Assembly (NCBI RefSeq): GCF_001282785.1
Contig: NZ_CVUA01000001.1
Coordinates: 310,001-374,000 of the forward strand
Length of the DNA stretch: 64,000 bases
Direction: 5' to 3'
Origin: Halolamina sediminis
GTDB taxonomy: Archaea; Halobacteriota; Halobacteria; Halobacteriales; Haloferacaceae
Numbering within the stretch: position 1 is the first letter of the stretch; each line of letters begins with the position of its first letter. The notes beneath the pieces are model-generated. The model saw only the letters and a program-made list of their open reading frames with translations. It was not told where the DNA came from and ran no database searches. The position numbers and the translations under genes were made by a program. This document shows, piece after piece, positions 1-64,000 of this stretch.

Positions 1-16
1 TACCCGTTTGTACATG

Positions 17-403
17 CTAGGTTTCAGTTATCTCCAGTGTGTTCCGCCCCCTTAAACCGATTACGTCAACGCCCGCATCGAGCAGGCGGTCGCGAAGCGG
101 GCGGTCGTTGGTCACCGCGTACACGTCGCCGTCGGCCGCTTTCGCGGCCGCGATGACGGCGTCGTCGGCGTACGGTTCCTCCGTCTCCACGATCCGACAG
201 CGGTCGGCCAGATCGCGGCCGACCGCGGCGGCGGTGCCCGCCTCCCCGTTGCCGTCGCGGAGTTTCTCCAGCTCCGCGACGACCGCTCGGGGGGTGACAG
301 CGTCGTACGCCCCGAGCAGCCGGTCGAGCTCGTCGAACACGCGCACGTCGAGTTCGACCGGCATCATCAGGGCGTTGGTGTCGAGCACCGCCGTCGTCCT
401 CAT
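17..403 (-). CDS. PIN-domain putative RNase
   Basis: A 128-residue single PIN-fold protein. It shows the acidic residues expected for a metal-dependent PIN nuclease: Asp in VLDTNAL near the N-terminus, Glu in VVAELEKL around residue 45, and Asp in [11 protein letters not shown] near residue 100. The ATG overlaps the stop of the aIF2 gamma gene by 4 nt (ATGA), so the two are almost certainly co-transcribed and translationally coupled. This pairing with aIF2 gamma is common in archaea, where the next gene is usually an RNA polymerase subunit (outside this window). Single PIN proteins in such contexts resemble rRNA-processing nucleases more than VapC toxins, and no antitoxin gene is adjacent. 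The substrate is not predictable from the sequence. Confidence 0.88.
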
Positions 404-1638
404 TCCTTCAGGGTGCCGATGCCGATGAGCCGCCAGCGCGCGCCCACGCGGCGGTTGATCGCGATCTTCGCCCCGGCCTCCGCACAGACGGGGCGCTTGA
501 GCGACACTTCACACTCGCCGCCGCGGGCGCTGGTGACGGCGCCGACGGTGGTGGCGGTGCCGACGGTGAGCATCAGCGGCTCGCCCGTCGAGATCTCCTC
601 GACCTCCTCCTCGTCCTCGCCGACGACGCGCTCGAGCAGCTCCACGTCCATCTCGAACCCCTCGACGGTTGGGGGGAGCGTGCCGGGTTCGCCGGCGACC
701 TGCCCCGCGAGCGCGTCGCCCTTCGTGTAGGAGGGGTCCAGTCCGGTGCCGACGCCGAGCAGCCCGCCCGGCGTCGCCTCCTCGACGGGGTTGCCACCGG
801 CCTGAATCGAGCGCACGGTGGTGGTCATGGGCCGCCACTCGCTCTCGCCGCCCTCCTCGACCTCCCGGCCGGGGCGGAGTTCGATCTCGTCGTCCTCGCT
901 CAGGGTCCCCTGGGCGAGCGAGCCGCCGACGACGCCGCCGAGCAGCGAGTCGGCGGTCGTCCCCGGCTTGTTGATGTCGAAGCTCCGTGCCACGAACATC
1001 CGGGAGTCCGCGGTGGGGTCGCGCTCGGGCGTGGGGATCTCCCGCTCGATCGCGTCGATCAGCAGGTCGATGTTGACCTCCTGCTGGGCGCTGATCGGGA
1101 CGACCGGCGCGTCTTCGGCGACGGTCCCCTCGACGAACTCCTGGATCTGCCGGTAGTTCTCTCGCGCCCGTTCGCCGTCGACCAGGTCGACCTTGTTCTG
1201 GGCGATGACGACGTTCTCGATGCCGATGATGTCCAGCGCCATGAGGTGCTCCTCGGTCTGGGCCTGGGGCACGTCCTCGGTGGCGCTCACGACGAGCACC
1301 GCGCCGTCCATGATCGCCGCGCCGGCGAGCATCGTCGCCATCAGGGTCTCGTGACCCGGGGCGTCGACGAACGACACGTCGCGGACGACCTCGGTGTCGA
1401 CGTCGTGCTCGTCGCAGTGCTCCTCGACCGTGTAGCACTCGGGCTCCTCCTCCTCGGGGCACCGACGCAGCGTCGCGTCGGCGTACCCCAGTCGGATGGA
1501 GATCCCGCGTTTCATCTCCTCGCTGTGCTTGTCGGTCCACGAACCACTCAGCGCCTGCACGAGCGTGGTCTTCCCGTGGTCGACGTGACCGACCAGTCCG
1601 ATGTTCACCTCCGGTTGTGTTGAGTTCTCCGTCACCAT
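400..1638 (-). CDS. eif2g: Translation initiation factor aIF2 subunit gamma
   Basis: The GTPase subunit of the archaeal aIF2 complex, which delivers initiator Met-tRNA to the small ribosomal subunit. The P-loop GHVDHGKTT lies at about residues 17-25, DAPGH and NKVDL (G3 and G4) follow, and a Cys/His cluster around residues 60-75 fits the zinc knuckle typical of the family. The product is 412 residues, the usual length. I chose the ATG at 1638 rather than the longer open frame because a perfect AGGAGGT ribosome-binding site lies just upstream and the upstream extension is Arg-rich and unlike the family. This gene therefore has a short leader with a Shine-Dalgarno site, unlike most genes here. 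It is coupled to the PIN gene by a 4-nt overlap. Confidence 0.97.
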
Positions 1639-1769
1639 GTGACCTCCTGAGAGGAATTCTACTCTAAATTCGCCCCGAGCGACTGATAAAGGTGCTGTTC
1701 TCCGGGCCTCGCGGCGGCCGCGTCGGCGGGAGAGACGCGCTTTTGTCCGCCGGCCACCCACGGCCGCCC

Positions 1770-2723
1770 GTGGAGGTCGCGTTCGAACTCGCGCTGTCGG
1801 CCCGCCTCGAAGCCGCGACCGACTGGATCGTCGCCCGCCAACTGGGCGCCGCCGTCGAGGAACCCGGCGCCCGCGTGATGGACGTGGTCGGCGTCGTCCC
1901 CACCGAGGCGGTGACGGACCGCGCGGCCGTCACCAGCGAGACAATCCCCCCGCTCGCCATCGAGGGCGCCGTCGGCGCCGGCGAGGCGGTGCCCGTCACC
2001 GACGCGCTCGACTGTGGCCCCGAACGCGCGGCGGCCGTCGCCGAGCGCGCCGCCGAACTGGGCTTCTTCGAGCGCGATCGCCGGGGCGGCCGCACGTACG
2101 TCCGGCAGACTGCCCGCTACCCCGACTGGGTCGACCGACTCGTCGGGATCGAGAACAAGCCCGACCTCGGCCGCCCGGGCGATCTCGAGTTCCAACTGCG
2201 GTTCGACACCGCACTGGCGCTGTTCGACGAGGTGTGGCTCGCGACCGAGAGCTACGTCACCGGCGCCCACCTGAACCGTATCCCCGACCCGGTCGGCGTC
2301 TGGCGGTTCGACCCCGAGACCGGGGAGCGTGAAGCCGTCCGCGAGGCGTCGTCGCTCCCCGTCGAGGAGCTGGGGGTCGAACTTCGCGCCGAGGAGCCGC
2401 TGCGGACCGACGTGGCGATCGTCGATGCCGACGCGAAAGCCCGCCAGCGTCGCCGGATCGCCGAGCGCGCGTGGGGGAAGGGGTGGCGCCCCGAGTCGTT
2501 CCCGGGCTGTACGCGCTGCTCGGCGACAGATGCGAGCGTTCCCCACTGTTCGTTCCACGACCGCCCGGTCGCACCGTCGATGGACTGCGGGAGCGACTGC
2601 CCGGGGTACGAGCCCGGGGAGGTGTCGAACGGAGATCCAGAAGGACGCCGGGAAGAACGGAGCGCGTGGGTCCAGAACCCGGAAGGCGTCGGACGCGAGC
2701 AGGCCGGGCTCGATCGGTTCTAG
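1770..2723 (+). CDS. DUF5787-type haloarchaeal protein
   Basis: About 317 residues. It resembles a family of haloarchaeal proteins of unknown function that I recall as DUF5787. The body is soluble and mixed alpha/beta. The C-terminal part carries a Cys/His group (CTRC, then CSFH, then CGSDC) that could bind zinc, followed by a low-complexity tail. I chose the GTG at 1770 because a CTTTTGTC box ends 24 nt upstream, the spacing seen at other leaderless genes here. The upstream extension is low-complexity and Gly/Arg-rich. Its stop overlaps the stop of the convergent MBL gene within one CTAG. No function can be given. The presence of family-specific Cys residues is the only mechanistic hint. Confidence 0.75.
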
Positions 2724-3541
2724 AGCTCGTACACCTCGCCGTCGACGGCCAGCGGCTCCTCGAACGCCTCCTCGGGCGGGTAGTAGTGTGCGAGGTGGAC
2801 CAGCCGCGTTTCGCTCGCGTTCAGGTCCTCGCCCAGCCGGATCGCCCCCTCGCGGGTCATGTGTTTCGTGCCGAACGTCATCGGCACGTCGTCCACGATG
2901 TCCGAGCCACCCATGGGGTGTTTCGGCGCCAGCGACGCCGGGACGATCGCGTCGGCCAGCAGGAGGTCCGGGTCCCGGAGCGCGTCGCGGCTCGCCTCGG
3001 AGATATCGTAGCTCGTGTCGCCCGACAGCGAGAGCTTCGCGCCGGTTTCGGGGTCCTCGACGGCCAGCCCGTAGCACGCCATCGGCGGGTGTTCGACGGG
3101 GACGAGCGTGAGTTCGAAGCCGCAGACCGAGAAGGTCGTCAGAGGTTCCTGCCCGAAGACCTCCACGACGTCGAGGTAGTCGTAGCGCTCCCGGACCGAG
3201 TCGGCGACGCTCTCGCCGGTGAACGGGTCGACCTCACTCGCGGCGTGGACGGGCAGGTCGTCGAGCAGGCGGTAGAAGTTGCCCAATCCGTCGAGGTGGT
3301 CGAAGTGGATGTGGGTGACGACGGCCGCGTCAGGGAGGTCGGCGCCGGTTTCGGCGAACTGATGGCGGAAGTCGGGCGAGGCGTCGATCAGCAGACAGTC
3401 GCCAGTGCGCTCGTTCTCGACGTGGACCGAGAACCGCGAGCGCTCGACGCCGCGTTCCCGGGCGCGCTCGCAGGTGGCACAGTCACAGCCGACCGTCGGG
3501 GTGCCGGTGGTGTCGCCGGTGCCGAGGAGGGTGACGCGCAT
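2720..3541 (-). CDS. MBL-fold metallo-hydrolase (PhnP-like)
   Basis: A 273-residue metallo-beta-lactamase-fold phosphodiesterase. The metal-binding motif THIHFDHLDG lies around residues 86-95, and further ligands are visible in SGDTSYD and in the late HLAHYY segment. An N-terminal CDCATC group resembles the structural zinc site of PhnP and related phosphoribosyl cyclic phosphate diesterases. The likely reaction is hydrolysis of a (cyclic) phosphodiester in the cytoplasm. The exact substrate (phosphoribosyl cyclic phosphate, cyclic nucleotide or lipoate/octanoate derivatives in related subfamilies) cannot be decided. No phosphonate genes are nearby. It is transcribed convergently with the DUF5787-type gene and ends in a shared CTAG. 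Confidence 0.88.
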   Translation of the reverse strand: MRVTLLGTGDTTGTPTVGCDCATCERARERGVERSRFSVHVENERTGDCLLIDASPDFRHQFAETGADLPDAAVVTHIHFDHLDGLGNFYRLLDDLPVHAASEVDPFTGESVADSVRERYDYLDVVEVFGQEPLTTFSVCGFELTLVPVEHPPMACYGLAVEDPETGAKLSLSGDTSYDISEASRDALRDPDLLLADAIVPASLAPKHPMGGSDIVDDVPMTFGTKHMTREGAIRLGEDLNASETRLVHLAHYYPPEEAFEEPLAVDGEVYEL

Positions 3542-3796
3542 TCAGTTCGGGAGGGGGCGGCCGAGGACTTAGTGGTCGGGGTCGTGTTAATTCGACGTGA
3601 CCTCCACTCTACGCCCGTTCGGTCACGAGCAACGGAGAGGCACAAGGCGTCACGTTCGCTTCGTTGGTCCGTCTTTCGGGGTCGGTTGAAACGGGGGTTC
3701 AGTTCGGTTGCGGTGAGCCGGCTACCGCACCGAGCGGTCCAGTCCGCTGCTGATCTCCCCAGAAAGGATTTATTTCCCACACGGTACGTGGCACGC

Positions 3797-4207
3797 GTGT
3801 CCCCGAATACCCTCCGTGAGTACGTCGACGAACGACCGCTCTCGTCGAGCCTCGCAGTGGGAGGCGGCCACGCCCTGCTGTCGTTCCTGCTGTGGTCGCT
3901 CTTCGATTTCGAGGATCTGCTGGCCTCCGTCGGTACCGAGCCGCTGTACGTGTTCTACCTCGTCGGCGGGATGTTCGCACTCGGGTTCGTGCCGGCAGTG
4001 CTCTACGCGCGGTACGGCCTGCGTGCACCGGGAGCCATCTCAGTGTTCCTGCTCGTCGGTTCCGCCTTCGGGACGTACCGAGTCGTCGCCTCCGGAGCGA
4101 CACCTGTTGATCCGACCGCGTTCGGCTTCTACCTCCTCCTCTGGCCCGGCTGTGTGGTGCTCTACGCAGTGATCGGCGCAGTCGAGAAGGTAGCGTTGGG
4201 TAGCTAG
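3797..4207 (+). CDS. Four-helix membrane protein, unknown function
   Basis: A 136-residue hydrophobic protein with four predicted membrane helices at roughly residues 17-38, 47-70, 75-97 and 105-130. There are no charged catalytic motifs. I place the start at the GTG at 3797, with a GTG at 3788 as the alternative. An AT-rich GGATTTATTT box at about 3767-3776 lies 20-30 nt upstream and would give a leaderless transcript. The gene stands alone and converges with the agmatinase-type gene one nucleotide away. I do not recognise a functional family. Confidence 0.7.
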   Translation: MSPNTLREYVDERPLSSSLAVGGGHALLSFLLWSLFDFEDLLASVGTEPLYVFYLVGGMFALGFVPAVLYARYGLRAPGAISVFLLVGSAFGTYRVVASGATPVDPTAFGFYLLLWPGCVVLYAVIGAVEKVALGS

Positions 4208-4208
4208 C

Positions 4209-5051
4209 TCAGTCGTCGGCGTGGGCGAACACGAACTCCTTGAGCAGCTTCCCCGCCAGCGCGGCGGCCTGCCCGTCGTCCCGGTCGTTCACCTCGACGG
4301 CGTCGAAGCCGATCGCGTACGGCGCGACCTCTCGAACCACGTCGCGCATCTCCCGCGCGGCGAGGCCGAACGGCTCCATCGTCCCCGTTCCGGGCGCGAC
4401 GGAAGGATCCGCGCCGTCGATATCGACCGAGAGGTACACCGACTCGTCGTCGAAGTCGGGGGTCCAGTCGCTCACGTCTTCGGGGGGGACGACCGTCACG
4501 TCGTCGCGCTCGGCGCGTTCCCACTCGGCTTCCGAACCGGTGCGAGCGCCGAGGATCACCGCACGGTCGGCGGTCCCCGAGACGGTCGAGAGCGGTTCGC
4601 CCTCGGGGTCGCCGTCGAGTGCGCGTCGCGTGACGGCGGCGTGGCTCCACGGGTTGCCGTCGTACGCCTCCCGGAGGTCGAGGTGGGCGTCGAGGACGAC
4701 CAGGGTATCGGGGTCCGTCGCGCGGACGCCCGCGGCGGTGACGGTGTGCTCGCCGCCAAGCAGCAGCGGCGTCACGTCGTCGCGAACGAGATCGGCGAGG
4801 CTGCCGCCGAGGAAGTCGAGGTACTCGGGGGCGTCGTCCCACGCCCGCACGTCGCCGGCGTCGTGGACGCCCACCTCGGAGAACTGCTGGTCGGTGCGGC
4901 GGTCGTAGTCGTCGTAGGACGCGGCGAACCGCCGGATCTGTTCCGGGCCGAACCGGGCTCCCGGCTGGAACGTCGTCGAGACGTCGAGCGGCGCGCCGAC
5001 GATCGCGTAGTCGGCGTGCTCGCGCTCGGCGACGGCGCCGGGAAACCCCAT
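4209..5051 (-). CDS. speB: Agmatinase/arginase-family ureohydrolase
   Basis: A 280-residue ureohydrolase with the binuclear manganese signature in order: GGEHT at about residue 99, DAHLD at about 119 and SVDIDGADPSVAPGTG at about 206-221. The classical reaction is agmatine to putrescine plus urea. The ATG at 5051 overlaps the aIF5A stop by one base (TGATG), so the two genes form an operon. In haloarchaea this agmatinase-like gene is linked to the deoxyhypusine-type modification of aIF5A, which uses agmatine or a derivative as donor. The coupling supports the same role here. The motifs look intact, so an active enzyme is likely. A GTG one codon earlier is an alternative start. Confidence 0.92.
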   Translation of the reverse strand: MGFPGAVAEREHADYAIVGAPLDVSTTFQPGARFGPEQIRRFAASYDDYDRRTDQQFSEVGVHDAGDVRAWDDAPEYLDFLGGSLADLVRDDVTPLLLGGEHTVTAAGVRATDPDTLVVLDAHLDLREAYDGNPWSHAAVTRRALDGDPEGEPLSTVSGTADRAVILGARTGSEAEWERAERDDVTVVPPEDVSDWTPDFDDESVYLSVDIDGADPSVAPGTGTMEPFGLAAREMRDVVREVAPYAIGFDAVEVNDRDDGQAAALAGKLLKEFVFAHADD

Positions 5052-5425
5052 CACACGATCTTCCGCTGGCCCTCGTACTCGAGGTACTCGATCTCGTCGT
5101 CCGGGCTGAGCTCCTCGTCCTCGGGGACGCGCATCGTGAACGTCTCGTAGGTGTCGAGGTCCATGATCTGGGCGTCGTCCCCGTCGACGGAGACGACCTG
5201 GCCGCCCTTGCGCTCGACGATCGGGACCCAGATCTTCGCGTCGACGGGCTGGGAGAGGCTCCGCTTCTTCCCGTCGAACACGCCCTCGCCCTCGACGCGG
5301 GCTTTCGCGCTGCCGTGTTTCCCCGGCTTGGCAGTGCTGTAGTGGTTGATCTCGCAGGGGGCCTCGTCCATCATCACGTAGCTCCCCTCCTGCAGTTCAC
5401 GCACCTGCTTCTGCTCTTTCGCCAT
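5051..5425 (-). CDS. eif5a: Translation factor aIF5A
   Basis: 124 residues, the usual archaeal length. The modified Lys sits in the loop [14 protein letters not shown] (about residues 30-43), where the Lys after PG is the (deoxy)hypusination site. An N-terminal SH3-like domain is followed by a C-terminal OB-fold with [16 protein letters not shown]. aIF5A rescues ribosomes stalled at Pro-rich and related sequences and helps termination. The start is supported by a TTTATA box 25-30 nt upstream (5450-5455), giving a leaderless transcript. The longer upstream frame is Arg/Ser-rich shadow. The gene is first in a two-gene operon with the agmatinase-type enzyme, which probably feeds its modification. 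Confidence 0.97.
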
Positions 5426-5449
5426 ACCTGCGGATTCCCGGGTGAACGG

Positions 5450-5455
5450 TATAAA
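5450..5455 (-). promoter_or_regulatory. TATA box of the aIF5A-speB operon
   Basis: TTTATA on the minus strand, 25-30 nt before the aIF5A ATG. This is the normal distance for a leaderless haloarchaeal mRNA. Confidence 0.7.
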
Positions 5456-5501
5456 CCTCTTGGAACGGGCCGAGAGCCCGCCGTCGGCGCGGTTCCGCCG
5501 A

Positions 5502-6044
5502 TCACTCGATCTCGATCGATCGGTCGTGGAGCCCCTGGAAGCGCGCGAGCGTCTCCGAGGTGAGTACGTCGGGGTCGACGCCGGTGACGTGCCGGAGCTG
5601 TCGCTCCCGAGCACGGCTGATCAGGTGGGAGAACAAGCGGTAGAGCTTCCCTTCCTCGTTGTACATCAGCAGCGTCCCCAGCCCGTCGACGACGACCCAG
5701 CCCGACCCCTCGCGGAGGTAGCGCTCGCCGCGGGAAAACTGGATGCTGATCCCCGTCAGATCCGACGGTGACACTCGATCGGCGATCCAGCAGGTGCCGT
5801 CGTAACGCACCGGCGACGCGGACACCGGGACGATCCCCACGTTCGCGGGGTCGCCGCCGCCGTTTCTGACCGCCTTTTCGATCCGTTCCGGCGCGTCGAC
5901 GGTGACGACGAGGAGGTTCTCGTAGACGTCCTGTGGGAGGCGCTCGACCGCCGACGTCCGGCCCGAGAGCCGGGCTAACGCCGCCTCGCCGGGGGCGATA
6001 TCGAGCCTCGGGCCGGCGGGGCTGTCGTACTCGCTACTCGCCAT
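5502..6044 (-). CDS. DUF7504-type degenerate RecA/KaiC-like protein
   Basis: 180 residues from the ATG at 6044. It has hydrophobic strands typical of a RecA-type fold: [10 protein letters not shown] near residue 43, VGIVPVSAS near 70, and the Walker B-like [12 protein letters not shown] near 115, followed by an amphipathic helix. No Walker A P-loop is present, so ATP hydrolysis is unlikely. The family is widespread in haloarchaea (I recall it as DUF7504) and is often linked to signalling genes. Here it is the last gene of a three-gene locus and overlaps the preceding membrane-protein gene by 11 nt, suggesting that its partner is at the membrane. Function unknown. Confidence 0.8.
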
Positions 6045-6426
6045 CGTCCTCCTCCGTGGCACCCGCGAACCCGCCCTCGGCCGCGTCTGATCGAACGTCG
6101 GTGAACTCTGACGGAGGCCCCTGCGCCGGGTCGTCGTCCGCCCCGAACGCGGTCTCTCCGGGGCGGACGAACTCCCGTGCGAACAGCCAGACGGCCAGCC
6201 CGAGCACGATCCCCGAGAGGAGGTAGATCCCCTCGGCGACGACCGGGCGTCCGAGCGCCTGTTCGACTAGCGAGCCGACGGTGAACACAAGCGTCGATGC
6301 CGCCAGCGCCACGATCGCCTCGGTGTGCAGCACCGAGCGGGAGTAGGCGACGACCGGGTAGAGGATCGCCAGCGAGATCGTGACTAGGACGGCGGTCTGG
6401 ACCGTCAGCAGGAGGTGGCTGCTCAT
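6034..6426 (-). CDS. Small membrane protein (DUF7521-like)
   Basis: 130 residues with three predicted membrane helices at about residues 6-28, 35-55 and 65-86, then an acidic, Gly/Asp-rich cytoplasmic tail of about 40 residues. The ATG at 6426 overlaps the previous gene's stop by 4 nt (ATGA), and its own end overlaps the RecA-like gene by 11 nt. This tight packing indicates one translational unit. The overall pattern resembles small haloarchaeal three-helix proteins I recall as DUF7521. The acidic tail may contact the soluble RecA-like protein, which is an inference. Confidence 0.75.
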   Translation of the reverse strand: MSSHLLLTVQTAVLVTISLAILYPVVAYSRSVLHTEAIVALAASTLVFTVGSLVEQALGRPVVAEGIYLLSGIVLGLAVWLFAREFVRPGETAFGADDDPAQGPPSEFTDVRSDAAEGGFAGATEEDDGE

Positions 6427-6710
6427 AATGCCCTCCGTCCGCTCAGGAGCAGGATCGCTTGCGCGGCGGTCCACGCCATCAGGACGACGGCGAGCGTGCC
6501 GAAGGCGCGGCTGGCGGTGGTCGCCGCGGCGGGGGCCACCAGCTTCGTCGTCGCGATCGCGAGGTACGCGACGGTGATCGGGACGAGTGGGCGGACGACC
6601 CGCCCGAACGGCGTCCCGCGGAAGCCGCGCGCGGCGACGATCGCGAACGGCAGCGTCGCCGACAGCACGATGATCTGCCCGACCCGGAACAGTTCGACCA
6701 GCGCTGGCAC
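6423..6710 (-). CDS. Small membrane protein, first of a three-gene locus
   Basis: 95 residues from the GTG at 6710, with three predicted membrane helices (about residues 8-30, 40-60 and 72-92) and few charged residues between them. It is similar in size and topology to the next gene's membrane part, so the two may be distant paralogues forming a heteromer. A longer reading from upstream codons is possible. The GTG is preferred because a TA-rich ACGATACGG box lies about 25 nt upstream. It overlaps the following gene by ATGA. No function is recognised. Confidence 0.65.
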   Translation of the reverse strand: MPALVELFRVGQIIVLSATLPFAIVAARGFRGTPFGRVVRPLVPITVAYLAIATTKLVAPAAATTASRAFGTLAVVLMAWTAAQAILLLSGRRAL

Positions 6711-6799
6711 ACGGGATTGCTGAACCGTATCGTAGTTAGCCTTTGTGACCGCAGGGGGCGGATGGCAAGACATTACTTCCCGCCACCGGCACTGCCTCT

Positions 6800-7909
6800 A
6801 TGGCCACACGGCGACCACCGCTGTACGGGGTCCACGAGGACCGCGGCGCGGGGTTCACCGACTTCGGCGGCTGGGAGATGCCCGTGGAGTTCGACTCCAT
6901 CCGGGACGAACACGCCGCCGTCCGGGAGGCCGCCGGGATCTTCGACGTCTCCCACATGGGGGAGATTCGCGTCGAGGGCCCCGACGCCGAGACCCTGATG
7001 CAACGGCTCACGACCAACGACGTCTCCGCGATGGGGGCGGGCGACGCCCAGTACACCTGCATCACGGACGAGTCGGGGATCATCCAGGACGACACGATGA
7101 TCTACCGCCTGCCCGACGGCGACTACCTGTTCGTCCCCAACGCCGGCCACGATGAGGCGGCCGAGAAGCGGTGGGTCGACTACCGCGACGAGCACGAACT
7201 CGACGCCACGGTCGAGAACGAGACCGCGGACTGGGCGATGTTCGCAGTACAGGGTCCGGACGCGATCGGGCTCACCGCGGACGCAGTCGACACCGTCGGC
7301 GCTCCACTGGCCGAGGAGAGCGACGCGATCGCCGACCTCTCGCGGTTCACGGCGACGGAGGCGACCGTCGCCGGCGTCGACTGTCTGGTGGCCCGCACGG
7401 GCTACACTGGCGAGGACGGCGTGGAGATCCTCTGTTCGACCGACGACGCCGAGACGGTCTGGGCGGCGTTCGACTGCCAGCCCTGCGGGCTCGGCGCGCG
7501 GGACACCCTCCGGATGGAGGCCGGCCTGCTGCTCTCCGGGCAGGATTTCCACCCCGAGGAGAACCCCCGAACCCCGTACGAGGCCGGCATCGGCTTCACC
7601 GTCGACCTCGACACCGAGTTCGTCGGCCGGGACGCGCTGGCGACCCAGCAGGAGGCCGGCGTCGCGGTGACGTTCACCGGGCTCACGCTGCAGGAGCGCG
7701 GCGTCGCCCGCCACGGCTACGAGATCACCCACGACGGCGAGCCCGTCGGCGAGGTCACCAGCGGGACGATGAGCCCCACGCTGGGCGAGCCGATCGCGCT
7801 GGGCTACCTCCCGACCGAGCTGGCTGAGGACGGCACCGAACTCCACGTCGTGATCCGCGGCGAGGAGAAACGAGCGGCAGTCACCACACCCCCCTTCATC
7901 GACCAATGA
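6800..7909 (+). CDS. gcvT: Glycine cleavage T-protein (aminomethyltransferase)
   Basis: 369 residues. It transfers the methylene group from aminomethyl-lipoyl H-protein to tetrahydrofolate and releases ammonia. Family hallmarks are visible: the N-terminal [32 protein letters not shown] near residue 50, TGYTGEDG near 199 and the C-terminal [11 protein letters not shown] near 318. It is the first gene of the glycine cleavage locus and overlaps gcvH by 4 nt (ATGA). The dihydrolipoamide dehydrogenase (L-protein) is not in the window and is probably shared with other 2-oxoacid dehydrogenases elsewhere. The DUF7504 locus is divergently transcribed from the same short intergenic region. Confidence 0.96.
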
Positions 7910-8286
7910 GCTTCGACGTACCCGACGACCGGAACTACCTCGCATCGCACGAGTGGGTCACCACCGACGAGCCCACCCGAATCGGCATCTCCGACTTCGC
8001 GCAGGACGAACTCGGCGACGTGGTGTTCGTGGAACTGCCCGACGAGGGCGAGGAGATCAGCCACGACGAGGCGTTCGGCGTCGTCGAGTCGATCAAGGCG
8101 GTGTCGGACCTCTACGCCCCGGTTTCGGGCGAGGTCGTCGCCGTGAACGAGGCGCTCCACGACCAGCCCGAACTGGTCAACGAGGACCCCTACGGCGACG
8201 GCTGGCTGCTCGAAGTCGAGCCCAGCGACGAGTCGGAGTTCGAGGAGCTGATGGACGCCGAAGAGTACGAAGCGCAGATCGCCTGA
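7906..8286 (+). CDS. gcvH: Glycine cleavage H-protein
   Basis: 126 residues, a full-length lipoyl-carrier protein. The lipoylated lysine is Lys64 in ESIKAVSD, in the usual beta-hairpin. The N-terminal YLASHEWV and the later [10 protein letters not shown] are typical. It shuttles the aminomethyl group between the P-protein (gcvPA/gcvPB) and GcvT. It is coupled to gcvT by a 4-nt overlap. A T-rich stretch (GTTTTCTTC) follows the stop at about 8302 and may terminate a gcvTH transcript, consistent with a separate promoter for gcvPA-gcvPB further on. Confidence 0.97.
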
Positions 8287-8361
8287 GCCGCCGGCAGCAC
8301 CGTTTTCTTCGGGTCCTCAACGCCCCGCAATAGCTACACCCGAGCGACAGAGAGAACAGTC

Positions 8362-8676
8362 GTGACCAGATCCAGCCAGCAATCGATCGGGTTCCTCCCC
8401 GTCGTCGTCGCCGCCCTCGGCGTTTCCCTGCTCGGCTACGGCGTGCCCGTGGTCGGCGCGTCGCCGCTGGCTGGCGTGTGGCTGGGCGGTTCGGGCCTGT
8501 TCCTGCTTCTCTCGGGGGCCGTCGCGACCCCGTGGGCGGCTGGTCGGTTCGACCTCACGCCCGCCCAGCAACGCACCACCGCGCTCGTCTTCGGCGTTGG
8601 CGGCGCCGTGCTGTTGGCGCTGTTCGTCGCCGTGAACGTCGCGAGCTTCGAGTCGGGAGAGAGCATCGGGAGCTGA
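8362..8676 (+). CDS. Three-helix membrane protein inside the gcv locus
   Basis: 104 residues from a GTG start. Predicted membrane helices lie at about residues 9-31, 36-55 and 70-92. There are no catalytic motifs. It sits between gcvH and gcvPA with gaps of about 75 and 90 nt, so it is probably a separate transcript. It may be a conserved haloarchaeal protein unrelated to glycine metabolism, or a glycine-related membrane protein, since position is the only evidence. No family recognised. Confidence 0.65.
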
Positions 8677-8739
8677 GCCGTCCCCAGTCACCACGACCCT
8701 GTACAGGCACCCCCAGTCACGCGCCGGAGTCGGCACGTC

Positions 8740-8743
8740 TTTG
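8740..8743 (+). promoter_or_regulatory. T-rich promoter box upstream of gcvPA leader ORF
   Basis: GTCTTTGTC, with the T-run core at 8740-8743. It ends 25 nt before the ATG of the 12-codon leader ORF, matching the spacing at other leaderless starts in this window, and lies 60 nt before the gcvPA ATG. This places the transcript start at the leader ORF rather than at gcvPA. Confidence 0.45.
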
Positions 8744-8768
8744 TCCCCGAGGGACCACGGTTTCGACC

Positions 8769-8807
8769 ATGAGCAACGGCAGTTCTCACCACGGAGGGAG
8801 ACGATGA
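8769..8807 (+). CDS. 12-codon leader ORF overlapping gcvPA
   Basis: ATG plus 11 codons encoding [12 protein letters not shown], then TGA. The stop overlaps the gcvPA start as ATGA (8804-8807). A T-rich box 25 nt upstream of this ATG suggests that the mRNA begins here without a leader. The peptide has three Gly and three Ser in 12 residues. Glycine is the substrate of the enzyme and serine is metabolically next to it. The Gly-Gly codons GGAGGG also form the Shine-Dalgarno site for gcvPA, 6 nt before its ATG. Possible roles are translational coupling or a sensing leader peptide. It could also be fortuitous. Confidence 0.45.
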
Positions 8808-10126
8808 GCGGGAGTCCGTACGCCCCTCACACCGACGCCGAGACGGCGGCGATGCTCGACGCCGTCGGCGCCGACGACGAGGCCGAACTGTTCGACATCC
8901 CCGAGCCCGTCGCGTTCGACGGCGAGTTCGGCATCGACGCGCGGAGCGAGCAGGCGCTTCGCCGGGAGCTCTCGGGGCTGCTGGCGGAGAACGACGACCT
9001 GACTGAGTTCCTCGGTCGCGGGCACTACGAGCACTACGTGCCGAGCGTCGTCGACAGCCTCTCGCAGCGCTCGGAGTTCCTCACGTCCTACACGCAGTAC
9101 CAGCCCGAGATCACGCAGGGGTTCCTGCAGGCGCTGTTCGAGTACCAGTCGATGCTCGTGGAGCTCACCGGGCTGGGGATCGCGAACTGCTCGATGTACG
9201 ACGCCGCGACCGCGCTGGGCGAGGCCGCGCTGCTCGCCGAGCGCGTTCGCAGCGCCGACGGCGAGGTCGTGCTCGTGCCCGAGCAGCTCCGGGAGGGGAA
9301 ACGCTCCGTGCTCGCGAACTACGTCGACGGCGCAGCGCTCCGGATCGAAGAGTACCCATCCGAGCAGGGAACCGCCGACATCGATGCGCTCGCCGACACG
9401 GTCGACGAAGAGACGCTGTTCGTCTACGCCGAGACGCCGACGGTCCGGGGCTGTATCGAGCCCGACCTCGCCGAGATCGGTGAGATCGCCGAGGAGGCGG
9501 ACGCGATGTTCTGTCTCGGCTCGGACCCCGTCGCGCTGTCGATTCTCGAAGAGCCGGCCAGCGTCGGCGCCGACGTCGTCGTCGGCGAGGCCGGCGTGCT
9601 CGGCCTGCCCGCCGCCTACGGCATGGGACTCGGCCTGTTCGCCTGCAAGGAGGAGTTCCTTCGGCAGGTGCCCGGGCGGCTGGTCGGCGCCAGCGAGGAC
9701 GAATCGGGCACCCGGGCGTACACGCTGACGCTCCAGACCCGCGAGCAGCACATCCGCAAGGAGCGCGCCACCTCGAACATCTGCACCAATCAGGCGTGGG
9801 TCGCGCTCCGGGCGGCGATGCACGCGGCGTATCTGGGCGCCGACGGGCTCGTCGGCCTCGCGGAGGACTGTGTGACGCTCGCCCGCGATCTGGCCGACGA
9901 CATCGACGAGATCACCGGCCTCCGCGCGCCCGTCGACGACCGTCACCACTTCCGCGAGTTCGTCGTCGGCACCGACCAGCCCGCGAAGGCGATCGCCGAC
10001 GACCTGCAGGAGGAGGGGTTCGCGGTCCACGTGATCGGCGATCACCGCCTGCAGGTCTGTATTACCGACGCGAACGCCCACGCGGCGGACGATCTCGTCG
10101 CGGCGTTCGAGGAGGTGGCGGCATGA
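8804..10126 (+). CDS. gcvPA: Glycine dehydrogenase (decarboxylating) subunit 1
   Basis: 440 residues from the ATG at 8804, supported by a GGAGG ribosome-binding site 6 nt upstream. It is the N-terminal half of split P-protein, which decarboxylates glycine and loads the aminomethyl group on GcvH. Typical segments are [18 protein letters not shown] near residue 66, [22 protein letters not shown] near 90 and [14 protein letters not shown] near 322. This half lacks the PLP-binding lysine, which is on gcvPB. The two subunits overlap by ATGA and must be made in equal amounts. The 63-nt extension upstream is unlike the family and was excluded. Confidence 0.95.
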
Positions 10127-11583
10127 GCGGAAACGGACCGGACGGGACGAGCGACCGCGAGCCGGGACGAACGTACGACCAGGCGAGGTACGCGGTCGGC
10201 GACGACGAGAACGAGCCGCTGCTGAGCGAGAAGCGCAGCGACACCGTCGAACCCGGCGACGCGCTGCCCGAGGAGCTGACCCGTGACGAGCTCACGCTGC
10301 CCAACCCCGAAGAGCCCGAGGTGGCGCGGCACTACACCCGGCTCTCCCAGATGAACTGGAGCATCGAGTCGGGGCCGTACCCGCTTGGCTCGTGTACGAT
10401 GAAGTACAACCCCCCGGTGACCGAGGACGTCGCCGCCGATCCGAACGCGGCGGTCCACCCCGACCGCTCGCCCGACTCGATTCAGGGGACGCTCGGGCTG
10501 CTTGCGGGGCTACAGGACTACCTCGCCCGCATCGGCGGGATGGACGCCGTGACGCTCCAGCCGCCCGCGGGCGCGGCGGGTGAGTTCACCGGGATCGCGA
10601 TCGCCCGGGCGTACCACCGCGCGAACGGCGAGGACCGCAGCGAGGTGCTGATCCCGAGTTCCGCCCACGGGACGAACTTCGCGACGGCGGCGCTGGCTGG
10701 CTACGACGTGGTCGAACTCCCCTCCGGCGACGACGGCCGAGTCGACATGGAGGCGTTGGAGGCTGCGGTCTCTTCGGACACGGCGGCGCTGATGCTCACT
10801 AACCCGAACACGGTGGGGCTGTTCGAGCGCGACATCGAGGATATCGCGGACGTCGTCCACGACGCCGGCGGCCTGCTCTACTACGACGGCGCGAACCTCA
10901 ACGCCCTGCTCGGCCGTGCGCGGCCCGGGGACATGGGGTTCAACATCATGCACTACAACGTCCACAAGACGTTCGCGACGCCCCACGGCGGCGGTGGGCC
11001 GGGGGCGGGCCCGGTCGGCGTCACCGAGGAACTCGCACCGTACCTCCCGAACCCCCGGGTGGAGGAGACGGACTCGGGCTACGAACTGGCCGAGACCGAC
11101 GAGGCGATCGAGCGCGTCCACGGGTTCCAGGGGAACTGGCTCGTGCTCGTGAAGGCGTACGCCTACATCGCCCGGCTGGGCGACGCGGGCCTACGCGACG
11201 CCAGCGCGAAGTCGGTGCTGAATGCGAACTACCTCGCCGAGCAGATCGACCTCGACGTGCCGTACGGACCGTTCCACCACGAGTTCGCGGCGACCGCCGG
11301 CGACGCCGCGGCCGCCGACGTGGCCAAACGGATGCTCGACTTCGGCGTCCACCCGCCGACGACGAACTGGCCGGAGATGGTGCCCGAAGCGATGCTGACC
11401 GAGCCGACCGAGATCGAGAGCAAGCAGTCGCTGGACGACCTCGCGGCGGCGTTCGACAACGCGCTGGGGTCGACCGAGGCAGAGCGTCACGACGCGCCGA
11501 ATCGGACGACTGCCCGGCGGATCGACCAGACGGGCGCCGCACGGAACCCGCGACTCTCGTGGCAGGCGCTGGGCGAAGAGTAG
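10123..11583 (+). CDS. gcvPB: Glycine dehydrogenase (decarboxylating) subunit 2
   Basis: 486 residues, the PLP-carrying half of P-protein. The Schiff-base lysine is about residue 282 in HYNVHKTF, followed by the Gly-rich loop [19 protein letters not shown] near residue 87 is another family motif. It begins at an ATG overlapping the gcvPA stop (ATGA), with a GGAGG site 7 nt upstream, so it is translated by coupling or re-initiation. The N-terminal 35 residues are a polar extension rich in Asp and Gly, as often seen in halophiles. It ends the gcv transcript. A zinc-ribbon gene follows convergently. Confidence 0.96.
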
Positions 11584-11607
11584 CGAGCCGAGAAAACGGG
11601 GTCCGCG

Positions 11608-11775
11608 CTATGCGGTCTGCTGGGTGCTGATCCCGTTGACCTGAATGAAGCCGTAGTTGCAGTCCTCACACTGCCACTTCGTCTTCTTCCCGAGGTGGAG
11701 GTTCATCGACGCGGTCTTCCAGAACGTCCGCGTTCCCCCACAGTCCGGACACTCGTGTTCGGCTTCGAGGCTCAT
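11608..11775 (-). CDS. Small zinc-ribbon protein (DUF7838-type)
   Basis: 55 residues. Two CxxC knuckles (CPDCGG at about 9-13 and CEDC at about 36-39), separated by a basic segment with LHLGKKTKW, form a zinc beta-ribbon. Such small haloarchaeal zinc proteins are numerous, and this one resembles a family I recall as DUF7838. Nucleic-acid or protein binding is a reasonable guess, with no catalytic residues. It is convergent with gcvPB, 24 nt away. The frame stays open far upstream through the repeat element, but that extension is repetitive (Val-Ala runs) and not protein-like, so the ATG at 11775 is preferred. Confidence 0.82.
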   Translation of the reverse strand: MSLEAEHECPDCGGTRTFWKTASMNLHLGKKTKWQCEDCNYGFIQVNGISTQQTA

Positions 11776-12375
11776 GGCTGTGGAGTTCGGTCGTGGGCGT
11801 GTTGAAGATGTCGTTTCTTCCATCGACGCCGTGAGTACGGTCGAATTGGTCGGTTCGAGGGGTGTGTACGTGACTGCGACCGCGACAGCAACGGTATCTC
11901 GGTCGTTGGCACATGGAACAGCGACCGCGACGGCGACAGCAGCTCGATGCTTGGCCACTTGTGACCGCAGTGCGCCGAACACGAGGTTCGGCGCAGCACG
12001 GAGTCCCCACCCCTCCCCCCGCCGGCGCCGTGATTGGCGCCGGCAAGGCGTCCACCGCCACCGCACCGCGGTGGCTGTCGGCGCGCGACGTGAGCCCCTC
12101 CGTGGGCGAACGAGCGCGCGAGGGATGAGCGAACGAAGTGAGCGAATCGGCTGGGGAGGATTGAGGGCTGTGCGGGGCGGTTGCGGTCGCAAGTGGTCTC
12201 GCACCGAGCTGCTGTTGCTGTTCGCGGTCAAAACACCGAGGTCTCGGATCACGGTCACGATCGTCGTCCCCAGTTCGACGTCAATCACGAAAAAAGCAGA
12301 AAACACCCAACCGGACCAACCACACCGAACACCGTCGTAACAAGCTACTTCCCCCATCCCACCCAACCCCCACGT
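11776..12375. other. 600-nt intergenic region with repeat element
   Basis: No protein gene is convincing here. The region holds the promoter of the zinc-ribbon gene, a roughly 300-bp inverted-repeat element (listed separately), and an AT-richer stretch (12290-12345) just before the glutaredoxin gene. A long minus-strand frame reads through it, but it gives Val-Ala repeats and Ser/Arg-rich sequence typical of shadow frames. Confidence 0.7.
11923..12229. repeat. Inverted-repeat element with internal hairpins
   Basis: Arms 11923-11969 and 12182-12229 are inverted copies that agree at roughly 38 of 46 positions. Between them are a perfect hairpin (9-bp stem GCCGGCGCC at 12021-12029 with 12036-12044, 6-nt loop), a second hairpin (CCACCG at 12058-12063 with CGGTGG at 12069-12074), and a purine-rich stretch GAGCGAACGAAGTGAGCGAATC at 12127-12149 of a type I recall as frequent in haloarchaeal intergenic DNA. 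No transposase is encoded, and no clear target-site duplication was found. It may be a MITE-like or dispersed repeat, or a structured RNA region. Confidence 0.5.
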
Positions 12376-12615
12376 ATGTCCGTTACGCTGTACGCACTGG
12401 ACGGCTGCCCGTGGTGTGAGAAGGCACACGACGCCCTCGAAGCGGCGGGCGTCGAGTACGACACGGTCTGGGTCGACGCGCTCCACTCCGAGCGCGACGA
12501 GGTCGCCCGCGTGAGCAATCAGCGCGCGGTGCCCGTGCTCGTCGACGAGGCCCACGGCGTCACCATGGCCGAGAGCGCGAACATCGTCGAGTACGTGGAG
12601 CGGACCCTCGCGTGA
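12376..12615 (+). CDS. Glutaredoxin-like thiol protein
   Basis: 79 residues of thioredoxin fold. The redox motif CPWC lies at residues 11-14, the cis-Pro loop QRAVPVLVD near 50, and the C-terminal MAESANIVEYVERTL is as in glutaredoxins and GST N-domains. It probably reduces disulfides or mixed thiols, using the organism's low-molecular-weight thiol (gamma-glutamylcysteine in haloarchaea). Its TGA overlaps the GTG of the adenosyltransferase gene (GTGA), so both are made together. It could act as electron donor for cobalamin reduction or for the B12-dependent reductase, which is an inference from coupling only. Confidence 0.88.
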   Translation: MSVTLYALDGCPWCEKAHDALEAAGVEYDTVWVDALHSERDEVARVSNQRAVPVLVDEAHGVTMAESANIVEYVERTLA

Positions 12616-13151
12616 CCGTCTACACCGGCCGGGGCGACGAGGGCCAGACCGACCTCGGCAACGCCGAACGCGTCTCGAAGACAGACCACCGCATCGAAGC
12701 CTACGGCACCGTCGACGAGGCCAACGCGCTCGTCGGTCGCGTGCGCCCGACGGGGTACGACGACGTGGACGACCAGCTCAAGCAGGTCCAGAACTGTCTC
12801 CACGTCGTGCAGGCGGAGTTCGCCAACCCCGACACCGGCGAGGACGACCCGCAGATCGGCCCGGAGGATATCGACCAACTGGAGGACTGGATCGACGAGG
12901 CCGACGAGGAACTGGAACCGCTCACCTCCTTCATCCTCCCCGGCGGCGGCGACGCCGGCGCGCGCCTCCATCAGGCCCGCGCGGTCACCCGTCGCGCGGA
13001 ACGCCGCGCGGTCGCGCTGGCCGAACAGGACGACGAGGCGGTCAACGCCGAGGCGATCCGCTACCTGAATCGTCTCTCGGACTACCTGTTCACCGCCGCG
13101 CGGCTCGTGAACCAGCGCGACGGCGTGCCCGAGGAGTCGCCGACGTACTGA
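12612..13151 (+). CDS. Cob(I)alamin adenosyltransferase, PduO-type
   Basis: 179 residues. The N-terminal TVYTGRGDEGQTDLGNAERVSKTDHRIEAYGTVDEANA segment and the later LPGGGDAGARLHQARAVTRRAERR are the ATP/cobalamin-binding signatures of PduO/MMAB enzymes. It transfers the 5'-deoxyadenosyl group from ATP to Co(I) cobalamin in the cytoplasm. It starts at a GTG overlapping the glutaredoxin stop. The adenosylcobalamin product is the cofactor of the class II ribonucleotide reductase encoded at 53.0-56.2 kb, and of methylmalonyl-CoA mutase if present elsewhere. Motifs are intact. Confidence 0.94.
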   Translation: MTVYTGRGDEGQTDLGNAERVSKTDHRIEAYGTVDEANALVGRVRPTGYDDVDDQLKQVQNCLHVVQAEFANPDTGEDDPQIGPEDIDQLEDWIDEADEELEPLTSFILPGGGDAGARLHQARAVTRRAERRAVALAEQDDEAVNAEAIRYLNRLSDYLFTAARLVNQRDGVPEESPTY

Positions 13152-13194
13152 GGCGGCCTCAAAGCTTTTCGACCTCGAACACCCAACACTAGAC

Positions 13195-13458
13195 ATGGCC
13201 AGTCACTTCGAGGACGCGCGCTACTACCTGGGTCGGGCAGTCGAACACGCCAAGGCCGGCGTCGAGGAGGAACTGGAACCGCTGGAGGAGCGAGTTCGGA
13301 AGCTCACGGGCACGGAGAAAGTGCCCGAACCGAGCCGACTCGAGACGCTCCAGTCCGACCTGAAGGAACTGGAGCAGCGCGCCGAGGGCGAAGCCCGGGA
13401 GGCGATCGAAAACGCCCGCGAACGGGTGACCGCGTTCCGGGAGCAGCGCGAGGAGTGA
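13195..13458 (+). CDS. Small coiled-coil protein (DUF7553-type)
   Basis: 87 residues, almost wholly helical and strongly charged, with heptad-like Leu/Glu repeats (EELEPLEERVRKL, then LQSDLKELEQRAEGEAREAIENARERV). It resembles a conserved haloarchaeal family I recall as DUF7553. It probably forms a helical hairpin or dimer. No enzymatic residues. An AAAGCTTTTC box at 13158-13167 lies about 27 nt before the ATG and supports this start. It lies between the adenosyltransferase gene and a tRNA gene as a separate transcript. Function unknown. Confidence 0.78.
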   Translation: MASHFEDARYYLGRAVEHAKAGVEEELEPLEERVRKLTGTEKVPEPSRLETLQSDLKELEQRAEGEAREAIENARERVTAFREQREE

Positions 13459-13466
13459 GACAGTAC

Positions 13467-13475
13467 GCTTAAGTC
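13467..13475 (+). promoter_or_regulatory. TATA-like box of tRNA-Val
   Basis: GCTTAAGTC, ending 25 nt before the first base of the tRNA. This matches archaeal tRNA promoters and the mRNA boxes in this window. Confidence 0.6.
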
Positions 13476-13500
13476 CGCCCTCGGCGTTGTTCGTGGTGAA

Positions 13501-13575
13501 GGGTCGGTGGTCTAGTCCGGTTATGACGGCTCCTTCACACGGAGCAGGCCCCAAGTTCAAATCTTGGCCGACCCA
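13501..13575 (+). tRNA. tRNA-Val (CAC)
   Basis: A 75-nt cloverleaf. The acceptor stem GGGTCGG pairs with CCGACCC and is followed by discriminator A. The D-arm is GTC...GAC. The anticodon stem GCTCC/GGAGC encloses loop TTCACAC with anticodon CAC, which reads GUG valine codons. The T-arm is CCAAG-TTCAAAT-CTTGG. No intron is present in the anticodon loop. CCA is not encoded at the 3' end (the sequence continues CTTT), as usual in archaea. Confidence 0.97.
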
Positions 13576-13708
13576 CTTTCTCTGCGTCGTCGATCAGTGA
13601 GGGTCCCGTATCTCCGGCGGCCTGTCGTCGTCGCCGAAGCGGCTGTGTTTCCCGACTCGGTAGTAAGCGAGCGCCGACGCCACGAGGTCGGTATCTTCGC
13701 CCCGGCGG

Positions 13709-14419
13709 TCAGCCGCCGAGGTAGAGCTGGCCGACCTCGGGGTTGTCAAGCAGCGCGTCGGCGTCGTTCTCGAACCGCACGGTCCCCTGATCGAGGACGT
13801 AGCCGCGGTCGGAGATGTCCAGTCCCTCCACGGCGTTCTGTTCGACCATCAAGATCGCCGTCCCCAGCTCGTTGACGGTCTGGACGTTCTCGAACACGTC
13901 CTGGACGATGTTCGGCGCGAGCCCGGCCGAGGGCTCGTCGATGAGCAGGACGTCCGGCTCGGTCATGAGTGCACGGGCGAACGCCAGCACCTGCCGCTGG
14001 CCGCCCGAGAGCGTGCTGGCTTTCGCCCGCCGCTTGTCGTCGAGGATGTCGAAGCGGTCGTACAGCTGGTCCATCGTCTCCTCGACGCCGCTGTCGCGGG
14101 ACACCCCGCCCATGCGGAGGTTCTCGTCGACGGTCATCGAGCCGAACACGTTGTCGACCTGCGGGACGTACCCCATCCCCTGCCGGACGAGATCCGGGGG
14201 CTCGGCGCCGGAGATCTCCTCGCCGCGGAACCGCACCGAGCCCTCCCACGGGGTCAACAGCCCGAACACCGTCTTCAGGACGGTCGACTTCCCGGCGCCG
14301 TTCGGCCCGACGAGGCAGACGATCTCCTCCGACTGGAGATGCATCGAGAGGTCGTCGAGCACCTGGACGTCGCCGTAGCCGGCGTCGACCGAGTCGACGT
14401 CGAGGACGGGCTCAGACAT
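13709..14419 (-). CDS. livF: Branched-chain amino acid ABC transporter ATPase LivF
   Basis: 236 residues from the ATG at 14419. It has Walker A GPNGAGKST, signature LSGGQRQVLAFARAL and Walker B VLLIDEPSAG, followed by the LivF-type C-terminus. It powers uptake together with LivG. The start overlaps the livG stop by 8 nt. Last gene of the five-gene livJ-H-M-G-F operon. The set is complete, so it is likely functional. The substrate could be branched-chain amino acids, other amino acids or amides, since Liv-type systems vary widely in archaea. Confidence 0.93.
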   Translation of the reverse strand: MSEPVLDVDSVDAGYGDVQVLDDLSMHLQSEEIVCLVGPNGAGKSTVLKTVFGLLTPWEGSVRFRGEEISGAEPPDLVRQGMGYVPQVDNVFGSMTVDENLRMGGVSRDSGVEETMDQLYDRFDILDDKRRAKASTLSGGQRQVLAFARALMTEPDVLLIDEPSAGLAPNIVQDVFENVQTVNELGTAILMVEQNAVEGLDISDRGYVLDQGTVRFENDADALLDNPEVGQLYLGG

Positions 14420-15185
14420 CGCTCCCACCCCCGAGGTACGCCTCGACGACACGGTCGTCGCTGCGGACCTGTTCGGCGCTGCCCTCCATCAGGACGGCGC
14501 CCTGGTTGAGTACCACGATCGGGTCCGCGAGATCCATGATGAACCCCATGTCGTGCTCGATGATGAGGAACGTGATCCCGTCCTCGTGGAGCTCCTCGAT
14601 GATGTCGGCGAGCTTGTTCGCGAGCGTCGGGTTCACGCCCGCGACCGGCTCGTCCAGCAGCAGCAGATCCGGCTCGGCGAGCATCGCCCGCGCGAGCTCG
14701 ACGAGCTTCAGCTGGCCGCCCGAGATGTCGGTCGCGGGCTGGCCGGCGAGGTGGTCGATCTCGAAGCGCTCCAGCAGCGCCTCGGCGCGTTCGAGGTTGC
14801 GGCGCTCCTCCGCGGCGACCGTCCCGGGCTGGGTGAACAGCGGGAGGAACGACTCGCCGAGCTGGTTCTGGGGCCCGACGAGCATCGCCTCCCGGACGGT
14901 CATCCCCTCCAGCTTCCGGGGGGTCTGGAACGTCCGGACGAGCCCGTGTTCGGTCACCTCGTGGGGCTCCATCCCCGTCGTCTCCGTCTCGTTGACGACG
15001 ACGCGGCCGCCGTCGGGCTCGTAGAACCCCGACACGAGGTTGAAGAACGTCGACTTGCCCGCGCCGTTGGGGCCGATCATCCCCGTGATGGTGCCGCGCT
15101 CGACTTCCATCGTCACGTCGTCGGTGGCCGTGAGGCCGCCGAAGGATTTCCGGAGGTTCTCGGTGCGGAGCACGGGGTCACTCAT
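14412..15185 (-). CDS. livG: Branched-chain amino acid ABC transporter ATPase LivG
   Basis: 257 residues. It has Walker A GPNGAGKST, the longer insertion typical of LivG after VSGFYEPDGG, signature ISGGQLKLVELARAM and Walker B LLLLDEPVAGVNP. It starts at the ATG at 15185, overlapping livM by 8 nt in the same manner as livF overlaps livG, and both upstream genes end with a similar Gly-Gly-Gly-Ser-Asp tail. It forms the ATPase heterodimer with LivF on the cytoplasmic face of LivH/LivM. Confidence 0.93.
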   Translation of the reverse strand: MSDPVLRTENLRKSFGGLTATDDVTMEVERGTITGMIGPNGAGKSTFFNLVSGFYEPDGGRVVVNETETTGMEPHEVTEHGLVRTFQTPRKLEGMTVREAMLVGPQNQLGESFLPLFTQPGTVAAEERRNLERAEALLERFEIDHLAGQPATDISGGQLKLVELARAMLAEPDLLLLDEPVAGVNPTLANKLADIIEELHEDGITFLIIEHDMGFIMDLADPIVVLNQGAVLMEGSAEQVRSDDRVVEAYLGGGSDV

Positions 15186-16284
15186 CGCTCCCACCCCCGC
15201 GAGCGCCCGGCCAGATGAGTTCGTCGCGGGGCGGCAGCACGCCCTGCGGCCGGAACCGCATCACCAGGATGATCAGCAGGCCGACCGCGAACAGCCGCCA
15301 CGACGCGCTGAGGCCGAAGGCCCGCGTCCCCTCGATGATGGCGACGATGACGACGCCGCCGAACAGCGCGCCGCGGTTGGAGCCGCTGCCGCCGAGGATC
15401 ACCGCGATCCACGCGTAGAACGTGTAGATCGGGTCGAAGATGTCGGGCGTGAGGAAGTAGTTCGAGTACGCGTAGTAGACGCCGGCGAGCATCGTGACGA
15501 CGCTGCCGAGCACGAACGCCTGCATCCGGAACGCGTACGCGTTCTTCCCGAGCGCCTCCGCGAGGTCCTCGTCGCTGCGGATCGTCCGCAGGACGCGCCC
15601 CCACGGCGAGCGGTGGACCCGCCGCAGCACGAGGTAGGAGACGAGCACGAAGCTGCCGACGACGAGGGCGTTCAGCAGCCCGTTCCAGAACTGGAAGCTG
15701 AGGGTGTAAATCCCCAAGTCGACGGTGCCGATGTCCCGCGGGAGCGTCTCCAGCACGGGGACGCCCTCGAAGAACAGCGGGACGCCGCCGACGCCGCTGG
15801 TCCCGCCGGTCCAGTTCTCCTGATTCCGGAACACCAACCGCACGACCTCCGCGAGGCCGAGGCTGGCGATCGCGAGGTAGTCCTCGCGCAGGCTCAGCGT
15901 CGGGATCCCGATCGCGAGCGCGAGCAGCACTGTCACGACGACCGCGGCGAACAGCCCCACGATGGGCGGTACCGCGTCCGTGATCGGCGACCCGCTCGCC
16001 GACAGCAACACGGGCACGTACGCGCCGAGGCCGAAGAACGCGGCGACGCTGAAGTTGATGAGGCCGGCGTACCCCCACTGGACGTTCAGCCCGAGGCTGA
16101 GGAGGCCGTACATCGCAGCCAGCGACACGAGGAAGACGAGGTAGGACGGCGAGACGAGGCCGACCAGCGTGCCGCCGACCAGCGCGAGCGCCGCCGCCAC
16201 GAGTACGGCGTTCGTCGCCCGCTCGATCTGTGCCTGTCTCGTGTCCTCGCTCTCCTCGAAGGCGGAGCGTGTTTCGTCGGCCAT
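15178..16284 (-). CDS. livM: Branched-chain amino acid ABC transporter permease LivM
   Basis: 368 residues with about nine to ten membrane helices. LSLGLNVQWGYAGLINFSVAAFFGLGAY near residue 62 is the LivM family signature, and IPTLSLREDYLAIASLGLAE near 130 is another conserved segment. The EAA-like cytoplasmic loop lies around SDEDLAEALGKNAYAFRM. The N-terminal 25 residues are polar and acidic. It directly follows livH without a gap (stop and start are adjacent). It pairs with LivH as the membrane channel of the importer. Confidence 0.93.
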   Translation of the reverse strand: MADETRSAFEESEDTRQAQIERATNAVLVAAALALVGGTLVGLVSPSYLVFLVSLAAMYGLLSLGLNVQWGYAGLINFSVAAFFGLGAYVPVLLSASGSPITDAVPPIVGLFAAVVVTVLLALAIGIPTLSLREDYLAIASLGLAEVVRLVFRNQENWTGGTSGVGGVPLFFEGVPVLETLPRDIGTVDLGIYTLSFQFWNGLLNALVVGSFVLVSYLVLRRVHRSPWGRVLRTIRSDEDLAEALGKNAYAFRMQAFVLGSVVTMLAGVYYAYSNYFLTPDIFDPIYTFYAWIAVILGGSGSNRGALFGGVVIVAIIEGTRAFGLSASWRLFAVGLLIILVMRFRPQGVLPPRDELIWPGARGGGSDE

Positions 16285-17271
16285 CTACGTCACCTCCTCC
16301 CCGGCGATGCCGGTCGGGCGAACGAGCAACACGAGCACCATGATGACGAACGCGATCGCGTTGGCGTACGCCGGTTCGATGGGGATGCCGACGTCCGTGA
16401 GCACCGGCGTGAGTCGGTTCACCATCCCGATGACGAACCCGCCGAGCATCGCGCCGTAGACGCTGCCGATCCCGCCGAGGATGACGGCCGCGAACACGAC
16501 GAGCAGGAGGTTGAACCCCATTCGGGGGCTGAGCTGGTTGTACAGCCCGAGGAACACGCCGGCGGCGCCGGCCAGCCCCGCACCGATCACCCACATCGAC
16601 GTGATGACGCGCTCGGTGCGGATGCCCGACACCTTCGCGAGCTCCTCGTTGTCGGCGGTGGCTCGCATCGTCCGGCCGAGCGTCGTGTACTGGAGCACGA
16701 CGTGGAGCGCGACGACGAGCGTGGCCGAGACCAGCACGATCGCGACCTCGTGTTCGGTGAGCGTGATGCCCGTGAGGTCCTCGATCCAGGGGATCGGTCG
16801 GAGCACGGTGATGCCGTACTCGTACGTCCCCGAGCCGAACCGGAGTTGGACGAGCGCCCGGTAGACGAACGCCACGCCGATGCTCGTGATGAGCAGGCCG
16901 ATCGAGTCCACGTCCAGCGGCTCGTAGATCAGGTAGTGCGTGGCGACGGCGACGACGGCCGCGACGGCGATACCCGCAAGCAGTGCCGCGTAGAACCCCA
17001 GCGGAAGCGCGAACAGCGTCGGCCCGGCGGTGCCGATGGCGCCCAGCGTGACGAGGCCGGCGTAGGCGCCGACGGTCATCGTGTCGCCGTGGGCGAAGTT
17101 CGCGAAGTTCGCGATCGAGTAGACGAGCGAGAGCCCGATTCCCCCGAGCACGATGATCGCCGAGAACACGACGCCGTTCGCGAGGTAGTTCAACAGCTGT
17201 GGGAGGTAGCTGCCGCCCAGCTGTGCGACTGCCGACGCGAGCACGCCGGCGGCGGAGAGACTGCCGATCAT
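16285..17271 (-). CDS. livH: Branched-chain amino acid ABC transporter permease LivH
   Basis: 328 residues with about eight membrane helices. IGLSLVYSIANFANFAHGDTMTVGAYAG near residue 44 is the LivH signature, and GRTMRATADNEELAKVSGIRTERV near 198 is the cytoplasmic ATPase-contact loop. GGIGSVYGAMLGGFVIG near 262 is also conserved. Second gene of the operon, 12 nt after livJ. It forms the translocation pore with LivM. Confidence 0.93.
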   Translation of the reverse strand: MIGSLSAAGVLASAVAQLGGSYLPQLLNYLANGVVFSAIIVLGGIGLSLVYSIANFANFAHGDTMTVGAYAGLVTLGAIGTAGPTLFALPLGFYAALLAGIAVAAVVAVATHYLIYEPLDVDSIGLLITSIGVAFVYRALVQLRFGSGTYEYGITVLRPIPWIEDLTGITLTEHEVAIVLVSATLVVALHVVLQYTTLGRTMRATADNEELAKVSGIRTERVITSMWVIGAGLAGAAGVFLGLYNQLSPRMGFNLLLVVFAAVILGGIGSVYGAMLGGFVIGMVNRLTPVLTDVGIPIEPAYANAIAFVIMVLVLLVRPTGIAGEEVT

Positions 17272-17283
17272 TGGCGCATCGGG

Positions 17284-18519
17284 TTACTCGCCCGTGATGA
17301 AGCCCGTCGACTCGTACTCGTGATCCTGCACGGTGAGGATCTGGAGGTACGCCACGGGGTCGCCGTTCTCGTCGAAGTCGATCGGGCCGCTGACGCCCTG
17401 GTAATCGACGTCGCTGGCGCTGCCGCTGTCGGCGAGGATCTCGCTTCCGGCCTCGAAGGAGGTCACCTGCTCGCCCTCCGGGCGGGTGACGTCCCGGACC
17501 ACGTCGCCCAGCGCCGCGCCGGTGAACTCGTCGGCGGCCTGGATCGACAGCGCGGCCGTCACCACGCAGTCGTAGGCGTACGCCGCCCACACCGTGGGCT
17601 CGCGATCGTACTCGGACTCGAACTCGGAGGCGAACGACTGGTAGTTCTCCTGATCGACCGGCGCCGACGGGAGGACGACCTTCATCCCTTCGAGGCTCCC
17701 CTCGGGCGTGTTGTCGAGCACGTCCGAGCCCTGGACGGAGTCGGCGCCGTACCAGGTCGCCTGCCCCTCGACGCCGCTGCTGTACGCCTCCTGGGTCATC
17801 GTCGTGAACTCCGGCTGGTAGGTGATGAACAGCCAGGCGTCGGCGTCCGTGTTCGCCATCTGGCTGACGACGCTGCTGTAGGAGGACTGCCCCTGGTCGT
17901 GAGAGGAGTCGTAGAGGATCTCCCCGTCGTAGGCGTCCCGGAACGCCTGCGTGATGCCGGAGCCGTAGTCGTTGTTCACGTACGTCAGCGCGACCGACTC
18001 GTTGCCGTCCTCGCTGATGATGTCCGCGAGCGCGGAGGACTGCGTGCGCCCGGTCGGCGACATCCGGAGCAGCCCCGGGTAGTCGGTGAGGCCGGGGCTC
18101 GTGGAGTTCTGTGAGAGCTGGACCACGTCGGTCCCCTCGATCACGCTCTGGTAGATCGCGATCGAGACCCCGGAGCCGACCGCGCCGATGAGGAACGGCA
18201 CGCCCTGTTGATTGACGAGCTGCTGGGCGGCGCTCACCCCGGTCGACTGCTGGCTCTGGGAGTCCTGGACGCTGATCGAGAGCTCGCGCCCGCCGATGCC
18301 GACGTCGTTGACGGCCGACAGCGCGAGGTCGCGACCCCGCTGGTTCCGCTCACCGAAGGCGGACAGCGATCCGGTCTGGGAGTCCACCATCCCGATCTCG
18401 TAGGGGCCGCTCTCGCCGCCGCCGCCGAGATCGACACAGCCCGCGGTCGCCGCGATACCGGCGACGCCGGTCGCTCGGAGCATGTCCCGCCTGCTGAGAC
18501 GTTTGGTATTGTGTACCAT
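17284..18519 (-). CDS. livJ: Liv-type substrate-binding lipoprotein
   Basis: 411 residues from the ATG at 18519. The N-terminus carries a Tat signal (SRRDMLRATGV) that ends in a lipobox (TAGC at about residues 24-27), so it is exported folded and anchored to the membrane by a lipidated Cys. The mature part is a periplasmic-binding-protein type 1 fold beginning IGMVDSQTGSLSAFGERNQRG. It binds the substrate outside the cell and delivers it to LivHM. Three in-frame ATGs exist upstream of the twin Arg. This one is preferred because a GTATATGC box lies about 30 nt before it. First gene of the liv operon. Confidence 0.92.
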   Translation of the reverse strand: MVHNTKRLSRRDMLRATGVAGIAATAGCVDLGGGGESGPYEIGMVDSQTGSLSAFGERNQRGRDLALSAVNDVGIGGRELSISVQDSQSQQSTGVSAAQQLVNQQGVPFLIGAVGSGVSIAIYQSVIEGTDVVQLSQNSTSPGLTDYPGLLRMSPTGRTQSSALADIISEDGNESVALTYVNNDYGSGITQAFRDAYDGEILYDSSHDQGQSSYSSVVSQMANTDADAWLFITYQPEFTTMTQEAYSSGVEGQATWYGADSVQGSDVLDNTPEGSLEGMKVVLPSAPVDQENYQSFASEFESEYDREPTVWAAYAYDCVVTAALSIQAADEFTGAALGDVVRDVTRPEGEQVTSFEAGSEILADSGSASDVDYQGVSGPIDFDENGDPVAYLQILTVQDHEYESTGFITGE

Positions 18520-18546
18520 GTTGACGTTCATAAATGGGCTGCAGCG

Positions 18547-18553
18547 CATATAC
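18547..18553 (-). promoter_or_regulatory. TATA box of the liv operon
   Basis: GTATATG on the minus strand, about 28-34 nt before the livJ ATG at 18519. It overlaps an alternative upstream ATG, which argues against that start. Confidence 0.6.
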
Positions 18554-18726
18554 CCCTTGCCCCTCTCGGGGTCGGCGGTGCCCGACGGCGCGGGGTCTCG
18601 AGTGCGGGGCCGTACGGGCGTCACGGCCCTCGTCCGTTCCCTCACGCCCCGCCACCACTCGCGTCCCCGTCTACGCCTCACGTCGTCGCTTTGTCACTGT
18701 CCGAACGCCGCAAACAGGGCCGAAGC

Positions 18727-18732
18727 TATATC
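18727..18732 (+). promoter_or_regulatory. TATA box upstream of the 22-codon leader ORF
   Basis: TATATC, ending 25 nt before the ATG of the leader ORF at 18758 and 90 nt before the DUF7544-type gene. It predicts a leaderless transcript beginning at the short ORF. Confidence 0.65.
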
Positions 18733-18757
18733 TCGTTGCGAACCGACAGACGAGCGT

Positions 18758-18826
18758 ATGTCCCTCCAACGCGGTCCCCGAGTGTTGCTCGCCGAGCCCA
18801 GCCCGTCGATGGGGGTAACTCGATGA
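18758..18826 (+). CDS. 22-codon leader ORF overlapping the DUF7544-type gene
   Basis: ATG plus 21 codons encoding a peptide that begins MSLQRGPR and ends SMGVTR. Its TGA overlaps the next gene's ATG as ATGA (18823-18826). A clear TATATC box ends 25 nt upstream, the normal leaderless spacing, so ribosomes would start here first and reach the main gene by re-initiation. The peptide has no recognisable domain. The alternative is that the main gene simply has a 65-nt leader. Confidence 0.45.
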   Translation: MSLQRGPRVLLAEPSPSMGVTR

Positions 18827-19821
18827 CGCTGTACGCTCTGGAGAACGTCGACGACGCCATCGACGCCACGCGGTCGTTCCTCTGGCCGTTCGACCTCGGC
18901 CGCTGGCTCAAGCTCGCGTTCGTGGTGTTCTTCCTCGGCGGCACCGGTGCGGTCAACCCCTTCCAGTTCGGCGGGGGGACGTCGTCGACTGAGAGCCCGG
19001 GTGAACCGGGGCAGCTGCCGAGCTACTCGGAGATCGTCAACGCGCTCACCCCGACCGAGTGGGCGATCGTCGGCGCGATCGTCGGCACCATACTGCTGCT
19101 CGGCCTGATATTGGGGTTCATCGGCGCGGTGATGGAGTTCGTGTTCGTCGAGTCGCTGCGCCGCGAGCGCGTCTCGATCCGGGAGTACTGGGGCGCCCGC
19201 TGGCGGCAGGGCGTCCGGCTGTTCGGCTTCCGGCTGGTCGTCGGGCTGCTCTCGCTTGCGGTCGCCGGCGGCGCGATCGTCGCTGCGCTCTGGCCGCTGT
19301 TCGCCGGTGGGCAGTTCTCCGTCGCCGTGCTCCTGCTCGCGATCGGGGTCGCGCTCGTCGTCGCGATGATCAGCGGGCTGCTCACCGGCTTCACGACGCA
19401 GTTCGTCGTCCCGGTGATGGTGGCGGAGGACCGGACGGTCCTCGGCGCCTGGAAGCGGTTCTGGCCCACGATGACCGGCCAGTGGAAGGAGTACCTCGCC
19501 TACGCCGTCCTCCGGATCGTGCTCTCGATCGCGGTCAGCATCCTCGTCGGCGTCGTCACCGCCATCGGCCTGGTGGTGCTCGCGATCCCGTTGGTGATGG
19601 TCGGGATCGCCGGTGGCGTGCTGCTCTCGGTGTCCGATATCGTCGGTGGCGCGGTGCTCCTCGTCGTCGTGGCGCTGTTCTTCGTCGCGGTGATCGCCAT
19701 CTCGCTGGTGATCGCCGTCCCCGTCCAGACGTACCTGCGCTACTACGCGCTGCTCGTGCTGGGTGACACCGAGGAGGCGTTCGATCTCGTTGCGGAGCGG
19801 CGCCGCGCGATCCGGGAGTAG
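18823..19821 (+). CDS. DUF7544-type integral membrane protein
   Basis: 332 residues with an N-terminal amphipathic segment (LENVDDAIDATRSFLWP) and about six long membrane helices. The segment FVFVESLRRERVSIREYWGARWRQG near residue 104 is a charged cytoplasmic loop typical of this haloarchaeal family, which I recall as DUF7544. Related proteins in bacteria are uncharacterised membrane proteins with glycerophosphodiester-phosphodiesterase-like N-terminal domains. No catalytic residues. It is coupled to a 22-codon leader ORF. Divergent from the liv operon. Function unknown. Confidence 0.8.
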   Translation: MTLYALENVDDAIDATRSFLWPFDLGRWLKLAFVVFFLGGTGAVNPFQFGGGTSSTESPGEPGQLPSYSEIVNALTPTEWAIVGAIVGTILLLGLILGFIGAVMEFVFVESLRRERVSIREYWGARWRQGVRLFGFRLVVGLLSLAVAGGAIVAALWPLFAGGQFSVAVLLLAIGVALVVAMISGLLTGFTTQFVVPVMVAEDRTVLGAWKRFWPTMTGQWKEYLAYAVLRIVLSIAVSILVGVVTAIGLVVLAIPLVMVGIAGGVLLSVSDIVGGAVLLVVVALFFVAVIAISLVIAVPVQTYLRYYALLVLGDTEEAFDLVAERRRAIRE

Positions 19822-19871
19822 CCCGGAATCGTGGCGGCAACGGTAAGGGCGATGCCTGTGACGTTTCAGTC

Positions 19872-20750
19872 ATGTACGACCACATCATGGTCGGCGTCGA
19901 CGGCAGCGAAGCGTCCGAGCGGGCGGCGCGGTACGCACTCGAACTCGCGTCGCGTGTCGACGCGTCGGTGACCGCGCTCCACGTCGTCGAGGGGCGCGCG
20001 CTCGACCTCGCTGCGGGATCGGACGAAGAGACCGAACTCCGACGGGAGCGGGCGGCCGTGCTGGCGGGGATCGAGAAGATCGCCGACGAGGTCGGCCACC
20101 CTGTCGCGGACGAACTGGCGACGGGCGACCCGGCGACACAGTTGACTGACCACGCGAGTGAGGCCGACCTCGTCGTCGTCGGTCGACAGGGGCTCTCGGG
20201 GGTGAAGCGGCGGCTGCTCGGCGGCGTGACCGAGCAGGTGCTCCACCACAGCGAGACCCCGGTACTCGTCGTCCCCGACGCGGCCCAGTCGTTCGCGGCC
20301 GACCGCCTGCTTCTGCCGACTGACGGGAGCGAGAACGCCGAACTGGCGCTACCCCACGCCGCCGAACTCGCCCGGATCGACGACGGGACGGTCGACGTGC
20401 TGAACGTCGTCGATCTCACCGACGCCGGCGGCGCGTTCGACGCCGGTGGCCTCCGCCCCAAGTTCGTCGAGCGACTGAAGGAGCGCGGCGAGGAGGCCGT
20501 CCAGCAGGTGGCCGACGCGCTCAGAGCGGAGTACGCCGAGGTGAACGTCCGAACTGCGGTGGCACAGACAGCCACGGCGGGCGCCGCCGCCGAGATCGAG
20601 ACGTACGTCGAGGAGAACGCCGTCGACGCGGTCGTGATGGGCTCACACGGCCGCGGGAACCTGAAGCGGACGCTGCTGGGCAGCGTCGCGTCGAAGGTGC
20701 TCCGGAGCGTCGACGTGCCGGTGCTCGTGGCGGTCCGGGACGAGCGCTGA
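19872..20750 (+). CDS. Tandem universal stress protein (UspA family)
   Basis: 292 residues made of two Usp domains, about residues 1-136 and 140-292. Each ends with the ATP-binding Usp motif: VVGRQGLSGVKRRLLGGVTEQVLHHSETPVLVV and VMGSHGRGNLKRTLLGSVASKVLRSVDVPVLV (G-2x-G-9x-G-S/T type), so both halves may bind ATP. Usp proteins are cytoplasmic stress-response regulators of largely unknown mechanism. Transcribed alone, converging with the hybrid kinase gene and separated from it by only 3 nt. Confidence 0.92.
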   Translation: MYDHIMVGVDGSEASERAARYALELASRVDASVTALHVVEGRALDLAAGSDEETELRRERAAVLAGIEKIADEVGHPVADELATGDPATQLTDHASEADLVVVGRQGLSGVKRRLLGGVTEQVLHHSETPVLVVPDAAQSFAADRLLLPTDGSENAELALPHAAELARIDDGTVDVLNVVDLTDAGGAFDAGGLRPKFVERLKERGEEAVQQVADALRAEYAEVNVRTAVAQTATAGAAAEIETYVEENAVDAVVMGSHGRGNLKRTLLGSVASKVLRSVDVPVLVAVRDER

Positions 20751-20753
20751 GCG

Positions 20754-22496
20754 CTACGTGGCGCCCGTGATCTCGAAGCGGGCGCCGCCGTCGTCGCTCG
20801 CGGCCAGCGACACCGTCCAGCCGTGGGCGTCGGCGACGCTCCGGACGATGTTCAGCCCGAGCCCCGTTCCCTCGCTGTTGGTGGAGTAGCCCGGGTCGAA
20901 CACCGCCTCGCGCTCGCTTTCGGGGACGCCGGGGCCATCGTCGGCGACGAAGAAGCCGTCCGGGAGTGCGCCGACGGTTACGGTGGAGTCGTGGCCCGCG
21001 TGCTCCACGCTGTTGCGGAACAGGTTCTCCAACAGCTGGCGGAGCTGGTCTCGATCGGCCTCGATCTCGCGATCCTCCTCGACGACCAGCGAGGCGTCGT
21101 CGGTCTCGACGGTGCCCCACGCCTCCCGGGCGACCGACTCGACGGCGACGGGTTCGAACTCCATCGCGTCTGCTCCCTCCTGTGCGATCGCGAGCAGGTC
21201 GTGGATCAGCGTCCCCATCCGGTCGAGCGCGCCGCGGATGTCCTCGATATGCTCGCTGTCGACCTCCTCGGCGAGCAGTTCGAGCCGGCCCTGTGCGACC
21301 TGCAGGGGGTTCCGGAGGTCGTGGCTCACGACACTGGAGAACTCCTCTAACCGTTCGTTCTTCCGGAGCAGCTCCTCCTCGCGGGCCTTCCGTTCGGTGA
21401 TGTCCCGGTCGATGGCGACGAAGCGGTCCTGGCCGTTCACCGTCAGCCGGATCAGATGGACCTCGACGGGGAACGTCGAGCCGTCTGCCCGTTGGAGCCG
21501 GGCTTCGAACCGCCGCGGGCTGTCGATCGGCAGTTCCTGCCAGAACGACCGGGCGCGCTCGGGGTCGGCGGTCGCGTCGAGCTCCCAGACCGACATCCCG
21601 ACGAGCTCGTCGCGTTCGTAGCCGAGCTCCTCGCAGGCCCGGCGGTTCACGTCGAGGATGTCGCCGTCGGCGTCGTGGACGGCGACGATGTCCGGCGAGA
21701 GCTCGAACAGCGCCTCGACCCGCTCGCCCCGGCTGACCTCCTGGAGGATACAGACGTGGCCGCCGTCGTCCATCTGCGTCAGCACGAGCCGTTCCGGGAC
21801 GCGCTCGCCGTCGCTCGTGATCCCCGTCGAGAGCCCCCGCCACGACCCCTCGCGTTCGAGTTCGGGGAGGATCTCCTCGTGGAAGCGCTCGGTCTCGTCG
21901 TCGGGGTAGAGCTGCTCCCAGTGCTCGCCGATCAGCTCGGTCCGGTCGCGGTCGTAGACCGAGGCGTACGCCTGATTGACGTAGCGGTAGACGCCGTCCT
22001 CGTCGATGATCCCGATCCCCTCCTCGGCGGACTCGAGCGCGCGGTACCCCTGCCGGAGCTCCTGTTCGGCCCGGTGTTTCTCGACGAGGTTCTCGACGGC
22101 GTTCGCGAGCACCGAGTACGTCTCCGGCCCGCCCTTCTGGAGGTACTCGTCGACGCCGGCGGAGATGGCGCGGCTGGCGATCTCTTCGCTGCCCTTGCTC
22201 GTGAACAGCACGAACGGGATCTCGATGCCCGCGCCGCGGACGCGCTCCAGCAGTTCGAGCCCCGACAGCGGCGGCATGTCGAAGTCGCTCACGATGCAGT
22301 CGAACCGCTCCGCCCGGAGCGTCGGGACCGCCGCCGCCGGGTCAGTCAGCGTCGTCGTCCGAGCGTCCGCCAGCTCACGTTCGAGGAACGTCGCCGTCAT
22401 CTCGGCCACCTGCTCGTCGTCGTCGACGACCAGTACGTCCATACGGCGATCGCCCGCGTCGAGTGGGACCAGCTCGCTCAGCGGGGCCGTCGGCAT
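20754..22496 (-). CDS. Response-regulator/PAS/PAS hybrid histidine kinase
   Basis: 580 residues in the order receiver domain (about 19-130, phospho-acceptor Asp71 in SDFDMPP), first PAS (about 150-260), second PAS (about 265-375, ending RFVAIDRDITERKA), dimerisation/His box (FSSVVSHDLRNPLQ, about 390) and HATPase_c (LLENLFRNSVEH, DDGPGVP, GTGLGLNIV). The N-terminal receiver is the common haloarchaeal arrangement for soluble sensor kinases. No membrane helices, so it senses a cytoplasmic or redox signal. Start at 22496 chosen for a TATTTATATC box about 21-30 nt upstream. No cognate output regulator adjacent. Confidence 0.92.
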   Translation of the reverse strand: MPTAPLSELVPLDAGDRRMDVLVVDDDEQVAEMTATFLERELADARTTTLTDPAAAVPTLRAERFDCIVSDFDMPPLSGLELLERVRGAGIEIPFVLFTSKGSEEIASRAISAGVDEYLQKGGPETYSVLANAVENLVEKHRAEQELRQGYRALESAEEGIGIIDEDGVYRYVNQAYASVYDRDRTELIGEHWEQLYPDDETERFHEEILPELEREGSWRGLSTGITSDGERVPERLVLTQMDDGGHVCILQEVSRGERVEALFELSPDIVAVHDADGDILDVNRRACEELGYERDELVGMSVWELDATADPERARSFWQELPIDSPRRFEARLQRADGSTFPVEVHLIRLTVNGQDRFVAIDRDITERKAREEELLRKNERLEEFSSVVSHDLRNPLQVAQGRLELLAEEVDSEHIEDIRGALDRMGTLIHDLLAIAQEGADAMEFEPVAVESVAREAWGTVETDDASLVVEEDREIEADRDQLRQLLENLFRNSVEHAGHDSTVTVGALPDGFFVADDGPGVPESEREAVFDPGYSTNSEGTGLGLNIVRSVADAHGWTVSLAASDDGGARFEITGAT

Positions 22497-22516
22497 GGGG
22501 CGGGCTCCGGTCTCCC

Positions 22517-22526
22517 GATATAAATA
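22517..22526 (-). promoter_or_regulatory. TATA box of the hybrid kinase gene
   Basis: TATTTATATC on the minus strand, 21-30 nt before the ATG at 22496. One of the best TATA elements in the window. Confidence 0.72.
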
Positions 22527-22616
22527 AGCCGCTCTCCCCGGTAGTCCGGGGGCGCCGGCGTCCACGGCCGGGCAGCGACCCGACCCTTCTTGCACGCGCC
22601 AGCCCGAGCCCCCGCC

Positions 22617-23831
22617 ATGCGCCGCGTCTGCTGGCAGTGTGGGAATCGAACCGACGACGAGCGCCGGGTCCGGTGTGACTGCGGCGAACCGCTCTGGCTC
22701 GACACCGACCCCGAGTCGGTGCCCGACTCCTGGCCCGCCCGCGTCGAGTCGATGTGGGACGCCCTGCCGCTGCTCGGCCTCGACCAGCCCGAACCGCCGG
22801 CGGGGCTGCCGACCGCCGCGGGCGGAACGCCGCTGTTTCGCACCGAGTCCCTCGACACCGAGGGCGTCAGCGTCCACGTGAAACACGAGGGGCTGAACCC
22901 CACCGGGAGCTTCAAGGACCGCGGGACGGCGTTCGGCGTCGCCGAAATGGTCGAACGCGGCGAGACCCGAATCGGCACCGTCTCCCACGGCAACATGGCC
23001 GAGAGCGTCGCCGCGGGCGCGGCTGCGGCGGGGATGGACTGCACCGTGCTCGTGCCGGCGGACATCGCCGACGAGCGGCTAGCCGCGATCGCGCGCTACG
23101 ACCCGCGGCTGGTGCGCGTCGACGGCGACTACGGGCGGCTCTACTACGAGTCGCTCGCCGTCGGCCGGAAAGCCGGCGTACGGTTCCTGAACAGCGACGC
23201 CCCGTGGCGGGTGGCGGGCCAGGCGACGACGGCGCTGGAAGTGCTGGCGCAGTTCCATCGACGCGGAGACGTGAACTTGGACTTCTCCGGTGCCGGCCGA
23301 CAGTCGCCGGCACCCGACGCGCTCGTCCTCCCGGTCAGCAGCGGCGGCCACGCCAGCGGCGCGTGGCAGGCGGTCCGGACGCTGACCGCCGCGGGGTTGC
23401 TCGACTCGGCGCCGAAGCTCTGCTTCGTACAGGCGGCCGCGTGTGCGCCCATCGCGGAGGCGTTCGCGCGCGGCGACGACGAAGTGACAGCCGTCGAGGG
23501 CGGCGAGACGATCGCATACTCGATCGCCAACGCCGACCCGCCGAGCGGGAACCGGGCGCTGGCAGCCGCGCGGGCGACCGGTGGCGCAGTCGTCGCGGTC
23601 GACGACGACGCGATCGAGCGGGCGGGTGAGCGGTTCGCGGGCGCGGGGGTGGCGGTCGAGCCCGCCTCCGCGACGACGCTGGCCGCGCTGTCGCCCCTCC
23701 GGGAGCGCGGTGCGCTGGAGGACGGCGACACGGCCGCGCTGGTGGCGACCGGGCGCGGGTTCGGCACCGGTGGCGCGGCGGTCGACGCCGACCGCGTCGA
23801 GCTCTCGGCGCTGGGGTCGCTGTTCGAGTGA
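22617..23831 (+). CDS. Threonine synthase-like PLP enzyme
   Basis: 404 residues of fold-type II PLP enzyme. An N-terminal zinc ribbon (CWQCG and CDCGEPLW) is typical of archaeal threonine synthases. The PLP lysine is in NPTGSFKDRG at about residue 100, and the phosphate-binding loop is in PVSSGGHASGAW. The expected reaction is O-phosphohomoserine to threonine, in the cytoplasm. Haloarchaea often carry several such paralogues, so this may be a diverged pyridoxal-phosphate-dependent lyase rather than the main ThrC. The start is supported by a CTTCTTGC box ending 24 nt upstream of the ATG. No other threonine genes are adjacent. Confidence 0.85.
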   Translation: MRRVCWQCGNRTDDERRVRCDCGEPLWLDTDPESVPDSWPARVESMWDALPLLGLDQPEPPAGLPTAAGGTPLFRTESLDTEGVSVHVKHEGLNPTGSFKDRGTAFGVAEMVERGETRIGTVSHGNMAESVAAGAAAAGMDCTVLVPADIADERLAAIARYDPRLVRVDGDYGRLYYESLAVGRKAGVRFLNSDAPWRVAGQATTALEVLAQFHRRGDVNLDFSGAGRQSPAPDALVLPVSSGGHASGAWQAVRTLTAAGLLDSAPKLCFVQAAACAPIAEAFARGDDEVTAVEGGETIAYSIANADPPSGNRALAAARATGGAVVAVDDDAIERAGERFAGAGVAVEPASATTLAALSPLRERGALEDGDTAALVATGRGFGTGGAAVDADRVELSALGSLFE

Positions 23832-23912
23832 GGCCGTGGCGCCCGTTCGGTCGGCTGGCTTCCCGGGGAACTCGTCCCACAAGCTTAGTGACGGGGGGTC
23901 GAACCGACGGCC

Positions 23913-24623
23913 ATGACCCTGATCGCCGAACTCCGGATCTCCGGCGACCCGTTCGCACTGGGTCGGGCGCTGGAGGCGGCCCCCGGGATGCGCGTCGAAA
24001 CCGAGTACAGCGTCTCCGCCCCGGTCGGCCCCGTCGTATTCCTCTGGGCCCGGGGCGGAGAGTTCGAGGCGTTCGAGTCGGCGCTGCCCGAGGATCCCAC
24101 AGTACAGGAGTTCGAGCTGATCGAGGACGGCGGCGACCGGCGGCTGTACGAGGTCGTACTCGACGACACCTCAGGCCTCATCGACCCGGGCGTGTTACAC
24201 CGACAGACCAGCGCCTCCCAGCTTCGGATGGTGACGGGGGCGAACTACGCAATCGTCACGGAGCGGCTGCCCGACCACGAGTCGCTGGCGGCGTACATCG
24301 CCCGCTGCCGCGACCACGGCTACGAGGTGGAACTGCTCCGGGCGTACCCTGCCGACGACCAACACGAGCGGTACGACCTCTCGGCGAAACAGGTCGAGGC
24401 GCTCTGTGCGGCGCTGGAGGCGGGCTACTTCGAGACGCCCCGCGACACTGACCTCGATACGCTGGCCGAGGCGTTCGACATCTCCGAACAGGCGCTCTCC
24501 GAGCGGCTCCGACGCGGCGTCGCCGCGGTGTTGCAGTCGACGATCGGCGAACTCGACGGGCACGAGCGCCCCCCCGGCGTCGGGCGGGTCGACGCGTCGG
24601 GCTCGGGGACGCCACCCGGATGA
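23913..24623 (+). CDS. Bat-type HTH regulator, copy 1
   Basis: 236 residues. An N-terminal ligand or dimer domain (about 1-155) is followed by a C-terminal HTH of the bacterio-opsin-activator type (HTH_10), with LSAKQVEALCAALEAGYFETPRDTDLDTLAEAFDISEQALSERLRRG at about 158-205. It should bind DNA as a transcription factor. The next gene on the same strand is a clear paralogue with nearly identical HTH but a diverged N-terminal half, pointing to a duplication with changed sensing. A CTTAGTGAC box lies 21-29 nt upstream of the ATG and is also present, as CTTAGTAAC, before copy 2. Confidence 0.88.
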   Translation: MTLIAELRISGDPFALGRALEAAPGMRVETEYSVSAPVGPVVFLWARGGEFEAFESALPEDPTVQEFELIEDGGDRRLYEVVLDDTSGLIDPGVLHRQTSASQLRMVTGANYAIVTERLPDHESLAAYIARCRDHGYEVELLRAYPADDQHERYDLSAKQVEALCAALEAGYFETPRDTDLDTLAEAFDISEQALSERLRRGVAAVLQSTIGELDGHERPPGVGRVDASGSGTPPG

Positions 24624-24635
24624 ACGGCGTACGTA

Positions 24636-24645
24636 TTTTATAAAA
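24636..24645. promoter_or_regulatory. Palindromic TATA element between the HTH paralogues
   Basis: TTTTATAAAA, a perfect 10-bp palindrome 12 nt after the stop of copy 1 and 171 nt before copy 2. It is the most AT-rich promoter-like site in the window. Copy 2 has its own box close to its start, so this element may drive the candidate small RNA downstream. Confidence 0.5.
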
Positions 24646-24669
24646 CCCGTACCACACAAGCCAAAAGAC

Positions 24670-24755
24670 TACCCCGGACGCCGTCGAAGAAGTTCATGTC
24701 CACCGGCGTCTTCACGCCGGATGGGCTGCCTCTGACAATCGGGGTGTGACCCCCT
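24670..24755 (+). ncRNA. Candidate small RNA with two hairpins
   Basis: Predicted from a strong TATA palindrome 24 nt upstream. Within it are a perfect 7-bp hairpin (CCGGCGT at 24703-24709 with ACGCCGG at 24714-24720, loop CTTC) and a 5-bp hairpin (GGGGT at 24741-24745 with ACCCC at 24749-24753). The only frame inside is 17 codons long (24696-24749), without a ribosome-binding site. Boundaries are estimates. It could instead be a long leader of the second HTH gene. Confidence 0.3.
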
Positions 24756-24816
24756 TCCCGTCCACCCCTTTCGTTCTGCCCCATAACCTTAGTAACAGGC
24801 CGGCGAAGCGGGAGCC

Positions 24817-25533
24817 GTGAGCCTCATCGCCGAACTCCGCCTGGCCGACGCGTGGTTGGTGCTGCGGCCGTCGCTGGAGGCGGCGCCCGAGATGACCCTG
24901 AAACGGGAGTGGGCGACCGCTGCCGACCGGACTTCCGACCCCATGCTGTTCGTGTGGGCCTCGGGCGGCGACTTCGAGGCGTTCGAGGCGGCGCTCCCCG
25001 ACGACCCGACGATCGGCGAACACGAGTGTATCGACGACCGCGGCGACCGGCGGCTCTACCAGGTGACCGTCAACCGTGAGATCACCACCAACCCCGCGCC
25101 GATCGAGCGCGAGACCGGCGCCTCGCGGCTCTCGATCGAGACGACCGTCGACGGCGCGGTGCTCGAACTCCGGCTCCCGAACCGTGAGGCCCTGACCGAG
25201 TACATCAGTCGCCTCCGCGAGAACGGGTTCACCGTCGATCTGCTCCGGGCTCACGACGCCGACGACGCCGGGGGGAGCGAGTACGGGCTCTCCGAGAAAC
25301 AGGCCGCGGCAGTTCGGGAGGCGCTGCGGGCGGGCTACTTCGAGGTGCCCCGCGAGACGGACCTCGGAACGCTGTCCGAGGAGTTCGACATCTCCGAACA
25401 GGCCCTCTCCGAGCGCCTCCGCCGCGGCGTCTCGTCGGTGCTCGCGTCGACGGTCGGCGAACCGACGGAGCCACAGGTCGGTCCCGTGGGAGAACCGGTC
25501 CCCGGGACCGGCGGTGCGGCCGACGACGAGTAG
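24817..25533 (+). CDS. Bat-type HTH regulator, copy 2
   Basis: 238 residues from a GTG start. It is clearly a paralogue of the gene at 23913. The C-terminal HTH (YFEVPRETDLGTLSEEFDISEQALSERLRRG, about 178-208) differs from copy 1 at only a few positions, whereas the N-terminal 150 residues are more diverged. The two proteins may therefore recognise similar DNA but respond to different signals, or compete. The start is supported by a CTTAGTAAC box 20-28 nt upstream, nearly the same sequence and spacing as for copy 1. It ends one base before the sucD stop, transcribed convergently. Confidence 0.87.
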   Translation: MSLIAELRLADAWLVLRPSLEAAPEMTLKREWATAADRTSDPMLFVWASGGDFEAFEAALPDDPTIGEHECIDDRGDRRLYQVTVNREITTNPAPIERETGASRLSIETTVDGAVLELRLPNREALTEYISRLRENGFTVDLLRAHDADDAGGSEYGLSEKQAAAVREALRAGYFEVPRETDLGTLSEEFDISEQALSERLRRGVSSVLASTVGEPTEPQVGPVGEPVPGTGGAADDE

Positions 25534-25534
25534 C

Positions 25535-26404
25535 TTACAGGAAGCTCTCGACGTGGTCGGCGACCTCCTCGGGGGTGTCGCCGACGGGGACGCCCGCGTC
25601 GTTGAGCGCGTCGATCTTGCTCTCGGCGGTGCCGGTGCCGCTACCGGAGACGATGGCGCCGGCGTGGCCCATCCGCTTGCCCGGCGGCGCCGTGCGGCCG
25701 GCGATGAAGCCGGCGACCGGCGTCTCCATGTTCTCCGCGATGTACGCGGCGGCCTGCTCCTCGTCCTCGCCGCCGATCTCGCCGCACATCACGACAGCCT
25801 CGGTCTCGTCGTCCTGCTCGAACAGTTCGAGCGCGTCGATGAACGAGGTGCCGATGATCGGGTCGCCGCCGATCCCGACGGCAGTGCTCTGGCCGATCCC
25901 GCGCTGGGTGAGGTTGTCGACGACCTGATAGGTCAGGGTGCCCGAGCGGGAGACGAGCCCGACGTTCCCCTCGGCGAAGATGTTGCCCGGAAGGATGCCG
26001 AGTTTGGCCTCGCCGGGAGTGATGATGCCCGGACAGTTCGGGCCGAGCAGGCGGGTGTCGACCTCCGAGAGGCGCTTGTTCACCTTCGCCATGTCCTGTG
26101 TGGGGACGCCCTCGGTGATCGCGACTGCGAGGTCGACGGGGGCGTCGAGCGCCTCGAAGATCGCGTCGCCGGCGAACGCCGGCGGGACGAAGATCACGGA
26201 GGCGTCGGCGTCCTCCTCGATCGCGGCCTCCTGGACGGTGTCGTAGACGGGGACGCCCGCGGAGGTCTGGCCGCCCTTGCCGGGGACGGCGCCGGCGACC
26301 ACGTTGGTGCCGTACTCGATCATCTGCTCGGCGTGGAAGTTCCCCTCCCCGCCGGTGATGCCCTGTACCACCACGCGCGTGTCGTCGTCGACGAGAATGC
26401 TCAC
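25535..26404 (-). CDS. sucD: Succinyl-CoA synthetase alpha subunit
   Basis: 289 residues. The CoA-binding Rossmann part ([12 protein letters not shown] at about residue 14) and [14 protein letters not shown] near 120 are typical. The phospho-histidine is the His in [17 protein letters not shown] near 243. It catalyses ATP/GTP formation from succinyl-CoA in the citric acid cycle, as a heteromer with SucC. A GTG at 26404 is chosen because a GAGGTGG site lies just upstream. A GTG three codons earlier is possible. It lies 79 nt after sucC in one operon. Confidence 0.95.
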
Positions 26405-26483
26405 GCGAACCACCTCGTGGTGAGCGTGAGGTTATCGTGCGTGAGCGAGCGACCGTCGGGAGCGAGTGATCGTACGATAGAAC

Positions 26484-27629
26484 TCATTGGTTCACCTCCT
26501 CGGCGTCAGCAACCGCACGCTGGACCGCCGACTCCAGCGTCTTCTCGACCGTCACGAGGTCGGTGTTCAGGATCTCCATCCCCTCCTCGGCGTTGGTCCC
26601 GGCCAGCCGGACCGTCACCGGCTTGGGGATCTCGTCGAACTGCTCCAGGGCCTCGTTGATCCCCTTGGCGACCTCGTCGCCGCGGGTGATCCCGCCGAAG
26701 ATGTTGAATACGACCGAATCGACGTTCTCGTCGGAGAACACCATGTCCAGCGCGTGGGTGACGCGTTCGGCCTTGGCGCCGCCGCCGATGTCGAGGAAGT
26801 TCGCGGGCGTGCCGCCGTAGTAGTCGACGAGGTCGAGCGTCGTCATCACGAGCCCGGCGCCGTTGCCGATGATGCCGACGTTCCCCGACAGTCGGACGTA
26901 GTCGAAGCCGTACTCGCCGGCCTTGCGTTCGAGGTCGTCCGTGTAGCTGTCCTCCTCCATCTCGGCGAGCTCGGGCTGGCGGAACAGCGCGTCCTCGTCG
27001 ATGTTCATCACGGCGTCGGCGGCGACGACCTCGTCGTCGGCCGTGATCATCACGGGGTTGACCTCGATCTCGGAGGCGTCGGAGCGCTCGTAGAGGTCGA
27101 ACAGGGTCCGGAGGATACTCGCCACGTCGCCGGCGAACTGCCGGTCGACGCCGGCCTCGTAGACGACCTTCCGGGACTCGTAGGGGTGCATCCCGAACGC
27201 GGGGTCGACGTGTTCGCGGGCGATCGCCTCGGGGGTCTCCTCGGCGACCTCCTCGATGTCGACGCCGCCCTCGGTCGAGACCATCGCGACCGGCTCGCCG
27301 GCCGAGCGGTCCATCGTGACGCCGACGTACAGTTCGTCGACGAAGTCGACGCCGGCCTCCACGAGCACGCGCTCGACGGTGTAGCCTTTGAGGTCCATGC
27401 CGAGGATCGACTCGGCGGCCTCGCGGGCCTCGTCCTCGCTCGTGACGATCTCGATGCCGCCGGCCTTCCCGCGGCCGCCGACGTGGACCTGTGCCTTGAT
27501 CGCGGCGGGGTAACCGATCTCCCCGACGGCCTCGACGACCTCGTCGACCGAGGAAGCGAGCCGCGACTCCGGTACCGGGATGCCGGCGTCGGCAAACACC
27601 TCCTTGGCCTGATACTCGTGTAGTTTCAT
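26484..27629 (-). CDS. sucC: Succinyl-CoA synthetase beta subunit
   Basis: 381 residues, the usual length. MKLHEYQAKEVFADAGIPVP begins the ATP-grasp domain, IKAQVHVGGRGKAGGI near 45 is the nucleotide-binding lysine loop, and FNIFGGITRGDEVAKG near 311 lies in the C-terminal domain. It binds the nucleotide and completes the SucCD enzyme of the citric acid cycle. First gene of the operon. The promoter region is shared divergently with the DMT transporter at 27783. Confidence 0.96.
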   Translation of the reverse strand: MKLHEYQAKEVFADAGIPVPESRLASSVDEVVEAVGEIGYPAAIKAQVHVGGRGKAGGIEIVTSEDEAREAAESILGMDLKGYTVERVLVEAGVDFVDELYVGVTMDRSAGEPVAMVSTEGGVDIEEVAEETPEAIAREHVDPAFGMHPYESRKVVYEAGVDRQFAGDVASILRTLFDLYERSDASEIEVNPVMITADDEVVAADAVMNIDEDALFRQPELAEMEEDSYTDDLERKAGEYGFDYVRLSGNVGIIGNGAGLVMTTLDLVDYYGGTPANFLDIGGGAKAERVTHALDMVFSDENVDSVVFNIFGGITRGDEVAKGINEALEQFDEIPKPVTVRLAGTNAEEGMEILNTDLVTVEKTLESAVQRAVADAEEVNQ

Positions 27630-27782
27630 CGCCTAGAGGAACTCCCGGGCGTGGGGCGCATAATCCCGTCGGTACGCGACGGCGTGACGGGGTGACGGCC
27701 GGTCCGTCGACGGCACGCGTCCCGGCCGACACACGCTGCCGGGACCGACGTTTCCTTCAGTGCCGCGACGGAGGAGTCGACG

Positions 27783-28709
27783 ATGGCAGACGCACTGGCC
27801 GCGCCGCCGGTCGTGTACGCGCTCGCGCTGGTGCCGGCGCTGTTGTGGGGGTTCTCGCCGGTGCTCTCCAAGCGCGGGATGGCCGCGGGCGGCACCTCCC
27901 TGCAGGCGTCGCTGGTCGTCGTGGTCGTCGACAGCGGGCTCTACCTGCTGGCACTCGCGGTGCTCAGGGGCGGGAGCGCGTTCGCGGGGCTGTCGGTCGA
28001 GACGGTCGGCGTGTTCGTCGTCGCCGGCGTGTTCGGCACCGCGCTCGGCCGGCTCGCGACGTTTGCGGGCGTCGACCGCGTGGGCGCGAGCGTCAACAGC
28101 GCCGGCGTCTCCGCGCGGCCGCTGTTCGCGACGCTGCTCGCGGTCGGCTTCCTCGGCGAGCCGGCGGCGCTGACGACCGCCGTCGGCGTCGTCGTGCTCG
28201 TGGTCGGGCTCGCGGTGCTCGCACTCGGGAAGGGCGGCGATATCGGCGGCTGGGAGTCGTACGAACTCCTCTTTCCGGTCGGGGCGGCGGTCTGTTTCGC
28301 GATCGGGAACGTGCTCCGGCGCTACGGGCTGACCAGTTCGGGCGTGACGTCGCTGGAGGCGGTCGCGATCAACGAAGTTGCCGCGCTCGCCGTGCTCGCG
28401 GGCTATGCGGTCGCCCGTGGGCGGCTGGGCGAGTTCCGCGACGCGCCCCGGGAGACGTGGGCGTACTTCGCGGGCAGCGGGACGATCACCGCGGTCGCGC
28501 TGCTGTCGCTGTTCGCGGCGCTCGGGCACCCGCAGGGGACCGTCGCGATCGTCGACCCGCTGGCGGCGACGGCGCCGCTTTTCACCACTGCGTTCGCGTA
28601 CTTCCTGCTCGGCGACCTCGAACGGGTGACCCGAGGCGTCGTCGTCGGCGCGGCGCTGATCGTCCTCGGGGTGGCGCTGGTCACCGCGGGGCCGGCGCTG
28701 GTCGGCTGA
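27783..28709 (+). CDS. EamA/DMT-family transporter
   Basis: 308 residues with ten predicted membrane helices forming two EamA repeats (about 1-140 and 160-305). Typical DMT features are ALLWGFSPVLSKRG at the N-terminus and HPQGTVAIVDPLAATAPLFTTAFAYFLLGDLE near the end of the second repeat. It probably exports amino acids, metabolites or drugs, but the substrate is unknown. Single gene, divergent from sucCD. Confidence 0.88.
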   Translation: MADALAAPPVVYALALVPALLWGFSPVLSKRGMAAGGTSLQASLVVVVVDSGLYLLALAVLRGGSAFAGLSVETVGVFVVAGVFGTALGRLATFAGVDRVGASVNSAGVSARPLFATLLAVGFLGEPAALTTAVGVVVLVVGLAVLALGKGGDIGGWESYELLFPVGAAVCFAIGNVLRRYGLTSSGVTSLEAVAINEVAALAVLAGYAVARGRLGEFRDAPRETWAYFAGSGTITAVALLSLFAALGHPQGTVAIVDPLAATAPLFTTAFAYFLLGDLERVTRGVVVGAALIVLGVALVTAGPALVG

Positions 28710-28769
28710 CGGGAGAGATGACCCGCCCGACGACCACGAATTAATGTCGGCCCGGCTCGTAGCCGGCGC

Positions 28770-29285
28770 ATGGCCAAGTACTCGACCGGAAGCGGTGGCG
28801 GCGGCGACGACGGCGACGCGTGTGAGCTCTGCGGCACGGAGTCGGCGTCGCTCCGGAAAGCCAACGTCGCGGGCGCGGAGCTGCTCGTCTGTTCGGACTG
28901 CGAGCCGATGAGTGCCAACCGCAACAAGGACGAGAAGAAACGCGAGCAGGAGGGGGGCACGCGGGACGGCGAGCGCACGAACCGCAAGAAGCGCGCGGCC
29001 CAGAACACCGCGAAGCTGATGGACTCGAACCAGCCCGACACCGAGTGGGTCGAGGGGGCCGAGTACGACGAGGACAGCCTCCCCTACCTCGTCTCCGACT
29101 ACGGCGACCTGGCCACCGAGGCCCGGCAGGACGCCGGCCTCACGCCCGCGGAGGTCGCCGACGAACTCGATATCGACGAGGACGACCTGCTCGCCGTCGA
29201 GGAGGGGCGAGCGGTCCGCGCCGACGTGAGCGGGACCGTGATCGCGAAGCTGGAGGACCGGTTCGGGATCGAACTGGCAGAGTAG
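28770..29285 (+). CDS. Archaeal multiprotein bridging factor aMBF1
   Basis: 171 residues. An N-terminal zinc knuckle (CELCG at about 18-22 and CSDCEP at about 43-48) is followed by a charged linker and a C-terminal Cro/C1-type HTH (about 105-165, with LATEARQDAGLTPAEVADELDIDEDDLLAVEEG). This is the archaeal MBF1 architecture, a protein thought to act with the transcription or translation machinery. Starts at an ATG about 30 nt after a TTAATG box. It lies upstream of the AlaX-type gene, which has its own promoter box. Confidence 0.92.
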   Translation: MAKYSTGSGGGGDDGDACELCGTESASLRKANVAGAELLVCSDCEPMSANRNKDEKKREQEGGTRDGERTNRKKRAAQNTAKLMDSNQPDTEWVEGAEYDEDSLPYLVSDYGDLATEARQDAGLTPAEVADELDIDEDDLLAVEEGRAVRADVSGTVIAKLEDRFGIELAE

Positions 29286-29323
29286 GCAGGTCCGGGGCGG
29301 GTGGGGATGGCCGCAGCCCACGG

Positions 29324-29330
29324 ATTTTTG
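29324..29330 (+). promoter_or_regulatory. T-rich promoter box of the AlaX-type gene
   Basis: ATTTTTG ending exactly 24 nt before the ATG at 29355. It supports this start over an in-frame ATG 54 nt upstream. Confidence 0.6.
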
Positions 29331-29354
29331 CTGTCCGGGCTGTTTCCCGCAGCC

Positions 29355-30548
29355 ATGCAGACGCTCGCGCCCGACAACCCGGAGACGCTCTCTTTCGACA
29401 CCGAGGTCGCGGCCGTCGACGGCCGCGAGGTGCTGCTGCACGAGACGTACTTCTACCCCGAGGGCGGCGGCCAGCCCGCCGACCGCGGCGTGATCGACGA
29501 CGTGGACGTGGTCGACGTGCAGAAATCCCCCGACGGCGTCGTCCACACGCTGGCCGAGGCGCCCGGCCTCGAGACGGGGGAGACGGTCCACTGCGTCGTC
29601 GACGCGACGTTCCGCACCTACTGCAAGCGGGCCCACACCGCCAGCCACGTCCTGTTCGGTGCCGGCCGGCGCGTGCTCGACGACGTGGGGTACGCCGGCT
29701 TCGACATCGGCGAGGAGAGCGTCCGCGTCGACTTCACCGCCGACACCGAGATCACCGACGCGCGGATGGTCGAGATGGAGCAGCTCGCGAACCGCGCGGT
29801 CTGGGACTCCCTGCCCGTCTCGTGGGAGTACCAGAGCCCCGAGACCGCTCGCGAGCGCGAGGAGGTGGCGTTCAACACGAAGACCGAGGAGGGGGCGATG
29901 GCCAACGCCGACGAAGTGCGGATCGTCACGGTCGAGGGGTGGGACGTGGCGGCCTGTGGCGGCACGCACGTCTCGAACACTCAGGAGATCGGCCCGATCC
30001 ACGTGCTGAACCGGTCGAACCCCGGCGAGGGCGCGACCCGGGTGGAGTTCGCCGTCGGCCCGAAAGCGATCGACGCCGCCGCCGAACGCCACGACGCGGC
30101 CCGCGAGGCCGCGACGAACCTCGACGTGGCGCCGCCGGACATCCCCGGCGCCGTCGATCGACTGACGAGCGAACGCGACGAGCTCCGGGAGGAAGTGGCC
30201 GACTTGAAGTCCGAACTGCTCTCGTACCGGCTCGACGACCTCGATTCCGTCGAGCGTGCCGGCGGGCACTGGCTCGTCGGTGCGGTCGAGGGGGCGACGC
30301 CGAACGATCTACAGGGTGAACTGGCGTCGTACGTCGGCGAGGAGGTCGACGGCGTGGCGGTCGCCGGCACGTCGGGCGAGACGTTCGTCGTCGTCGCGAC
30401 CGACGGTGAGGGGGACGCCAACGCGGTCGTGCAGGACGTGACCGACGAGTTCGGCGGCGGGGGCGGGGGGAGTCCGACGTTCGCACAGGGCGGCGGCATC
30501 CCGGCGTCGCCGCTCGACGTAGTGGGCTACCTGCGGAACGACGACTGA
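29355..30548 (+). CDS. Alanyl-tRNA editing protein (AlaX-type, with DHHA1)
   Basis: 397 residues. The editing domain carries the zinc ligands HTASH (His94 and His98) and CGGTH (Cys201 and His205), matching the AlaRS editing/AlaX catalytic site. YFYPEGGGQPADRG near 32 is the N-terminal beta-barrel. A coiled linker and a C-terminal DHHA1 domain (GGGGGGSPTFAQGGG near 375) follow. It hydrolyses mischarged Ser- or Gly-tRNA(Ala) in the cytoplasm. This is the long AlaX form. The aminoacylation domain of AlaRS is absent, so it is not alanyl-tRNA synthetase. Transcribed alone. Confidence 0.92.
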   Translation: MQTLAPDNPETLSFDTEVAAVDGREVLLHETYFYPEGGGQPADRGVIDDVDVVDVQKSPDGVVHTLAEAPGLETGETVHCVVDATFRTYCKRAHTASHVLFGAGRRVLDDVGYAGFDIGEESVRVDFTADTEITDARMVEMEQLANRAVWDSLPVSWEYQSPETAREREEVAFNTKTEEGAMANADEVRIVTVEGWDVAACGGTHVSNTQEIGPIHVLNRSNPGEGATRVEFAVGPKAIDAAAERHDAAREAATNLDVAPPDIPGAVDRLTSERDELREEVADLKSELLSYRLDDLDSVERAGGHWLVGAVEGATPNDLQGELASYVGEEVDGVAVAGTSGETFVVVATDGEGDANAVVQDVTDEFGGGGGGSPTFAQGGGIPASPLDVVGYLRNDD

Positions 30549-30565
30549 GGCCCCGGAGTCGGACC

Positions 30566-30572
30566 GTTTTTG
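30566..30572 (+). promoter_or_regulatory. T-rich promoter box of the acyl-CoA dehydrogenase gene
   Basis: GTTTTTG ending 24 nt before the ATG at 30597. It supports the chosen start over an ATG nine codons earlier. Confidence 0.6.
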
Positions 30573-30596
30573 CGCCGCCCGGCCCATCAGTCGGCC

Positions 30597-31742
30597 ATGC
30601 AGATCCAGACCGACTCCGCGCTGACCGACGAGCAGCGCGCCATCCGGGACGCCGTCGAGGAGTTCGCCCTCGAGGAGCTCCGCCCCGAGGCCCAGCAGCT
30701 CGACGCCGAGGAGACGTTCCCCGAGGACGCGTGGGACGACCTCGCCGAACTCGACATGACCGGGCTGACCGTCCCGACGGAGTACGGCGGTTTCGACGCC
30801 GACAGCGCCACCTACGCGGTCGTGAACGAGGCGGTCGCCTACGGCCACCTCGCGGTCGCGACCGCGCTGTCGGTCCACTGCCTCGCGACCTCCTGTATCG
30901 CGGAGTTCGGCAGCGACGCGGTGAAAGCGGAGTGGCTGCCGGAGATGGTCGACGGCCGGCCCGTCGGCGCGTTCTGTCTCTCCGAGCCCGGCGCGGGCTC
31001 GAACCCCGCGGAGATGACGACCACCGCCGAGAAAACCGAGGACGGCTACCGCATCTCCGGCGAGAAGCAGTGGATCACCAACGGGCAGCGCGCCGGCGTG
31101 TACATCGTCTTTGCGAAGACCGACGCCGACGACCGCGGGTCGATCACGCAGTTCCTCGTCCCCGCCGACTACGACGGCGTCGAGGTCGGTAAGAAGGAGC
31201 ACAAACTCGGCTTGCGGGCCAGCGACACGACGGGGATGACGTTCGACGGCGTCGAAGTGCCCGAGAAGTACCGCCTCACGCCGGAGGGGAAGGGGCTCTC
31301 GGCGGCGTTCAAGATCCTCACCGGCGGCCGGCTGGGGATCGCCTCGCAGGCCGTCGGCGTCGCGCAGGCGGCGCTGGACGAGGCGATCGCCTACGCCGGC
31401 GAGCGCGAGCAGTTCGGGAAGTCGATCGGCGACATCGGCGCGATCCGGCAGAAGATCGCCGACATGGCCACGCAGGTGGAGGCGTCGCGGCTACTCTGTC
31501 GTGAGGCCGCCCGGCAGGCCGACGCGGGCGAAGATTCGCGGGTGATCGCGTCGATGGCGAAGTACTTCGCGAGCGAGGCCGCGATGGACGTGACCAACGA
31601 GGCCGTCCAGATCCACGGCGGCTACGGCTACATGAGCGAGTTCGACGTCGAGCGGTTCTACCGCGACGCGAAGATCACGACGATCTACGAGGGGACCAGC
31701 GAGATCCAGAAGACGATCATCGCGCGGGACCTGCTGGATTAG
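30597..31742 (+). CDS. Acyl-CoA dehydrogenase
   Basis: 381 residues, full length. It has the three-domain ACAD arrangement with FCLSEPGAGSNPAEM near 125, EKQWITNGQRAGVYIVFAKT near 155, LGIASQAVGVAQAALD near 245, IHGGYGYMSEFDVERFYRDAKI near 340 and YEGTSEIQK near 365, where the Glu is the catalytic base. The FAD enzyme oxidises acyl-CoA to 2-enoyl-CoA. The chain length is not predictable. The sequence resembles short/branched-chain or butyryl-CoA types. No ETF or thiolase genes are adjacent. Confidence 0.94.
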   Translation: MQIQTDSALTDEQRAIRDAVEEFALEELRPEAQQLDAEETFPEDAWDDLAELDMTGLTVPTEYGGFDADSATYAVVNEAVAYGHLAVATALSVHCLATSCIAEFGSDAVKAEWLPEMVDGRPVGAFCLSEPGAGSNPAEMTTTAEKTEDGYRISGEKQWITNGQRAGVYIVFAKTDADDRGSITQFLVPADYDGVEVGKKEHKLGLRASDTTGMTFDGVEVPEKYRLTPEGKGLSAAFKILTGGRLGIASQAVGVAQAALDEAIAYAGEREQFGKSIGDIGAIRQKIADMATQVEASRLLCREAARQADAGEDSRVIASMAKYFASEAAMDVTNEAVQIHGGYGYMSEFDVERFYRDAKITTIYEGTSEIQKTIIARDLLD

Positions 31743-31833
31743 GGGCTCCGGGAGCGACCGCACGTGGATTCCCTTACGTGCCGACAGCTATCCGTGCCAA
31801 ACCGTTTTCTCGCTGAACCGCCTCCCTCCCGAC

Positions 31834-32340
31834 ATGCACCCAGTGGTCTACGACCTCGACGGCACGCTCGTCTCCCTCCCCGTCGACTGGGGGCGGGCGC
31901 GCGACGACCTCGCCGCCGACCTCCGTGACTGCGGCCTCGAAGCCGGTGAGGGCGACCTCTGGAGTCTGCTCGAACTCGCCGAGCGCACCGGCCACCGCGA
32001 CCGCTTCGAGGCGGTCGTGGGGGAACACGAGCGTGCCGCTGCCCGGGAGGCGCCCGCGCTGGCGCTGGCCGAGGAGCTCCGCGGCCACGACGGCCCCGTG
32101 GGCGTCTGTTCGCTCAACAGCGAGGCCGCCTGCCGGATCGCGCTCGATCGGCACGGACTCACCCCCGACGCGGTCGTCGGTCGGGACACGGTCGGGAGCT
32201 ACAAGCCCGACCCCGAGCCGCTGCTCGCGACGCTGTCGGCGATGGGCGTCGACGCCGGCGAGGCGCTGTTCGTCGGCGACTCGGAGCGCGATCGGGAGAC
32301 GGCCGAGCGGGCCGGCGTGCGGTTCCGGTGGGTCGAGTGA
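31834..32340 (+). CDS. HAD-superfamily hydrolase
   Basis: 168 residues. HAD motif I is YDLDGTLV at about 6-13 (nucleophile and acid Asp), motif II is CSLNSEA near 90, motif III is Lys in YKPDPEPL near 124, and motif IV is FVGDSERDRETAERAG near 145. The short cap resembles phosphoglycolate-phosphatase-like proteins. It removes phosphate from a small molecule in the cytoplasm, substrate unknown. A GTTTTCTC box lies about 24 nt upstream of the ATG. It converges with the DUF5822-like gene one base away. Confidence 0.88.
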   Translation: MHPVVYDLDGTLVSLPVDWGRARDDLAADLRDCGLEAGEGDLWSLLELAERTGHRDRFEAVVGEHERAAAREAPALALAEELRGHDGPVGVCSLNSEAACRIALDRHGLTPDAVVGRDTVGSYKPDPEPLLATLSAMGVDAGEALFVGDSERDRETAERAGVRFRWVE

Positions 32341-32341
32341 G

Positions 32342-32578
32342 CTACTCGTCGGCGTTCCGGCGCGCGTACAGGTAGACACAGAGCCCCGTGAGCACCCACA
32401 CCGGCGCGCCCACGCGGACCGCGAAGGAGAGCCGCGAGCCCCAGTCGGGCAGCGCCACCTGCGTCGACAGCAGCGCCACCAGCGGCGCGCCGACGACGAT
32501 CGTCAGCACGAACGTCATCTGCATCACCCAGCCGAAGTCGACGCCGTCGGGGTCGGTCGTGGCGACGTGTTCGGGCAT
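32342..32578 (-). CDS. Small two-helix membrane protein (DUF5822-like)
   Basis: 78 residues with an N-terminal DPDGVDFGWVMQMTFV motif, then two membrane helices at about 22-42 and 54-73, ending YARRNADE. The conserved DGVDFGWVMQ start is what I associate with the haloarchaeal family DUF5822. Its ATG overlaps the stop of the alpha/beta hydrolase gene by one base (TGATG), so they are co-transcribed. Function unknown. Confidence 0.75.
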   Translation of the reverse strand: MPEHVATTDPDGVDFGWVMQMTFVLTIVVGAPLVALLSTQVALPDWGSRLSFAVRVGAPVWVLTGLCVYLYARRNADE

Positions 32579-33348
32579 CAGATCCGGTCGAGGAACGACT
32601 CCAGCGCGCTGTTGAACGCCGCGGGCTGTTCGAGCATCGCCAGGTGGGCGGCGTCGTCGATCGTCGCGAGCTCGCAGTCGGGGATCGACTCGGCCAGCGC
32701 CTCGTGGTAGTGCGGCGGCGTGAGTTTGTCGTGCTCGCCGACGACCGCCAGCGTCGGCACGTCGATCGCCTCCAGCCGGTCGCGCACGTCGAAGCTGTGA
32801 CAGCTCCGGAAGTCCCGGGCGGTGACCGCCTGTCCGGTCTCGCGCATCGCCGCCTCGCTGATCTCGACCAGTTCGTCGTCGGGGTCGTGAAACAGCCGGT
32901 CTGCGCCGTGCAGGAACTCCACCGCACGGTCGAAATCCGACTCCAGCCAGACGAGCAGGTCGTCGAGCACCGGCAGGCGTGCGCCCGTTCCCGCGAGCAC
33001 GAGGCCGTCGAGGTCGAGATCGCGGTCCAGCGCGACGAGCATCGCGACGGCCCCCCCGAGAGAGTTGCCACAGAGCACGCGATCGCCAGTCTCCTCGGCG
33101 ACGGCGACCACGTCGTCGGCGTAGCCCGACAGCGCCTCGTACCCCGCCTGTGCGGGCAGCGACTCGCTCTCGCCGTGGTCGCTCAGATCCAGCGCCGTCA
33201 CCGGCGTCCGGTCGGCCAGCCGCGACTGGGACTTCCAGACGCCCGCGTTCCCGCCGCTCCCGTGAACACAGAGCAGCCCCGGTCCGTCGTCGGTTCGTCC
33301 CGAACGACGGTACGAGATCCCTCGGTCGTGATGCGAAACCCGCTTCAT
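32578..33348 (-). CDS. Alpha/beta hydrolase
   Basis: 256 residues. The catalytic triad is visible: Ser in GNSLGG near residue 96, Asp in GEHDKLTPP near 202 and His in DDAAHLAMLEQP near 233. HGSGGNAGVWKSQSRLA near 29 forms the oxyanion hole. It could be an esterase, C-C hydrolase or carboxylesterase. No neighbours suggest a pathway. It is divergent from the CDC48 operon and translationally coupled to a small membrane protein, which is unusual for a soluble hydrolase. Confidence 0.88.
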   Translation of the reverse strand: MKRVSHHDRGISYRRSGRTDDGPGLLCVHGSGGNAGVWKSQSRLADRTPVTALDLSDHGESESLPAQAGYEALSGYADDVVAVAEETGDRVLCGNSLGGAVAMLVALDRDLDLDGLVLAGTGARLPVLDDLLVWLESDFDRAVEFLHGADRLFHDPDDELVEISEAAMRETGQAVTARDFRSCHSFDVRDRLEAIDVPTLAVVGEHDKLTPPHYHEALAESIPDCELATIDDAAHLAMLEQPAAFNSALESFLDRI

Positions 33349-33483
33349 ACCGTCGTGTCACCCGCGGCGAGCATAAATCCGCGGGACCGCTGGGCACCCC
33401 AGCGAGGGCGAACCGGAATGGAACCGCTACCTCACCCGTAATCCTGCGACCTGCCGCCCTCGTGCGTTTTCTTGGCGGAAGAG

Positions 33484-33491
33484 TTAAATAG
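33484..33491 (+). promoter_or_regulatory. TATA box of the DUF7127-cdc48 operon
   Basis: TTAAATAG, 26-34 nt before the ATG at 33518. AT-rich context fits the start chosen. Confidence 0.62.
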
Positions 33492-33517
33492 CTACCCCGG
33501 TTACTTGGAGTTAGCTA

Positions 33518-33769
33518 ATGACCACTCACCAACGCAGTATCAGTGACGAGGAGTTCGGGCGGGTCTACGAGTACGACGAGAGTCTCGTGGTCGCGCTCGA
33601 TCTCGCCGACGCCGAGGGGGAGGTCGCCGTCGACACGGTCGGCGAGACCGCCATCGTCGTGATCGAGCGGCCGGACGGCACGACGACGGAGTCGGAGTTC
33701 GAGCTCCCGGGGGAGGCGCGTGAGACGACCGTCAACAACGGCGTGCTGACCGTGGAGGTAGCGAAATGA
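33518..33769 (+). CDS. Hsp20-like small protein (DUF7127-type)
   Basis: 83 residues, mainly beta strands. The pattern [38 protein letters not shown]...SEFELPG...[12 protein letters not shown] resembles an alpha-crystallin (Hsp20/CS) fold, including the terminal [10 protein letters not shown] recall this family as DUF7127. It lacks the long N- and C-terminal tails of canonical small heat-shock proteins. It overlaps cdc48 by ATGA, so it is probably an adaptor or cofactor of the unfoldase. CS-domain proteins serve CDC48/p97 partners in eukaryotes, and the parallel is an inference. Confidence 0.8.
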
Positions 33770-36045
33770 AGCTCACGGTCAAGCCGCTGAAGCAGAAAGA
33801 CGCGGGCCGCCGACTGGCGGCGGTCGACCGCGTCGCCGCCGACGAGATGGATCTCTCCGGCGGCGACTTCATCCGTATCGAGGGCCAGCAGGGCGCCGCG
33901 ATCGCCCGCGTCTGGCCGGGCTACCCGGAGGACGACGGCACGGGCGTCGTGCGCATCGACGGCCGGCTGCGACAGGAGGCTAGCGTCGGCATCGACGACC
34001 GCGTCGAGGTCGAGCCCGCCGACGTGAACCCCGCCGACAGCGTTACCGTGGCGCTCCCCCAGAACATGGGGATCCGCGGCGACATCGGCAGCCTCGTCCG
34101 GAAGGAGCTCTCCGGCCAGCCCGTCACGACCGGGCAGGACGTCCAGCTGCCGCTGGGCTTCGGCCTGATGGGCGGGCAGGGGCAGGCGGTGCCCCTGAAG
34201 ATCGCCGAGACCGATCCCAGCGGGACGGTCGTGATCACTGACTCCACCGAGGTGGAGATCAGCCAGCAGCCCGCCGAGCAGATCCGCGAGGAGCGCGGCG
34301 CGGCGGCCGGCGCCGGCGGCTCGGCCACCGAGGGCCCCGACGTGGCCTACGAGGACATCGGCGGCCTCGACGACGAGCTCGAACAGGTCCGGGAGATGAT
34401 CGAGCTCCCGATGCGCCACCCCGAGCTGTTCGGCCGGCTGGGAATCGAACCCCCGAAGGGCGTGCTGCTGCACGGCCCGCCGGGCACGGGGAAGACGCTG
34501 ATCGCGAAGGCCGTCGCCAACGAGATCGACGCCTCGTTCCACACCATCTCGGGGCCCGAGATCATGTCGAAGTACTACGGTGAGTCCGAGGAGCAGCTCC
34601 GCGAGGTGTTCGAGGAGGCCCAAGAGCAGAGCCCCGCGATCATCTTCATGGACGAGCTCGACGCCATCGCCCCCGCGCGTGACGAGGCCGGCGGCGACGT
34701 TGAGCGCCGCGTCGTGGCCCAGCTGCTCAGCCTGATGGACGGGCTGGAGGAGCGCGGCGAGATCGTCGTGATCGGCGCGACCAACCGCGTCGACGCCATC
34801 GACCCCGCGCTGCGCCGCGGCGGCCGCTTCGACCGCGAGATCGAGGTCGGCGTGCCGGACACCCACGGCCGCGAGGAGATCCTGCAGGTCCACACGCGCA
34901 ACATGCCACTGGCCGACGACGTGGACATCGAGTCGCTCGCGGAGAACACCCACGGGTTCGTCGGCGCGGACCTGGAGTCGCTGGCCAAGGAGTCGGCGAT
35001 GATCGCGCTCCGGCGGTTCCGTCCCGAACTCGACCTCGAAGCCGACGAGATCGACGCCGAGACGCTCGAACGCCTCGACGTCACCGAGGACGACTTCAAG
35101 AAGGCGCTGCGTGGGATCGAGCCCAGCGCCCTGCGCGAGGTGTTCGTCGAGGTCCCAGACATCACCTGGAACGACGTCGGTGGCCTCGAAGGCACGAAGG
35201 AGCGCCTGCGCGAGACGATCCAGTGGCCGCTCGACTACCCCGACGTGTTCGAGCAGATGGACGTCGACAGCGCGAAGGGCGTGCTGCTGTACGGCCCGCC
35301 CGGCACCGGGAAGACCCTGCTCGCGAAGGCCGTCGCGAACGAGGCCGAGAGCAACTTCATCTCGGTGAAAGGGCCGGAACTGCTGGACAAGTACGTCGGC
35401 GAGTCCGAGAAGGGCGTCCGCGAGATCTTCAGCAAGGCCCGCGAGAACGCCCCGACGGTGGTGTTCTTCGACGAGATCGACGCCATCGCGACCGAGCGCG
35501 GGAAGAACTCCGGCGACTCCGGCGTGGGCGAACGCGTCGTCTCCCAGCTACTGACGGAGCTCGACGGGCTCGAGGAGCTGGAGGACGTGGTCGTCGTCGC
35601 GACCACGAACCGCCCGGACCTGATCGACAGCGCACTGATCCGCCCCGGCCGGCTGGACCGCCACGTCCACGTCCCCGTGCCCGACGAGGAGGCGCGCCGC
35701 GCGATCCTCGACGTCCACACGCGTGACAAGCCGCTTGCCGACGACGTGGATCTCGACGACATCGCGGCCCGTACCGACAACTACGTCGGCGCCGATCTGG
35801 AGGCGCTGGCCCGCGAGGCGTCGATGAACGCCACCCGAGAGTTCATCAACAGCGTCGACCCCGAGGAGGCCACCGAGAGCGTGGGCAACGTCCGCGTGAC
35901 GATGAACCACTTCGAGGACGCGCTGAACGAGGTGGTCCCCTCGGTGACCGAGGAGACCAAAGAGCAGTACGAGGAGATCGAGCAGCGCTTCAAGCGCAGC
36001 GAGCCCCCCGAGGAGCAGGAGCCCGCCGCGCCGACGTTCCAGTAA
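33766..36045 (+). CDS. cdc48: CDC48/VCP-type AAA+ ATPase
   Basis: 759 residues. The N-terminal double-psi barrel and four-helix domain (about 1-195) is followed by two AAA modules, with Walker A GPPGTGKT at about 237-244 and again at 510-517. The Walker B sequences are [14 protein letters not shown] and [14 protein letters not shown], and Arg-finger segments follow. It is a hexameric unfoldase that extracts and unfolds proteins, probably for the proteasome. Both Walker sites are intact and no intein interrupts the gene, although haloarchaeal cdc48 genes often carry one. It is coupled to an Hsp20-like protein by a 4-nt overlap. Confidence 0.96.
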
Positions 36046-36094
36046 CGGCGTCGCGAACGCCGTGGACCGCTTTTTCGGGTTTTCGACGGAGTAG

Positions 36095-37060
36095 CTACGC
36101 GTCGGGGAGATCGTACTCGACGCCGCTCAGCTCCTCGGAGACGTCCCAGAGCCGTGCTGCCGTCTCCTCGTCGTACGACGCCGCGCTCGACTCCTGTTTC
36201 TCCGGCGCGCCGCGCATGTTCAGCAGCCCGCCGGGGCCGACGTACTCTCCCCCGGAGATCCCCTCCTCCGTCGCCGCGAAGAGCATCGGGAGTGCGCCCT
36301 TGGCGGCTGATTGGCCCAACACCGCGTTGGCACCCTTCATCGCGAGCAGGCGGAGCGTCGACCCCTCCTCCTCGGGGCCGCGGAACTGGAGATTGGTGTC
36401 GGCGTACCCGGGGTGGCAGCCGACGCTGGTGACGTTCTCGCCGGCGGCCTCGAACCGGCGGTCCAGTTCGTACGCGAACAGGAGGTTCGCCAGCTTGCTC
36501 TGGGCGTAGGCGTCCCACTTGTCGTAGGACTGCCCGCGCTGGAGGTCGTCGAACTCGATCTCGCCCTGCTCGTGGACGCCGCTGCTCTGGGTGACCACCC
36601 TGGTCTCGCCCGCCGTGTCCCGGAGATGGTCGAGGAGGTAGCCCGTGAGCGCGAAGTGGCCGAGGTGGTTGATGCCGAACTGGCGCTCGAACCCGTCCGC
36701 GGTCTCCCCGCGGGGGACCGCCATCACGCCGGCGTTGTTACAGAGCACGTGCAGCTCGTCGAACCGCTCGGCGAACTGCTCGGCGAAGCGTGCGATCGAG
36801 TCCAGGTCCGCGAGATCCAGCTCCACCACCGTCAGCGAGCCCGTGTCGGGCGCCGACGCCCACGCGGGCCCGTCGGCGAGGGTCGCCCGGATCTCCTCGG
36901 CGGCGGCCTCGGCCCGGTCGAGGCTCCGGCAGGCCATCACTACGTCGGCGCCGTGGCCCGCGAACGCCTCGGTGGCCTCGTAGCCGAGCCCGCTGTTCGC
37001 GCCGGTGACGACGACGGTGCTGTCGGTCTGCTCGGGCATCGACGACCGGTCCCAGCTCAT
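36095..37060 (-). CDS. Short-chain dehydrogenase/reductase
   Basis: 321 residues from the ATG at 37060 (a second ATG at 37039 is possible). It has the Rossmann NAD(P) motif TGANSGLGYE near 17, NNAG near 99, the catalytic Ser in TQSSGVHEQ near 147 and YAQSK near 172 for the catalytic Tyr and Lys. The HCNPG-like GCHPGYADT and the length place it with retinol dehydrogenase/protochlorophyllide-type SDRs. The substrate is unknown, perhaps a lipid or isoprenoid alcohol. It converges with cdc48 and is divergent from the ABC pair. Confidence 0.88.
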   Translation of the reverse strand: MSWDRSSMPEQTDSTVVVTGANSGLGYEATEAFAGHGADVVMACRSLDRAEAAAEEIRATLADGPAWASAPDTGSLTVVELDLADLDSIARFAEQFAERFDELHVLCNNAGVMAVPRGETADGFERQFGINHLGHFALTGYLLDHLRDTAGETRVVTQSSGVHEQGEIEFDDLQRGQSYDKWDAYAQSKLANLLFAYELDRRFEAAGENVTSVGCHPGYADTNLQFRGPEEEGSTLRLLAMKGANAVLGQSAAKGALPMLFAATEEGISGGEYVGPGGLLNMRGAPEKQESSAASYDEETAARLWDVSEELSGVEYDLPDA

Positions 37061-37175
37061 AGCTGAACGTTCGGTCAGGATCCGGGTAACGGTTCCGGTG
37101 CCGGTGACGGCGCCGATTTTCAACGTCGATAGTCGCGGCGGACGAACTATCCGCCCCCCGACTGAACGGGCGTTC

Positions 37176-37913
37176 ATGAGCGTGATCCGGACCGACGACC
37201 TGCGGAAGTCCTACGGCGACGTGGCCGCACTGGACGGCCTCTCACTGTCGGTCGAGTCGGGGGAGCTGTACGGGCTGCTCGGTCCCAACGGCGCCGGGAA
37301 GACGACGACGATGAGCGTGCTGACTGGCCAGACCGTCGCCGATTCGGGGGAGGCCGAGGTACTCGGCGTCGATCCCGAGGCCGAGCCCGTCGGCGTGCGC
37401 GAGCGGGTGGGGATCCTGCCCGAGAAGGAGTCGCCGCCGAGCTTCTCGACGCCCCGGGAGTACTTCCAGTTCGTCGGCGCCGTCCGCGGGATGGCCGACG
37501 AGACGGTCGACGAGCGAACCGAGACGTGGGCCCAACGCCTGAGCTTCGCCGAGAAGCTCGACACGCTGTCGACGGATCTCTCCCGCGGGCAGCAGCAGAA
37601 GACGATGATCGCCGGCGCGTTCCTCCACGAGCCCGAGGTGGTGTTCATCGACGAGCCGCTCGCCAACCTCGATCCGATCGTCCAGGAGCGCGTCAAGCGC
37701 TTCCTCACGAACTACCGCGAGGCGGGCAACACCGTCGTCGTCTCCACCCACAACGTCGAGGTCGCGGCGGAGCTCTGCTCGCGGGTGGGGGTCGTCAACG
37801 CCGGCGAGCTGGTCGCGGAGGTCGTGCCGAGCGAACTGGGCGAGGATCGGACGCTGCTCGACGTGTTCGTCGAGCACGTCGACGACGAGACGGCGTGGGC
37901 CGGCGATGAGTGA
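37176..37913 (+). CDS. ABC-2-type transporter ATP-binding protein
   Basis: 245 residues. It has Walker A GPNGAGKTT near 40, Q-loop GILPEKESPP near 85, signature LSRGQQQKT near 140 (a variant of LSGGQ, as in many exporter ATPases) and Walker B VVFIDEPLANLDP near 160. It energises the membrane protein encoded next, overlapping by 8 nt. The closest resemblance is to export ATPases for lipids, drugs or peptides. Confidence 0.9.
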   Translation: MSVIRTDDLRKSYGDVAALDGLSLSVESGELYGLLGPNGAGKTTTMSVLTGQTVADSGEAEVLGVDPEAEPVGVRERVGILPEKESPPSFSTPREYFQFVGAVRGMADETVDERTETWAQRLSFAEKLDTLSTDLSRGQQQKTMIAGAFLHEPEVVFIDEPLANLDPIVQERVKRFLTNYREAGNTVVVSTHNVEVAAELCSRVGVVNAGELVAEVVPSELGEDRTLLDVFVEHVDDETAWAGDE

Positions 37914-39369
37914 GGCCGCGAGCGGTCCCGGCGGCGACCAGCCGAGCCGGTGGGAGCGGGACAAACTGGTGTTCCGCGAGATGCTGCGCGAGGAGTGGCG
38001 GCTGCACAGCGAACTGCTCGGCGGTGGCCGCTTCGGCGCGTTCCCGCTGCTCGTCGTCGTGCTGGTCGCGGGGGCGGTCTGGCTGCTCGACTTCACCGGC
38101 ACCGATCCCGGCGCCGTCGTCGCCGGGATGCACGCGCTGGCGCTCGTCTTCGGCCTCCACACCGGCTCGATCGGCTTTATCGGCCGCGACGCGGTGGGGA
38201 ACGTGCTCGGCGACGTGACGCTGCTCGTGTTCTCCGGGCGCACGCTCCCGCTCTCGCAGGGGCGCCTGCTGGCGATCTTCGTCCTCAAGGACGTGGTGTA
38301 CTACGCCGGGCTGTTCCTGCTCCCGATGGCCGTCGGCGTCGCGCCCGCCGCGCTCGCGGGTGCCGGGGTCGGCCTCGCGGCGGTCCCGCTGCTCTGGGTC
38401 ACGCTCGTCACGACGTTCGTGCTCGGGATCGGAATCACGATCGCCGGCGTCGGGCTGTCGGCGACGGGGCTGCCGGGGCGTGCGCTCTTGCTCGTGCTCC
38501 TCGGCGGCGGCGTCGCCGCGTGGTACACGGGCGTCCCGGTACTCAGCTACACGCCCTACGGGCTCTATCTGGATCCGGGGCTCGCGAGTGCCGGTACCTC
38601 GGCGGCGCTGATCCTCGCCGCCTACGCCGTCGGCGCCGCGACGTTCGACCCGCAAGTCCAGTCGGCGGATCGCTCGGTCGGCCCGGATTTCCGCCGCTGG
38701 CTCGCCCGCGTCGACGACCCCGTGGCGGCGAAGACGTTGCTTGACGTCCACCGCAGCTCCGGCGGCTTCGGGAAGGTGCTGTTCTCCGCGGCGATCCTGC
38801 TCGGCGTGACGGCCGGGTTGGTCGACCTCGCGGCGGACATCACCGGCGTCGCCCCCTCCGTCGGCGTCTCCTTCGGCGCGGTGCTGGGACTGACTGGGTT
38901 CACGACGTACAACTGGCTCACCACGAACGACGGCGTGGAGCGCTATCTCGCCCACCCACTCGACGCCGAAGCCGTGTTCCACGGGAAGCTCCGGGCGTTC
39001 CTGCTGCTCGGGCCCGCGGTGGGGCTGGCGTTCTACGCATTGGGGGTGCTCTGGCGTGGGACGCCGATCGCCGAGGCCGTCGTCGGCGCCGTCGTGCTCG
39101 TCGGCGTCGCCACCTACGTGTTCGGGCTGACGATCTATCTCGCCGGACTGTCGCCCAACGAGTTCCTGTTCGATACGGGGCTGTACGCCGCCTTCGGCGC
39201 CGCCGTCGCCGTCCCGCTGGTGCCGATTCTCGTGGTCGCGTTCGCGCTCGCGCCGGTATCGTCGGCGCTGCTGGTGGGGTTGGCCGTCAGTGGCGCGCTG
39301 TTGGGTGCCGTCGGGATGGGGCTCTACCGCCGTTCGCTGACGAAGTGGGGCGAGTACCACCGGGCGTAG
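37906..39369 (+). CDS. ABC transporter permease (multi-helix)
   Basis: 487 residues with about 12 membrane helices. A basic N-terminal region (about 1-45, with RWERDKLVFREMLREEWRLHSELL) precedes the first helix, and a charged loop with RRWLARVDDPVAAKTLLDVHRSSGGF near 262-288 separates two groups of helices. It is the partner of the ATPase encoded upstream, which overlaps it by 8 nt. It is a likely exporter. The double-length permease suggests that two six-helix halves are fused. Substrate unknown. Confidence 0.85.
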   Translation: MSEAASGPGGDQPSRWERDKLVFREMLREEWRLHSELLGGGRFGAFPLLVVVLVAGAVWLLDFTGTDPGAVVAGMHALALVFGLHTGSIGFIGRDAVGNVLGDVTLLVFSGRTLPLSQGRLLAIFVLKDVVYYAGLFLLPMAVGVAPAALAGAGVGLAAVPLLWVTLVTTFVLGIGITIAGVGLSATGLPGRALLLVLLGGGVAAWYTGVPVLSYTPYGLYLDPGLASAGTSAALILAAYAVGAATFDPQVQSADRSVGPDFRRWLARVDDPVAAKTLLDVHRSSGGFGKVLFSAAILLGVTAGLVDLAADITGVAPSVGVSFGAVLGLTGFTTYNWLTTNDGVERYLAHPLDAEAVFHGKLRAFLLLGPAVGLAFYALGVLWRGTPIAEAVVGAVVLVGVATYVFGLTIYLAGLSPNEFLFDTGLYAAFGAAVAVPLVPILVVAFALAPVSSALLVGLAVSGALLGAVGMGLYRRSLTKWGEYHRA

Positions 39370-39400
39370 ACTCGCTGGCGCTGCCGTCCGATTCACACCC

Positions 39401-39407
39401 CTTTTTG
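39401..39407 (+). promoter_or_regulatory. T-rich promoter box of gltX
   Basis: CTTTTTG ending 25 nt before the gltX ATG. Same type and spacing as the boxes at 29324 and 30566. Confidence 0.6.
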
Positions 39408-39432
39408 CGAAGCCGAGCAGTACTCCCCGCTA

Positions 39433-41154
39433 ATGGACGAAGATCTCCGCGAGCGGGTCGAACGGGAGGCCGAGAAGCACGCCCTGTTCAACGCGCTCGA
39501 ACACGGCAGCGACGCCGAGGTCGGCCCGATCATGGGGCCGCTGATGGGCGAGAACCCCGACTTCCGCGAACACGGCGATCAGATCGCGGGCGTCGTCGCC
39601 CCGGTCGTCTCGCGGGTCAACGGGATGAACGCCGACGAGCAGGAACAGCGCCTCGAAGAACTGGACGAGGCGCTGTACGAGGAGCTGATGGCCGAGGAGG
39701 AGGAGGACGACCAGATCCTCCCCGACCTGCCCAACGCCGAGGCGTACGACGAGATCCGGATGCGCGCGGCGCCGAACCCCAACGGCCCGTGGCACCTCGG
39801 CCACGCCCGCATGCCGTCGGTGATGGGCACCTACACCGAAGAGATCTACGACGGCCACTTCATCGTCCGGTTCGACGACACCGACCCCGAGACCAAGCGG
39901 CCGGATCTCGACGCCTACGACGCGATCCTCGACGACATCGAGTACCTCGGCTTCACGCCCGACGAGGTGCTCAAAGCCTCCGACCGTGTGGAGACGTACT
40001 ACGAACACGCCCGGAACCTCATCGACGCCGGCGGCGCGTACACCTGCTCCTGCTCGGGCGAGACGTTCTCGGAGCTCAAAAACGACGCCGAGGCCTGTCC
40101 GCACCGCGACAAGGATCAGGAGACCGTTCACGAGGAGTTCGACGCGATGGTCGGCGGCGAGTACTCCTCCGGCGAGATGGTGCTGCGGGTGAAAACCGAC
40201 ATCGAGCACAAGAACCCCGCGCTGCGTGACTGGGTCGCGTTCCGGATGGTCGACACCCCGCACCCGAGAGAAGCAGCCAGCGAGTACCGCTGCTGGCCGA
40301 TGCTCGACTTCCAGTCCGGCATCGACGACCACCTCACCGGCGTCACCCACATCATCCGCGGGATCGACCTGCAGGACTCCGCGAAGCGCCAGCGGTTCGT
40401 CTACGACTACTTCGACTGGGAGTATCCGGAGGTGCTCCACTGGGGGCACGTCCAGATCGACGCCTACGACGTGAAGATGAGCACGTCGACGATCATCGAG
40501 AAGATCGAGAACGGCGAACTCTCGGGCTGGGACGATCCGCGAGCGCCGACCATCGCCTCCGTCCGCCGCCGTGGGGTTCGGGGCAAAGCGCTCGTGGGCG
40601 CGATGCTCGAACTCGGGCTCTCCACCTCCGACGTTGACCTCGCGATGTCGGCGGTGTACTCCAACAACCGCGAACTGATCGACGACGACGCCGACCGTCG
40701 GTTCTTCGTCCGCGACGGCGTCGAACTCCCGATCGCGGGCGGCCCCGACGTCGCCAATCCGCCGCTGCATCCCGACCACGAGGATCGCGGGACGCGGGAC
40801 ATCCCCGTGGGCGACGCGGTGCTCGTCGAGGAGCAGGACCTGCCCGAGGAGGGCGACAAGGTCTGGCTCAAAGGGTTCGGTCCGGTGGAGCGCACCGGCG
40901 ACGGCTTCGAGCACACCGACGACGATCTGGAGGTCGTGAAAAGCGGCGAGGTGGACGTGATCCACTGGGTCCCCGCGGGCGAGAGCGTCCCGGTTCGGCT
41001 GCGGACGATGGAGGGCGACGAGACCGGCCACGCGGAGCCGGGGTACGCCGAGTACGACGAAGACGAGATGCTGCAGTTCGAGCGCGTTGGGTTCACACGA
41101 GTCGACGAGCAGAACGAGGACGACGAGTCGCTGGCGTACTACGCCCACCCGTAG
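39433..41154 (+). CDS. gltX: Glutamyl-tRNA synthetase (archaeal type)
   Basis: 573 residues. The HIGH-type motif is HLGH at about residues 121-124, and KMSTS lies at about 348-352. The N-terminal part has the long helical domain of archaeal GluRS (MDEDLRERVEREAEKHALFNALEHG), and the C-terminal beta-barrel is of the GlnRS/GluRS archaeal-eukaryal type. It charges tRNA-Glu and, where GlnRS is absent, also tRNA-Gln for the GatCAB or GatDE pathway. A clear promoter box (CTTTTTG) ends 25 nt upstream. Confidence 0.96.
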   Translation: MDEDLRERVEREAEKHALFNALEHGSDAEVGPIMGPLMGENPDFREHGDQIAGVVAPVVSRVNGMNADEQEQRLEELDEALYEELMAEEEEDDQILPDLPNAEAYDEIRMRAAPNPNGPWHLGHARMPSVMGTYTEEIYDGHFIVRFDDTDPETKRPDLDAYDAILDDIEYLGFTPDEVLKASDRVETYYEHARNLIDAGGAYTCSCSGETFSELKNDAEACPHRDKDQETVHEEFDAMVGGEYSSGEMVLRVKTDIEHKNPALRDWVAFRMVDTPHPREAASEYRCWPMLDFQSGIDDHLTGVTHIIRGIDLQDSAKRQRFVYDYFDWEYPEVLHWGHVQIDAYDVKMSTSTIIEKIENGELSGWDDPRAPTIASVRRRGVRGKALVGAMLELGLSTSDVDLAMSAVYSNNRELIDDDADRRFFVRDGVELPIAGGPDVANPPLHPDHEDRGTRDIPVGDAVLVEEQDLPEEGDKVWLKGFGPVERTGDGFEHTDDDLEVVKSGEVDVIHWVPAGESVPVRLRTMEGDETGHAEPGYAEYDEDEMLQFERVGFTRVDEQNEDDESLAYYAHP

Positions 41155-41165
41155 TCCGAACCGCG

Positions 41166-41579
41166 TCAGGACGCGATCAGGACGACCGCGACGATCGCGA
41201 GCCCGATCCCGGCGACGTTCGCCGTGCTGAGGTCGGCCTCGAAGTAGAGCACACCGACGATCACGGGGATCACGAAGTACAGCGCGGCGATCGCCGACAC
41301 GATCGCGACGCTCCCCCGTTCGAGCGCGGCGTAGAAGCTGATCGAACCGATCGCGAGAAACGCCCCCGACAGCAGCGCGAATCCGACGTCCGTCCCGCTG
41401 CCGGAGATCGGCCGGCGCATCCAGAGCACGTAGCCGCCGACGAGGGTGATGCTCGCCACGTAGGAGAGGAAGACGGCGTTCACCGCCGACAGCGACCGAG
41501 TCGCGACGCCGGCAGTCACCGCCCACCCGCCGAACAGCACCAGCGCGCCGAACGCGAGCACGATCCCGAGACTGATCAC
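41166..41579 (-). CDS. Single-repeat EamA transporter
   Basis: 137 residues with five predicted membrane helices, exactly one EamA repeat (typical segments GGWAVTAGVATRS and AIVSAIAALYFVIPVIVGVLYFEADL). Normal DMT transporters carry two. A single-repeat protein must work as a dimer, like EmrE-type or paired half transporters. No second half gene is adjacent. It could be a functional homodimer or the remains of a full-length gene. Convergent with gltX. Confidence 0.82.
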   Translation of the reverse strand: MISLGIVLAFGALVLFGGWAVTAGVATRSLSAVNAVFLSYVASITLVGGYVLWMRRPISGSGTDVGFALLSGAFLAIGSISFYAALERGSVAIVSAIAALYFVIPVIVGVLYFEADLSTANVAGIGLAIVAVVLIAS

Positions 41580-41640
41580 GTCAGAGGGAGCCGAACCGGA
41601 CGGACAAACTCTTCGTTCCCGACGCCGGTCCGTTTCGCGT

Positions 41641-42084
41641 CTACGACCGGTACTCGACCACTTCCGCCAACAGTTCTGCCGTCCACGGCGGCGTGTCCGG
41701 GTCGTCGATCACGGCGTCGGCGCTGCGCCACTCGACGGCCGCGACCTCCGCGGGGTCGGCGACGTGTGCCTCGCCGTCGGCGTAGTCGGCAGTGACGACG
41801 ACGTTCAGACACGTCGGCCCGTAGTCGAGTTCGAACGTCGTGCTCGTCACCTGCTCGACGTGCTCGATCTCGACGCCGGCCTCCTCGCGGGCCTCGCGTT
41901 TCGCGGTCGCGTCGAGCACGTCCGACTCTCCCGGACCGGCCTCCACTTTCCCGCCGGGGAACCCCAGCATCCCGGGTGCGTGCTCCTCGCCGTCGCTCCG
42001 GACAATCACGAGGTACTCGGTGCCGTCGACCCCTTCGCGGGCGATCACGGGGTCGACGTTGACGACGTACTGTGGCTCGGGCAT
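41641..42084 (-). CDS. NUDIX hydrolase
   Basis: 147 residues. The Nudix box is present as GGKVEAGPGESDVLDATAKREAREEAGVEI (about 45-75). The REAREEAGV metal-binding core is intact, but the segment before it is about two residues longer than the classical GX5EX7REUXEEXGU pattern. It hydrolyses a nucleoside diphosphate linked to another group, such as oxidised dNTPs or NADH. The exact substrate is unknown. It is divergent from the class III aminotransferase gene. Confidence 0.86.
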   Translation of the reverse strand: MPEPQYVVNVDPVIAREGVDGTEYLVIVRSDGEEHAPGMLGFPGGKVEAGPGESDVLDATAKREAREEAGVEIEHVEQVTSTTFELDYGPTCLNVVVTADYADGEAHVADPAEVAAVEWRSADAVIDDPDTPPWTAELLAEVVEYRS

Positions 42085-42133
42085 GGTCGGACCTGCGGTC
42101 GAACGGCGGAAACCGTTACGGACGGCTGAGACA

Positions 42134-42142
42134 GATTTATCC
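42134..42142 (+). promoter_or_regulatory. TATA box of the class III aminotransferase gene
   Basis: GATTTATCC, ending 22 nt before the ATG at 42165. Confidence 0.62.
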
Positions 42143-42164
42143 GAGGGTGTTGCCACGCTACCGT

Positions 42165-43481
42165 ATGACACGATCGGGCCGGAACCGAAACATCCCCCAC
42201 TGGTACGCCGGCGACGGCGAGGGCGACGTGCTCTCGATCACGTCCGGCGAGGGTGCCCGCGTCACCGACGACGCCGGCGAGGAGTATCTCGACTTCGTGG
42301 CACAGCTGTACTGCGTGAACGCCGGCCACTCCTGTGAGCCGATCGTCGACGCGATGGCCGAGCAGGCCCGGAAGATCCCGTACGTCTCCTCCTCGAAGAC
42401 CACCCCGGCGCGCGACGAGCTCGCGGCGCGGCTGGCCGACCGCGCGCCGGGCGGCCTGAACGACGTGTTCTTCTCGATCTCGGGCAGCGAGGCCAACGAG
42501 TCGGCGATCCAGATCGCCCGGGAGCAGCAGGACGCCACGACGGTGCTGACGCGCTGGCGCTCCTACCACGGGTCGACGTACGCCGCCGGCGGGCTCTCCG
42601 GCGATCCCGAGACTCGCTCCGTCGTCGAACGCCACGCGGCCACGACCGGGACCGGGAAGTTCCTCCCGCCGATGGTCCACGACTCCCCCTTCGACGGCGA
42701 CACGCCGGCGGAGATCGGCCAGCAGGCCGCCGACCACCTGGAGTTCGTGATCAAAAACGAGGGGCCGGACTCGGTCGCGGCCGTGCTCACCGAGCCGATC
42801 GCGGGCACCTCCGGCGCCTACCCGGCGCCGCCGGGCTACTTCGAGCGCGTCCGGGAGATCTGTGACGAGTACGACGTGCTGCTGCTCGTCGACGAGGTGA
42901 TCTCCGGCTTCGGCCGCTGTGGCGACTGGTTCGGGATCGGAACGGAAGGCGTCGAGCCGGACATGATCACCTTCGCGAAGGGCGTCACGAGCGCGTACGC
43001 GCCGCTTGCGGGCGTGATCGCCCGCGAGGAGATCGCCGCCGGGATCCGCGAGGCGGGCCACCCGCTCGGGCAGACGTTCGCCGGCCACCCCGTCGCCTGC
43101 GCCGCGGGTAACGCCGCGATGGACGCCTACGCTGACGGGCTGATCGAGAACGGCCGCGAACTGGCGCCGTATCTGGAAGAGCGCCTCGGCGACCTCGAAG
43201 CGCGCTACGAGGAGGTGGCGACCGTCCACGGCCGAGGGCTGCTCTGGTCGGTCGTGTTCGCCGACCCCGAGACGGACGAGCCGTTCGTCGATCCGCGGGT
43301 CGAGCCGGACGCGGACAACCCCGTCGAGGACGTATGCGAGGTGGCACAGGACCACGGCGTGCTGTTCGGGACGGGTCGGCCCGCGACGCAGGTCATCTGC
43401 TCGCCGCCGCTCTGTATCGACCGCGCGGACGTGGACGAGGCCGTCGACGCACTGGCAGCGGGGATCGAGGCGGCGTTCTAA
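42165..43481 (+). CDS. Class III pyridoxal-phosphate aminotransferase
   Basis: 438 residues, fold-type I. FFSISGSEANESAI near 104 and LLLVDEVISGFGRCG near 242 are class III motifs, the latter containing the PLP-contacting Asp. The Schiff-base lysine lies in MITFAKGVTSAYAPL near 272. It is probably a 4-aminobutyrate/beta-alanine/omega-amino acid:pyruvate transaminase. No pathway genes are adjacent. The start is supported by a GATTTATCC box. Confidence 0.9.
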   Translation: MTRSGRNRNIPHWYAGDGEGDVLSITSGEGARVTDDAGEEYLDFVAQLYCVNAGHSCEPIVDAMAEQARKIPYVSSSKTTPARDELAARLADRAPGGLNDVFFSISGSEANESAIQIAREQQDATTVLTRWRSYHGSTYAAGGLSGDPETRSVVERHAATTGTGKFLPPMVHDSPFDGDTPAEIGQQAADHLEFVIKNEGPDSVAAVLTEPIAGTSGAYPAPPGYFERVREICDEYDVLLLVDEVISGFGRCGDWFGIGTEGVEPDMITFAKGVTSAYAPLAGVIAREEIAAGIREAGHPLGQTFAGHPVACAAGNAAMDAYADGLIENGRELAPYLEERLGDLEARYEEVATVHGRGLLWSVVFADPETDEPFVDPRVEPDADNPVEDVCEVAQDHGVLFGTGRPATQVICSPPLCIDRADVDEAVDALAAGIEAAF

Positions 43482-43517
43482 GCGGGTCAGTCAGCGAGAG
43501 CGGTCACGCGCCACGGT

Positions 43518-43763
43518 TCACTCGTGCGCCGCATCCCACTCGTCGGGCTTTTTCACGTTGCCACAGACGTTACACTCGATCCGGCCCATCGAGTCGACCG
43601 CGTTGTCGGTCGTCTCGCAGTTCTCACAGAAAAACCCCCAGCGCTGCTCGCCCGCCGCGGAGACGTACGCGACGAAGAAGGCCCCCTTCGAGCCTTTCTC
43701 GCCGTCGGTCCGGTCGACGTGGACCGTCTCCCCCTCCGCGGTCCGGATGGCCTCCAGTTGCAT
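43518..43763 (-). CDS. Zinc-ribbon protein (DUF5816-type)
   Basis: 81 residues. Two Cys pairs (CENC near 47 and CNVC near 65) form a zinc ribbon after a short beta-rich N-terminus (VHVDRTDGEKGSKGAFFVAYVSAAGEQRWGFFC). It resembles haloarchaeal proteins I recall as DUF5816. Role unknown, and no enzymatic residues. It lies 36 nt after the aminotransferase stop on the opposite strand. Confidence 0.8.
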   Translation of the reverse strand: MQLEAIRTAEGETVHVDRTDGEKGSKGAFFVAYVSAAGEQRWGFFCENCETTDNAVDSMGRIECNVCGNVKKPDEWDAAHE

Positions 43764-43802
43764 GCACGACCCAACGCGGGGCGGAGTGAAGAACGTACGG
43801 CT

Positions 43803-44471
43803 CTACCGCGTCGCGCGCTTCCACTCGGCGAGCCCGACGCGCTCGCCGTCCAGATCGTCCGTCCCGAGCGCCGTCGCCGCCCACCGGAACAGCCCGACCA
43901 CGTCCGCAGGATCGCGCCCCTGCCCGCCCGTCAGATCGCTCGCGACGACGCCCGGATCGACGACGCCGACGGCCTGCTCGATCTCGGCGGCGAACTGCCG
44001 CGCCACGGCTTCCGCGGCGGCTTTCGACACCGCGTAGCCGCCGTAGCCCGGCTTCGCGTCCTGCGTGATCGATCCCGACGGGACCAGCACCCGCGCGTCG
44101 TCGGCGAGATGGGGCAGCGCCTCCTTCACCGCGACGAACACGCCGCGGGCGTTGGTTCGGTACTCGTCGTCGAACGCGGCGTACCCCTCTTCGGCGAGTC
44201 GCTGCTCGCCGGGATCGCCGTGGAACACACCAGCGCACGGCACCACGAGGTCGATCTCGCCAGTGCCGGCGGCGTCCTCCATCAGGTACTCGACGTCGAA
44301 TTCGTCGCGGGCGTCGACGCGCATCGCCTCGACGCCGTCGCGGTCGTCGAACTGCCCCTCGTCGCTGTGGACGCCCGCGAACACTGTCGCCCCGTCGTCG
44401 GCGAACGCCTCGGTCAGTGCCCCGCCGATCGCGCCCCCGGCGCCGGTGACGACGACTGTGGAGTTCTCCAT
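43803..44471 (-). CDS. Short-chain dehydrogenase/reductase, short form
   Basis: 222 residues. It has the Rossmann motif TGAGGAIGG near 9, PCAG instead of the usual NNAG near 80, a catalytic Ser in VPSGSIT near 130 and YAVSK near 145. The chain is slightly shorter than typical SDRs (about 250). The likely role is reduction of a small carbonyl. It is divergent from the carotenoid cluster, separated by 97 nt, so it may share regulation with crtD. A carotenoid-related role is possible but not shown by the sequence. Confidence 0.86.
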   Translation of the reverse strand: MENSTVVVTGAGGAIGGALTEAFADDGATVFAGVHSDEGQFDDRDGVEAMRVDARDEFDVEYLMEDAAGTGEIDLVVPCAGVFHGDPGEQRLAEEGYAAFDDEYRTNARGVFVAVKEALPHLADDARVLVPSGSITQDAKPGYGGYAVSKAAAEAVARQFAAEIEQAVGVVDPGVVASDLTGGQGRDPADVVGLFRWAATALGTDDLDGERVGLAEWKRATR

Positions 44472-44537
44472 GGTGGCCCGAGGGTCGCCGGCGACTTATC
44501 GGTACGCCTCCCGGAGCCGGCCCTACCGGCGTCGGCC

Positions 44538-44546
44538 GTTTTAAGC
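44538..44546 (+). promoter_or_regulatory. TATA-like box of the crtD-lyeJ-cruF operon
   Basis: GTTTTAAGC, ending 22 nt before the crtD ATG at 44569. Confidence 0.62.
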
Positions 44547-44568
44547 CCCGGGCGCCCCTAGTTCGGGC

Positions 44569-46128
44569 ATGGATGTAGCTCCGGGGCTCGCTTCCCTCGA
44601 CGGCCGCGACATCGTCGTGATCGGCGGCGGCGTCGGCGGCCTCTCGACGGCCTGCTACCTCGCCGACGCCGGCGCCGACGTGACCCTGCTCGAACGCAAC
44701 GAGCAGCTCGGCGGTCGCGCGAGCGTGATGGAACGCGACGGCTTCCGGTTCGACATGGGGCCGTCGTGGTACCTGATGCCCGACGTATTCGAGCGGTTCT
44801 TCGCCCACTTCGACCGCGACGTGAGCGACTACTACGAGCTGAACCGACTCGACCCCCACTACCGGATCCAGTGGAAGGACGGCGACTCGCTGGATCTCGC
44901 GCCGGACATCGAGACCAACGTCGAGCGCTTCGAGCAGTACGAGGACGGCGCCGGTGACGCGCTGCGGGCGTATCTGGACGAGTCGGAGTACACCTACGAG
45001 GTGGGGATGGAACACTTCGTCTACGAGGACCGCCCGCGGCTGCGGGACTACCTCGACCCCGACGTCGGGAAACGGGCCCAGGGGCTCGCCCTGCTGGGCT
45101 CGATGCAGGACCACGTCGAGGAGTACTTCGACCACCCCAAGCTCCAGCAGGTGATGCAGTACACCCTCGTGTTCCTCGGCGGGTCGCCGCACAACACGCC
45201 CGCGCTGTACAACCTCATGAGCCACGTCGACTTCGATCTCGGCGTCTACTACCCCGAGGGCGGGCTCGCGGCGGTGATCGACGGGCTCGTCGATCTCGGA
45301 GAAGAGCTCGGCGTCGAGTACCGCGCGGGCGCCGACGTCCGCCAGATCCACGGCCAGCGCGGGGCGTTCAAGGTCGACTACGACGCCGCCGACCCCGCCG
45401 ACTTCGCCCCCAGCGACCGCCACGAAGACTGGCGCGTCGACGCCGGCGGCTACGAGCTCGCAGATCTCGTGGTCAGCGACGCCGACTACGCCCACACCGA
45501 GCAGGAGCTGCTGCCCGAGCGTAAACGCCAGTACGACGAGGCGTACTGGGACTCCCGAACGTACGCTCCCTCCGCGTTCCTGCTCTACATGGGCGTCGAG
45601 GGCGATCTGCCGGACCTCGCCCACCACACGCTCGTCCTCCCCACCGAGTGGGACCAGCACTTCGAGACGATCTTCGACGAGCCGTCGTGGCCCGAGGACC
45701 CCGCGTACTACCTCTGTGCGCCGTCGAAGACCGACGATTCAGTCGCTCCAGAGGGTCACTCGAACCTCTTCGCGCTGGTCCCCATCGCGCCCGGACTGGA
45801 CGACGACGCCGAGACGCGCGAGGCGTACCGCGAAACGGTGCTCGACGATATCGCCGCGAACACCGACACCGACCTCCGGGACCGCATCGTCGTCGAGGAG
45901 ACGTTCTCGGTCTCGGAGTTCGGCGCACGGTACAACTCGATGCAGGGCTCGGCGCTCGGACTGGCCCACACGCTGAAACAGACCGCGCTGCTGCGGCCCT
46001 CCCACGCGTCGAGTGAGGTTCCGGGACTGTACTTCACGGGCTCGTACACGACCCCCGGGATCGGCGTCCCGATGTGCCTGATCAGCGGGCAACTGACCGC
46101 CGAGGCGATCGCCGACCGCGAAGCCTGA
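44569..46128 (+). CDS. crtD: Carotenoid 3,4-desaturase (CrtI/CrtD family)
   Basis: 519 residues. An N-terminal FAD-binding Rossmann fold (VVIGGGVGGLSTACYLADAGADVTLLERNEQLGGRAS, about 16-51) is followed by a C-terminal carotenoid desaturase motif (GLYFTGSYTTPGIGVPMCLISGQLTAEAI). The order crtD-lyeJ-cruF is the haloarchaeal bacterioruberin cluster, in which this family member desaturates the 3,4 bonds of the C50 intermediate. It could also be annotated as phytoene desaturase. The neighbours favour CrtD. Overlaps lyeJ by one base (TGATG). Confidence 0.92.
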   Translation: MDVAPGLASLDGRDIVVIGGGVGGLSTACYLADAGADVTLLERNEQLGGRASVMERDGFRFDMGPSWYLMPDVFERFFAHFDRDVSDYYELNRLDPHYRIQWKDGDSLDLAPDIETNVERFEQYEDGAGDALRAYLDESEYTYEVGMEHFVYEDRPRLRDYLDPDVGKRAQGLALLGSMQDHVEEYFDHPKLQQVMQYTLVFLGGSPHNTPALYNLMSHVDFDLGVYYPEGGLAAVIDGLVDLGEELGVEYRAGADVRQIHGQRGAFKVDYDAADPADFAPSDRHEDWRVDAGGYELADLVVSDADYAHTEQELLPERKRQYDEAYWDSRTYAPSAFLLYMGVEGDLPDLAHHTLVLPTEWDQHFETIFDEPSWPEDPAYYLCAPSKTDDSVAPEGHSNLFALVPIAPGLDDDAETREAYRETVLDDIAANTDTDLRDRIVVEETFSVSEFGARYNSMQGSALGLAHTLKQTALLRPSHASSEVPGLYFTGSYTTPGIGVPMCLISGQLTAEAIADREA

Positions 46129-46964
46129 TGCTGCGCTACCTGCTGACGCTGTCGCGCCCGCGGTTCTGGCTGTACACCGCCGGGCCCGTCGTCGTCGGCG
46201 TCGCCTACGCCGCCACGGGAGTGGGGGATCTGCTCGCCGTCCTCCCTGCCGTTCTCTTCCTCTACTTCCTGCTGCCCGCCAACGTCTACCTCTACGGCGT
46301 CAACGACCGCTTCGACCGCGAGATCGACGCCGAGAACCCCAAGAAATCGGCGGGCCCGGAGGCGCGCTGGCGTGATTCCTCGGCAGTCACGGCAGTCGTC
46401 GCGTTCTCGGGGGTTCTGGGGCTCGCGCTGTTCCCGCTCACGCCCCGGGTCGCGTGGCCCTACCTCGCCGGCTTCTTCGCGCTCGCGACCGCCTACAGCG
46501 CGCCGCCGCTGCGGTTCAAAGCCCGCCCGTGGCTCGACTCGCTCTCGAACGGGCTCTACCTGCTCCCGGGCGCGGCCGCCTACGCCGCGATCGCGGGCGC
46601 ACACCCGCCCGTCGCGGCGCTCGTCGGCGGCTGGCTCTGGACCATGGCGATGCACACCTACTCCGCGATCCCCGACATCGAGCCCGACCGTGCCGCGGGG
46701 ATCGAGACGACGGCGACTGTGCTGGGTGAGACTCGGACGTACCTCTACTGCGGGGGCTGCTGGACGCTCGCCGCGATCGCGTTCGGCCTGCTCGACCCGC
46801 GGCTGGGAGTGCTGCTCGGGGTCTACCCACTCTTCCTGCTCGCGACCGTCGGTGTCGGCGTCGACGTCGATCGGGCGTACTGGTGGTTCCCAGTCGTCAA
46901 CGGCGTCGTGGGGATGGTGCTGACTCTCGGCGCGCTGTTCGCGATGCGGGGGTGGATCGCGTGA
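46128..46964 (+). CDS. lyeJ: Lycopene elongase/hydratase (UbiA prenyltransferase)
   Basis: 278 residues with about eight membrane helices. The first Asp-rich motif is NVYLYGVNDRFDREID near 50, and the second is HTYSAIPDIEPDRAAG near 180. These bind prenyl diphosphate via magnesium. In bacterioruberin synthesis LyeJ adds C5 units (from dimethylallyl diphosphate) to both ends of lycopene with hydration. The start overlaps the crtD stop by one base and its stop overlaps cruF (GTGA), so all three are translationally linked. Confidence 0.92.
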   Translation: MLRYLLTLSRPRFWLYTAGPVVVGVAYAATGVGDLLAVLPAVLFLYFLLPANVYLYGVNDRFDREIDAENPKKSAGPEARWRDSSAVTAVVAFSGVLGLALFPLTPRVAWPYLAGFFALATAYSAPPLRFKARPWLDSLSNGLYLLPGAAAYAAIAGAHPPVAALVGGWLWTMAMHTYSAIPDIEPDRAAGIETTATVLGETRTYLYCGGCWTLAAIAFGLLDPRLGVLLGVYPLFLLATVGVGVDVDRAYWWFPVVNGVVGMVLTLGALFAMRGWIA

Positions 46965-47818
46965 GCGTCGCCGCGTGGCTGCCCGACGATCCCGCCGACC
47001 GCCGGTCGTGGGAGGCGGCGCTGTCGGAACTGATCCGCGAGCACCGCTTCACGATCGCGGTCGTCTTTCCGGCGGTCGGCGCCGTCTCGCTGATCGCGAG
47101 CGCGGAGGGGTGGCTCCCCGAGCCGCTGGTGTTCAACCCCCTGTTCGTGCTGGCGGGCGTGATCGTGATGCGCTCGCCGCTGATCGTCGGCGTGCTCCCG
47201 GTCGTCGACCGCCGGGCGGCGCTCGGTGTGGCCGCGCTGGCGGCGTACAGCTACGCCATCGAGATCGTCGGCGTCACGACGGGCTGGCCGTACGGCCAGT
47301 TCGAGTACGGCGTCTCGCTCGGGCCGATGCTCGGCGGCGTTCCCGTCGCCCTCCCGGTCTTCTTCCTCCCGCTGGTCGCGAACGCGTACCTGCTCTGTCT
47401 GCTCCTGCTGGGCAGGCTCGCGGATCGTGCGCTCCCCAGACTGCTCTCGGTGATCGCACTCGTACTGGCGATGGACGTGGTGCTCGACCCCGGTGCGGTC
47501 GCGCTGGGGTTCTGGACGTACGGGGGCGGCGTCTTCTACGGCGTCCCGCTGTCGAACTACGCGGGCTGGGTGCTCTCGGCGACGGTCGCGGTGGTCGTCT
47601 TCGACGCGACGTTCGACCGGACCGCGCTGGGTGCGCGGCTGGAGGCCTGTGAGTTCGCGCTGGACGACATGGTGAGCTTCGTCCTCCTGTGGGGCGGCGT
47701 GAACGCGGTCTACGGGAACTGGCTGCCCGTGCTCGTCGCCGCGGTCATCGGCACCGGGCTACTCCGGACCGATCGGTTCGACGCGGGGATGGTGCCGGGA
47801 TTGGGTCGCCGTCGGTAG
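46961..47818 (+). CDS. cruF: Bisanhydrobacterioruberin hydratase (CruF)
   Basis: 285 residues with seven or eight predicted membrane helices. The internal segments GWPYGQFEYG near 108, DVVLDPGAVALGFWTYGGGVFYGVPLSNY near 173 and WVLSATVAV are typical of the carotenoid hydratase CruF family. It hydrates the C50 chain ends to give bacterioruberin. GTG start overlaps the lyeJ stop (GTGA). Third gene of the crtD-lyeJ-cruF operon. Confidence 0.9.
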   Translation: MSVAAWLPDDPADRRSWEAALSELIREHRFTIAVVFPAVGAVSLIASAEGWLPEPLVFNPLFVLAGVIVMRSPLIVGVLPVVDRRAALGVAALAAYSYAIEIVGVTTGWPYGQFEYGVSLGPMLGGVPVALPVFFLPLVANAYLLCLLLLGRLADRALPRLLSVIALVLAMDVVLDPGAVALGFWTYGGGVFYGVPLSNYAGWVLSATVAVVVFDATFDRTALGARLEACEFALDDMVSFVLLWGGVNAVYGNWLPVLVAAVIGTGLLRTDRFDAGMVPGLGRRR

Positions 47819-47856
47819 TTTCAACCGCGGGCCGGCCGATCCCGCGGTCGACGCCG

Positions 47857-48756
47857 ATGGAGCATCCCCACCCGGAGATCGACCGCGGCGAGCGCTACGA
47901 ACAGGCCGACATCGAAGCGCTGTTCGACACCGGCTTCGGCTATCGCGTCTCGGGCATCAACGTCCGGAACGACGACGACGGGGACCGCTACGTGCTGCTG
48001 TTCGCCCGCGAGGGCGGCCCCTACGACGACGATGTCTCCGCGGGGACGTTCACCTACGTCGGCGAGGGGCTGCCCGACAAGGGCGACCAGTCGCCGGAGA
48101 CGTTGGGGAACGCGGCACTGATCGAGGCTGAGAGCGACCCCGTACCGATCTACTTCTTCTACAAACCCCGCGACGAGCCGGGGTGGGAGTACCGCGGACA
48201 GGTCGCCGTCGAGGGACACGAGACGGTGTACGACGAGGACGGCGAACGCGAGGTGCTTGAGTTCGAACTGCGACAGGAGAACGAACGAGCCACAGAACCC
48301 GGCATTGACGCCCCGGCGGCGCCGTTCGAGCCCGAGGACACCGCCGGCCGCACGGTCACGCAGACTCGTGCCGGGGTTCGCGTCTCGGAGTCGTTCAAAC
48401 AGTCGGTGTACGACCGGTTTGACGGCCGCTGTGCGGTCACCGATATCGACCACCGCAGCCTCCTGACCGTCTCACACGTCCTCCCCCGGAGCGAGCGTCC
48501 GGAGATCGCCGAGGACCCGAGAAATGCGCTACTGTTGAACTGGACCCACCACTTCGCGTTCGACGCGGCGCTGTGGACGTTCGACGAGGCCGGACGGCTG
48601 TGGGTGAACCCCGAGTACGACCCCGACGACCGTTGGATGGGAGAGAGCCTGCACGCGCGCCACGGCGAACGGATCGAGGGACTCAGGGACGCCGGCGTGG
48701 CCGACGAGTATCTCGGGACTAGGAACGAGTCGCTGAACTGGTGGCCGCCGAGCTAG
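47857..48756 (+). CDS. HNH endonuclease with SRA-like N-terminal domain
   Basis: 299 residues. The C-terminal HNH domain (about 185-260) has CAVTDIDHRSLLTVSHVLPRSERPE and NALLLNWTHHFAFD, giving the metal-binding His and Asn residues of the family. The N-terminal half (about 25-120, with GYRVSGINVRND, FTYVGEG and DQSPETLGNAALIEAE) resembles SRA/YDG-type modified-base readers or related PUA-fold domains. Such proteins often cut modified or foreign DNA. No methylase or restriction partner is adjacent. It sits between the cruF operon and crtB and ends in a CTAG shared with crtB. The SRA assignment is uncertain. Confidence 0.78.
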   Translation: MEHPHPEIDRGERYEQADIEALFDTGFGYRVSGINVRNDDDGDRYVLLFAREGGPYDDDVSAGTFTYVGEGLPDKGDQSPETLGNAALIEAESDPVPIYFFYKPRDEPGWEYRGQVAVEGHETVYDEDGEREVLEFELRQENERATEPGIDAPAAPFEPEDTAGRTVTQTRAGVRVSESFKQSVYDRFDGRCAVTDIDHRSLLTVSHVLPRSERPEIAEDPRNALLLNWTHHFAFDAALWTFDEAGRLWVNPEYDPDDRWMGESLHARHGERIEGLRDAGVADEYLGTRNESLNWWPPS

Positions 48757-49706
48757 GGCACCGGCAGCCGCCCGGTCAGCCGGTGGAGCCGGTGACCGCT
48801 CTCGTCGCTGGGGATCGCGCTCACCGAGCGGAACACGGCGAGTGGATCGGGGTTTCGCTGCCACGCGATCCGGGTCCGGGCGGCGAGCCAGAGCTTCCGG
48901 GGGGTCGACAGCGAGGGCGTCGTCGACACCACATCGTAGTCGAGTTTCCGGATGAGCCGGTGGTGGTCGGCGTACAGCACCGCCGCGAGCAGCACCGGGA
49001 ACTGGCAGTCCTCCGGGAGTAGCTCGATACCGGCGACGCCGTCGCGGTACAGCGCTTCCGCCCGCGAGAGCTCGGCCTGCACCGCGCCGGCGACGTTCCC
49101 GTCGAACTCCAGCCGGGCGATCTGCTCGTGGCTCGACCCGTGCGCTTCGAGCGTCTCGGCGGGGAGGTAGATGCGGTCGCGCTCGACCACGTCCTCGCGC
49201 ACGTCCCGGACGAAGTTGGTGAGCTGGAACGCCTCGCCGAGCGCGGTCGCCGCGGGGAGCGCCTCGTCGGCGCGGTCGGGCGCCATCACCGCGGTCATCA
49301 TCCGCCCGACGGCGGCCGCGGAGCCGTCCATGTACGCCCGGAGCTCGTCGTAGCTCTCGTAGCGGGCCTTCTCCACGTCGGTCGCCATGGCGTCGACGAA
49401 CGTGTTCACGTCCGACTCGGGGATCTCGTGCTCCTCGCGGATCTCCGAGAACGCTGCGAGCACGGGGTCGTCGGCCGGCTCCTCGCCCAGCGCTGCCCGG
49501 CGGAACGACTCCAACCGTTCGGCCCGCTGCTCGGGTGTGAGGTCGTTGTCGCCGTCGACCACCTCGTCGGCGACGCGGAAGAAGGCGTACAGTACGTACG
49601 TGGGGTGGCGCACTCGTTCGGGGAGGAACCGCGTCGCGACGTAGAACGTTTTGCCCGTCTCTCGGTGGATCTGCTTGCTCCGGGCGAGCTGTCGTTGTTC
49701 GACCAT
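48753..49706 (-). CDS. crtB: Phytoene synthase
   Basis: 317 residues. The two Asp motifs are DEVVD near 47 and NFVRDVREDVVERDRIYLP near 163-181 of the prenyl-transferase fold. YAFFRVADE near 40 is another signature. It condenses two geranylgeranyl diphosphate molecules to phytoene, the entry step to lycopene, bacterioruberin and, if present, retinal. It is transcribed on the opposite strand to crtD-lyeJ-cruF and separated from it by the HNH gene. The phytoene desaturase that leads to lycopene is not obviously elsewhere in the window. Confidence 0.95.
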   Translation of the reverse strand: MVEQRQLARSKQIHRETGKTFYVATRFLPERVRHPTYVLYAFFRVADEVVDGDNDLTPEQRAERLESFRRAALGEEPADDPVLAAFSEIREEHEIPESDVNTFVDAMATDVEKARYESYDELRAYMDGSAAAVGRMMTAVMAPDRADEALPAATALGEAFQLTNFVRDVREDVVERDRIYLPAETLEAHGSSHEQIARLEFDGNVAGAVQAELSRAEALYRDGVAGIELLPEDCQFPVLLAAVLYADHHRLIRKLDYDVVSTTPSLSTPRKLWLAARTRIAWQRNPDPLAVFRSVSAIPSDESGHRLHRLTGRLPVP

Positions 49707-49802
49707 AGTTGTGCGGCGCTCGCCGGCCGGTAGGCGGGAGCGATCGCGTGCCTTAACGATTGCTCCGAAGCGGCTTAACTGTGCGGTCCCGTGGCACGAC
49801 AG

Positions 49803-49937
49803 TTAGTAGAAGGTGTCCGCACAGTCGAACACGACCCCGTGCCGGGGGCAGACGTACTCACAGTGGCGGTGAACCATCGTCTCCCCGCAGTGTGGGCAGG
49901 GTCGGCCGGGCGCCGTGGACTCCTCGGCGTCGCTCAC
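49803..49937 (-). CDS. 44-residue CPxCG-type zinc-finger protein
   Basis: Too short for usual gene callers. From the GTG at 49937 the frame encodes 44 residues with CPHCGE at about 14-19 and a second Cys/His cluster, HRHCEYVCPRHG, at about 23-34, plus a later Cys. This matches the small CPxCG-related zinc-finger proteins known in haloarchaea. It has few hydrophobic residues and an acidic N-terminus. It lies between the crtB and sulfite-oxidase-like genes and appears to have its own promoter region. Function unknown. Coding is supported by the dense zinc-ligand pattern. Confidence 0.75.
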   Translation of the reverse strand: MSDAEESTAPGRPCPHCGETMVHRHCEYVCPRHGVVFDCADTFY

Positions 49938-50025
49938 GGCCGGGAGTGAGAGCGCCGGCGAGAAAGCAGTTACGAGCGATGCCGGCGGAGGAACGCTTTC
50001 CCCCGTGGCACGCCATCACACGAAT

Positions 50026-51522
50026 ATGGACCGTCCGAGCCGGGAACAGTCGATCGAGGCCGCTATCGGCGTGCTCGCGGGGGTCGCCGCCGTCGCCGGA
50101 TCGCTGCTCGCCGCCGGCGACACGCCCGCGTTCGTCGGCGCCAGCGCGGCAACACTCCTCCGCGACGCGAGCCCGGGGTTCGTCGCGGTCGAGGTCAGAG
50201 GCCTCGGCGAGGCGGCGCAGCCGCTACTGGTGGCGGTCACCGGGCTGATCCTGATCGCACTCTACGCGGCGGCGACGGCGTTCGCTCGGCGATCCGTCGA
50301 CGGCGGCGCTACAGCAGGGGTGACGACGCTCGCGCTCGTCGGCGGAGGGACGCTACTACTCACGGGTAGCCTCGCGAGCGCGATCGGTGGGGGCATCGCG
50401 GCGATGGTCGTCGTGCTCGCCGCCTCGCGCCCGCTCGGATCGCGGCGGTCCGCCGGGGGGTCGCCGGGACGCCGCCGCCTGCTGCAGGCCGGCGCCGCCA
50501 CGCTCGGCGCGCTCGCGGCGAGTACGGTTCGACTCGGCGGTGGATCGGACGGGGCGGGCAGCCCCGACCCGCCGGATCCGGCCGCCCAGTCGCTGCTCTC
50601 GGTCGCGGCGGAGCGCTCGCTCTCGCTGCCGAACGCCGACGGGCTGGTGTCCGATGGGTTCTACACCGTCGACATCGCGACCGTCGATCCGACGATCTCA
50701 CCCGCGGATTGGGAGCTCACCGTCACCGGCGAGGTGCCCGAGGAGCGGTCGTTCACGCTCTCGGAGCTGCGGGCGTTCGACGCCGAGCGGCGGTTCGTCA
50801 CGCTGCGTTGCGTGAGCGACCCGTTGAACGGCGAGAAGATCGACACCGCACTCTGGGACGGCGTCCCCGTCTCGACGGTGTTGGAAGCGGTCGACGCCCC
50901 CGAGAGCTGCTGTGTCACGCTCCACGCCGCCGACGACTACTTCGTCTCGTTCCCGCGGGAAGCGCTCGATTCGGGGTTGCTCGCGTGGGGGATGAACGGC
51001 CGTCCCCTCCCCCGAAGCCACGGTGCTCCCCTGCGGACGCTCGTGCCGGGGCACTGGGGCGAGACGAACGCCAAGTGGCTCACCGAGATCGAGATCCGCG
51101 AGGAGCCCGAGGACGGCTACTGGGAGCAGCGCGGCTGGGAGGGGACGGGCGAGGTGAACACCGTCGCGAAGCTCCACAGCACCACCGTTCGCGACGGGAC
51201 GGTCCGCGTCGGCGGGCACGCCTACGCCGGCACGCGCGGGATCGACGCCGTCCAGGTGTCGACCGACGGCGGCGACAGCTGGACCGAGGCGACGCTCTCG
51301 GACCCGCTCCCGGGTGCGGTACCCCTCGATGCCGAGGATCCCGACCCCGACGGTGCCGCCGCCGACGCGTGGCGGATGTGGGAGCACGAGTACGACGCCG
51401 ACGGGCGACACGAGGTGGTGGTCCGGGCGATCGACGGCGAGGGCGAGCGACAGACCGAGGACCGGGAGGGGGTCCGCCCCTCGGGTGCGACGGGCTGGGT
51501 GAGCGAGACAGTCCGGCCGTAA
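50026..51522 (+). CDS. Membrane-linked sulfite oxidase-like molybdopterin protein
   Basis: 498 residues. The N-terminal half (about 10-140) has four predicted membrane helices. A short RRRLLQAGAATLGALAAS stretch near 148-165 looks like an internal Tat-type or anchor segment. The C-terminal part (about 190-498) is the sulfite oxidase molybdopterin fold, with Mo-binding Cys262 in RCVSDPLNG and RTLVPGHWGETNAKWL near 340. It should catalyse oxidation or reduction of a small oxygen-containing substrate on the outside of the membrane. The fusion of a membrane domain with this enzyme is unusual. No cofactor-biosynthesis or electron-transfer genes adjacent. Confidence 0.85.
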   Translation: MDRPSREQSIEAAIGVLAGVAAVAGSLLAAGDTPAFVGASAATLLRDASPGFVAVEVRGLGEAAQPLLVAVTGLILIALYAAATAFARRSVDGGATAGVTTLALVGGGTLLLTGSLASAIGGGIAAMVVVLAASRPLGSRRSAGGSPGRRRLLQAGAATLGALAASTVRLGGGSDGAGSPDPPDPAAQSLLSVAAERSLSLPNADGLVSDGFYTVDIATVDPTISPADWELTVTGEVPEERSFTLSELRAFDAERRFVTLRCVSDPLNGEKIDTALWDGVPVSTVLEAVDAPESCCVTLHAADDYFVSFPREALDSGLLAWGMNGRPLPRSHGAPLRTLVPGHWGETNAKWLTEIEIREEPEDGYWEQRGWEGTGEVNTVAKLHSTTVRDGTVRVGGHAYAGTRGIDAVQVSTDGGDSWTEATLSDPLPGAVPLDAEDPDPDGAAADAWRMWEHEYDADGRHEVVVRAIDGEGERQTEDREGVRPSGATGWVSETVRP

Positions 51523-51586
51523 TGAGTGAATTATGACGGTCGAACTGCCGTGAGAATTATCCGGATAGAACGTTTAACGATCGACG

Positions 51587-52990
51587 ATGGAACGGTCCGA
51601 CCTGTTCGGACTCCTCCTCGATCAGTCCCAGGATAAGATCGCGCTGCTGGACGAGGCAGGGACGTTCACCTACGTCAACGCGGCAGCCGAGCGCATCCTC
51701 GGCTTCGAGCCCGACGACCTCGTGGGGGAGAGCGCCTTCGAGTTCGTCCACCCCGAGGACCTCGACACCGTCCGAGAGGAGTTCTACCGAACGGTTCGGA
51801 GCGACAGCTTCCGCGAGGGGACGATCGAGTACCGCCACCGGGCCAGCGACGGCTGGGTGTGGCTGGAGAGCCGGATGTCGAACCTCACCCACGAGAAGCT
51901 CGACGGTTACGTGGTGAGTTCGCGGGACGTGACCGACCGCGTGCAGGCCGAGCGCGAGCAGGCGGAGACCGCCACCCGGCTGGAGGGGATCGCCGCGGTG
52001 TCGGGCGATGTACTCTGGATGTTCGACGCCGACTGGTCGGAGCTGTTGTTCGTCAACCCCGCCTACGAGGAGATATTCGGCGAGCCGACCGAGGCGGTGT
52101 ACGACGACCCGAGCGCGTTCCTCGACGCGGTTCACCCACAGGACCGCCCCGCGGTCGAGGACGCGATGAGACGAATCGCGGCCGGCGAGTCAGTGGAGAT
52201 GGAGTACCGCGTCAACCCCGAGGAGGAGTACAAGCGCTGGGTGTGGTTCCAGGGCGAGCCGATCACGCAGAACGGCGAGGTCGTACGCGTCGCCGGGTTC
52301 GCGAGGGACATCACCGAGCGACGGCGCCGGGAGCGACAGCTGGTCGTGATGGACAATCTCCTCAGACACACGCTCCGGAACGACCTCAACGTCGTGCTCG
52401 GGCAGGCAGACCTGATCGACGACGAGTTCCCCGAGGCCGCGGATCACACCGAGATCATCCACCGCGTCGGGAACCAACTCCTCAAGAGCGCGGAGAAGGA
52501 ACGCGAGATCATCGACCTGCTCACCGACCAGCAGTGGCGCGAACCGGTCGACATCCACCAGCTGGTCGTCACGGGCGTCGAGACCGTCCGCGAACGCTAT
52601 CCGGACTGCGTCGTCGAGGTAGGTACGCTCGAGCCGGCGGTCGTTCAGGGTCGGCCGGAGCTAGAGCAGGCGATCACCGAACTGCTGGAGAACGCCGTCC
52701 AGCACTGCGAGGACGCGAACCCGGGGGTACAGGTCCGGCTCCGGCAGGCGGGCGACGACGCCGAGCTCGTCATCGAGGACGGCGGGGAGCCGATCCCCGC
52801 GATCGAGGCGGACGTGCTCACCGGCGACCACGACGAGATGACGAACGTCTACCACAGCAGCGGGCTGGGGTTCTGGCTCGTCTACTGGGCCGTGGAGCTC
52901 TCCAACGGGGAGATCGACATCGACGCGCCGGCGACGTGTGGCAACCGGATCACCGTCTCGCTACCGCTGGCGCGGGACGACGAACTGTAA
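51587..52990 (+). CDS. PAS/PAS sensor histidine kinase
   Basis: 467 residues: first PAS (about 1-125, ending SRDVTDRVQAE), second PAS (about 130-255, ending FARDITERRRRE), a dimerisation segment with DNLLRHTLRNDLNVVLG at about 259-275 (phospho-acceptor His), and HATPase_c (ITELLENAVQHCED near 365, with a shortened G-box region ending SSGLGFWLVYWAVEL). No membrane helices and no receiver domain. It is a soluble haloarchaeal-type kinase, whose target may be a separate response regulator. It is convergent with nrdJ, 24 nt away. Confidence 0.9.
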   Translation: MERSDLFGLLLDQSQDKIALLDEAGTFTYVNAAAERILGFEPDDLVGESAFEFVHPEDLDTVREEFYRTVRSDSFREGTIEYRHRASDGWVWLESRMSNLTHEKLDGYVVSSRDVTDRVQAEREQAETATRLEGIAAVSGDVLWMFDADWSELLFVNPAYEEIFGEPTEAVYDDPSAFLDAVHPQDRPAVEDAMRRIAAGESVEMEYRVNPEEEYKRWVWFQGEPITQNGEVVRVAGFARDITERRRRERQLVVMDNLLRHTLRNDLNVVLGQADLIDDEFPEAADHTEIIHRVGNQLLKSAEKEREIIDLLTDQQWREPVDIHQLVVTGVETVRERYPDCVVEVGTLEPAVVQGRPELEQAITELLENAVQHCEDANPGVQVRLRQAGDDAELVIEDGGEPIPAIEADVLTGDHDEMTNVYHSSGLGFWLVYWAVELSNGEIDIDAPATCGNRITVSLPLARDDEL

Positions 52991-53014
52991 AAACCGACGG
53001 GTCGCTCGCTCAGC

Positions 53015-56000
53015 CTAACACTCGCTCCAGCCGCAGGACTCGCAGGTCTTGCAGCCTTCGGAGTAGTAGAGACTCATCGAGCCACAGTCGGGACACTCCG
53101 GGCTCTCGCCCGACGCGATCAGCTCGCTCGTGGCGTCGTCCTCGGTCGCAGCGTCGGCGGCGCCGTCGGCGTCGTCGATGTCGACGTTCGTCGGCTCGCT
53201 CGGCGGCTGGGTCGTCGCCCCACCGTCCGTCGAGGGCTCGGCGGCCTCCTCGTCGAGCTCGTCGATCGTCTGCTGCTGGGGGATCCCCTTGTCGATCTCG
53301 CCGTCGAGGTAGCGCCGCATCGCCGTCCCGATGGCGTCGGGGATCGACTGGATCTGCTCGCCCTTGTCCCAGGCGACCTTCGGGCTGCGGATGCCCTGCA
53401 GCTCGCTCGCGACCTCCTCGGGGTCGACGCCCGAGCGCAGCGAGGTGGAGATCGTCTTCGCGAGCGCCTCGGTGAAGGAGGCGGTGAAGCCGCCGGAGTT
53501 ACCGATGTTCGCGAACAGCTCGAACGGCTCGCCGGTCTGGGGGTCCTCGTTGATGTTGACGTACAGCTTCCCGTAGCCGGTGTCGATGCGCTGGGTGACG
53601 CCGTGGAGCACGTCCGGGCGCGGGCGCTTGCGGCCCAGCGGCGTGTCCTCGCCGTCGGCCTCCGCGAGAAGCTGCTCGACCTGCGTGTCGAGGGCGGCCT
53701 GGACGTCCTCGTTCTCGAGGAACCCTTCGAGCCCGCCGAACACCTCGGTGATCTGCTCGACGAGCGCCTCGGCGGCCTCGTCCTCGTCGGCGAACTCGGT
53801 GTTGTCGGCGCGGGTGGTGAGCACCTGCTTGCTGCGGGTGCCGTCGCGGTAGTAGGTGACGCCCTTGCCGCCGTTGTCGTAGACGAACTCGAACGCCTCC
53901 TTGGCGTCTTCGAGGCTGGCGTCGTTGGGCGCGTTGACCGTCTTCGAGATGGCGGAGTCGACGCCCTCCTGGGCCGCACACTGGATCGAGGCGTGCTGCT
54001 TGGCGCTCAGGTCGCCGGTGACCACGAACAGTTCGCCCAGCGCGTCCGGGACCGTCTCCAGCCCCTCGACGCCGTCGAACTCGTTGTTGGCCATCTGCTC
54101 TTGAGCCTCCTTCTTCACAGCCTCGACGTCGAGGTCGTTGTCCTCCAGCGCACGCAGGAAGTAGTCGTCGAACTCGACGAGCATCTCGTCGCCCTGGACG
54201 TCGCCGGAGACGTTCTTGTAGTAGGCGACGTTGTAGATCGGCTCACAGCCGCCGGTCGTGTTGCCGATCATCGACGTGGTGCCCGTCGGCGCGATCGTCG
54301 TCGTGTTGTGGTTGCGCAGCGGGTAGCCCTCGGCCCACTCCTCGGGATCCTCGCCGGTGTGGTGCTCGAACCAGTCGGGGTAGGACGTCGGGTCAGCGAA
54401 CTTCGAGTCGTCCCAGTCCGCGAAGGTGCCCCGCTCCTGGGCGAGCTCGTGGCTGGCGTCCTTCGACCCGTGGTTGATGTGGGTCATCAGCTGGCGGGCG
54501 ATCTCGTCGGCGTCGTCGGTGCCGTAGCGCACGCCGAGCTGGATGTACAGCTGGGCCAGCCCCATGACGCCGAGGCCGATCTTGCGCATCTCCCGGACCT
54601 TCTGCTCGATCTCGTCGACCGGGAAGTCCGACATCGTGACGACGTTCTCGAGGAACCGCGTGCCGTAGGCGATGCGGTGGTCGAAGTCCTCCCAGTTCAT
54701 CGCCTCGTCGAGGAACGCCGAGACGGCGTCCTCGTGGCTGTCGTACTCGTCGGCGTGCTCGTCGGCCCAGACGCGCCAGTCCGGCGCATCCTGTGCCGCG
54801 AGCGTGGAGAGGTTGATGTGGCCGAGGTTACAGGCCTCGTACTCCTCCAGGGGCTGCTCGCCACAGGGGTTCGTCGCGAGGATGCGGTGGTCCGGGTGCT
54901 CCTCCACGTCGAAGGAGTGGCGCTTGTTCACCCGTTCGAGGTAGATCACGCCCGGTTCGCCGTTCTCGTGGGCGCCCTCGATGAGCTGGTCCCAGAGATC
55001 CTCGGCGGGCACCGAGAGCTCCTCGCCGACCTCGACGTGCTCGCCGAGCCCGAACATGTCGTACAGCTCCTTCGTCTCCGGCGTCGCGATGTGGGGCTCC
55101 TCCGTCCGGGGGTTGGTGAAGGTGAACTCCTCACCCTTTTTCAGCGCCGCCATGAAGTCGTCGGTGACGCCGACGGAGATGTTGAAGTTCGAGAGGTGGC
55201 CCTCGACGGCGTTACGCAGGTGTTCGGGCACGCGACCCTCGTCGTCGATGAGCTCGCGAGCCTCCTCCAGCGCGTCCGCAAAGGAGTTGTGCGTGAAGTC
55301 GTCGGGGTCGTTGAGCCGCAGCGTGTTCGCGAGGCTCACGTCCTTGTTCTTCGCGTGGATGAACTGGATCACGTCCGGGTGCGAGACGCGCATCACGCCC
55401 ATCTGGGCGCCGCGACGGGCGCCGCCCTGGGCGATCGTCTCGCACATCTGGTCGAACGTCCGCATGAACGTGATCGGGCCGGAGGCGATCCCGCCGGTCG
55501 AACCGACGGAGTCGCCGTAGGGTCGGAGCTTCCAGAACGCATAGCCCATGCCGCCGCCGGACTGGAACACCTCGGCGGCCTCCTTGGCCGTCTGGTGGAT
55601 GTCCGTGATGTCGTCGGCGGGCGAGTCGACGAAACAGGCAGAGAGCTGCTGGAGCTCGTCGCCGGCGTTCATCAGCGTCGGCGAGTTCGGCATGAAGGAG
55701 AGATCCGTCATCAGCGTCTCGAACTCCTCGCGGGTCTCGCGGACCGACGCCGCGATTTCCTCGTCGAGTTCGGGGACGACGGTGTCGTAGGCGAACTTGT
55801 TGACGTTGTGTTCGGTGAGAGTCGTCTCGGTGTCGGTTTCGGCGTCGACACCTGCGCCGAACACGTCCTCGGCGAGCTCGTCGCGCCGCGGGTGGTCGGG
55901 CTTGAGCTGGTCGGGCGTGACCGTCACCTCGACGCCCTGGCGCTCGGCCTCGTAGACGGCCTCGGCCAGCGCGATGTTCTTCGCGACGCGGGCGAACAGC

Positions 56001-56164
56001 TCCTCCTGGCCCTCGGTGACCTCGCCGTCGGCGTTCTTCCGGAGGTACCGGGCGGGCAGGATGTTCTCGTAGGCGTTCTGCGTGAGGCGGTCCTCCAGCG
56101 TCTCGCCGTCGGTGCGCTTGATCGGGAGCGTCAGCTCGTCGGCGCCGAGATCGGGCGAACTCAC
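53015..56164 (-). CDS. nrdJ: Adenosylcobalamin-dependent ribonucleotide reductase
   Basis: 1049 residues, class II. It reduces ribonucleotides to deoxyribonucleotides using adenosylcobalamin. The thiyl/radical region contains NPCGEQPLEEYEACNLG near 430, a glycine-rich NTTGGCEPIYN near 640 and GGGMGYAFWKLRPYGDS near 205. The C-terminal tail has a four-Cys zinc ribbon (CPDCG and CKTCESCGWSEC at about 1020-1049). It is not interrupted by inteins, though several archaeal homologues are. The start is a GTG whose TGA-overlap (GTGA) joins a short upstream frame. Upstream is an array of TTGTA/TACAA half-sites that may control it. The adenosyltransferase at 12.6 kb supplies its cofactor. Confidence 0.95.
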   Translation of the reverse strand: MSSPDLGADELTLPIKRTDGETLEDRLTQNAYENILPARYLRKNADGEVTEGQEELFARVAKNIALAEAVYEAERQGVEVTVTPDQLKPDHPRRDELAEDVFGAGVDAETDTETTLTEHNVNKFAYDTVVPELDEEIAASVRETREEFETLMTDLSFMPNSPTLMNAGDELQQLSACFVDSPADDITDIHQTAKEAAEVFQSGGGMGYAFWKLRPYGDSVGSTGGIASGPITFMRTFDQMCETIAQGGARRGAQMGVMRVSHPDVIQFIHAKNKDVSLANTLRLNDPDDFTHNSFADALEEARELIDDEGRVPEHLRNAVEGHLSNFNISVGVTDDFMAALKKGEEFTFTNPRTEEPHIATPETKELYDMFGLGEHVEVGEELSVPAEDLWDQLIEGAHENGEPGVIYLERVNKRHSFDVEEHPDHRILATNPCGEQPLEEYEACNLGHINLSTLAAQDAPDWRVWADEHADEYDSHEDAVSAFLDEAMNWEDFDHRIAYGTRFLENVVTMSDFPVDEIEQKVREMRKIGLGVMGLAQLYIQLGVRYGTDDADEIARQLMTHINHGSKDASHELAQERGTFADWDDSKFADPTSYPDWFEHHTGEDPEEWAEGYPLRNHNTTTIAPTGTTSMIGNTTGGCEPIYNVAYYKNVSGDVQGDEMLVEFDDYFLRALEDNDLDVEAVKKEAQEQMANNEFDGVEGLETVPDALGELFVVTGDLSAKQHASIQCAAQEGVDSAISKTVNAPNDASLEDAKEAFEFVYDNGGKGVTYYRDGTRSKQVLTTRADNTEFADEDEAAEALVEQITEVFGGLEGFLENEDVQAALDTQVEQLLAEADGEDTPLGRKRPRPDVLHGVTQRIDTGYGKLYVNINEDPQTGEPFELFANIGNSGGFTASFTEALAKTISTSLRSGVDPEEVASELQGIRSPKVAWDKGEQIQSIPDAIGTAMRRYLDGEIDKGIPQQQTIDELDEEAAEPSTDGGATTQPPSEPTNVDIDDADGAADAATEDDATSELIASGESPECPDCGSMSLYYSEGCKTCESCGWSEC

Positions 56165-56616
56165 TCTGCGCTCACCCCGTGTGGGCGGATGCAGGTCTCG
56201 TCGGGAGTGGATAGATCGAACATCTGTAGCGGAGAAGTCCTATTCCGTGGACCCCCATTAACCGTTTGGTTCCCGGTACGGTTGTAATAGTACAAACTCG
56301 ATTGTACTTTTTGGTGGCTGTTGCTGGTCATGGTGTGAGGCGTGTGTGGCCGCCGTCGCGGCACTCGTGTAGCGGTTAGGTAGCGGTCGGTATAACCCTG
56401 ACCGAACCGCGGTGAAAGTGAACTCTGGTCGACGATACCGCAGTTACTTCACCGGGTTTCGACCCGAAGAGAGGGGGTGTTCGGGAAGAGACAGCACACC
56501 TGTCCGGCACCGTTTTGGCCCGTGGTCGGGAAGCAGCAGGCGTGCACGACGTCAGTCACCTCGTTGGGTCGGTCAGCCGTCACCGCCTCACACCACTGTT
56601 AACGGACCTCCAGTAG
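56165..56616. other. 452-nt divergent region between nrdJ and truA
   Basis: No convincing gene. It contains the nrdJ leader, the half-site array at 56282-56306, a direct repeat GTAGCGGT (56369-56376 and 56380-56387) followed by TATAACC at 56391-56397, and about 210 nt of untranslated sequence before truA. The plus-strand frame through the last part is Arg/Ser-rich and not protein-like. Confidence 0.65.
56282..56306. promoter_or_regulatory. Triple TTGTA/TACAA half-site array upstream of nrdJ
   Basis: Three half-sites in alternating orientation: TTGTA at 56282-56286, TACAA at 56291-56295 and TTGTA at 56302-56306. They form two overlapping palindromes, one with spacer 4 and one, AGTACAA-N6-TTGTACT (56289-56308), with spacer 6. 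The centres are 9 and 11 bp apart. It lies about 120-140 nt upstream of the nrdJ start and overlaps a TA-rich promoter-like stretch. It is a likely operator for nrdJ. The regulator is unknown. Confidence 0.5.
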
Positions 56617-57420
56617 ATGCGTGCGTTCAGGCTGGCCTACGACGGGCGAGAGTTCTACGGCTTCCAGCGACAGCCCGACGTGCCGACCGTCGAGGGAACG
56701 CTGCTCGACACGCTCGAGGCGGGCGGGATCGTCGACGACGGCGAGACGCCGTCGGGGTACGCCGCCGCGGGGCGGACGGACGCGGGCGTCTCCGCGGTCG
56801 CCCAGACGGTCGCGTTCGAGGCGCCCGACTGGTGTACGCCCGCCGCGCTCAACGGCCGGCTCCCGGGCTCGATCCGGGCGTGGGCCGCCGCGGACGTGCC
56901 CGAGGAGTTCCACGCGACCCACGCCGCCAGCGAGCGGTGCTACACGTACCACCTCCACGCTCCCGACGCCGCCGACGAGATCGCGCGCGAGGCCGCGGAT
57001 CGACTTTCCGGCAACCACGACTTCCACAACCTCACCAGCGACGAGAGCGGGACCGTCCGGGACGCGTCGGTTCGCGTCGAACGCGACGGGGAGTTCCTCG
57101 TCGTCACGGTCTCCGCGGGGGGGTTCCCGCGCGGGTTCGTCAGGCGGCTGGTCGGCGTGCTCGCGGAGGTGGCCGTCGACGGGCAGTCGCTCGCGCGGGT
57201 GGCGGAGGTGCTGAGCGAGGAGTCGCTACAGGGCGGCCGCGGCGTCCCGCGGATGCCGCCCGAACCGCTGGTGTTGACGGGCGTGACCTACCCAGACGTT
57301 GATTTCTCGATCGACGAGGAAGCCGTCGAGAGTGCGCGCGGCGTGTTCGGCCAGCGGCGTACGAGCGCCCTAGAGCGTCTGCGCGTGACGGAGTCGGTGT
57401 TGCAGAGTATTCGGGAGTAG
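56617..57420 (+). CDS. truA: tRNA pseudouridine synthase TruA
   Basis: 267 residues. The catalytic Asp is Asp55 in AGRTDAGVSA, and FHATHAASERCYTYHL near 107 and GGFPRGFVRRLVGVL near 168 are family motifs. It converts uridines 38-40 in the anticodon arm of many tRNAs to pseudouridine. The last 51 nt of the gene overlap the end of the convergent exported-protein gene, an unusually long antisense overlap in which both frames are used. A long untranslated stretch precedes it. Confidence 0.94.
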   Translation: MRAFRLAYDGREFYGFQRQPDVPTVEGTLLDTLEAGGIVDDGETPSGYAAAGRTDAGVSAVAQTVAFEAPDWCTPAALNGRLPGSIRAWAAADVPEEFHATHAASERCYTYHLHAPDAADEIAREAADRLSGNHDFHNLTSDESGTVRDASVRVERDGEFLVVTVSAGGFPRGFVRRLVGVLAEVAVDGQSLARVAEVLSEESLQGGRGVPRMPPEPLVLTGVTYPDVDFSIDEEAVESARGVFGQRRTSALERLRVTESVLQSIRE

Positions 57421-58161
57421 CAGTCGGCGTTCCCCGGGCTTCGGGGTAGCCACCGCTTCCGTGTCCGTGCTGTTGTCGGCGGTCGCCGTGGGCTCGATTG
57501 TCGGCTCGTTCTCCCGGATGTGCTCCCAGTCCGTGATGTCGGTCACCGTCCCGTTGGCGAGGTCGACCGTGACGGAGTACTTCAGGTCGTCCGGCGCATC
57601 CGCGGTCGAGTTCCGGATTTTCACGACCGCCCGGTCGTCGACGTAGTTCGGTGTCCGGTCGACGGTTACCGATCCGTTCTCGCTGTCGGTGTCGTTCAGG
57701 TCGACAGTGAAAGTGCCGCCGTCCTCTGCGTCTACGGTGACGTTGTACTGCCCCGTCGCGATGGACGACGTGTTCAGCTTCCGAATCGGCTCGACGGTGA
57801 GTTCGACCGCCCCCACGTCGTCGACGGCCTCGCTGACCGTTCGGTTGTTCAGCGCGATCGTTCGCGCCCGGTCACGTTCGTCCCGCGACAGCGGGCGCCG
57901 TTCTCGGGTCTCCACCGTGAACCGACTGGCGTTCGTGCGGTCAATTCTGACCGCCGACACGTTCGAGAGGGTCGTCACGGTCGTCTCGGACTGATCCGAC
58001 TGCGCGACGGTCACGTTGCCGTCGCCGACGACGAACTCCGCGCCCGGTTCCGACGGGACGACGCCATTCGGGGCGAACGCGGTTCCGATTCCCGCCAACA
58101 CGACCCCGACCAAGGCGAGGCCGACGACGAGCAGGAGGCGTACTGGTATCTCGGAGGGCAC
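57370..58161 (-). CDS. Exported membrane-anchored protein, PepSY-like
   Basis: 263 residues. An N-terminal membrane helix (about 9-30, VRLLLVVGLALVGVVLAGIG) is followed by an extracytoplasmic, Asp/Asn/Thr-rich beta-strand region. The segment RARTIALNNRTVSEAVDDVGAVELTVEP near 100 and the later SVTVDLANGTVTDITDWEHIRE near 205 resemble PepSY-type repeats. It is the mirror of the exported protein at 59054. Both flank a membrane HTH regulator, so a sensing role is possible. The C-terminus overlaps truA by 51 nt. Family unknown. Confidence 0.65.
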   Translation of the reverse strand: MPSEIPVRLLLVVGLALVGVVLAGIGTAFAPNGVVPSEPGAEFVVGDGNVTVAQSDQSETTVTTLSNVSAVRIDRTNASRFTVETRERRPLSRDERDRARTIALNNRTVSEAVDDVGAVELTVEPIRKLNTSSIATGQYNVTVDAEDGGTFTVDLNDTDSENGSVTVDRTPNYVDDRAVVKIRNSTADAPDDLKYSVTVDLANGTVTDITDWEHIRENEPTIEPTATADNSTDTEAVATPKPGERRLLLPNTLQHRLRHAQTL

Positions 58162-58198
58162 GCATCGACGTTAGGTGAAAGCCCTCATCAACCCAAGG

Positions 58199-58236
58199 GT
58201 GAAACGCGTTTCAAACCCGTTTCGTAGGTGTTTCAC
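58199..58236. promoter_or_regulatory. Palindromic GAAAC/GTTTC operator region
   Basis: A perfect 14-bp palindrome TGAAACGCGTTTCA at 58200-58213, with further GTTTC-type sites at 58219 and 58230 (GTTTCAC, inverted relative to GTGAAAC at 58199-58205). It lies in the divergent promoter between the exported-protein gene and the HTH regulator gene. A GAAAC/GTTTC pair (58912 and 58941) recurs in the promoter region of the next exported-protein gene at 59054. Suggests common control, perhaps by the HTH protein. Confidence 0.55.
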
Positions 58237-58296
58237 GCCCGCTACGGCCCAGTTCGACCGGTACATCTAAACAGCCGGTATCCCGAACAATCCCGC

Positions 58297-58890
58297 ATGA
58301 GCCCTCCTGCCCTCCAGCGCGCTCATCTCGTGGCGGCGGTCGTGTTCGTCGCCGGCGTGCTCGTTCTCACTGTCCAACTGCTCACACCCTCACCGGTCGT
58401 CGTTTCGGTGGGGGAGAACGGTACCCAGGCGACCACCATCGGCCAGTACTTCACGTATACCGAGGCGGCGGTAGTCGCGGTCACGGCTGCGGCCTGTGGC
58501 GGCAGCGGGACGTTCCTGCTCCTCTACGGGCGAGGGCGAACCAGCGAAGAACAGGCACAGCGGCCCGCGAACTTGAGCGGGAGACGGATGCGCACGGCGG
58601 GGGACGGTGGTGTCGCTACCGGAGGTGGACGCCCGGAGACAGCCGGCGGCAGCGACGGATCGGAGGCCGTCGGGGAGCGCTGGCAGGCGACGCTCGACCG
58701 TCTCGCGAACAACGAGGAGACGATCTACGAACTGCTGGTGGACGCCGACGGGGAGCTCCCCCAGCGAACGCTGGTCGAGGAGACGGACCTCTCGAAGGCG
58801 ACGGTGAGCCGAACACTGGATACTCTCGAACAGAGAGGGCTGGTCGAACGCCGGCGCGACGGCATGGGGAACACCGTCCTCCTCACCTAG
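58297..58890 (+). CDS. Membrane-tethered HTH transcription regulator
   Basis: 197 residues. Two membrane helices (about 9-31 and 52-76) are followed by a linker rich in Gly and Arg and a C-terminal winged-HTH (about 128-197), with ETIYELLVDADGELPQRTLVEETDLSKATVSRTLDTLEQRGLVERRRDG. The extracytoplasmic loop of about 20 residues is short, so signals may come from neighbouring exported proteins. The HTH resembles MarR/TrmB or DUF7343-type domains common in haloarchaea. Start chosen for an ACATCTAAAC box about 26-35 nt upstream. Candidate regulator of the palindromic sites beside it. Confidence 0.82.
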   Translation: MSPPALQRAHLVAAVVFVAGVLVLTVQLLTPSPVVVSVGENGTQATTIGQYFTYTEAAVVAVTAAACGGSGTFLLLYGRGRTSEEQAQRPANLSGRRMRTAGDGGVATGGGRPETAGGSDGSEAVGERWQATLDRLANNEETIYELLVDADGELPQRTLVEETDLSKATVSRTLDTLEQRGLVERRRDGMGNTVLLT

Positions 58891-59053
58891 AGGTTGGCGG
58901 GGAATAGGCCAGAAACGGACGTGGAAAGCGTTACGAACCGGTTTCGGCGCCGTTACCAATCAACGACTATCTGCTCTTTCAGTCAACGGGTTACTGCGGC
59001 AAGTCGGGGCGCCGGTCCCCGCCGAGGGATGAGCCCCCTTCGCCGCGCAAACC

Positions 59054-59635
59054 ATGCGACACGAGACACTGACACTCGCGGTTGCGGCGCTGCTCGCCAT
59101 CGTGGCGGGCGGTGCCGTCGCCGCGCCGACACCGGCGGCGGCCACGTCGCCGGCGGCCGACGTACAGCCCTCCAACCACACCGTTGAAGTCGTCGACCCC
59201 GACGACAGACTGGCCGAGCAGGAGATAGCCGAGTTGCGACGCCTCGCGTGGGGGAACGACGAGGTGCGACAGCAGTTCGAGGACGCCGACGGCGTGCACT
59301 TCCACGTTGAAGCCGTCGGTGAGAGCCTCGAAGTGTACGTCGCGAGCGACGAGAACGCGCCGCCGCGGGTCGTCGCCGAAATCTCGCTCGACGGCGCCGA
59401 AGTGACCGACGTTCGAACGCTAAACAACGCGGTGACAGCCGATTCGGCGGCCACAGTCGAACTCACTCCGCTGGACGAGTCGGCAGTCGAGAACGGGTCG
59501 ACGGTTACCGTCCGAACTGCGTCCGGGGCGACGACACTGAGCGTCGAGAACGGGACCGCCGTCGAGGCGGTCGCCGTGACCAGCGTCGACGACGGGAACG
59601 GGTCGGCAACGTTCCGCACCGAGGCGGATAACTGA
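59054..59635 (+). CDS. Secreted protein with PepSY-like domain
   Basis: 193 residues. A Sec-type signal peptide (about 1-24, MRHETLTLAVAALLAIVAGG) is followed by a Pro/Ala-rich linker and a beta-rich domain. The segment EQEIAELRRLAWGNDEVRQQFEDADGVHFHVEAV, then VVAEISLDGAEVTDVRTL, resembles the corresponding part of the exported protein at 57370 in order and spacing. There is no C-terminal anchor, so it is either secreted or held by other means. It follows the HTH gene on the same strand with its own promoter region. Function unknown. Confidence 0.68.
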   Translation: MRHETLTLAVAALLAIVAGGAVAAPTPAAATSPAADVQPSNHTVEVVDPDDRLAEQEIAELRRLAWGNDEVRQQFEDADGVHFHVEAVGESLEVYVASDENAPPRVVAEISLDGAEVTDVRTLNNAVTADSAATVELTPLDESAVENGSTVTVRTASGATTLSVENGTAVEAVAVTSVDDGNGSATFRTEADN

Positions 59636-59724
59636 CGACCCGGACGCGCTGCGACTCGTGCCGTCTTCCCCCGGTCGCGAGACCCCCGCCCCACACTCCC
59701 TTATTTCCGCCCCGTAGCGCCGCT

Positions 59725-59890
59725 GTGGTTCGCACGCAGGTCTACTGGGACGTGACGGTCCGTCTCGTCGCGGGGTGCGGCCATCGTCGCCGTGGAGGTG
59801 GTGGCGGCCGACACGCTGTTCGGTGTCACCCTCGTCGGCTGGCTGCTGGCGCTCCGCGGCCGCGCGACGGAGCGCGCGGCTGTCACACGA
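59725..59890 (+). pseudogene. Possible frameshifted small membrane protein
   Basis: From a GTG at 59725, about 20 nt after a TTATTT box, one frame gives a protein-like start (VRTQVYWDVTVRLVAG). After the GGGG at about 59772-59775, a frame one base away reads on sensibly as AAIVAVEVVAADTLFGVTLVGWLLALRGRATERA, a likely membrane helix with a basic end. The two parts join if one base is deleted. It may be a broken gene or a sequencing error. The C-terminal end is not clear. Confidence 0.3.
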
Positions 59891-59950
59891 TCACGGCATG
59901 GCGCTCCGTCGCCGAGACACAGAGGTCTCGGCAGGTCGCGCGCCGTGATC
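59889..59950. terminator. Nested hairpin between convergent genes
   Basis: The outer stem GATCACGGC (59889-59897) pairs with GCCGTGATC (59942-59950). The inner stem GCCGAGAC (59911-59918) pairs with GTCTCGGC (59925-59932) around a 6-nt loop. Both stems are perfect. It lies between the ends of two convergent genes (59635 and 59972), so it may stop transcription or block read-through from both sides. There is no T-run, so it is not a classical terminator. Confidence 0.35.
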
Positions 59951-59971
59951 GGCGACGCCCGCCGTGGTTGG

Positions 59972-61351
59972 TCACTCCCACCCTTCGGGCCACAACGACG
60001 CCGCCTTCATCCCCGTCTCGAACTCCAGCTCCCGGAACGCCTCGGCCAGCTCTTCCTGCTCCAGCCGATCGGCGTCCGTCGACGCCAGCTCGTCGACCAG
60101 CAGCGCGGTCAGGACGCCGTGCTCCCGGATGTTCCGGTCGTCGGCCTTGTCCCGGGTGTCGGCGTGGGTGTGGCCCCAGCCGCGCCCGCGTTCGCCGCTG
60201 TCGCTGTGCAGTTGAACCGACGGCACCCCCGCGCGGACGAACGGCCACTGATCGCTGAAGGGGTGGGGGTCGGACTCCACCTCGACCGGGTGGTTCGCGC
60301 GCTCGCTCACGCGCTCGACCGCTTCGCCGGTCGACTCCGAAGTGTGGGTCAGCGCGATCAGGTCGCGGAACCGCCCGCCGCCGTCGACGTTCACCACCGC
60401 CGCCACGTCGTCGTGATCGATCGTCTCCGCGAGGTGTTCCGCGCCGAGCAGCCCCACCTCCTCGCAGCCGACGGCGACGACGCGGACGCCGCGGTCCAGT
60501 TCGTTCTCGGCCTCGCTGAGCACGCGGGCGGCCGTGAGCACGGCCGCGACGCCGCAGCCGTTGTCCAGCGCCCCCTCCGCGATGTCGTGGCCGTCGTAGT
60601 GGGCCAGCAGGAGGATCTCCTCGTCGGTCTCGGGGCCGAGCCGCCCCTGGACGTTCTGACTCCGACCCGTCGTCGTCTCAGCGTCGACGGTGAGCCGGAC
60701 GCGGGTGTCGCCCTCGGCGTTCCCGCTTTTCGCGGAGCGAAAACGGGAGTTCGAGGTGTCGCTGTTTGATACCTCGGCGAACTCGGTGAGCCACGCGCCG
60801 GTCTCCTTGCTCACGCCGACCGCCGGCGCCTCCGCCTCGCGCCCGAACGTGAGCGAGCCCGTGGGCGGGAGCTGGCCGGGAACGTGGTTGACGAACACGA
60901 ACGCCGCGGCGCCCTGCCCGATCGCGTAGCCGAACTTCTCCATCCGGTGGATGAACCGGCCGCCCTCCGGCGTCGTGGTCGAGGCGACGACGATCTTCCC
61001 CGCCACGTCGAGCTCGTCGATCTCCTCGGGCGTGCCGTAGCCCGCGTCGACCAGTTCGCCCTCCACTTCGCCCGCCGGGGAGTACGGAAGCGCGATCGTC
61101 TCGAACTCCCGCTCGACCGGCGATCGGACGCGGAGCGAGGAGTCCCCTCGCTGCCAGGCCTGCATCTCGAAGGGGTCCTGTTCGACGTTCCGAACGCCCG
61201 CGTCGCGGAACGCGTCGGCGACGATCTCCGCGGCCCGTGCCTCGCCCTCGCTCCCGCCCATCCGGCTCCCGATCGCGGTGAGGTCGGTGAGGAACTCGCC
61301 CGGCCGGTCGTCGGTCCACGTCCGCCCGATCGCGGCGTCGAATCCGTCCAT
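59972..61351 (-). CDS. M28-family metallopeptidase
   Basis: 459 residues from the ATG at 61351. The zinc ligands and catalytic residues are visible: HYDGHD near 250 (His and Asp), DNGCGVAAVL near 262, GCEEVGLLGAEH near 295 (Glu pair), NVDGGG near 323 (Asp) and GWGHTHADTRDKAD near 395 (His). The middle portion (about 95-230) is a protease-associated domain insert. There is no signal peptide, so it is cytoplasmic. It is an aminopeptidase/carboxypeptidase-like enzyme. Together with PepF it suggests peptide turnover downstream of the proteasome. Confidence 0.88.
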   Translation of the reverse strand: MDGFDAAIGRTWTDDRPGEFLTDLTAIGSRMGGSEGEARAAEIVADAFRDAGVRNVEQDPFEMQAWQRGDSSLRVRSPVEREFETIALPYSPAGEVEGELVDAGYGTPEEIDELDVAGKIVVASTTTPEGGRFIHRMEKFGYAIGQGAAAFVFVNHVPGQLPPTGSLTFGREAEAPAVGVSKETGAWLTEFAEVSNSDTSNSRFRSAKSGNAEGDTRVRLTVDAETTTGRSQNVQGRLGPETDEEILLLAHYDGHDIAEGALDNGCGVAAVLTAARVLSEAENELDRGVRVVAVGCEEVGLLGAEHLAETIDHDDVAAVVNVDGGGRFRDLIALTHTSESTGEAVERVSERANHPVEVESDPHPFSDQWPFVRAGVPSVQLHSDSGERGRGWGHTHADTRDKADDRNIREHGVLTALLVDELASTDADRLEQEELAEAFRELEFETGMKAASLWPEGWE

Positions 61352-61494
61352 GCTCCGGCGTGTGGGAGGGCGACCCAAAGGCGTTCCGGGCCGGCAACGA
61401 CGCCCCGACGAAAAAGGCAAAACCGACCGACAAACGCCACCTCCCCGCGTGAAGTGAGAAGACTTACCACCGGATCCGACAGTACGTCACCACG

Positions 61495-63294
61495 ATGAGT
61501 ACCGTCCCCGAACGCGAGGACATCGACGAGGAGTACAAGTGGGATCTGGCGTCGATCTTCCCGGACGAAGAAGCGTGGCAGGAGGCCTACGACGACGTCG
61601 AAGAGCGCGTCGACGACCTGCGTGAGTTCGAGGGTCGCGCGACCGAAAGCGCCGAGACGCTGCTCGAACTGCTCGAGGCGTACGAGGACGTGATGCGCGA
61701 CGTGTCGAAAGTCGGCGCCTACGCCCGGCTGCGGTCGGCCGAGGACACCCGGAACCAGGAGTATCAGGCGATCGCCGCCAAGGCCGAGTCGCTGCAGTCC
61801 GAGGCCTCCAGCGCGACCAGCTTCCTCGAACCCGAACTGCAGGAGCTCGATTGGGACGACGTGGCCGACCTGATCGACGAGGAGCCAGCCCTCGAGGAGT
61901 ACGAGCACTTCTTCGACGACGCGCTGCGGATGAAGCCCCACACGCGCTCCTCGGAGGTCGAGGAGCTGCTGGCAGACCTCTCGGAGGTCACGAGCGCACC
62001 CTCGGACATCTACGGGATGCTCTCCAACGCCGACCTCACGTTCCCCACCGTCGAGCAGCCCGACGGCGAGGCGGTGGAGATCACCCAGAGCAACTTCACC
62101 AAGCTCCAGAAACACGAGGACCGCGAGTTCCGCCGCGAGGCCTACGAGCGGTACTACGAGACTTGGGACGACTACCGCAACAGCGTCGGCACCGCCCTCC
62201 AGAACAGCACGAAGAAGGACGTGAAGCTCGCCGAGGCGCGCAACTACGACACCGCCCGCGAGGCCGCCCTCGACGGCACCAACGTCCCGACTGAGGTGTA
62301 CGACACGCTCGTCGACACCGTCCACGACAACCTCGACCACCTCCAGCGCCACGCCGACCTGAAGCGGCAGGCGCTGGACGTCGACGAGCTCGGGATGCAC
62401 GACCTCTACATGTCGCTGACCGGCGAGGAGGGGCCCGAGGTCACCTACGAGCAGGCCAAAGAGTGGGTCGTCGAGGCCGTCGCGCCGTTGGGCGAGGAGT
62501 ATCAGGCCCGGATGGAGCAGGGGCTGGAGAGCCGCTGGGTCGACGTGTACGAGAACCGCGGGAAGCGCTCGGGCGCGTTCTCCTCTGGCACGTACGACAC
62601 CCAGCCGTTCATCCTGATGAACTTCCAGGACGACGTGAGTTCGATGTACACGCTGGCCCACGAGCTCGGCCACTCGATGCACTCAGAGCTCGCTGCCGAG
62701 GCCCAGCCGTGGCAGTACTCGAGCTACGAGATCTTCGTCGCCGAGGTCGCGAGCACGGTCAACGAGACCCTCCTGACCCACTACCTGCTGGAGAACGTCG
62801 ACGACGACGAGATCCGCGCCCACGCGCTCGACCAGTACCTCGAACGGTTCCGCTCGACGCTGTACCGCCAGACGATGTTCGCCGACTTCGAGCAGCGCAT
62901 CCACGAGCGCGCCGAGAACGGCCAGCCACTGACGCCCGACGCGTTCGACGAGATCTACGGCGACCTGAAGGAGACGTTCTACGCGAACGCCGACGTGGAC
63001 GACCTGATCGCCAAGGAGTGGATGCGCATCCCCCACTTCTACTACAACTTCTACGTCTACCAGTACTCCACGGGCATCTCGGCGGCGGTCGCGATCGTCG
63101 AGAAGATCCGCGAGGAGGGTGAGCCCGCCGCCGCGGACTACCGCGCCGCGCTGGAGGCCGGCGGCAGCGAGTACCCCATCGACGTGCTCGATATCGCGGG
63201 CATCGACATGACCAGCGCCGACCCCATCGAGTCCGCGCTGTCGGCCTACGGCGAGCGACTCGACGACGCCGCCGAGCTGCTGGAGCTGAACTAG
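61495..63294 (+). CDS. pepF: Oligoendopeptidase F (M3B metallopeptidase)
   Basis: 599 residues. The zinc-binding HELGH is at residues 389-393, followed by a downstream Glu in FVAEVASTVNETLLTHYLL near 420. The overall length and the N-terminal helical domain (about 1-190) are typical of PepF. It cleaves medium-length peptides in the cytoplasm. It is divergent from the M28 gene, with the intergenic region (about 140 nt) as shared promoter. It lies upstream of PAN, with which it may share the protein-degradation pathway. Confidence 0.95.
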   Translation: MSTVPEREDIDEEYKWDLASIFPDEEAWQEAYDDVEERVDDLREFEGRATESAETLLELLEAYEDVMRDVSKVGAYARLRSAEDTRNQEYQAIAAKAESLQSEASSATSFLEPELQELDWDDVADLIDEEPALEEYEHFFDDALRMKPHTRSSEVEELLADLSEVTSAPSDIYGMLSNADLTFPTVEQPDGEAVEITQSNFTKLQKHEDREFRREAYERYYETWDDYRNSVGTALQNSTKKDVKLAEARNYDTAREAALDGTNVPTEVYDTLVDTVHDNLDHLQRHADLKRQALDVDELGMHDLYMSLTGEEGPEVTYEQAKEWVVEAVAPLGEEYQARMEQGLESRWVDVYENRGKRSGAFSSGTYDTQPFILMNFQDDVSSMYTLAHELGHSMHSELAAEAQPWQYSSYEIFVAEVASTVNETLLTHYLLENVDDDEIRAHALDQYLERFRSTLYRQTMFADFEQRIHERAENGQPLTPDAFDEIYGDLKETFYANADVDDLIAKEWMRIPHFYYNFYVYQYSTGISAAVAIVEKIREEGEPAAADYRAALEAGGSEYPIDVLDIAGIDMTSADPIESALSAYGERLDDAAELLELN

Positions 63295-63417
63295 CGCGAC
63301 TTCCCGCTTCGCGTTCCGGCCGCGAGACCGCCAAGGACCTGCGTAGTCGGCGACGATTCCGAGCCGTTCCCCGACCCAAAGGCACATTTACGCCTACCCC
63401 TTAACCGAACTAGAGAG

Positions 63418-64000
63418 ATGTCACGCAGCCCGTCCCTTCCCGACCGCCCCCGCTTGGACCTGGACCCCGAGATGTCTCAGGCCGAGCGCCTGGAGGCGAT
63501 CCGGGAACACTTCGAGCGGCTCGTTCAGGTCAACGAGGAGCTGGACGAGCGCCTTCAGGACGCCGAGGGGCGCAAGGAGGAGCTCCGCGAGGAGGTCGAC
63601 CAGCTCAAGCGCCGCAACGAGACGCTCAAGACGTCGTCGCTCTACCTCGCGACCGTCGAGGAGCTGACCGACGACGGCGTCGTCATCAAACAACACGGCA
63701 ACAATCAGGAGGTGCTCACCGAGCTCTCCCCCGCGCTGGAGGGTGAGGTCGAGGCGGGCGACCGGGTCGCGATCGACGACTCCTTCTCGGTGAAGGAGCT
63801 GCTCGACGACGAGACCGACGCCCGGGCGCAGGCGATGGAGGTCGAAGCGTCGCCGGACGTCACCTACGCCGACATCGGCGGGATCGACGACCAGATCCGC
63901 GAGGTTCGCGAGGCCGTCGAGGACCCGCTGATCAACGCCGAGACGTTCCGTGAGGTCGGCGTCGAACCGCCCAGCGGCGTCCTGCTCCACGGCCCGCCGG
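63418..64000 (+). CDS. pan: Proteasome-activating nucleotidase PAN (partial)
   Basis: The gene runs off the end of the window. The first 194 residues are visible: an N-terminal coiled coil (about 20-75, RLEAIREHFERLVQVNEELDERLQDAEGRKEELREE), an OB-domain (about 76-130) and the start of the AAA module (VTYADIGGIDDQIREVREAVEDPL near 148-171). The sequence ends at GPPG, the beginning of Walker A. PAN is the hexameric ATPase that unfolds substrates for the archaeal 20S proteasome. The start ATG at 63418 lies about 27 nt after a CATTTAC box. The catalytic site itself is outside the window. Confidence 0.92.
   Translation, partial: MSRSPSLPDRPRLDLDPEMSQAERLEAIREHFERLVQVNEELDERLQDAEGRKEELREEVDQLKRRNETLKTSSLYLATVEELTDDGVVIKQHGNNQEVLTELSPALEGEVEAGDRVAIDDSFSVKELLDDETDARAQAMEVEASPDVTYADIGGIDDQIREVREAVEDPLINAETFREVGVEPPSGVLLHGPP

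Follow-up and report, generated by a model that had tools for sequence, protein, structure and literature searches.

The three neighbouring haloarchaeal genes described here, encoding an exported or membrane-anchored protein (P1), a membrane-tethered winged-helix protein (P2), and a secreted relative of P1 (P3), very probably form a small, previously undescribed, outward-looking signalling device. The reading we favour, with a probability of roughly one half, is a closed, self-regulating one-component circuit in which P1 would act on P2 from outside the cell, and P2 would set the levels of P1, P3, and itself.

Gene layout and membrane topology

The window, the whole stretch of 64,000 nucleotides that was analysed, is part of a haloarchaeal genome of 2.84 Mb in one contig. 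The preliminary description placed three genes in this stretch, and all three are found at the positions and on the strands it gave (Table 1), with the topologies it assigned: one hydrophobic segment in P1, two in P2 together with a C-terminal winged helix, and one in P3, the homologues concurring. The N-terminal segment of P1 spans residues 7–25 (one segment likewise in 65/66 P1 homologues), the segments of P2 span residues 11–29 and 58–76 (two segments also in 62/65 homologues), and the N-terminal, signal-like segment of P3 spans residues 6–24 (the same in 57/57 homologues). P2 most likely starts at the ATG at 58297 rather than at the upstream GTG at 58228. The 3′ ends of P1 and truA, which lie on opposite strands, overlap by 51 bp (57370–57420).

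Table 1. Genes and putative regulatory features of the P1–P2–P3 locus, numbered within the window.
Feature	Position	Strand	Description
truA	56617–57420	+	flanks the trio on one side
P1	57370–58161	-	263 aa; exported or membrane-anchored; N-terminal hydrophobic segment and extracytoplasmic domain
P1 promoter box	58171–58204	-	TTTC-N16-GGGCTTTCACCTAA; consensus of 31 loci; about 20–25 nt before the P1 start
Putative operator	58200–58213		TGAAACGCGTTTCA; perfect 14-bp palindrome between P1 and P2
TATA-like stretch	58260–58274	+	ggtacatctaaacag; upstream of P2; weak A/T-rich consensus at this place in 36 loci
P2	58297–58890	+	two-TM protein; C-terminal DUF7343/MarR-like winged helix
P3 promoter box	58953–58986	+	TTAC-N16-GCTCTTTCAGTCAA; consensus of 31 + 21 loci
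Hairpin	58989–59053	+	G+C-rich; putative P3 mRNA leader
P3	59054–59635	+	193 aa; signal-peptide protein; one copy of the P1-type domain and a variable tail
M28-family peptidase gene	59972–61420	-	flanks the trio on the other side

P2 as a membrane-tethered winged-helix protein

P2 passes the Pfam gathering score for PF24034 (DUF7343) with 53.1 bits against 27.6, and also exceeds the cut-offs for MarR_2 and MarR; these matches, together with the two hydrophobic segments, point to the membrane-tethered winged-helix regulator proposed earlier. A DNA-binding domain and at least one TM segment are combined in one protein, which is the architecture of a transmembrane transcription regulator. In an alignment of 52 homologues the TM region, the wHTH, and the outer loop are conserved, the loop, short at about 25 aa, highly so. 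Across P2 homologues the loop carries a mean of 0.97 Arg and Lys residues, compared with 2.45 and 1.55 on its two flanking sides, and this lower positive charge agrees with a winged helix located inside the cell.

A domain common to P1 and P3

Comparison of a P1 profile (63 sequences) with a P3 profile (35 sequences) by hhalign gives a probability of 95.4 and an E-value of 1.8e-8 over a two-helix, four-strand region that includes the VDL..G.V motif, with exactly the segments SVTVDLANGTVTDI of P1 and VAEISLDGAEVTDV of P3 aligned to each other. The motif that the preliminary description saw in both exported proteins is thus present in each and lies within one shared domain, as it had suggested. 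AlphaFold2 models, with pLDDT values above 90 in the core of P1 and of ~95 for residues 40–120 of P3, predict an identical order of secondary structure elements in the two cores (E-HH-EEEE), which in P1 corresponds to an extracytoplasmic beta-alpha-alpha-beta4 layout.

The same description called this domain PepSY-like, a label that Pfam, hhalign, and PDB comparisons do not support as a family assignment. PF03413 is found in 0/98 homologues (63 P1 and 35 P3) among the matches listed and nowhere in this genome, comparison by hhalign with eight archaeal PepSY domains falls short of significance (P ~0.05), and the PDB yields no sequence match and no fold match at E <0.001, with no PepSY structure among the Foldseek results. 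P1 and P3 resemble PepSY proteins (PF03413, YpeB) in their export, in the predicted pattern of a helix followed by four strands, and in a VDL..G.V-like ending; unlike these, however, they place two helices before the sheet, P1 has a long insertion between strands, and nothing above threshold links them to PepSY by sequence or structure. A SecF-like match of P1 (E 0.003, 17 bits against a cut-off of 420) was rejected as noise, and a Pfam search returned no toxin-like domain or other match for P1, P3, or their homologues.

P3 is the most variable part of the trio in loci of architecture A, with a mean identity of 0.33 compared with 0.51 for P2. Several loci depart from the usual P3. In L107–L109 exported proteins without the usual domain occupy the P3 slot, the one in L109 having an end that resembles a pre-peptidase C-terminal domain, and in L086, L094, and L055 the folded domain is replaced by short YDERLTADESF-type or similar repeats. 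In L072 (4775–5113 and 2812–3231) P3 is truncated, with its remainder ~1.5 kb away and an IS200-like transposase ORF between the two, so that P3 seems dispensable there.

Conservation and spread of the trio

A search with the P1 profile finds the locus in 76 of 392 genomes of the haloarchaeal order. Among 67 loci that were read, 66 carry P1, and P2 accompanies it in 64 of these, in one case with P3 sitting between them; an exported protein fills the P3 slot in 63/66 P1 loci (57 by the P3 profile and six others, mostly preceded by a similar upstream box), whilst one haloarchaeal locus (L090) lacks P3. Gene order is shuffled, with P1< P2> P3> in 35 loci, P3< P1> P2> in 21, and one further order, and the surroundings vary, no other gene family being common to more than 5 of the 67 loci. 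All of 20 haloarchaeal genomes in which an independent search found full-length P2 also have P1, and the pairwise distances of P1, P2, and P3 correlate (Mantel r 0.67–0.97, permuted maximum 0.34). A lack of neighbourhood conservation across species had been named beforehand as an argument against a signalling unit; the trio is instead kept across many families. That three unrelated genes are neighbours by chance, for which nothing speaks but their absence from close relatives, is practically excluded by the 64/66 P1–P2 loci, the shuffled order, the co-divergence, and the shared DNA boxes described below.

The distribution is patchy. Single-protein searches of a first sample found the locus absent from 6 genomes of the same genus and 29 others of the same family, and present in other families. 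The P2 tree requires 24 changes of family label where the minimum possible is 8, and copies of the trio lie on plasmids of several genera, which together indicate that the trio moves between lineages. A phage origin is unsupported, with 0 P1 matches in 50,697 phage records. In Haloferax mediterranei the trio lies on pHME505, where independent gene calls exist for all three genes (E6P09_RS15890, RS15895, RS15900), RS15895 being annotated as a ‘MarR family transcriptional regulator’, and the palindrome and both boxes are likewise present. In Natrinema-type loci two further genes adjoin P2, one for a PspA-like coiled-coil protein and one small and HTH-like (L044 2807–3646; L045 9004–9840); PspA was rejected as a component of the trio, as it is confined to 5 Natrinema-like loci of one synteny group.

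Outside the haloarchaea, searching with the P2 profile reveals full-length P2 relatives in further families of the phylum. In 7/20 such loci, including some from other classes, the gene immediately upstream of P2 is related to P1 (P1 profile E-values of 2e-11 to 2e-5 in six and 0.03 in one). Methanosarcinaceae-like genomes have exported partners other than P1 beside their P2 homologues, and P1 is therefore not obligatory for the whole P2 family. From the upstream P1 genes and these other partners we infer that P1–P2 is the older core, with P3 probably a haloarchaeal addition or the fast-changing part of the trio. In genomes of the group f19 (L183–L185, L188–L191, L197) the P2 homologue runs into the start of a one-TM exported protein of another kind, and a second, larger exported protein of repeat-rich appearance comes next; this arrangement is a related but distinct system. 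A P2 homologue of 31% identity without a recognisable P1 (L147 1765–2262) lies on a contig labelled as a Nitrososphaerales MAG; either the family is more widely distributed or the contig was misbinned.

Regulatory DNA

The palindrome TGAAACGCGTTTCA is surrounded by additional GAAAC/GTTTC half sites, and its exact sequence occurs once in the 2.84-Mb genome, with one other site at 1 mismatch. Its 10-bp core is present in 28/42 P1/P2 and 20/21 P3/P1 divergent regions, and the layout of palindrome and half sites recurs in most loci of both architectures. The boxes before P1 and P3 have a common structure of two half sites around a 16-base core, ending in CTTTCAnnnAA. A scan of the whole genome for TTnC-N16-GnnCTTTCAnnnAA gives exactly two zero-mismatch matches, located in front of P1 and P3 respectively; as the pattern was derived from these loci the two matches arise by construction, and the informative result is that there is no third, for which the simplest reading is one regulator serving P1 and P3 and little else. 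The palindrome and boxes being unique to the locus in this genome, the trio is probably autoregulated and closed, which adds support to the compact signalling unit that the preliminary description envisaged. No candidate regulator besides P2 is conserved at the locus, and P2 would on that ground be the protein that binds the palindrome and boxes, although the predicted operator could be read by a regulator other than P2. That half sites flank the core on either side suggests that P1 and P3 are repressed.

In most architecture-A loci about 70–110 nt separate the box from the P3 start, and this leader tends to contain a long G+C-rich hairpin whose sequence varies by locus. Stems exceed those of all shuffled sequences in the P3 leader of 16/36 loci, compared with 7 upstream of P2 and 5 upstream of P1, a result that is no more than suggestive. 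Rfam gives no match for the P3 leader. Some P3 leaders have a GAGGTGA Shine-Dalgarno-like stretch after the hairpin.

Proposed mechanism and alternatives

In the proposed circuit P2 would be anchored in the membrane, its winged helix facing the cytoplasm and its short loop exposed outside the cell. Its binding sites would be the GAAAC/GTTTC palindromes of the P1–P2 intergenic region, together with the half sites flanking the P1 and P3 core promoters. By occupying these, P2 would control its own expression and that of P1 and P3, with repression of P1 and P3 the more likely mode. As the constant partner, P1 would stay attached to the outer side of the membrane and act on P2 through the loop, as a sensor or co-regulator. 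P3, a fast-evolving secreted relative of P1, would be the output and would probably feed back too. The binding by P2, the sign of regulation, the P1–P2 contact, and the role of P3 are all parts that we infer.

A less likely alternative is direct sensing of the membrane or the exterior by P2 itself, by way of its helices and loop, with P1 and P3 mere regulated outputs, for example envelope-protecting proteins, that do not act back. The highly conserved loop and TM region of P2 would suit such sensing, as would the boxes that mark P1 and P3 as targets, and many transmembrane transcription regulators have no sensory domain and may react to the bilayer itself, according to a survey (PMC10269533). 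The PspA-like gene next door would also fit, but is limited to one synteny group of 5 loci; moreover, P1 is still found with P2 in classes from which P3 is missing or has been lost, as expected of a partner rather than a mere output.

We consider it unlikely that the locus is a secreted conflict cassette, in which P3 would be a halocin-like, fast-evolving effector, P1 a counterpart or immunity protein that stays with the cell, and P2 the dedicated regulator of both. The patchy distribution, the transfer between families seen in the P2 tree, the variability of P3 in architecture A and its occasional exchange for another exported protein, and the closed nature of the unit are all compatible with such a cassette. 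However, no toxin-like domain is seen, homology between P1 and P3 would be unusual for an effector–immunity pair, and P1–P2 persists where P3 is absent (L090) or truncated (L072), and without a recognisable P3 outside the haloarchaea. It is rather improbable that P3, alone or together with P1, serves as a secreted protein signal, released by cells and read back via P1–P2; if true, this would be an archaeal cell–cell or self-sensing circuit with a regulon that in this genome is essentially itself.

That P1 and P3 are true PepSY proteins restraining extracellular proteases, in amounts adjusted by P2, appears very unlikely. The PepSY-like layout and ending speak for it, archaeal double-PepSY proteins have been predicted to be protease inhibitors (PMC6393860), and the Pfam search places M28 and PepF peptidase genes downstream of the trio within the window, but no peptidase gene is conserved beside the trio in the 67-locus neighbour survey, and the negative Pfam, hhalign, and fold comparisons given above apply here also.

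The self-regulating circuit remains our preferred reading. How archaea perceive what lies outside their envelope is poorly known, and this trio is small, widespread, and transferable. With the predicted operator occurring once in this genome and the two matched boxes only at this locus, the regulator, its targets, and its sites can be named beforehand. Haloferax mediterranei is genetically tractable, and its carriage of the trio makes the hypothesis directly testable.

Comparison with known systems

Membrane-tethered regulators are common, with 1,384 archaeal members in a survey of transmembrane transcription regulators that, like P2, combine a DNA-binding domain with a TM region; the triad, its exported partners, and the operator are not described in the accessible part of that survey (PMC10269533). 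No mention of DUF7343 and no description of the P1–P2–P3 triad were found in the open-access library searched. The regulatory DNA of the trio, the palindrome and the paired promoter boxes, is an addition of the present analysis. ArnR and ArnR1 of Sulfolobus acidocaldarius are one-component regulators bound to the membrane by two TM helices, and they require paired inverted repeats at their promoter (PMC6396743). P2 resembles them in being archaeal and membrane-bound, in its two TM helices, and in the inverted repeats at its locus. In contrast to P2, they have an N-terminal HTH, C-terminal TM helices, and an internal HAMP/sensor region, and unlike the trio they have no exported partner pair and target archaellum and pilus genes.

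The bacterial membrane-tethered regulators of ToxR–ToxS and TcpP–TcpH each have a dedicated membrane-anchored outer partner, and proteins of the ToxR type carry an OmpR-like winged helix at the N terminus and, in most cases, a single TM helix. The trio similarly encodes a membrane DNA-binding protein beside an exported or anchored partner that, by analogy, would act from outside, P1 and P2 being adjacent in 64 of 66 haloarchaeal and in 7 non-haloarchaeal loci. Unlike ToxR, P2 has no OmpR-like N-terminal winged helix; its winged helix is C-terminal and of the MarR/DUF7343 type, and two TM helices lie at the N terminus. P2 appears to control mainly its own partners, and the domain of P1 is unrelated. 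On the best reading, the trio would work like ToxR–ToxS, though with unrelated domains.
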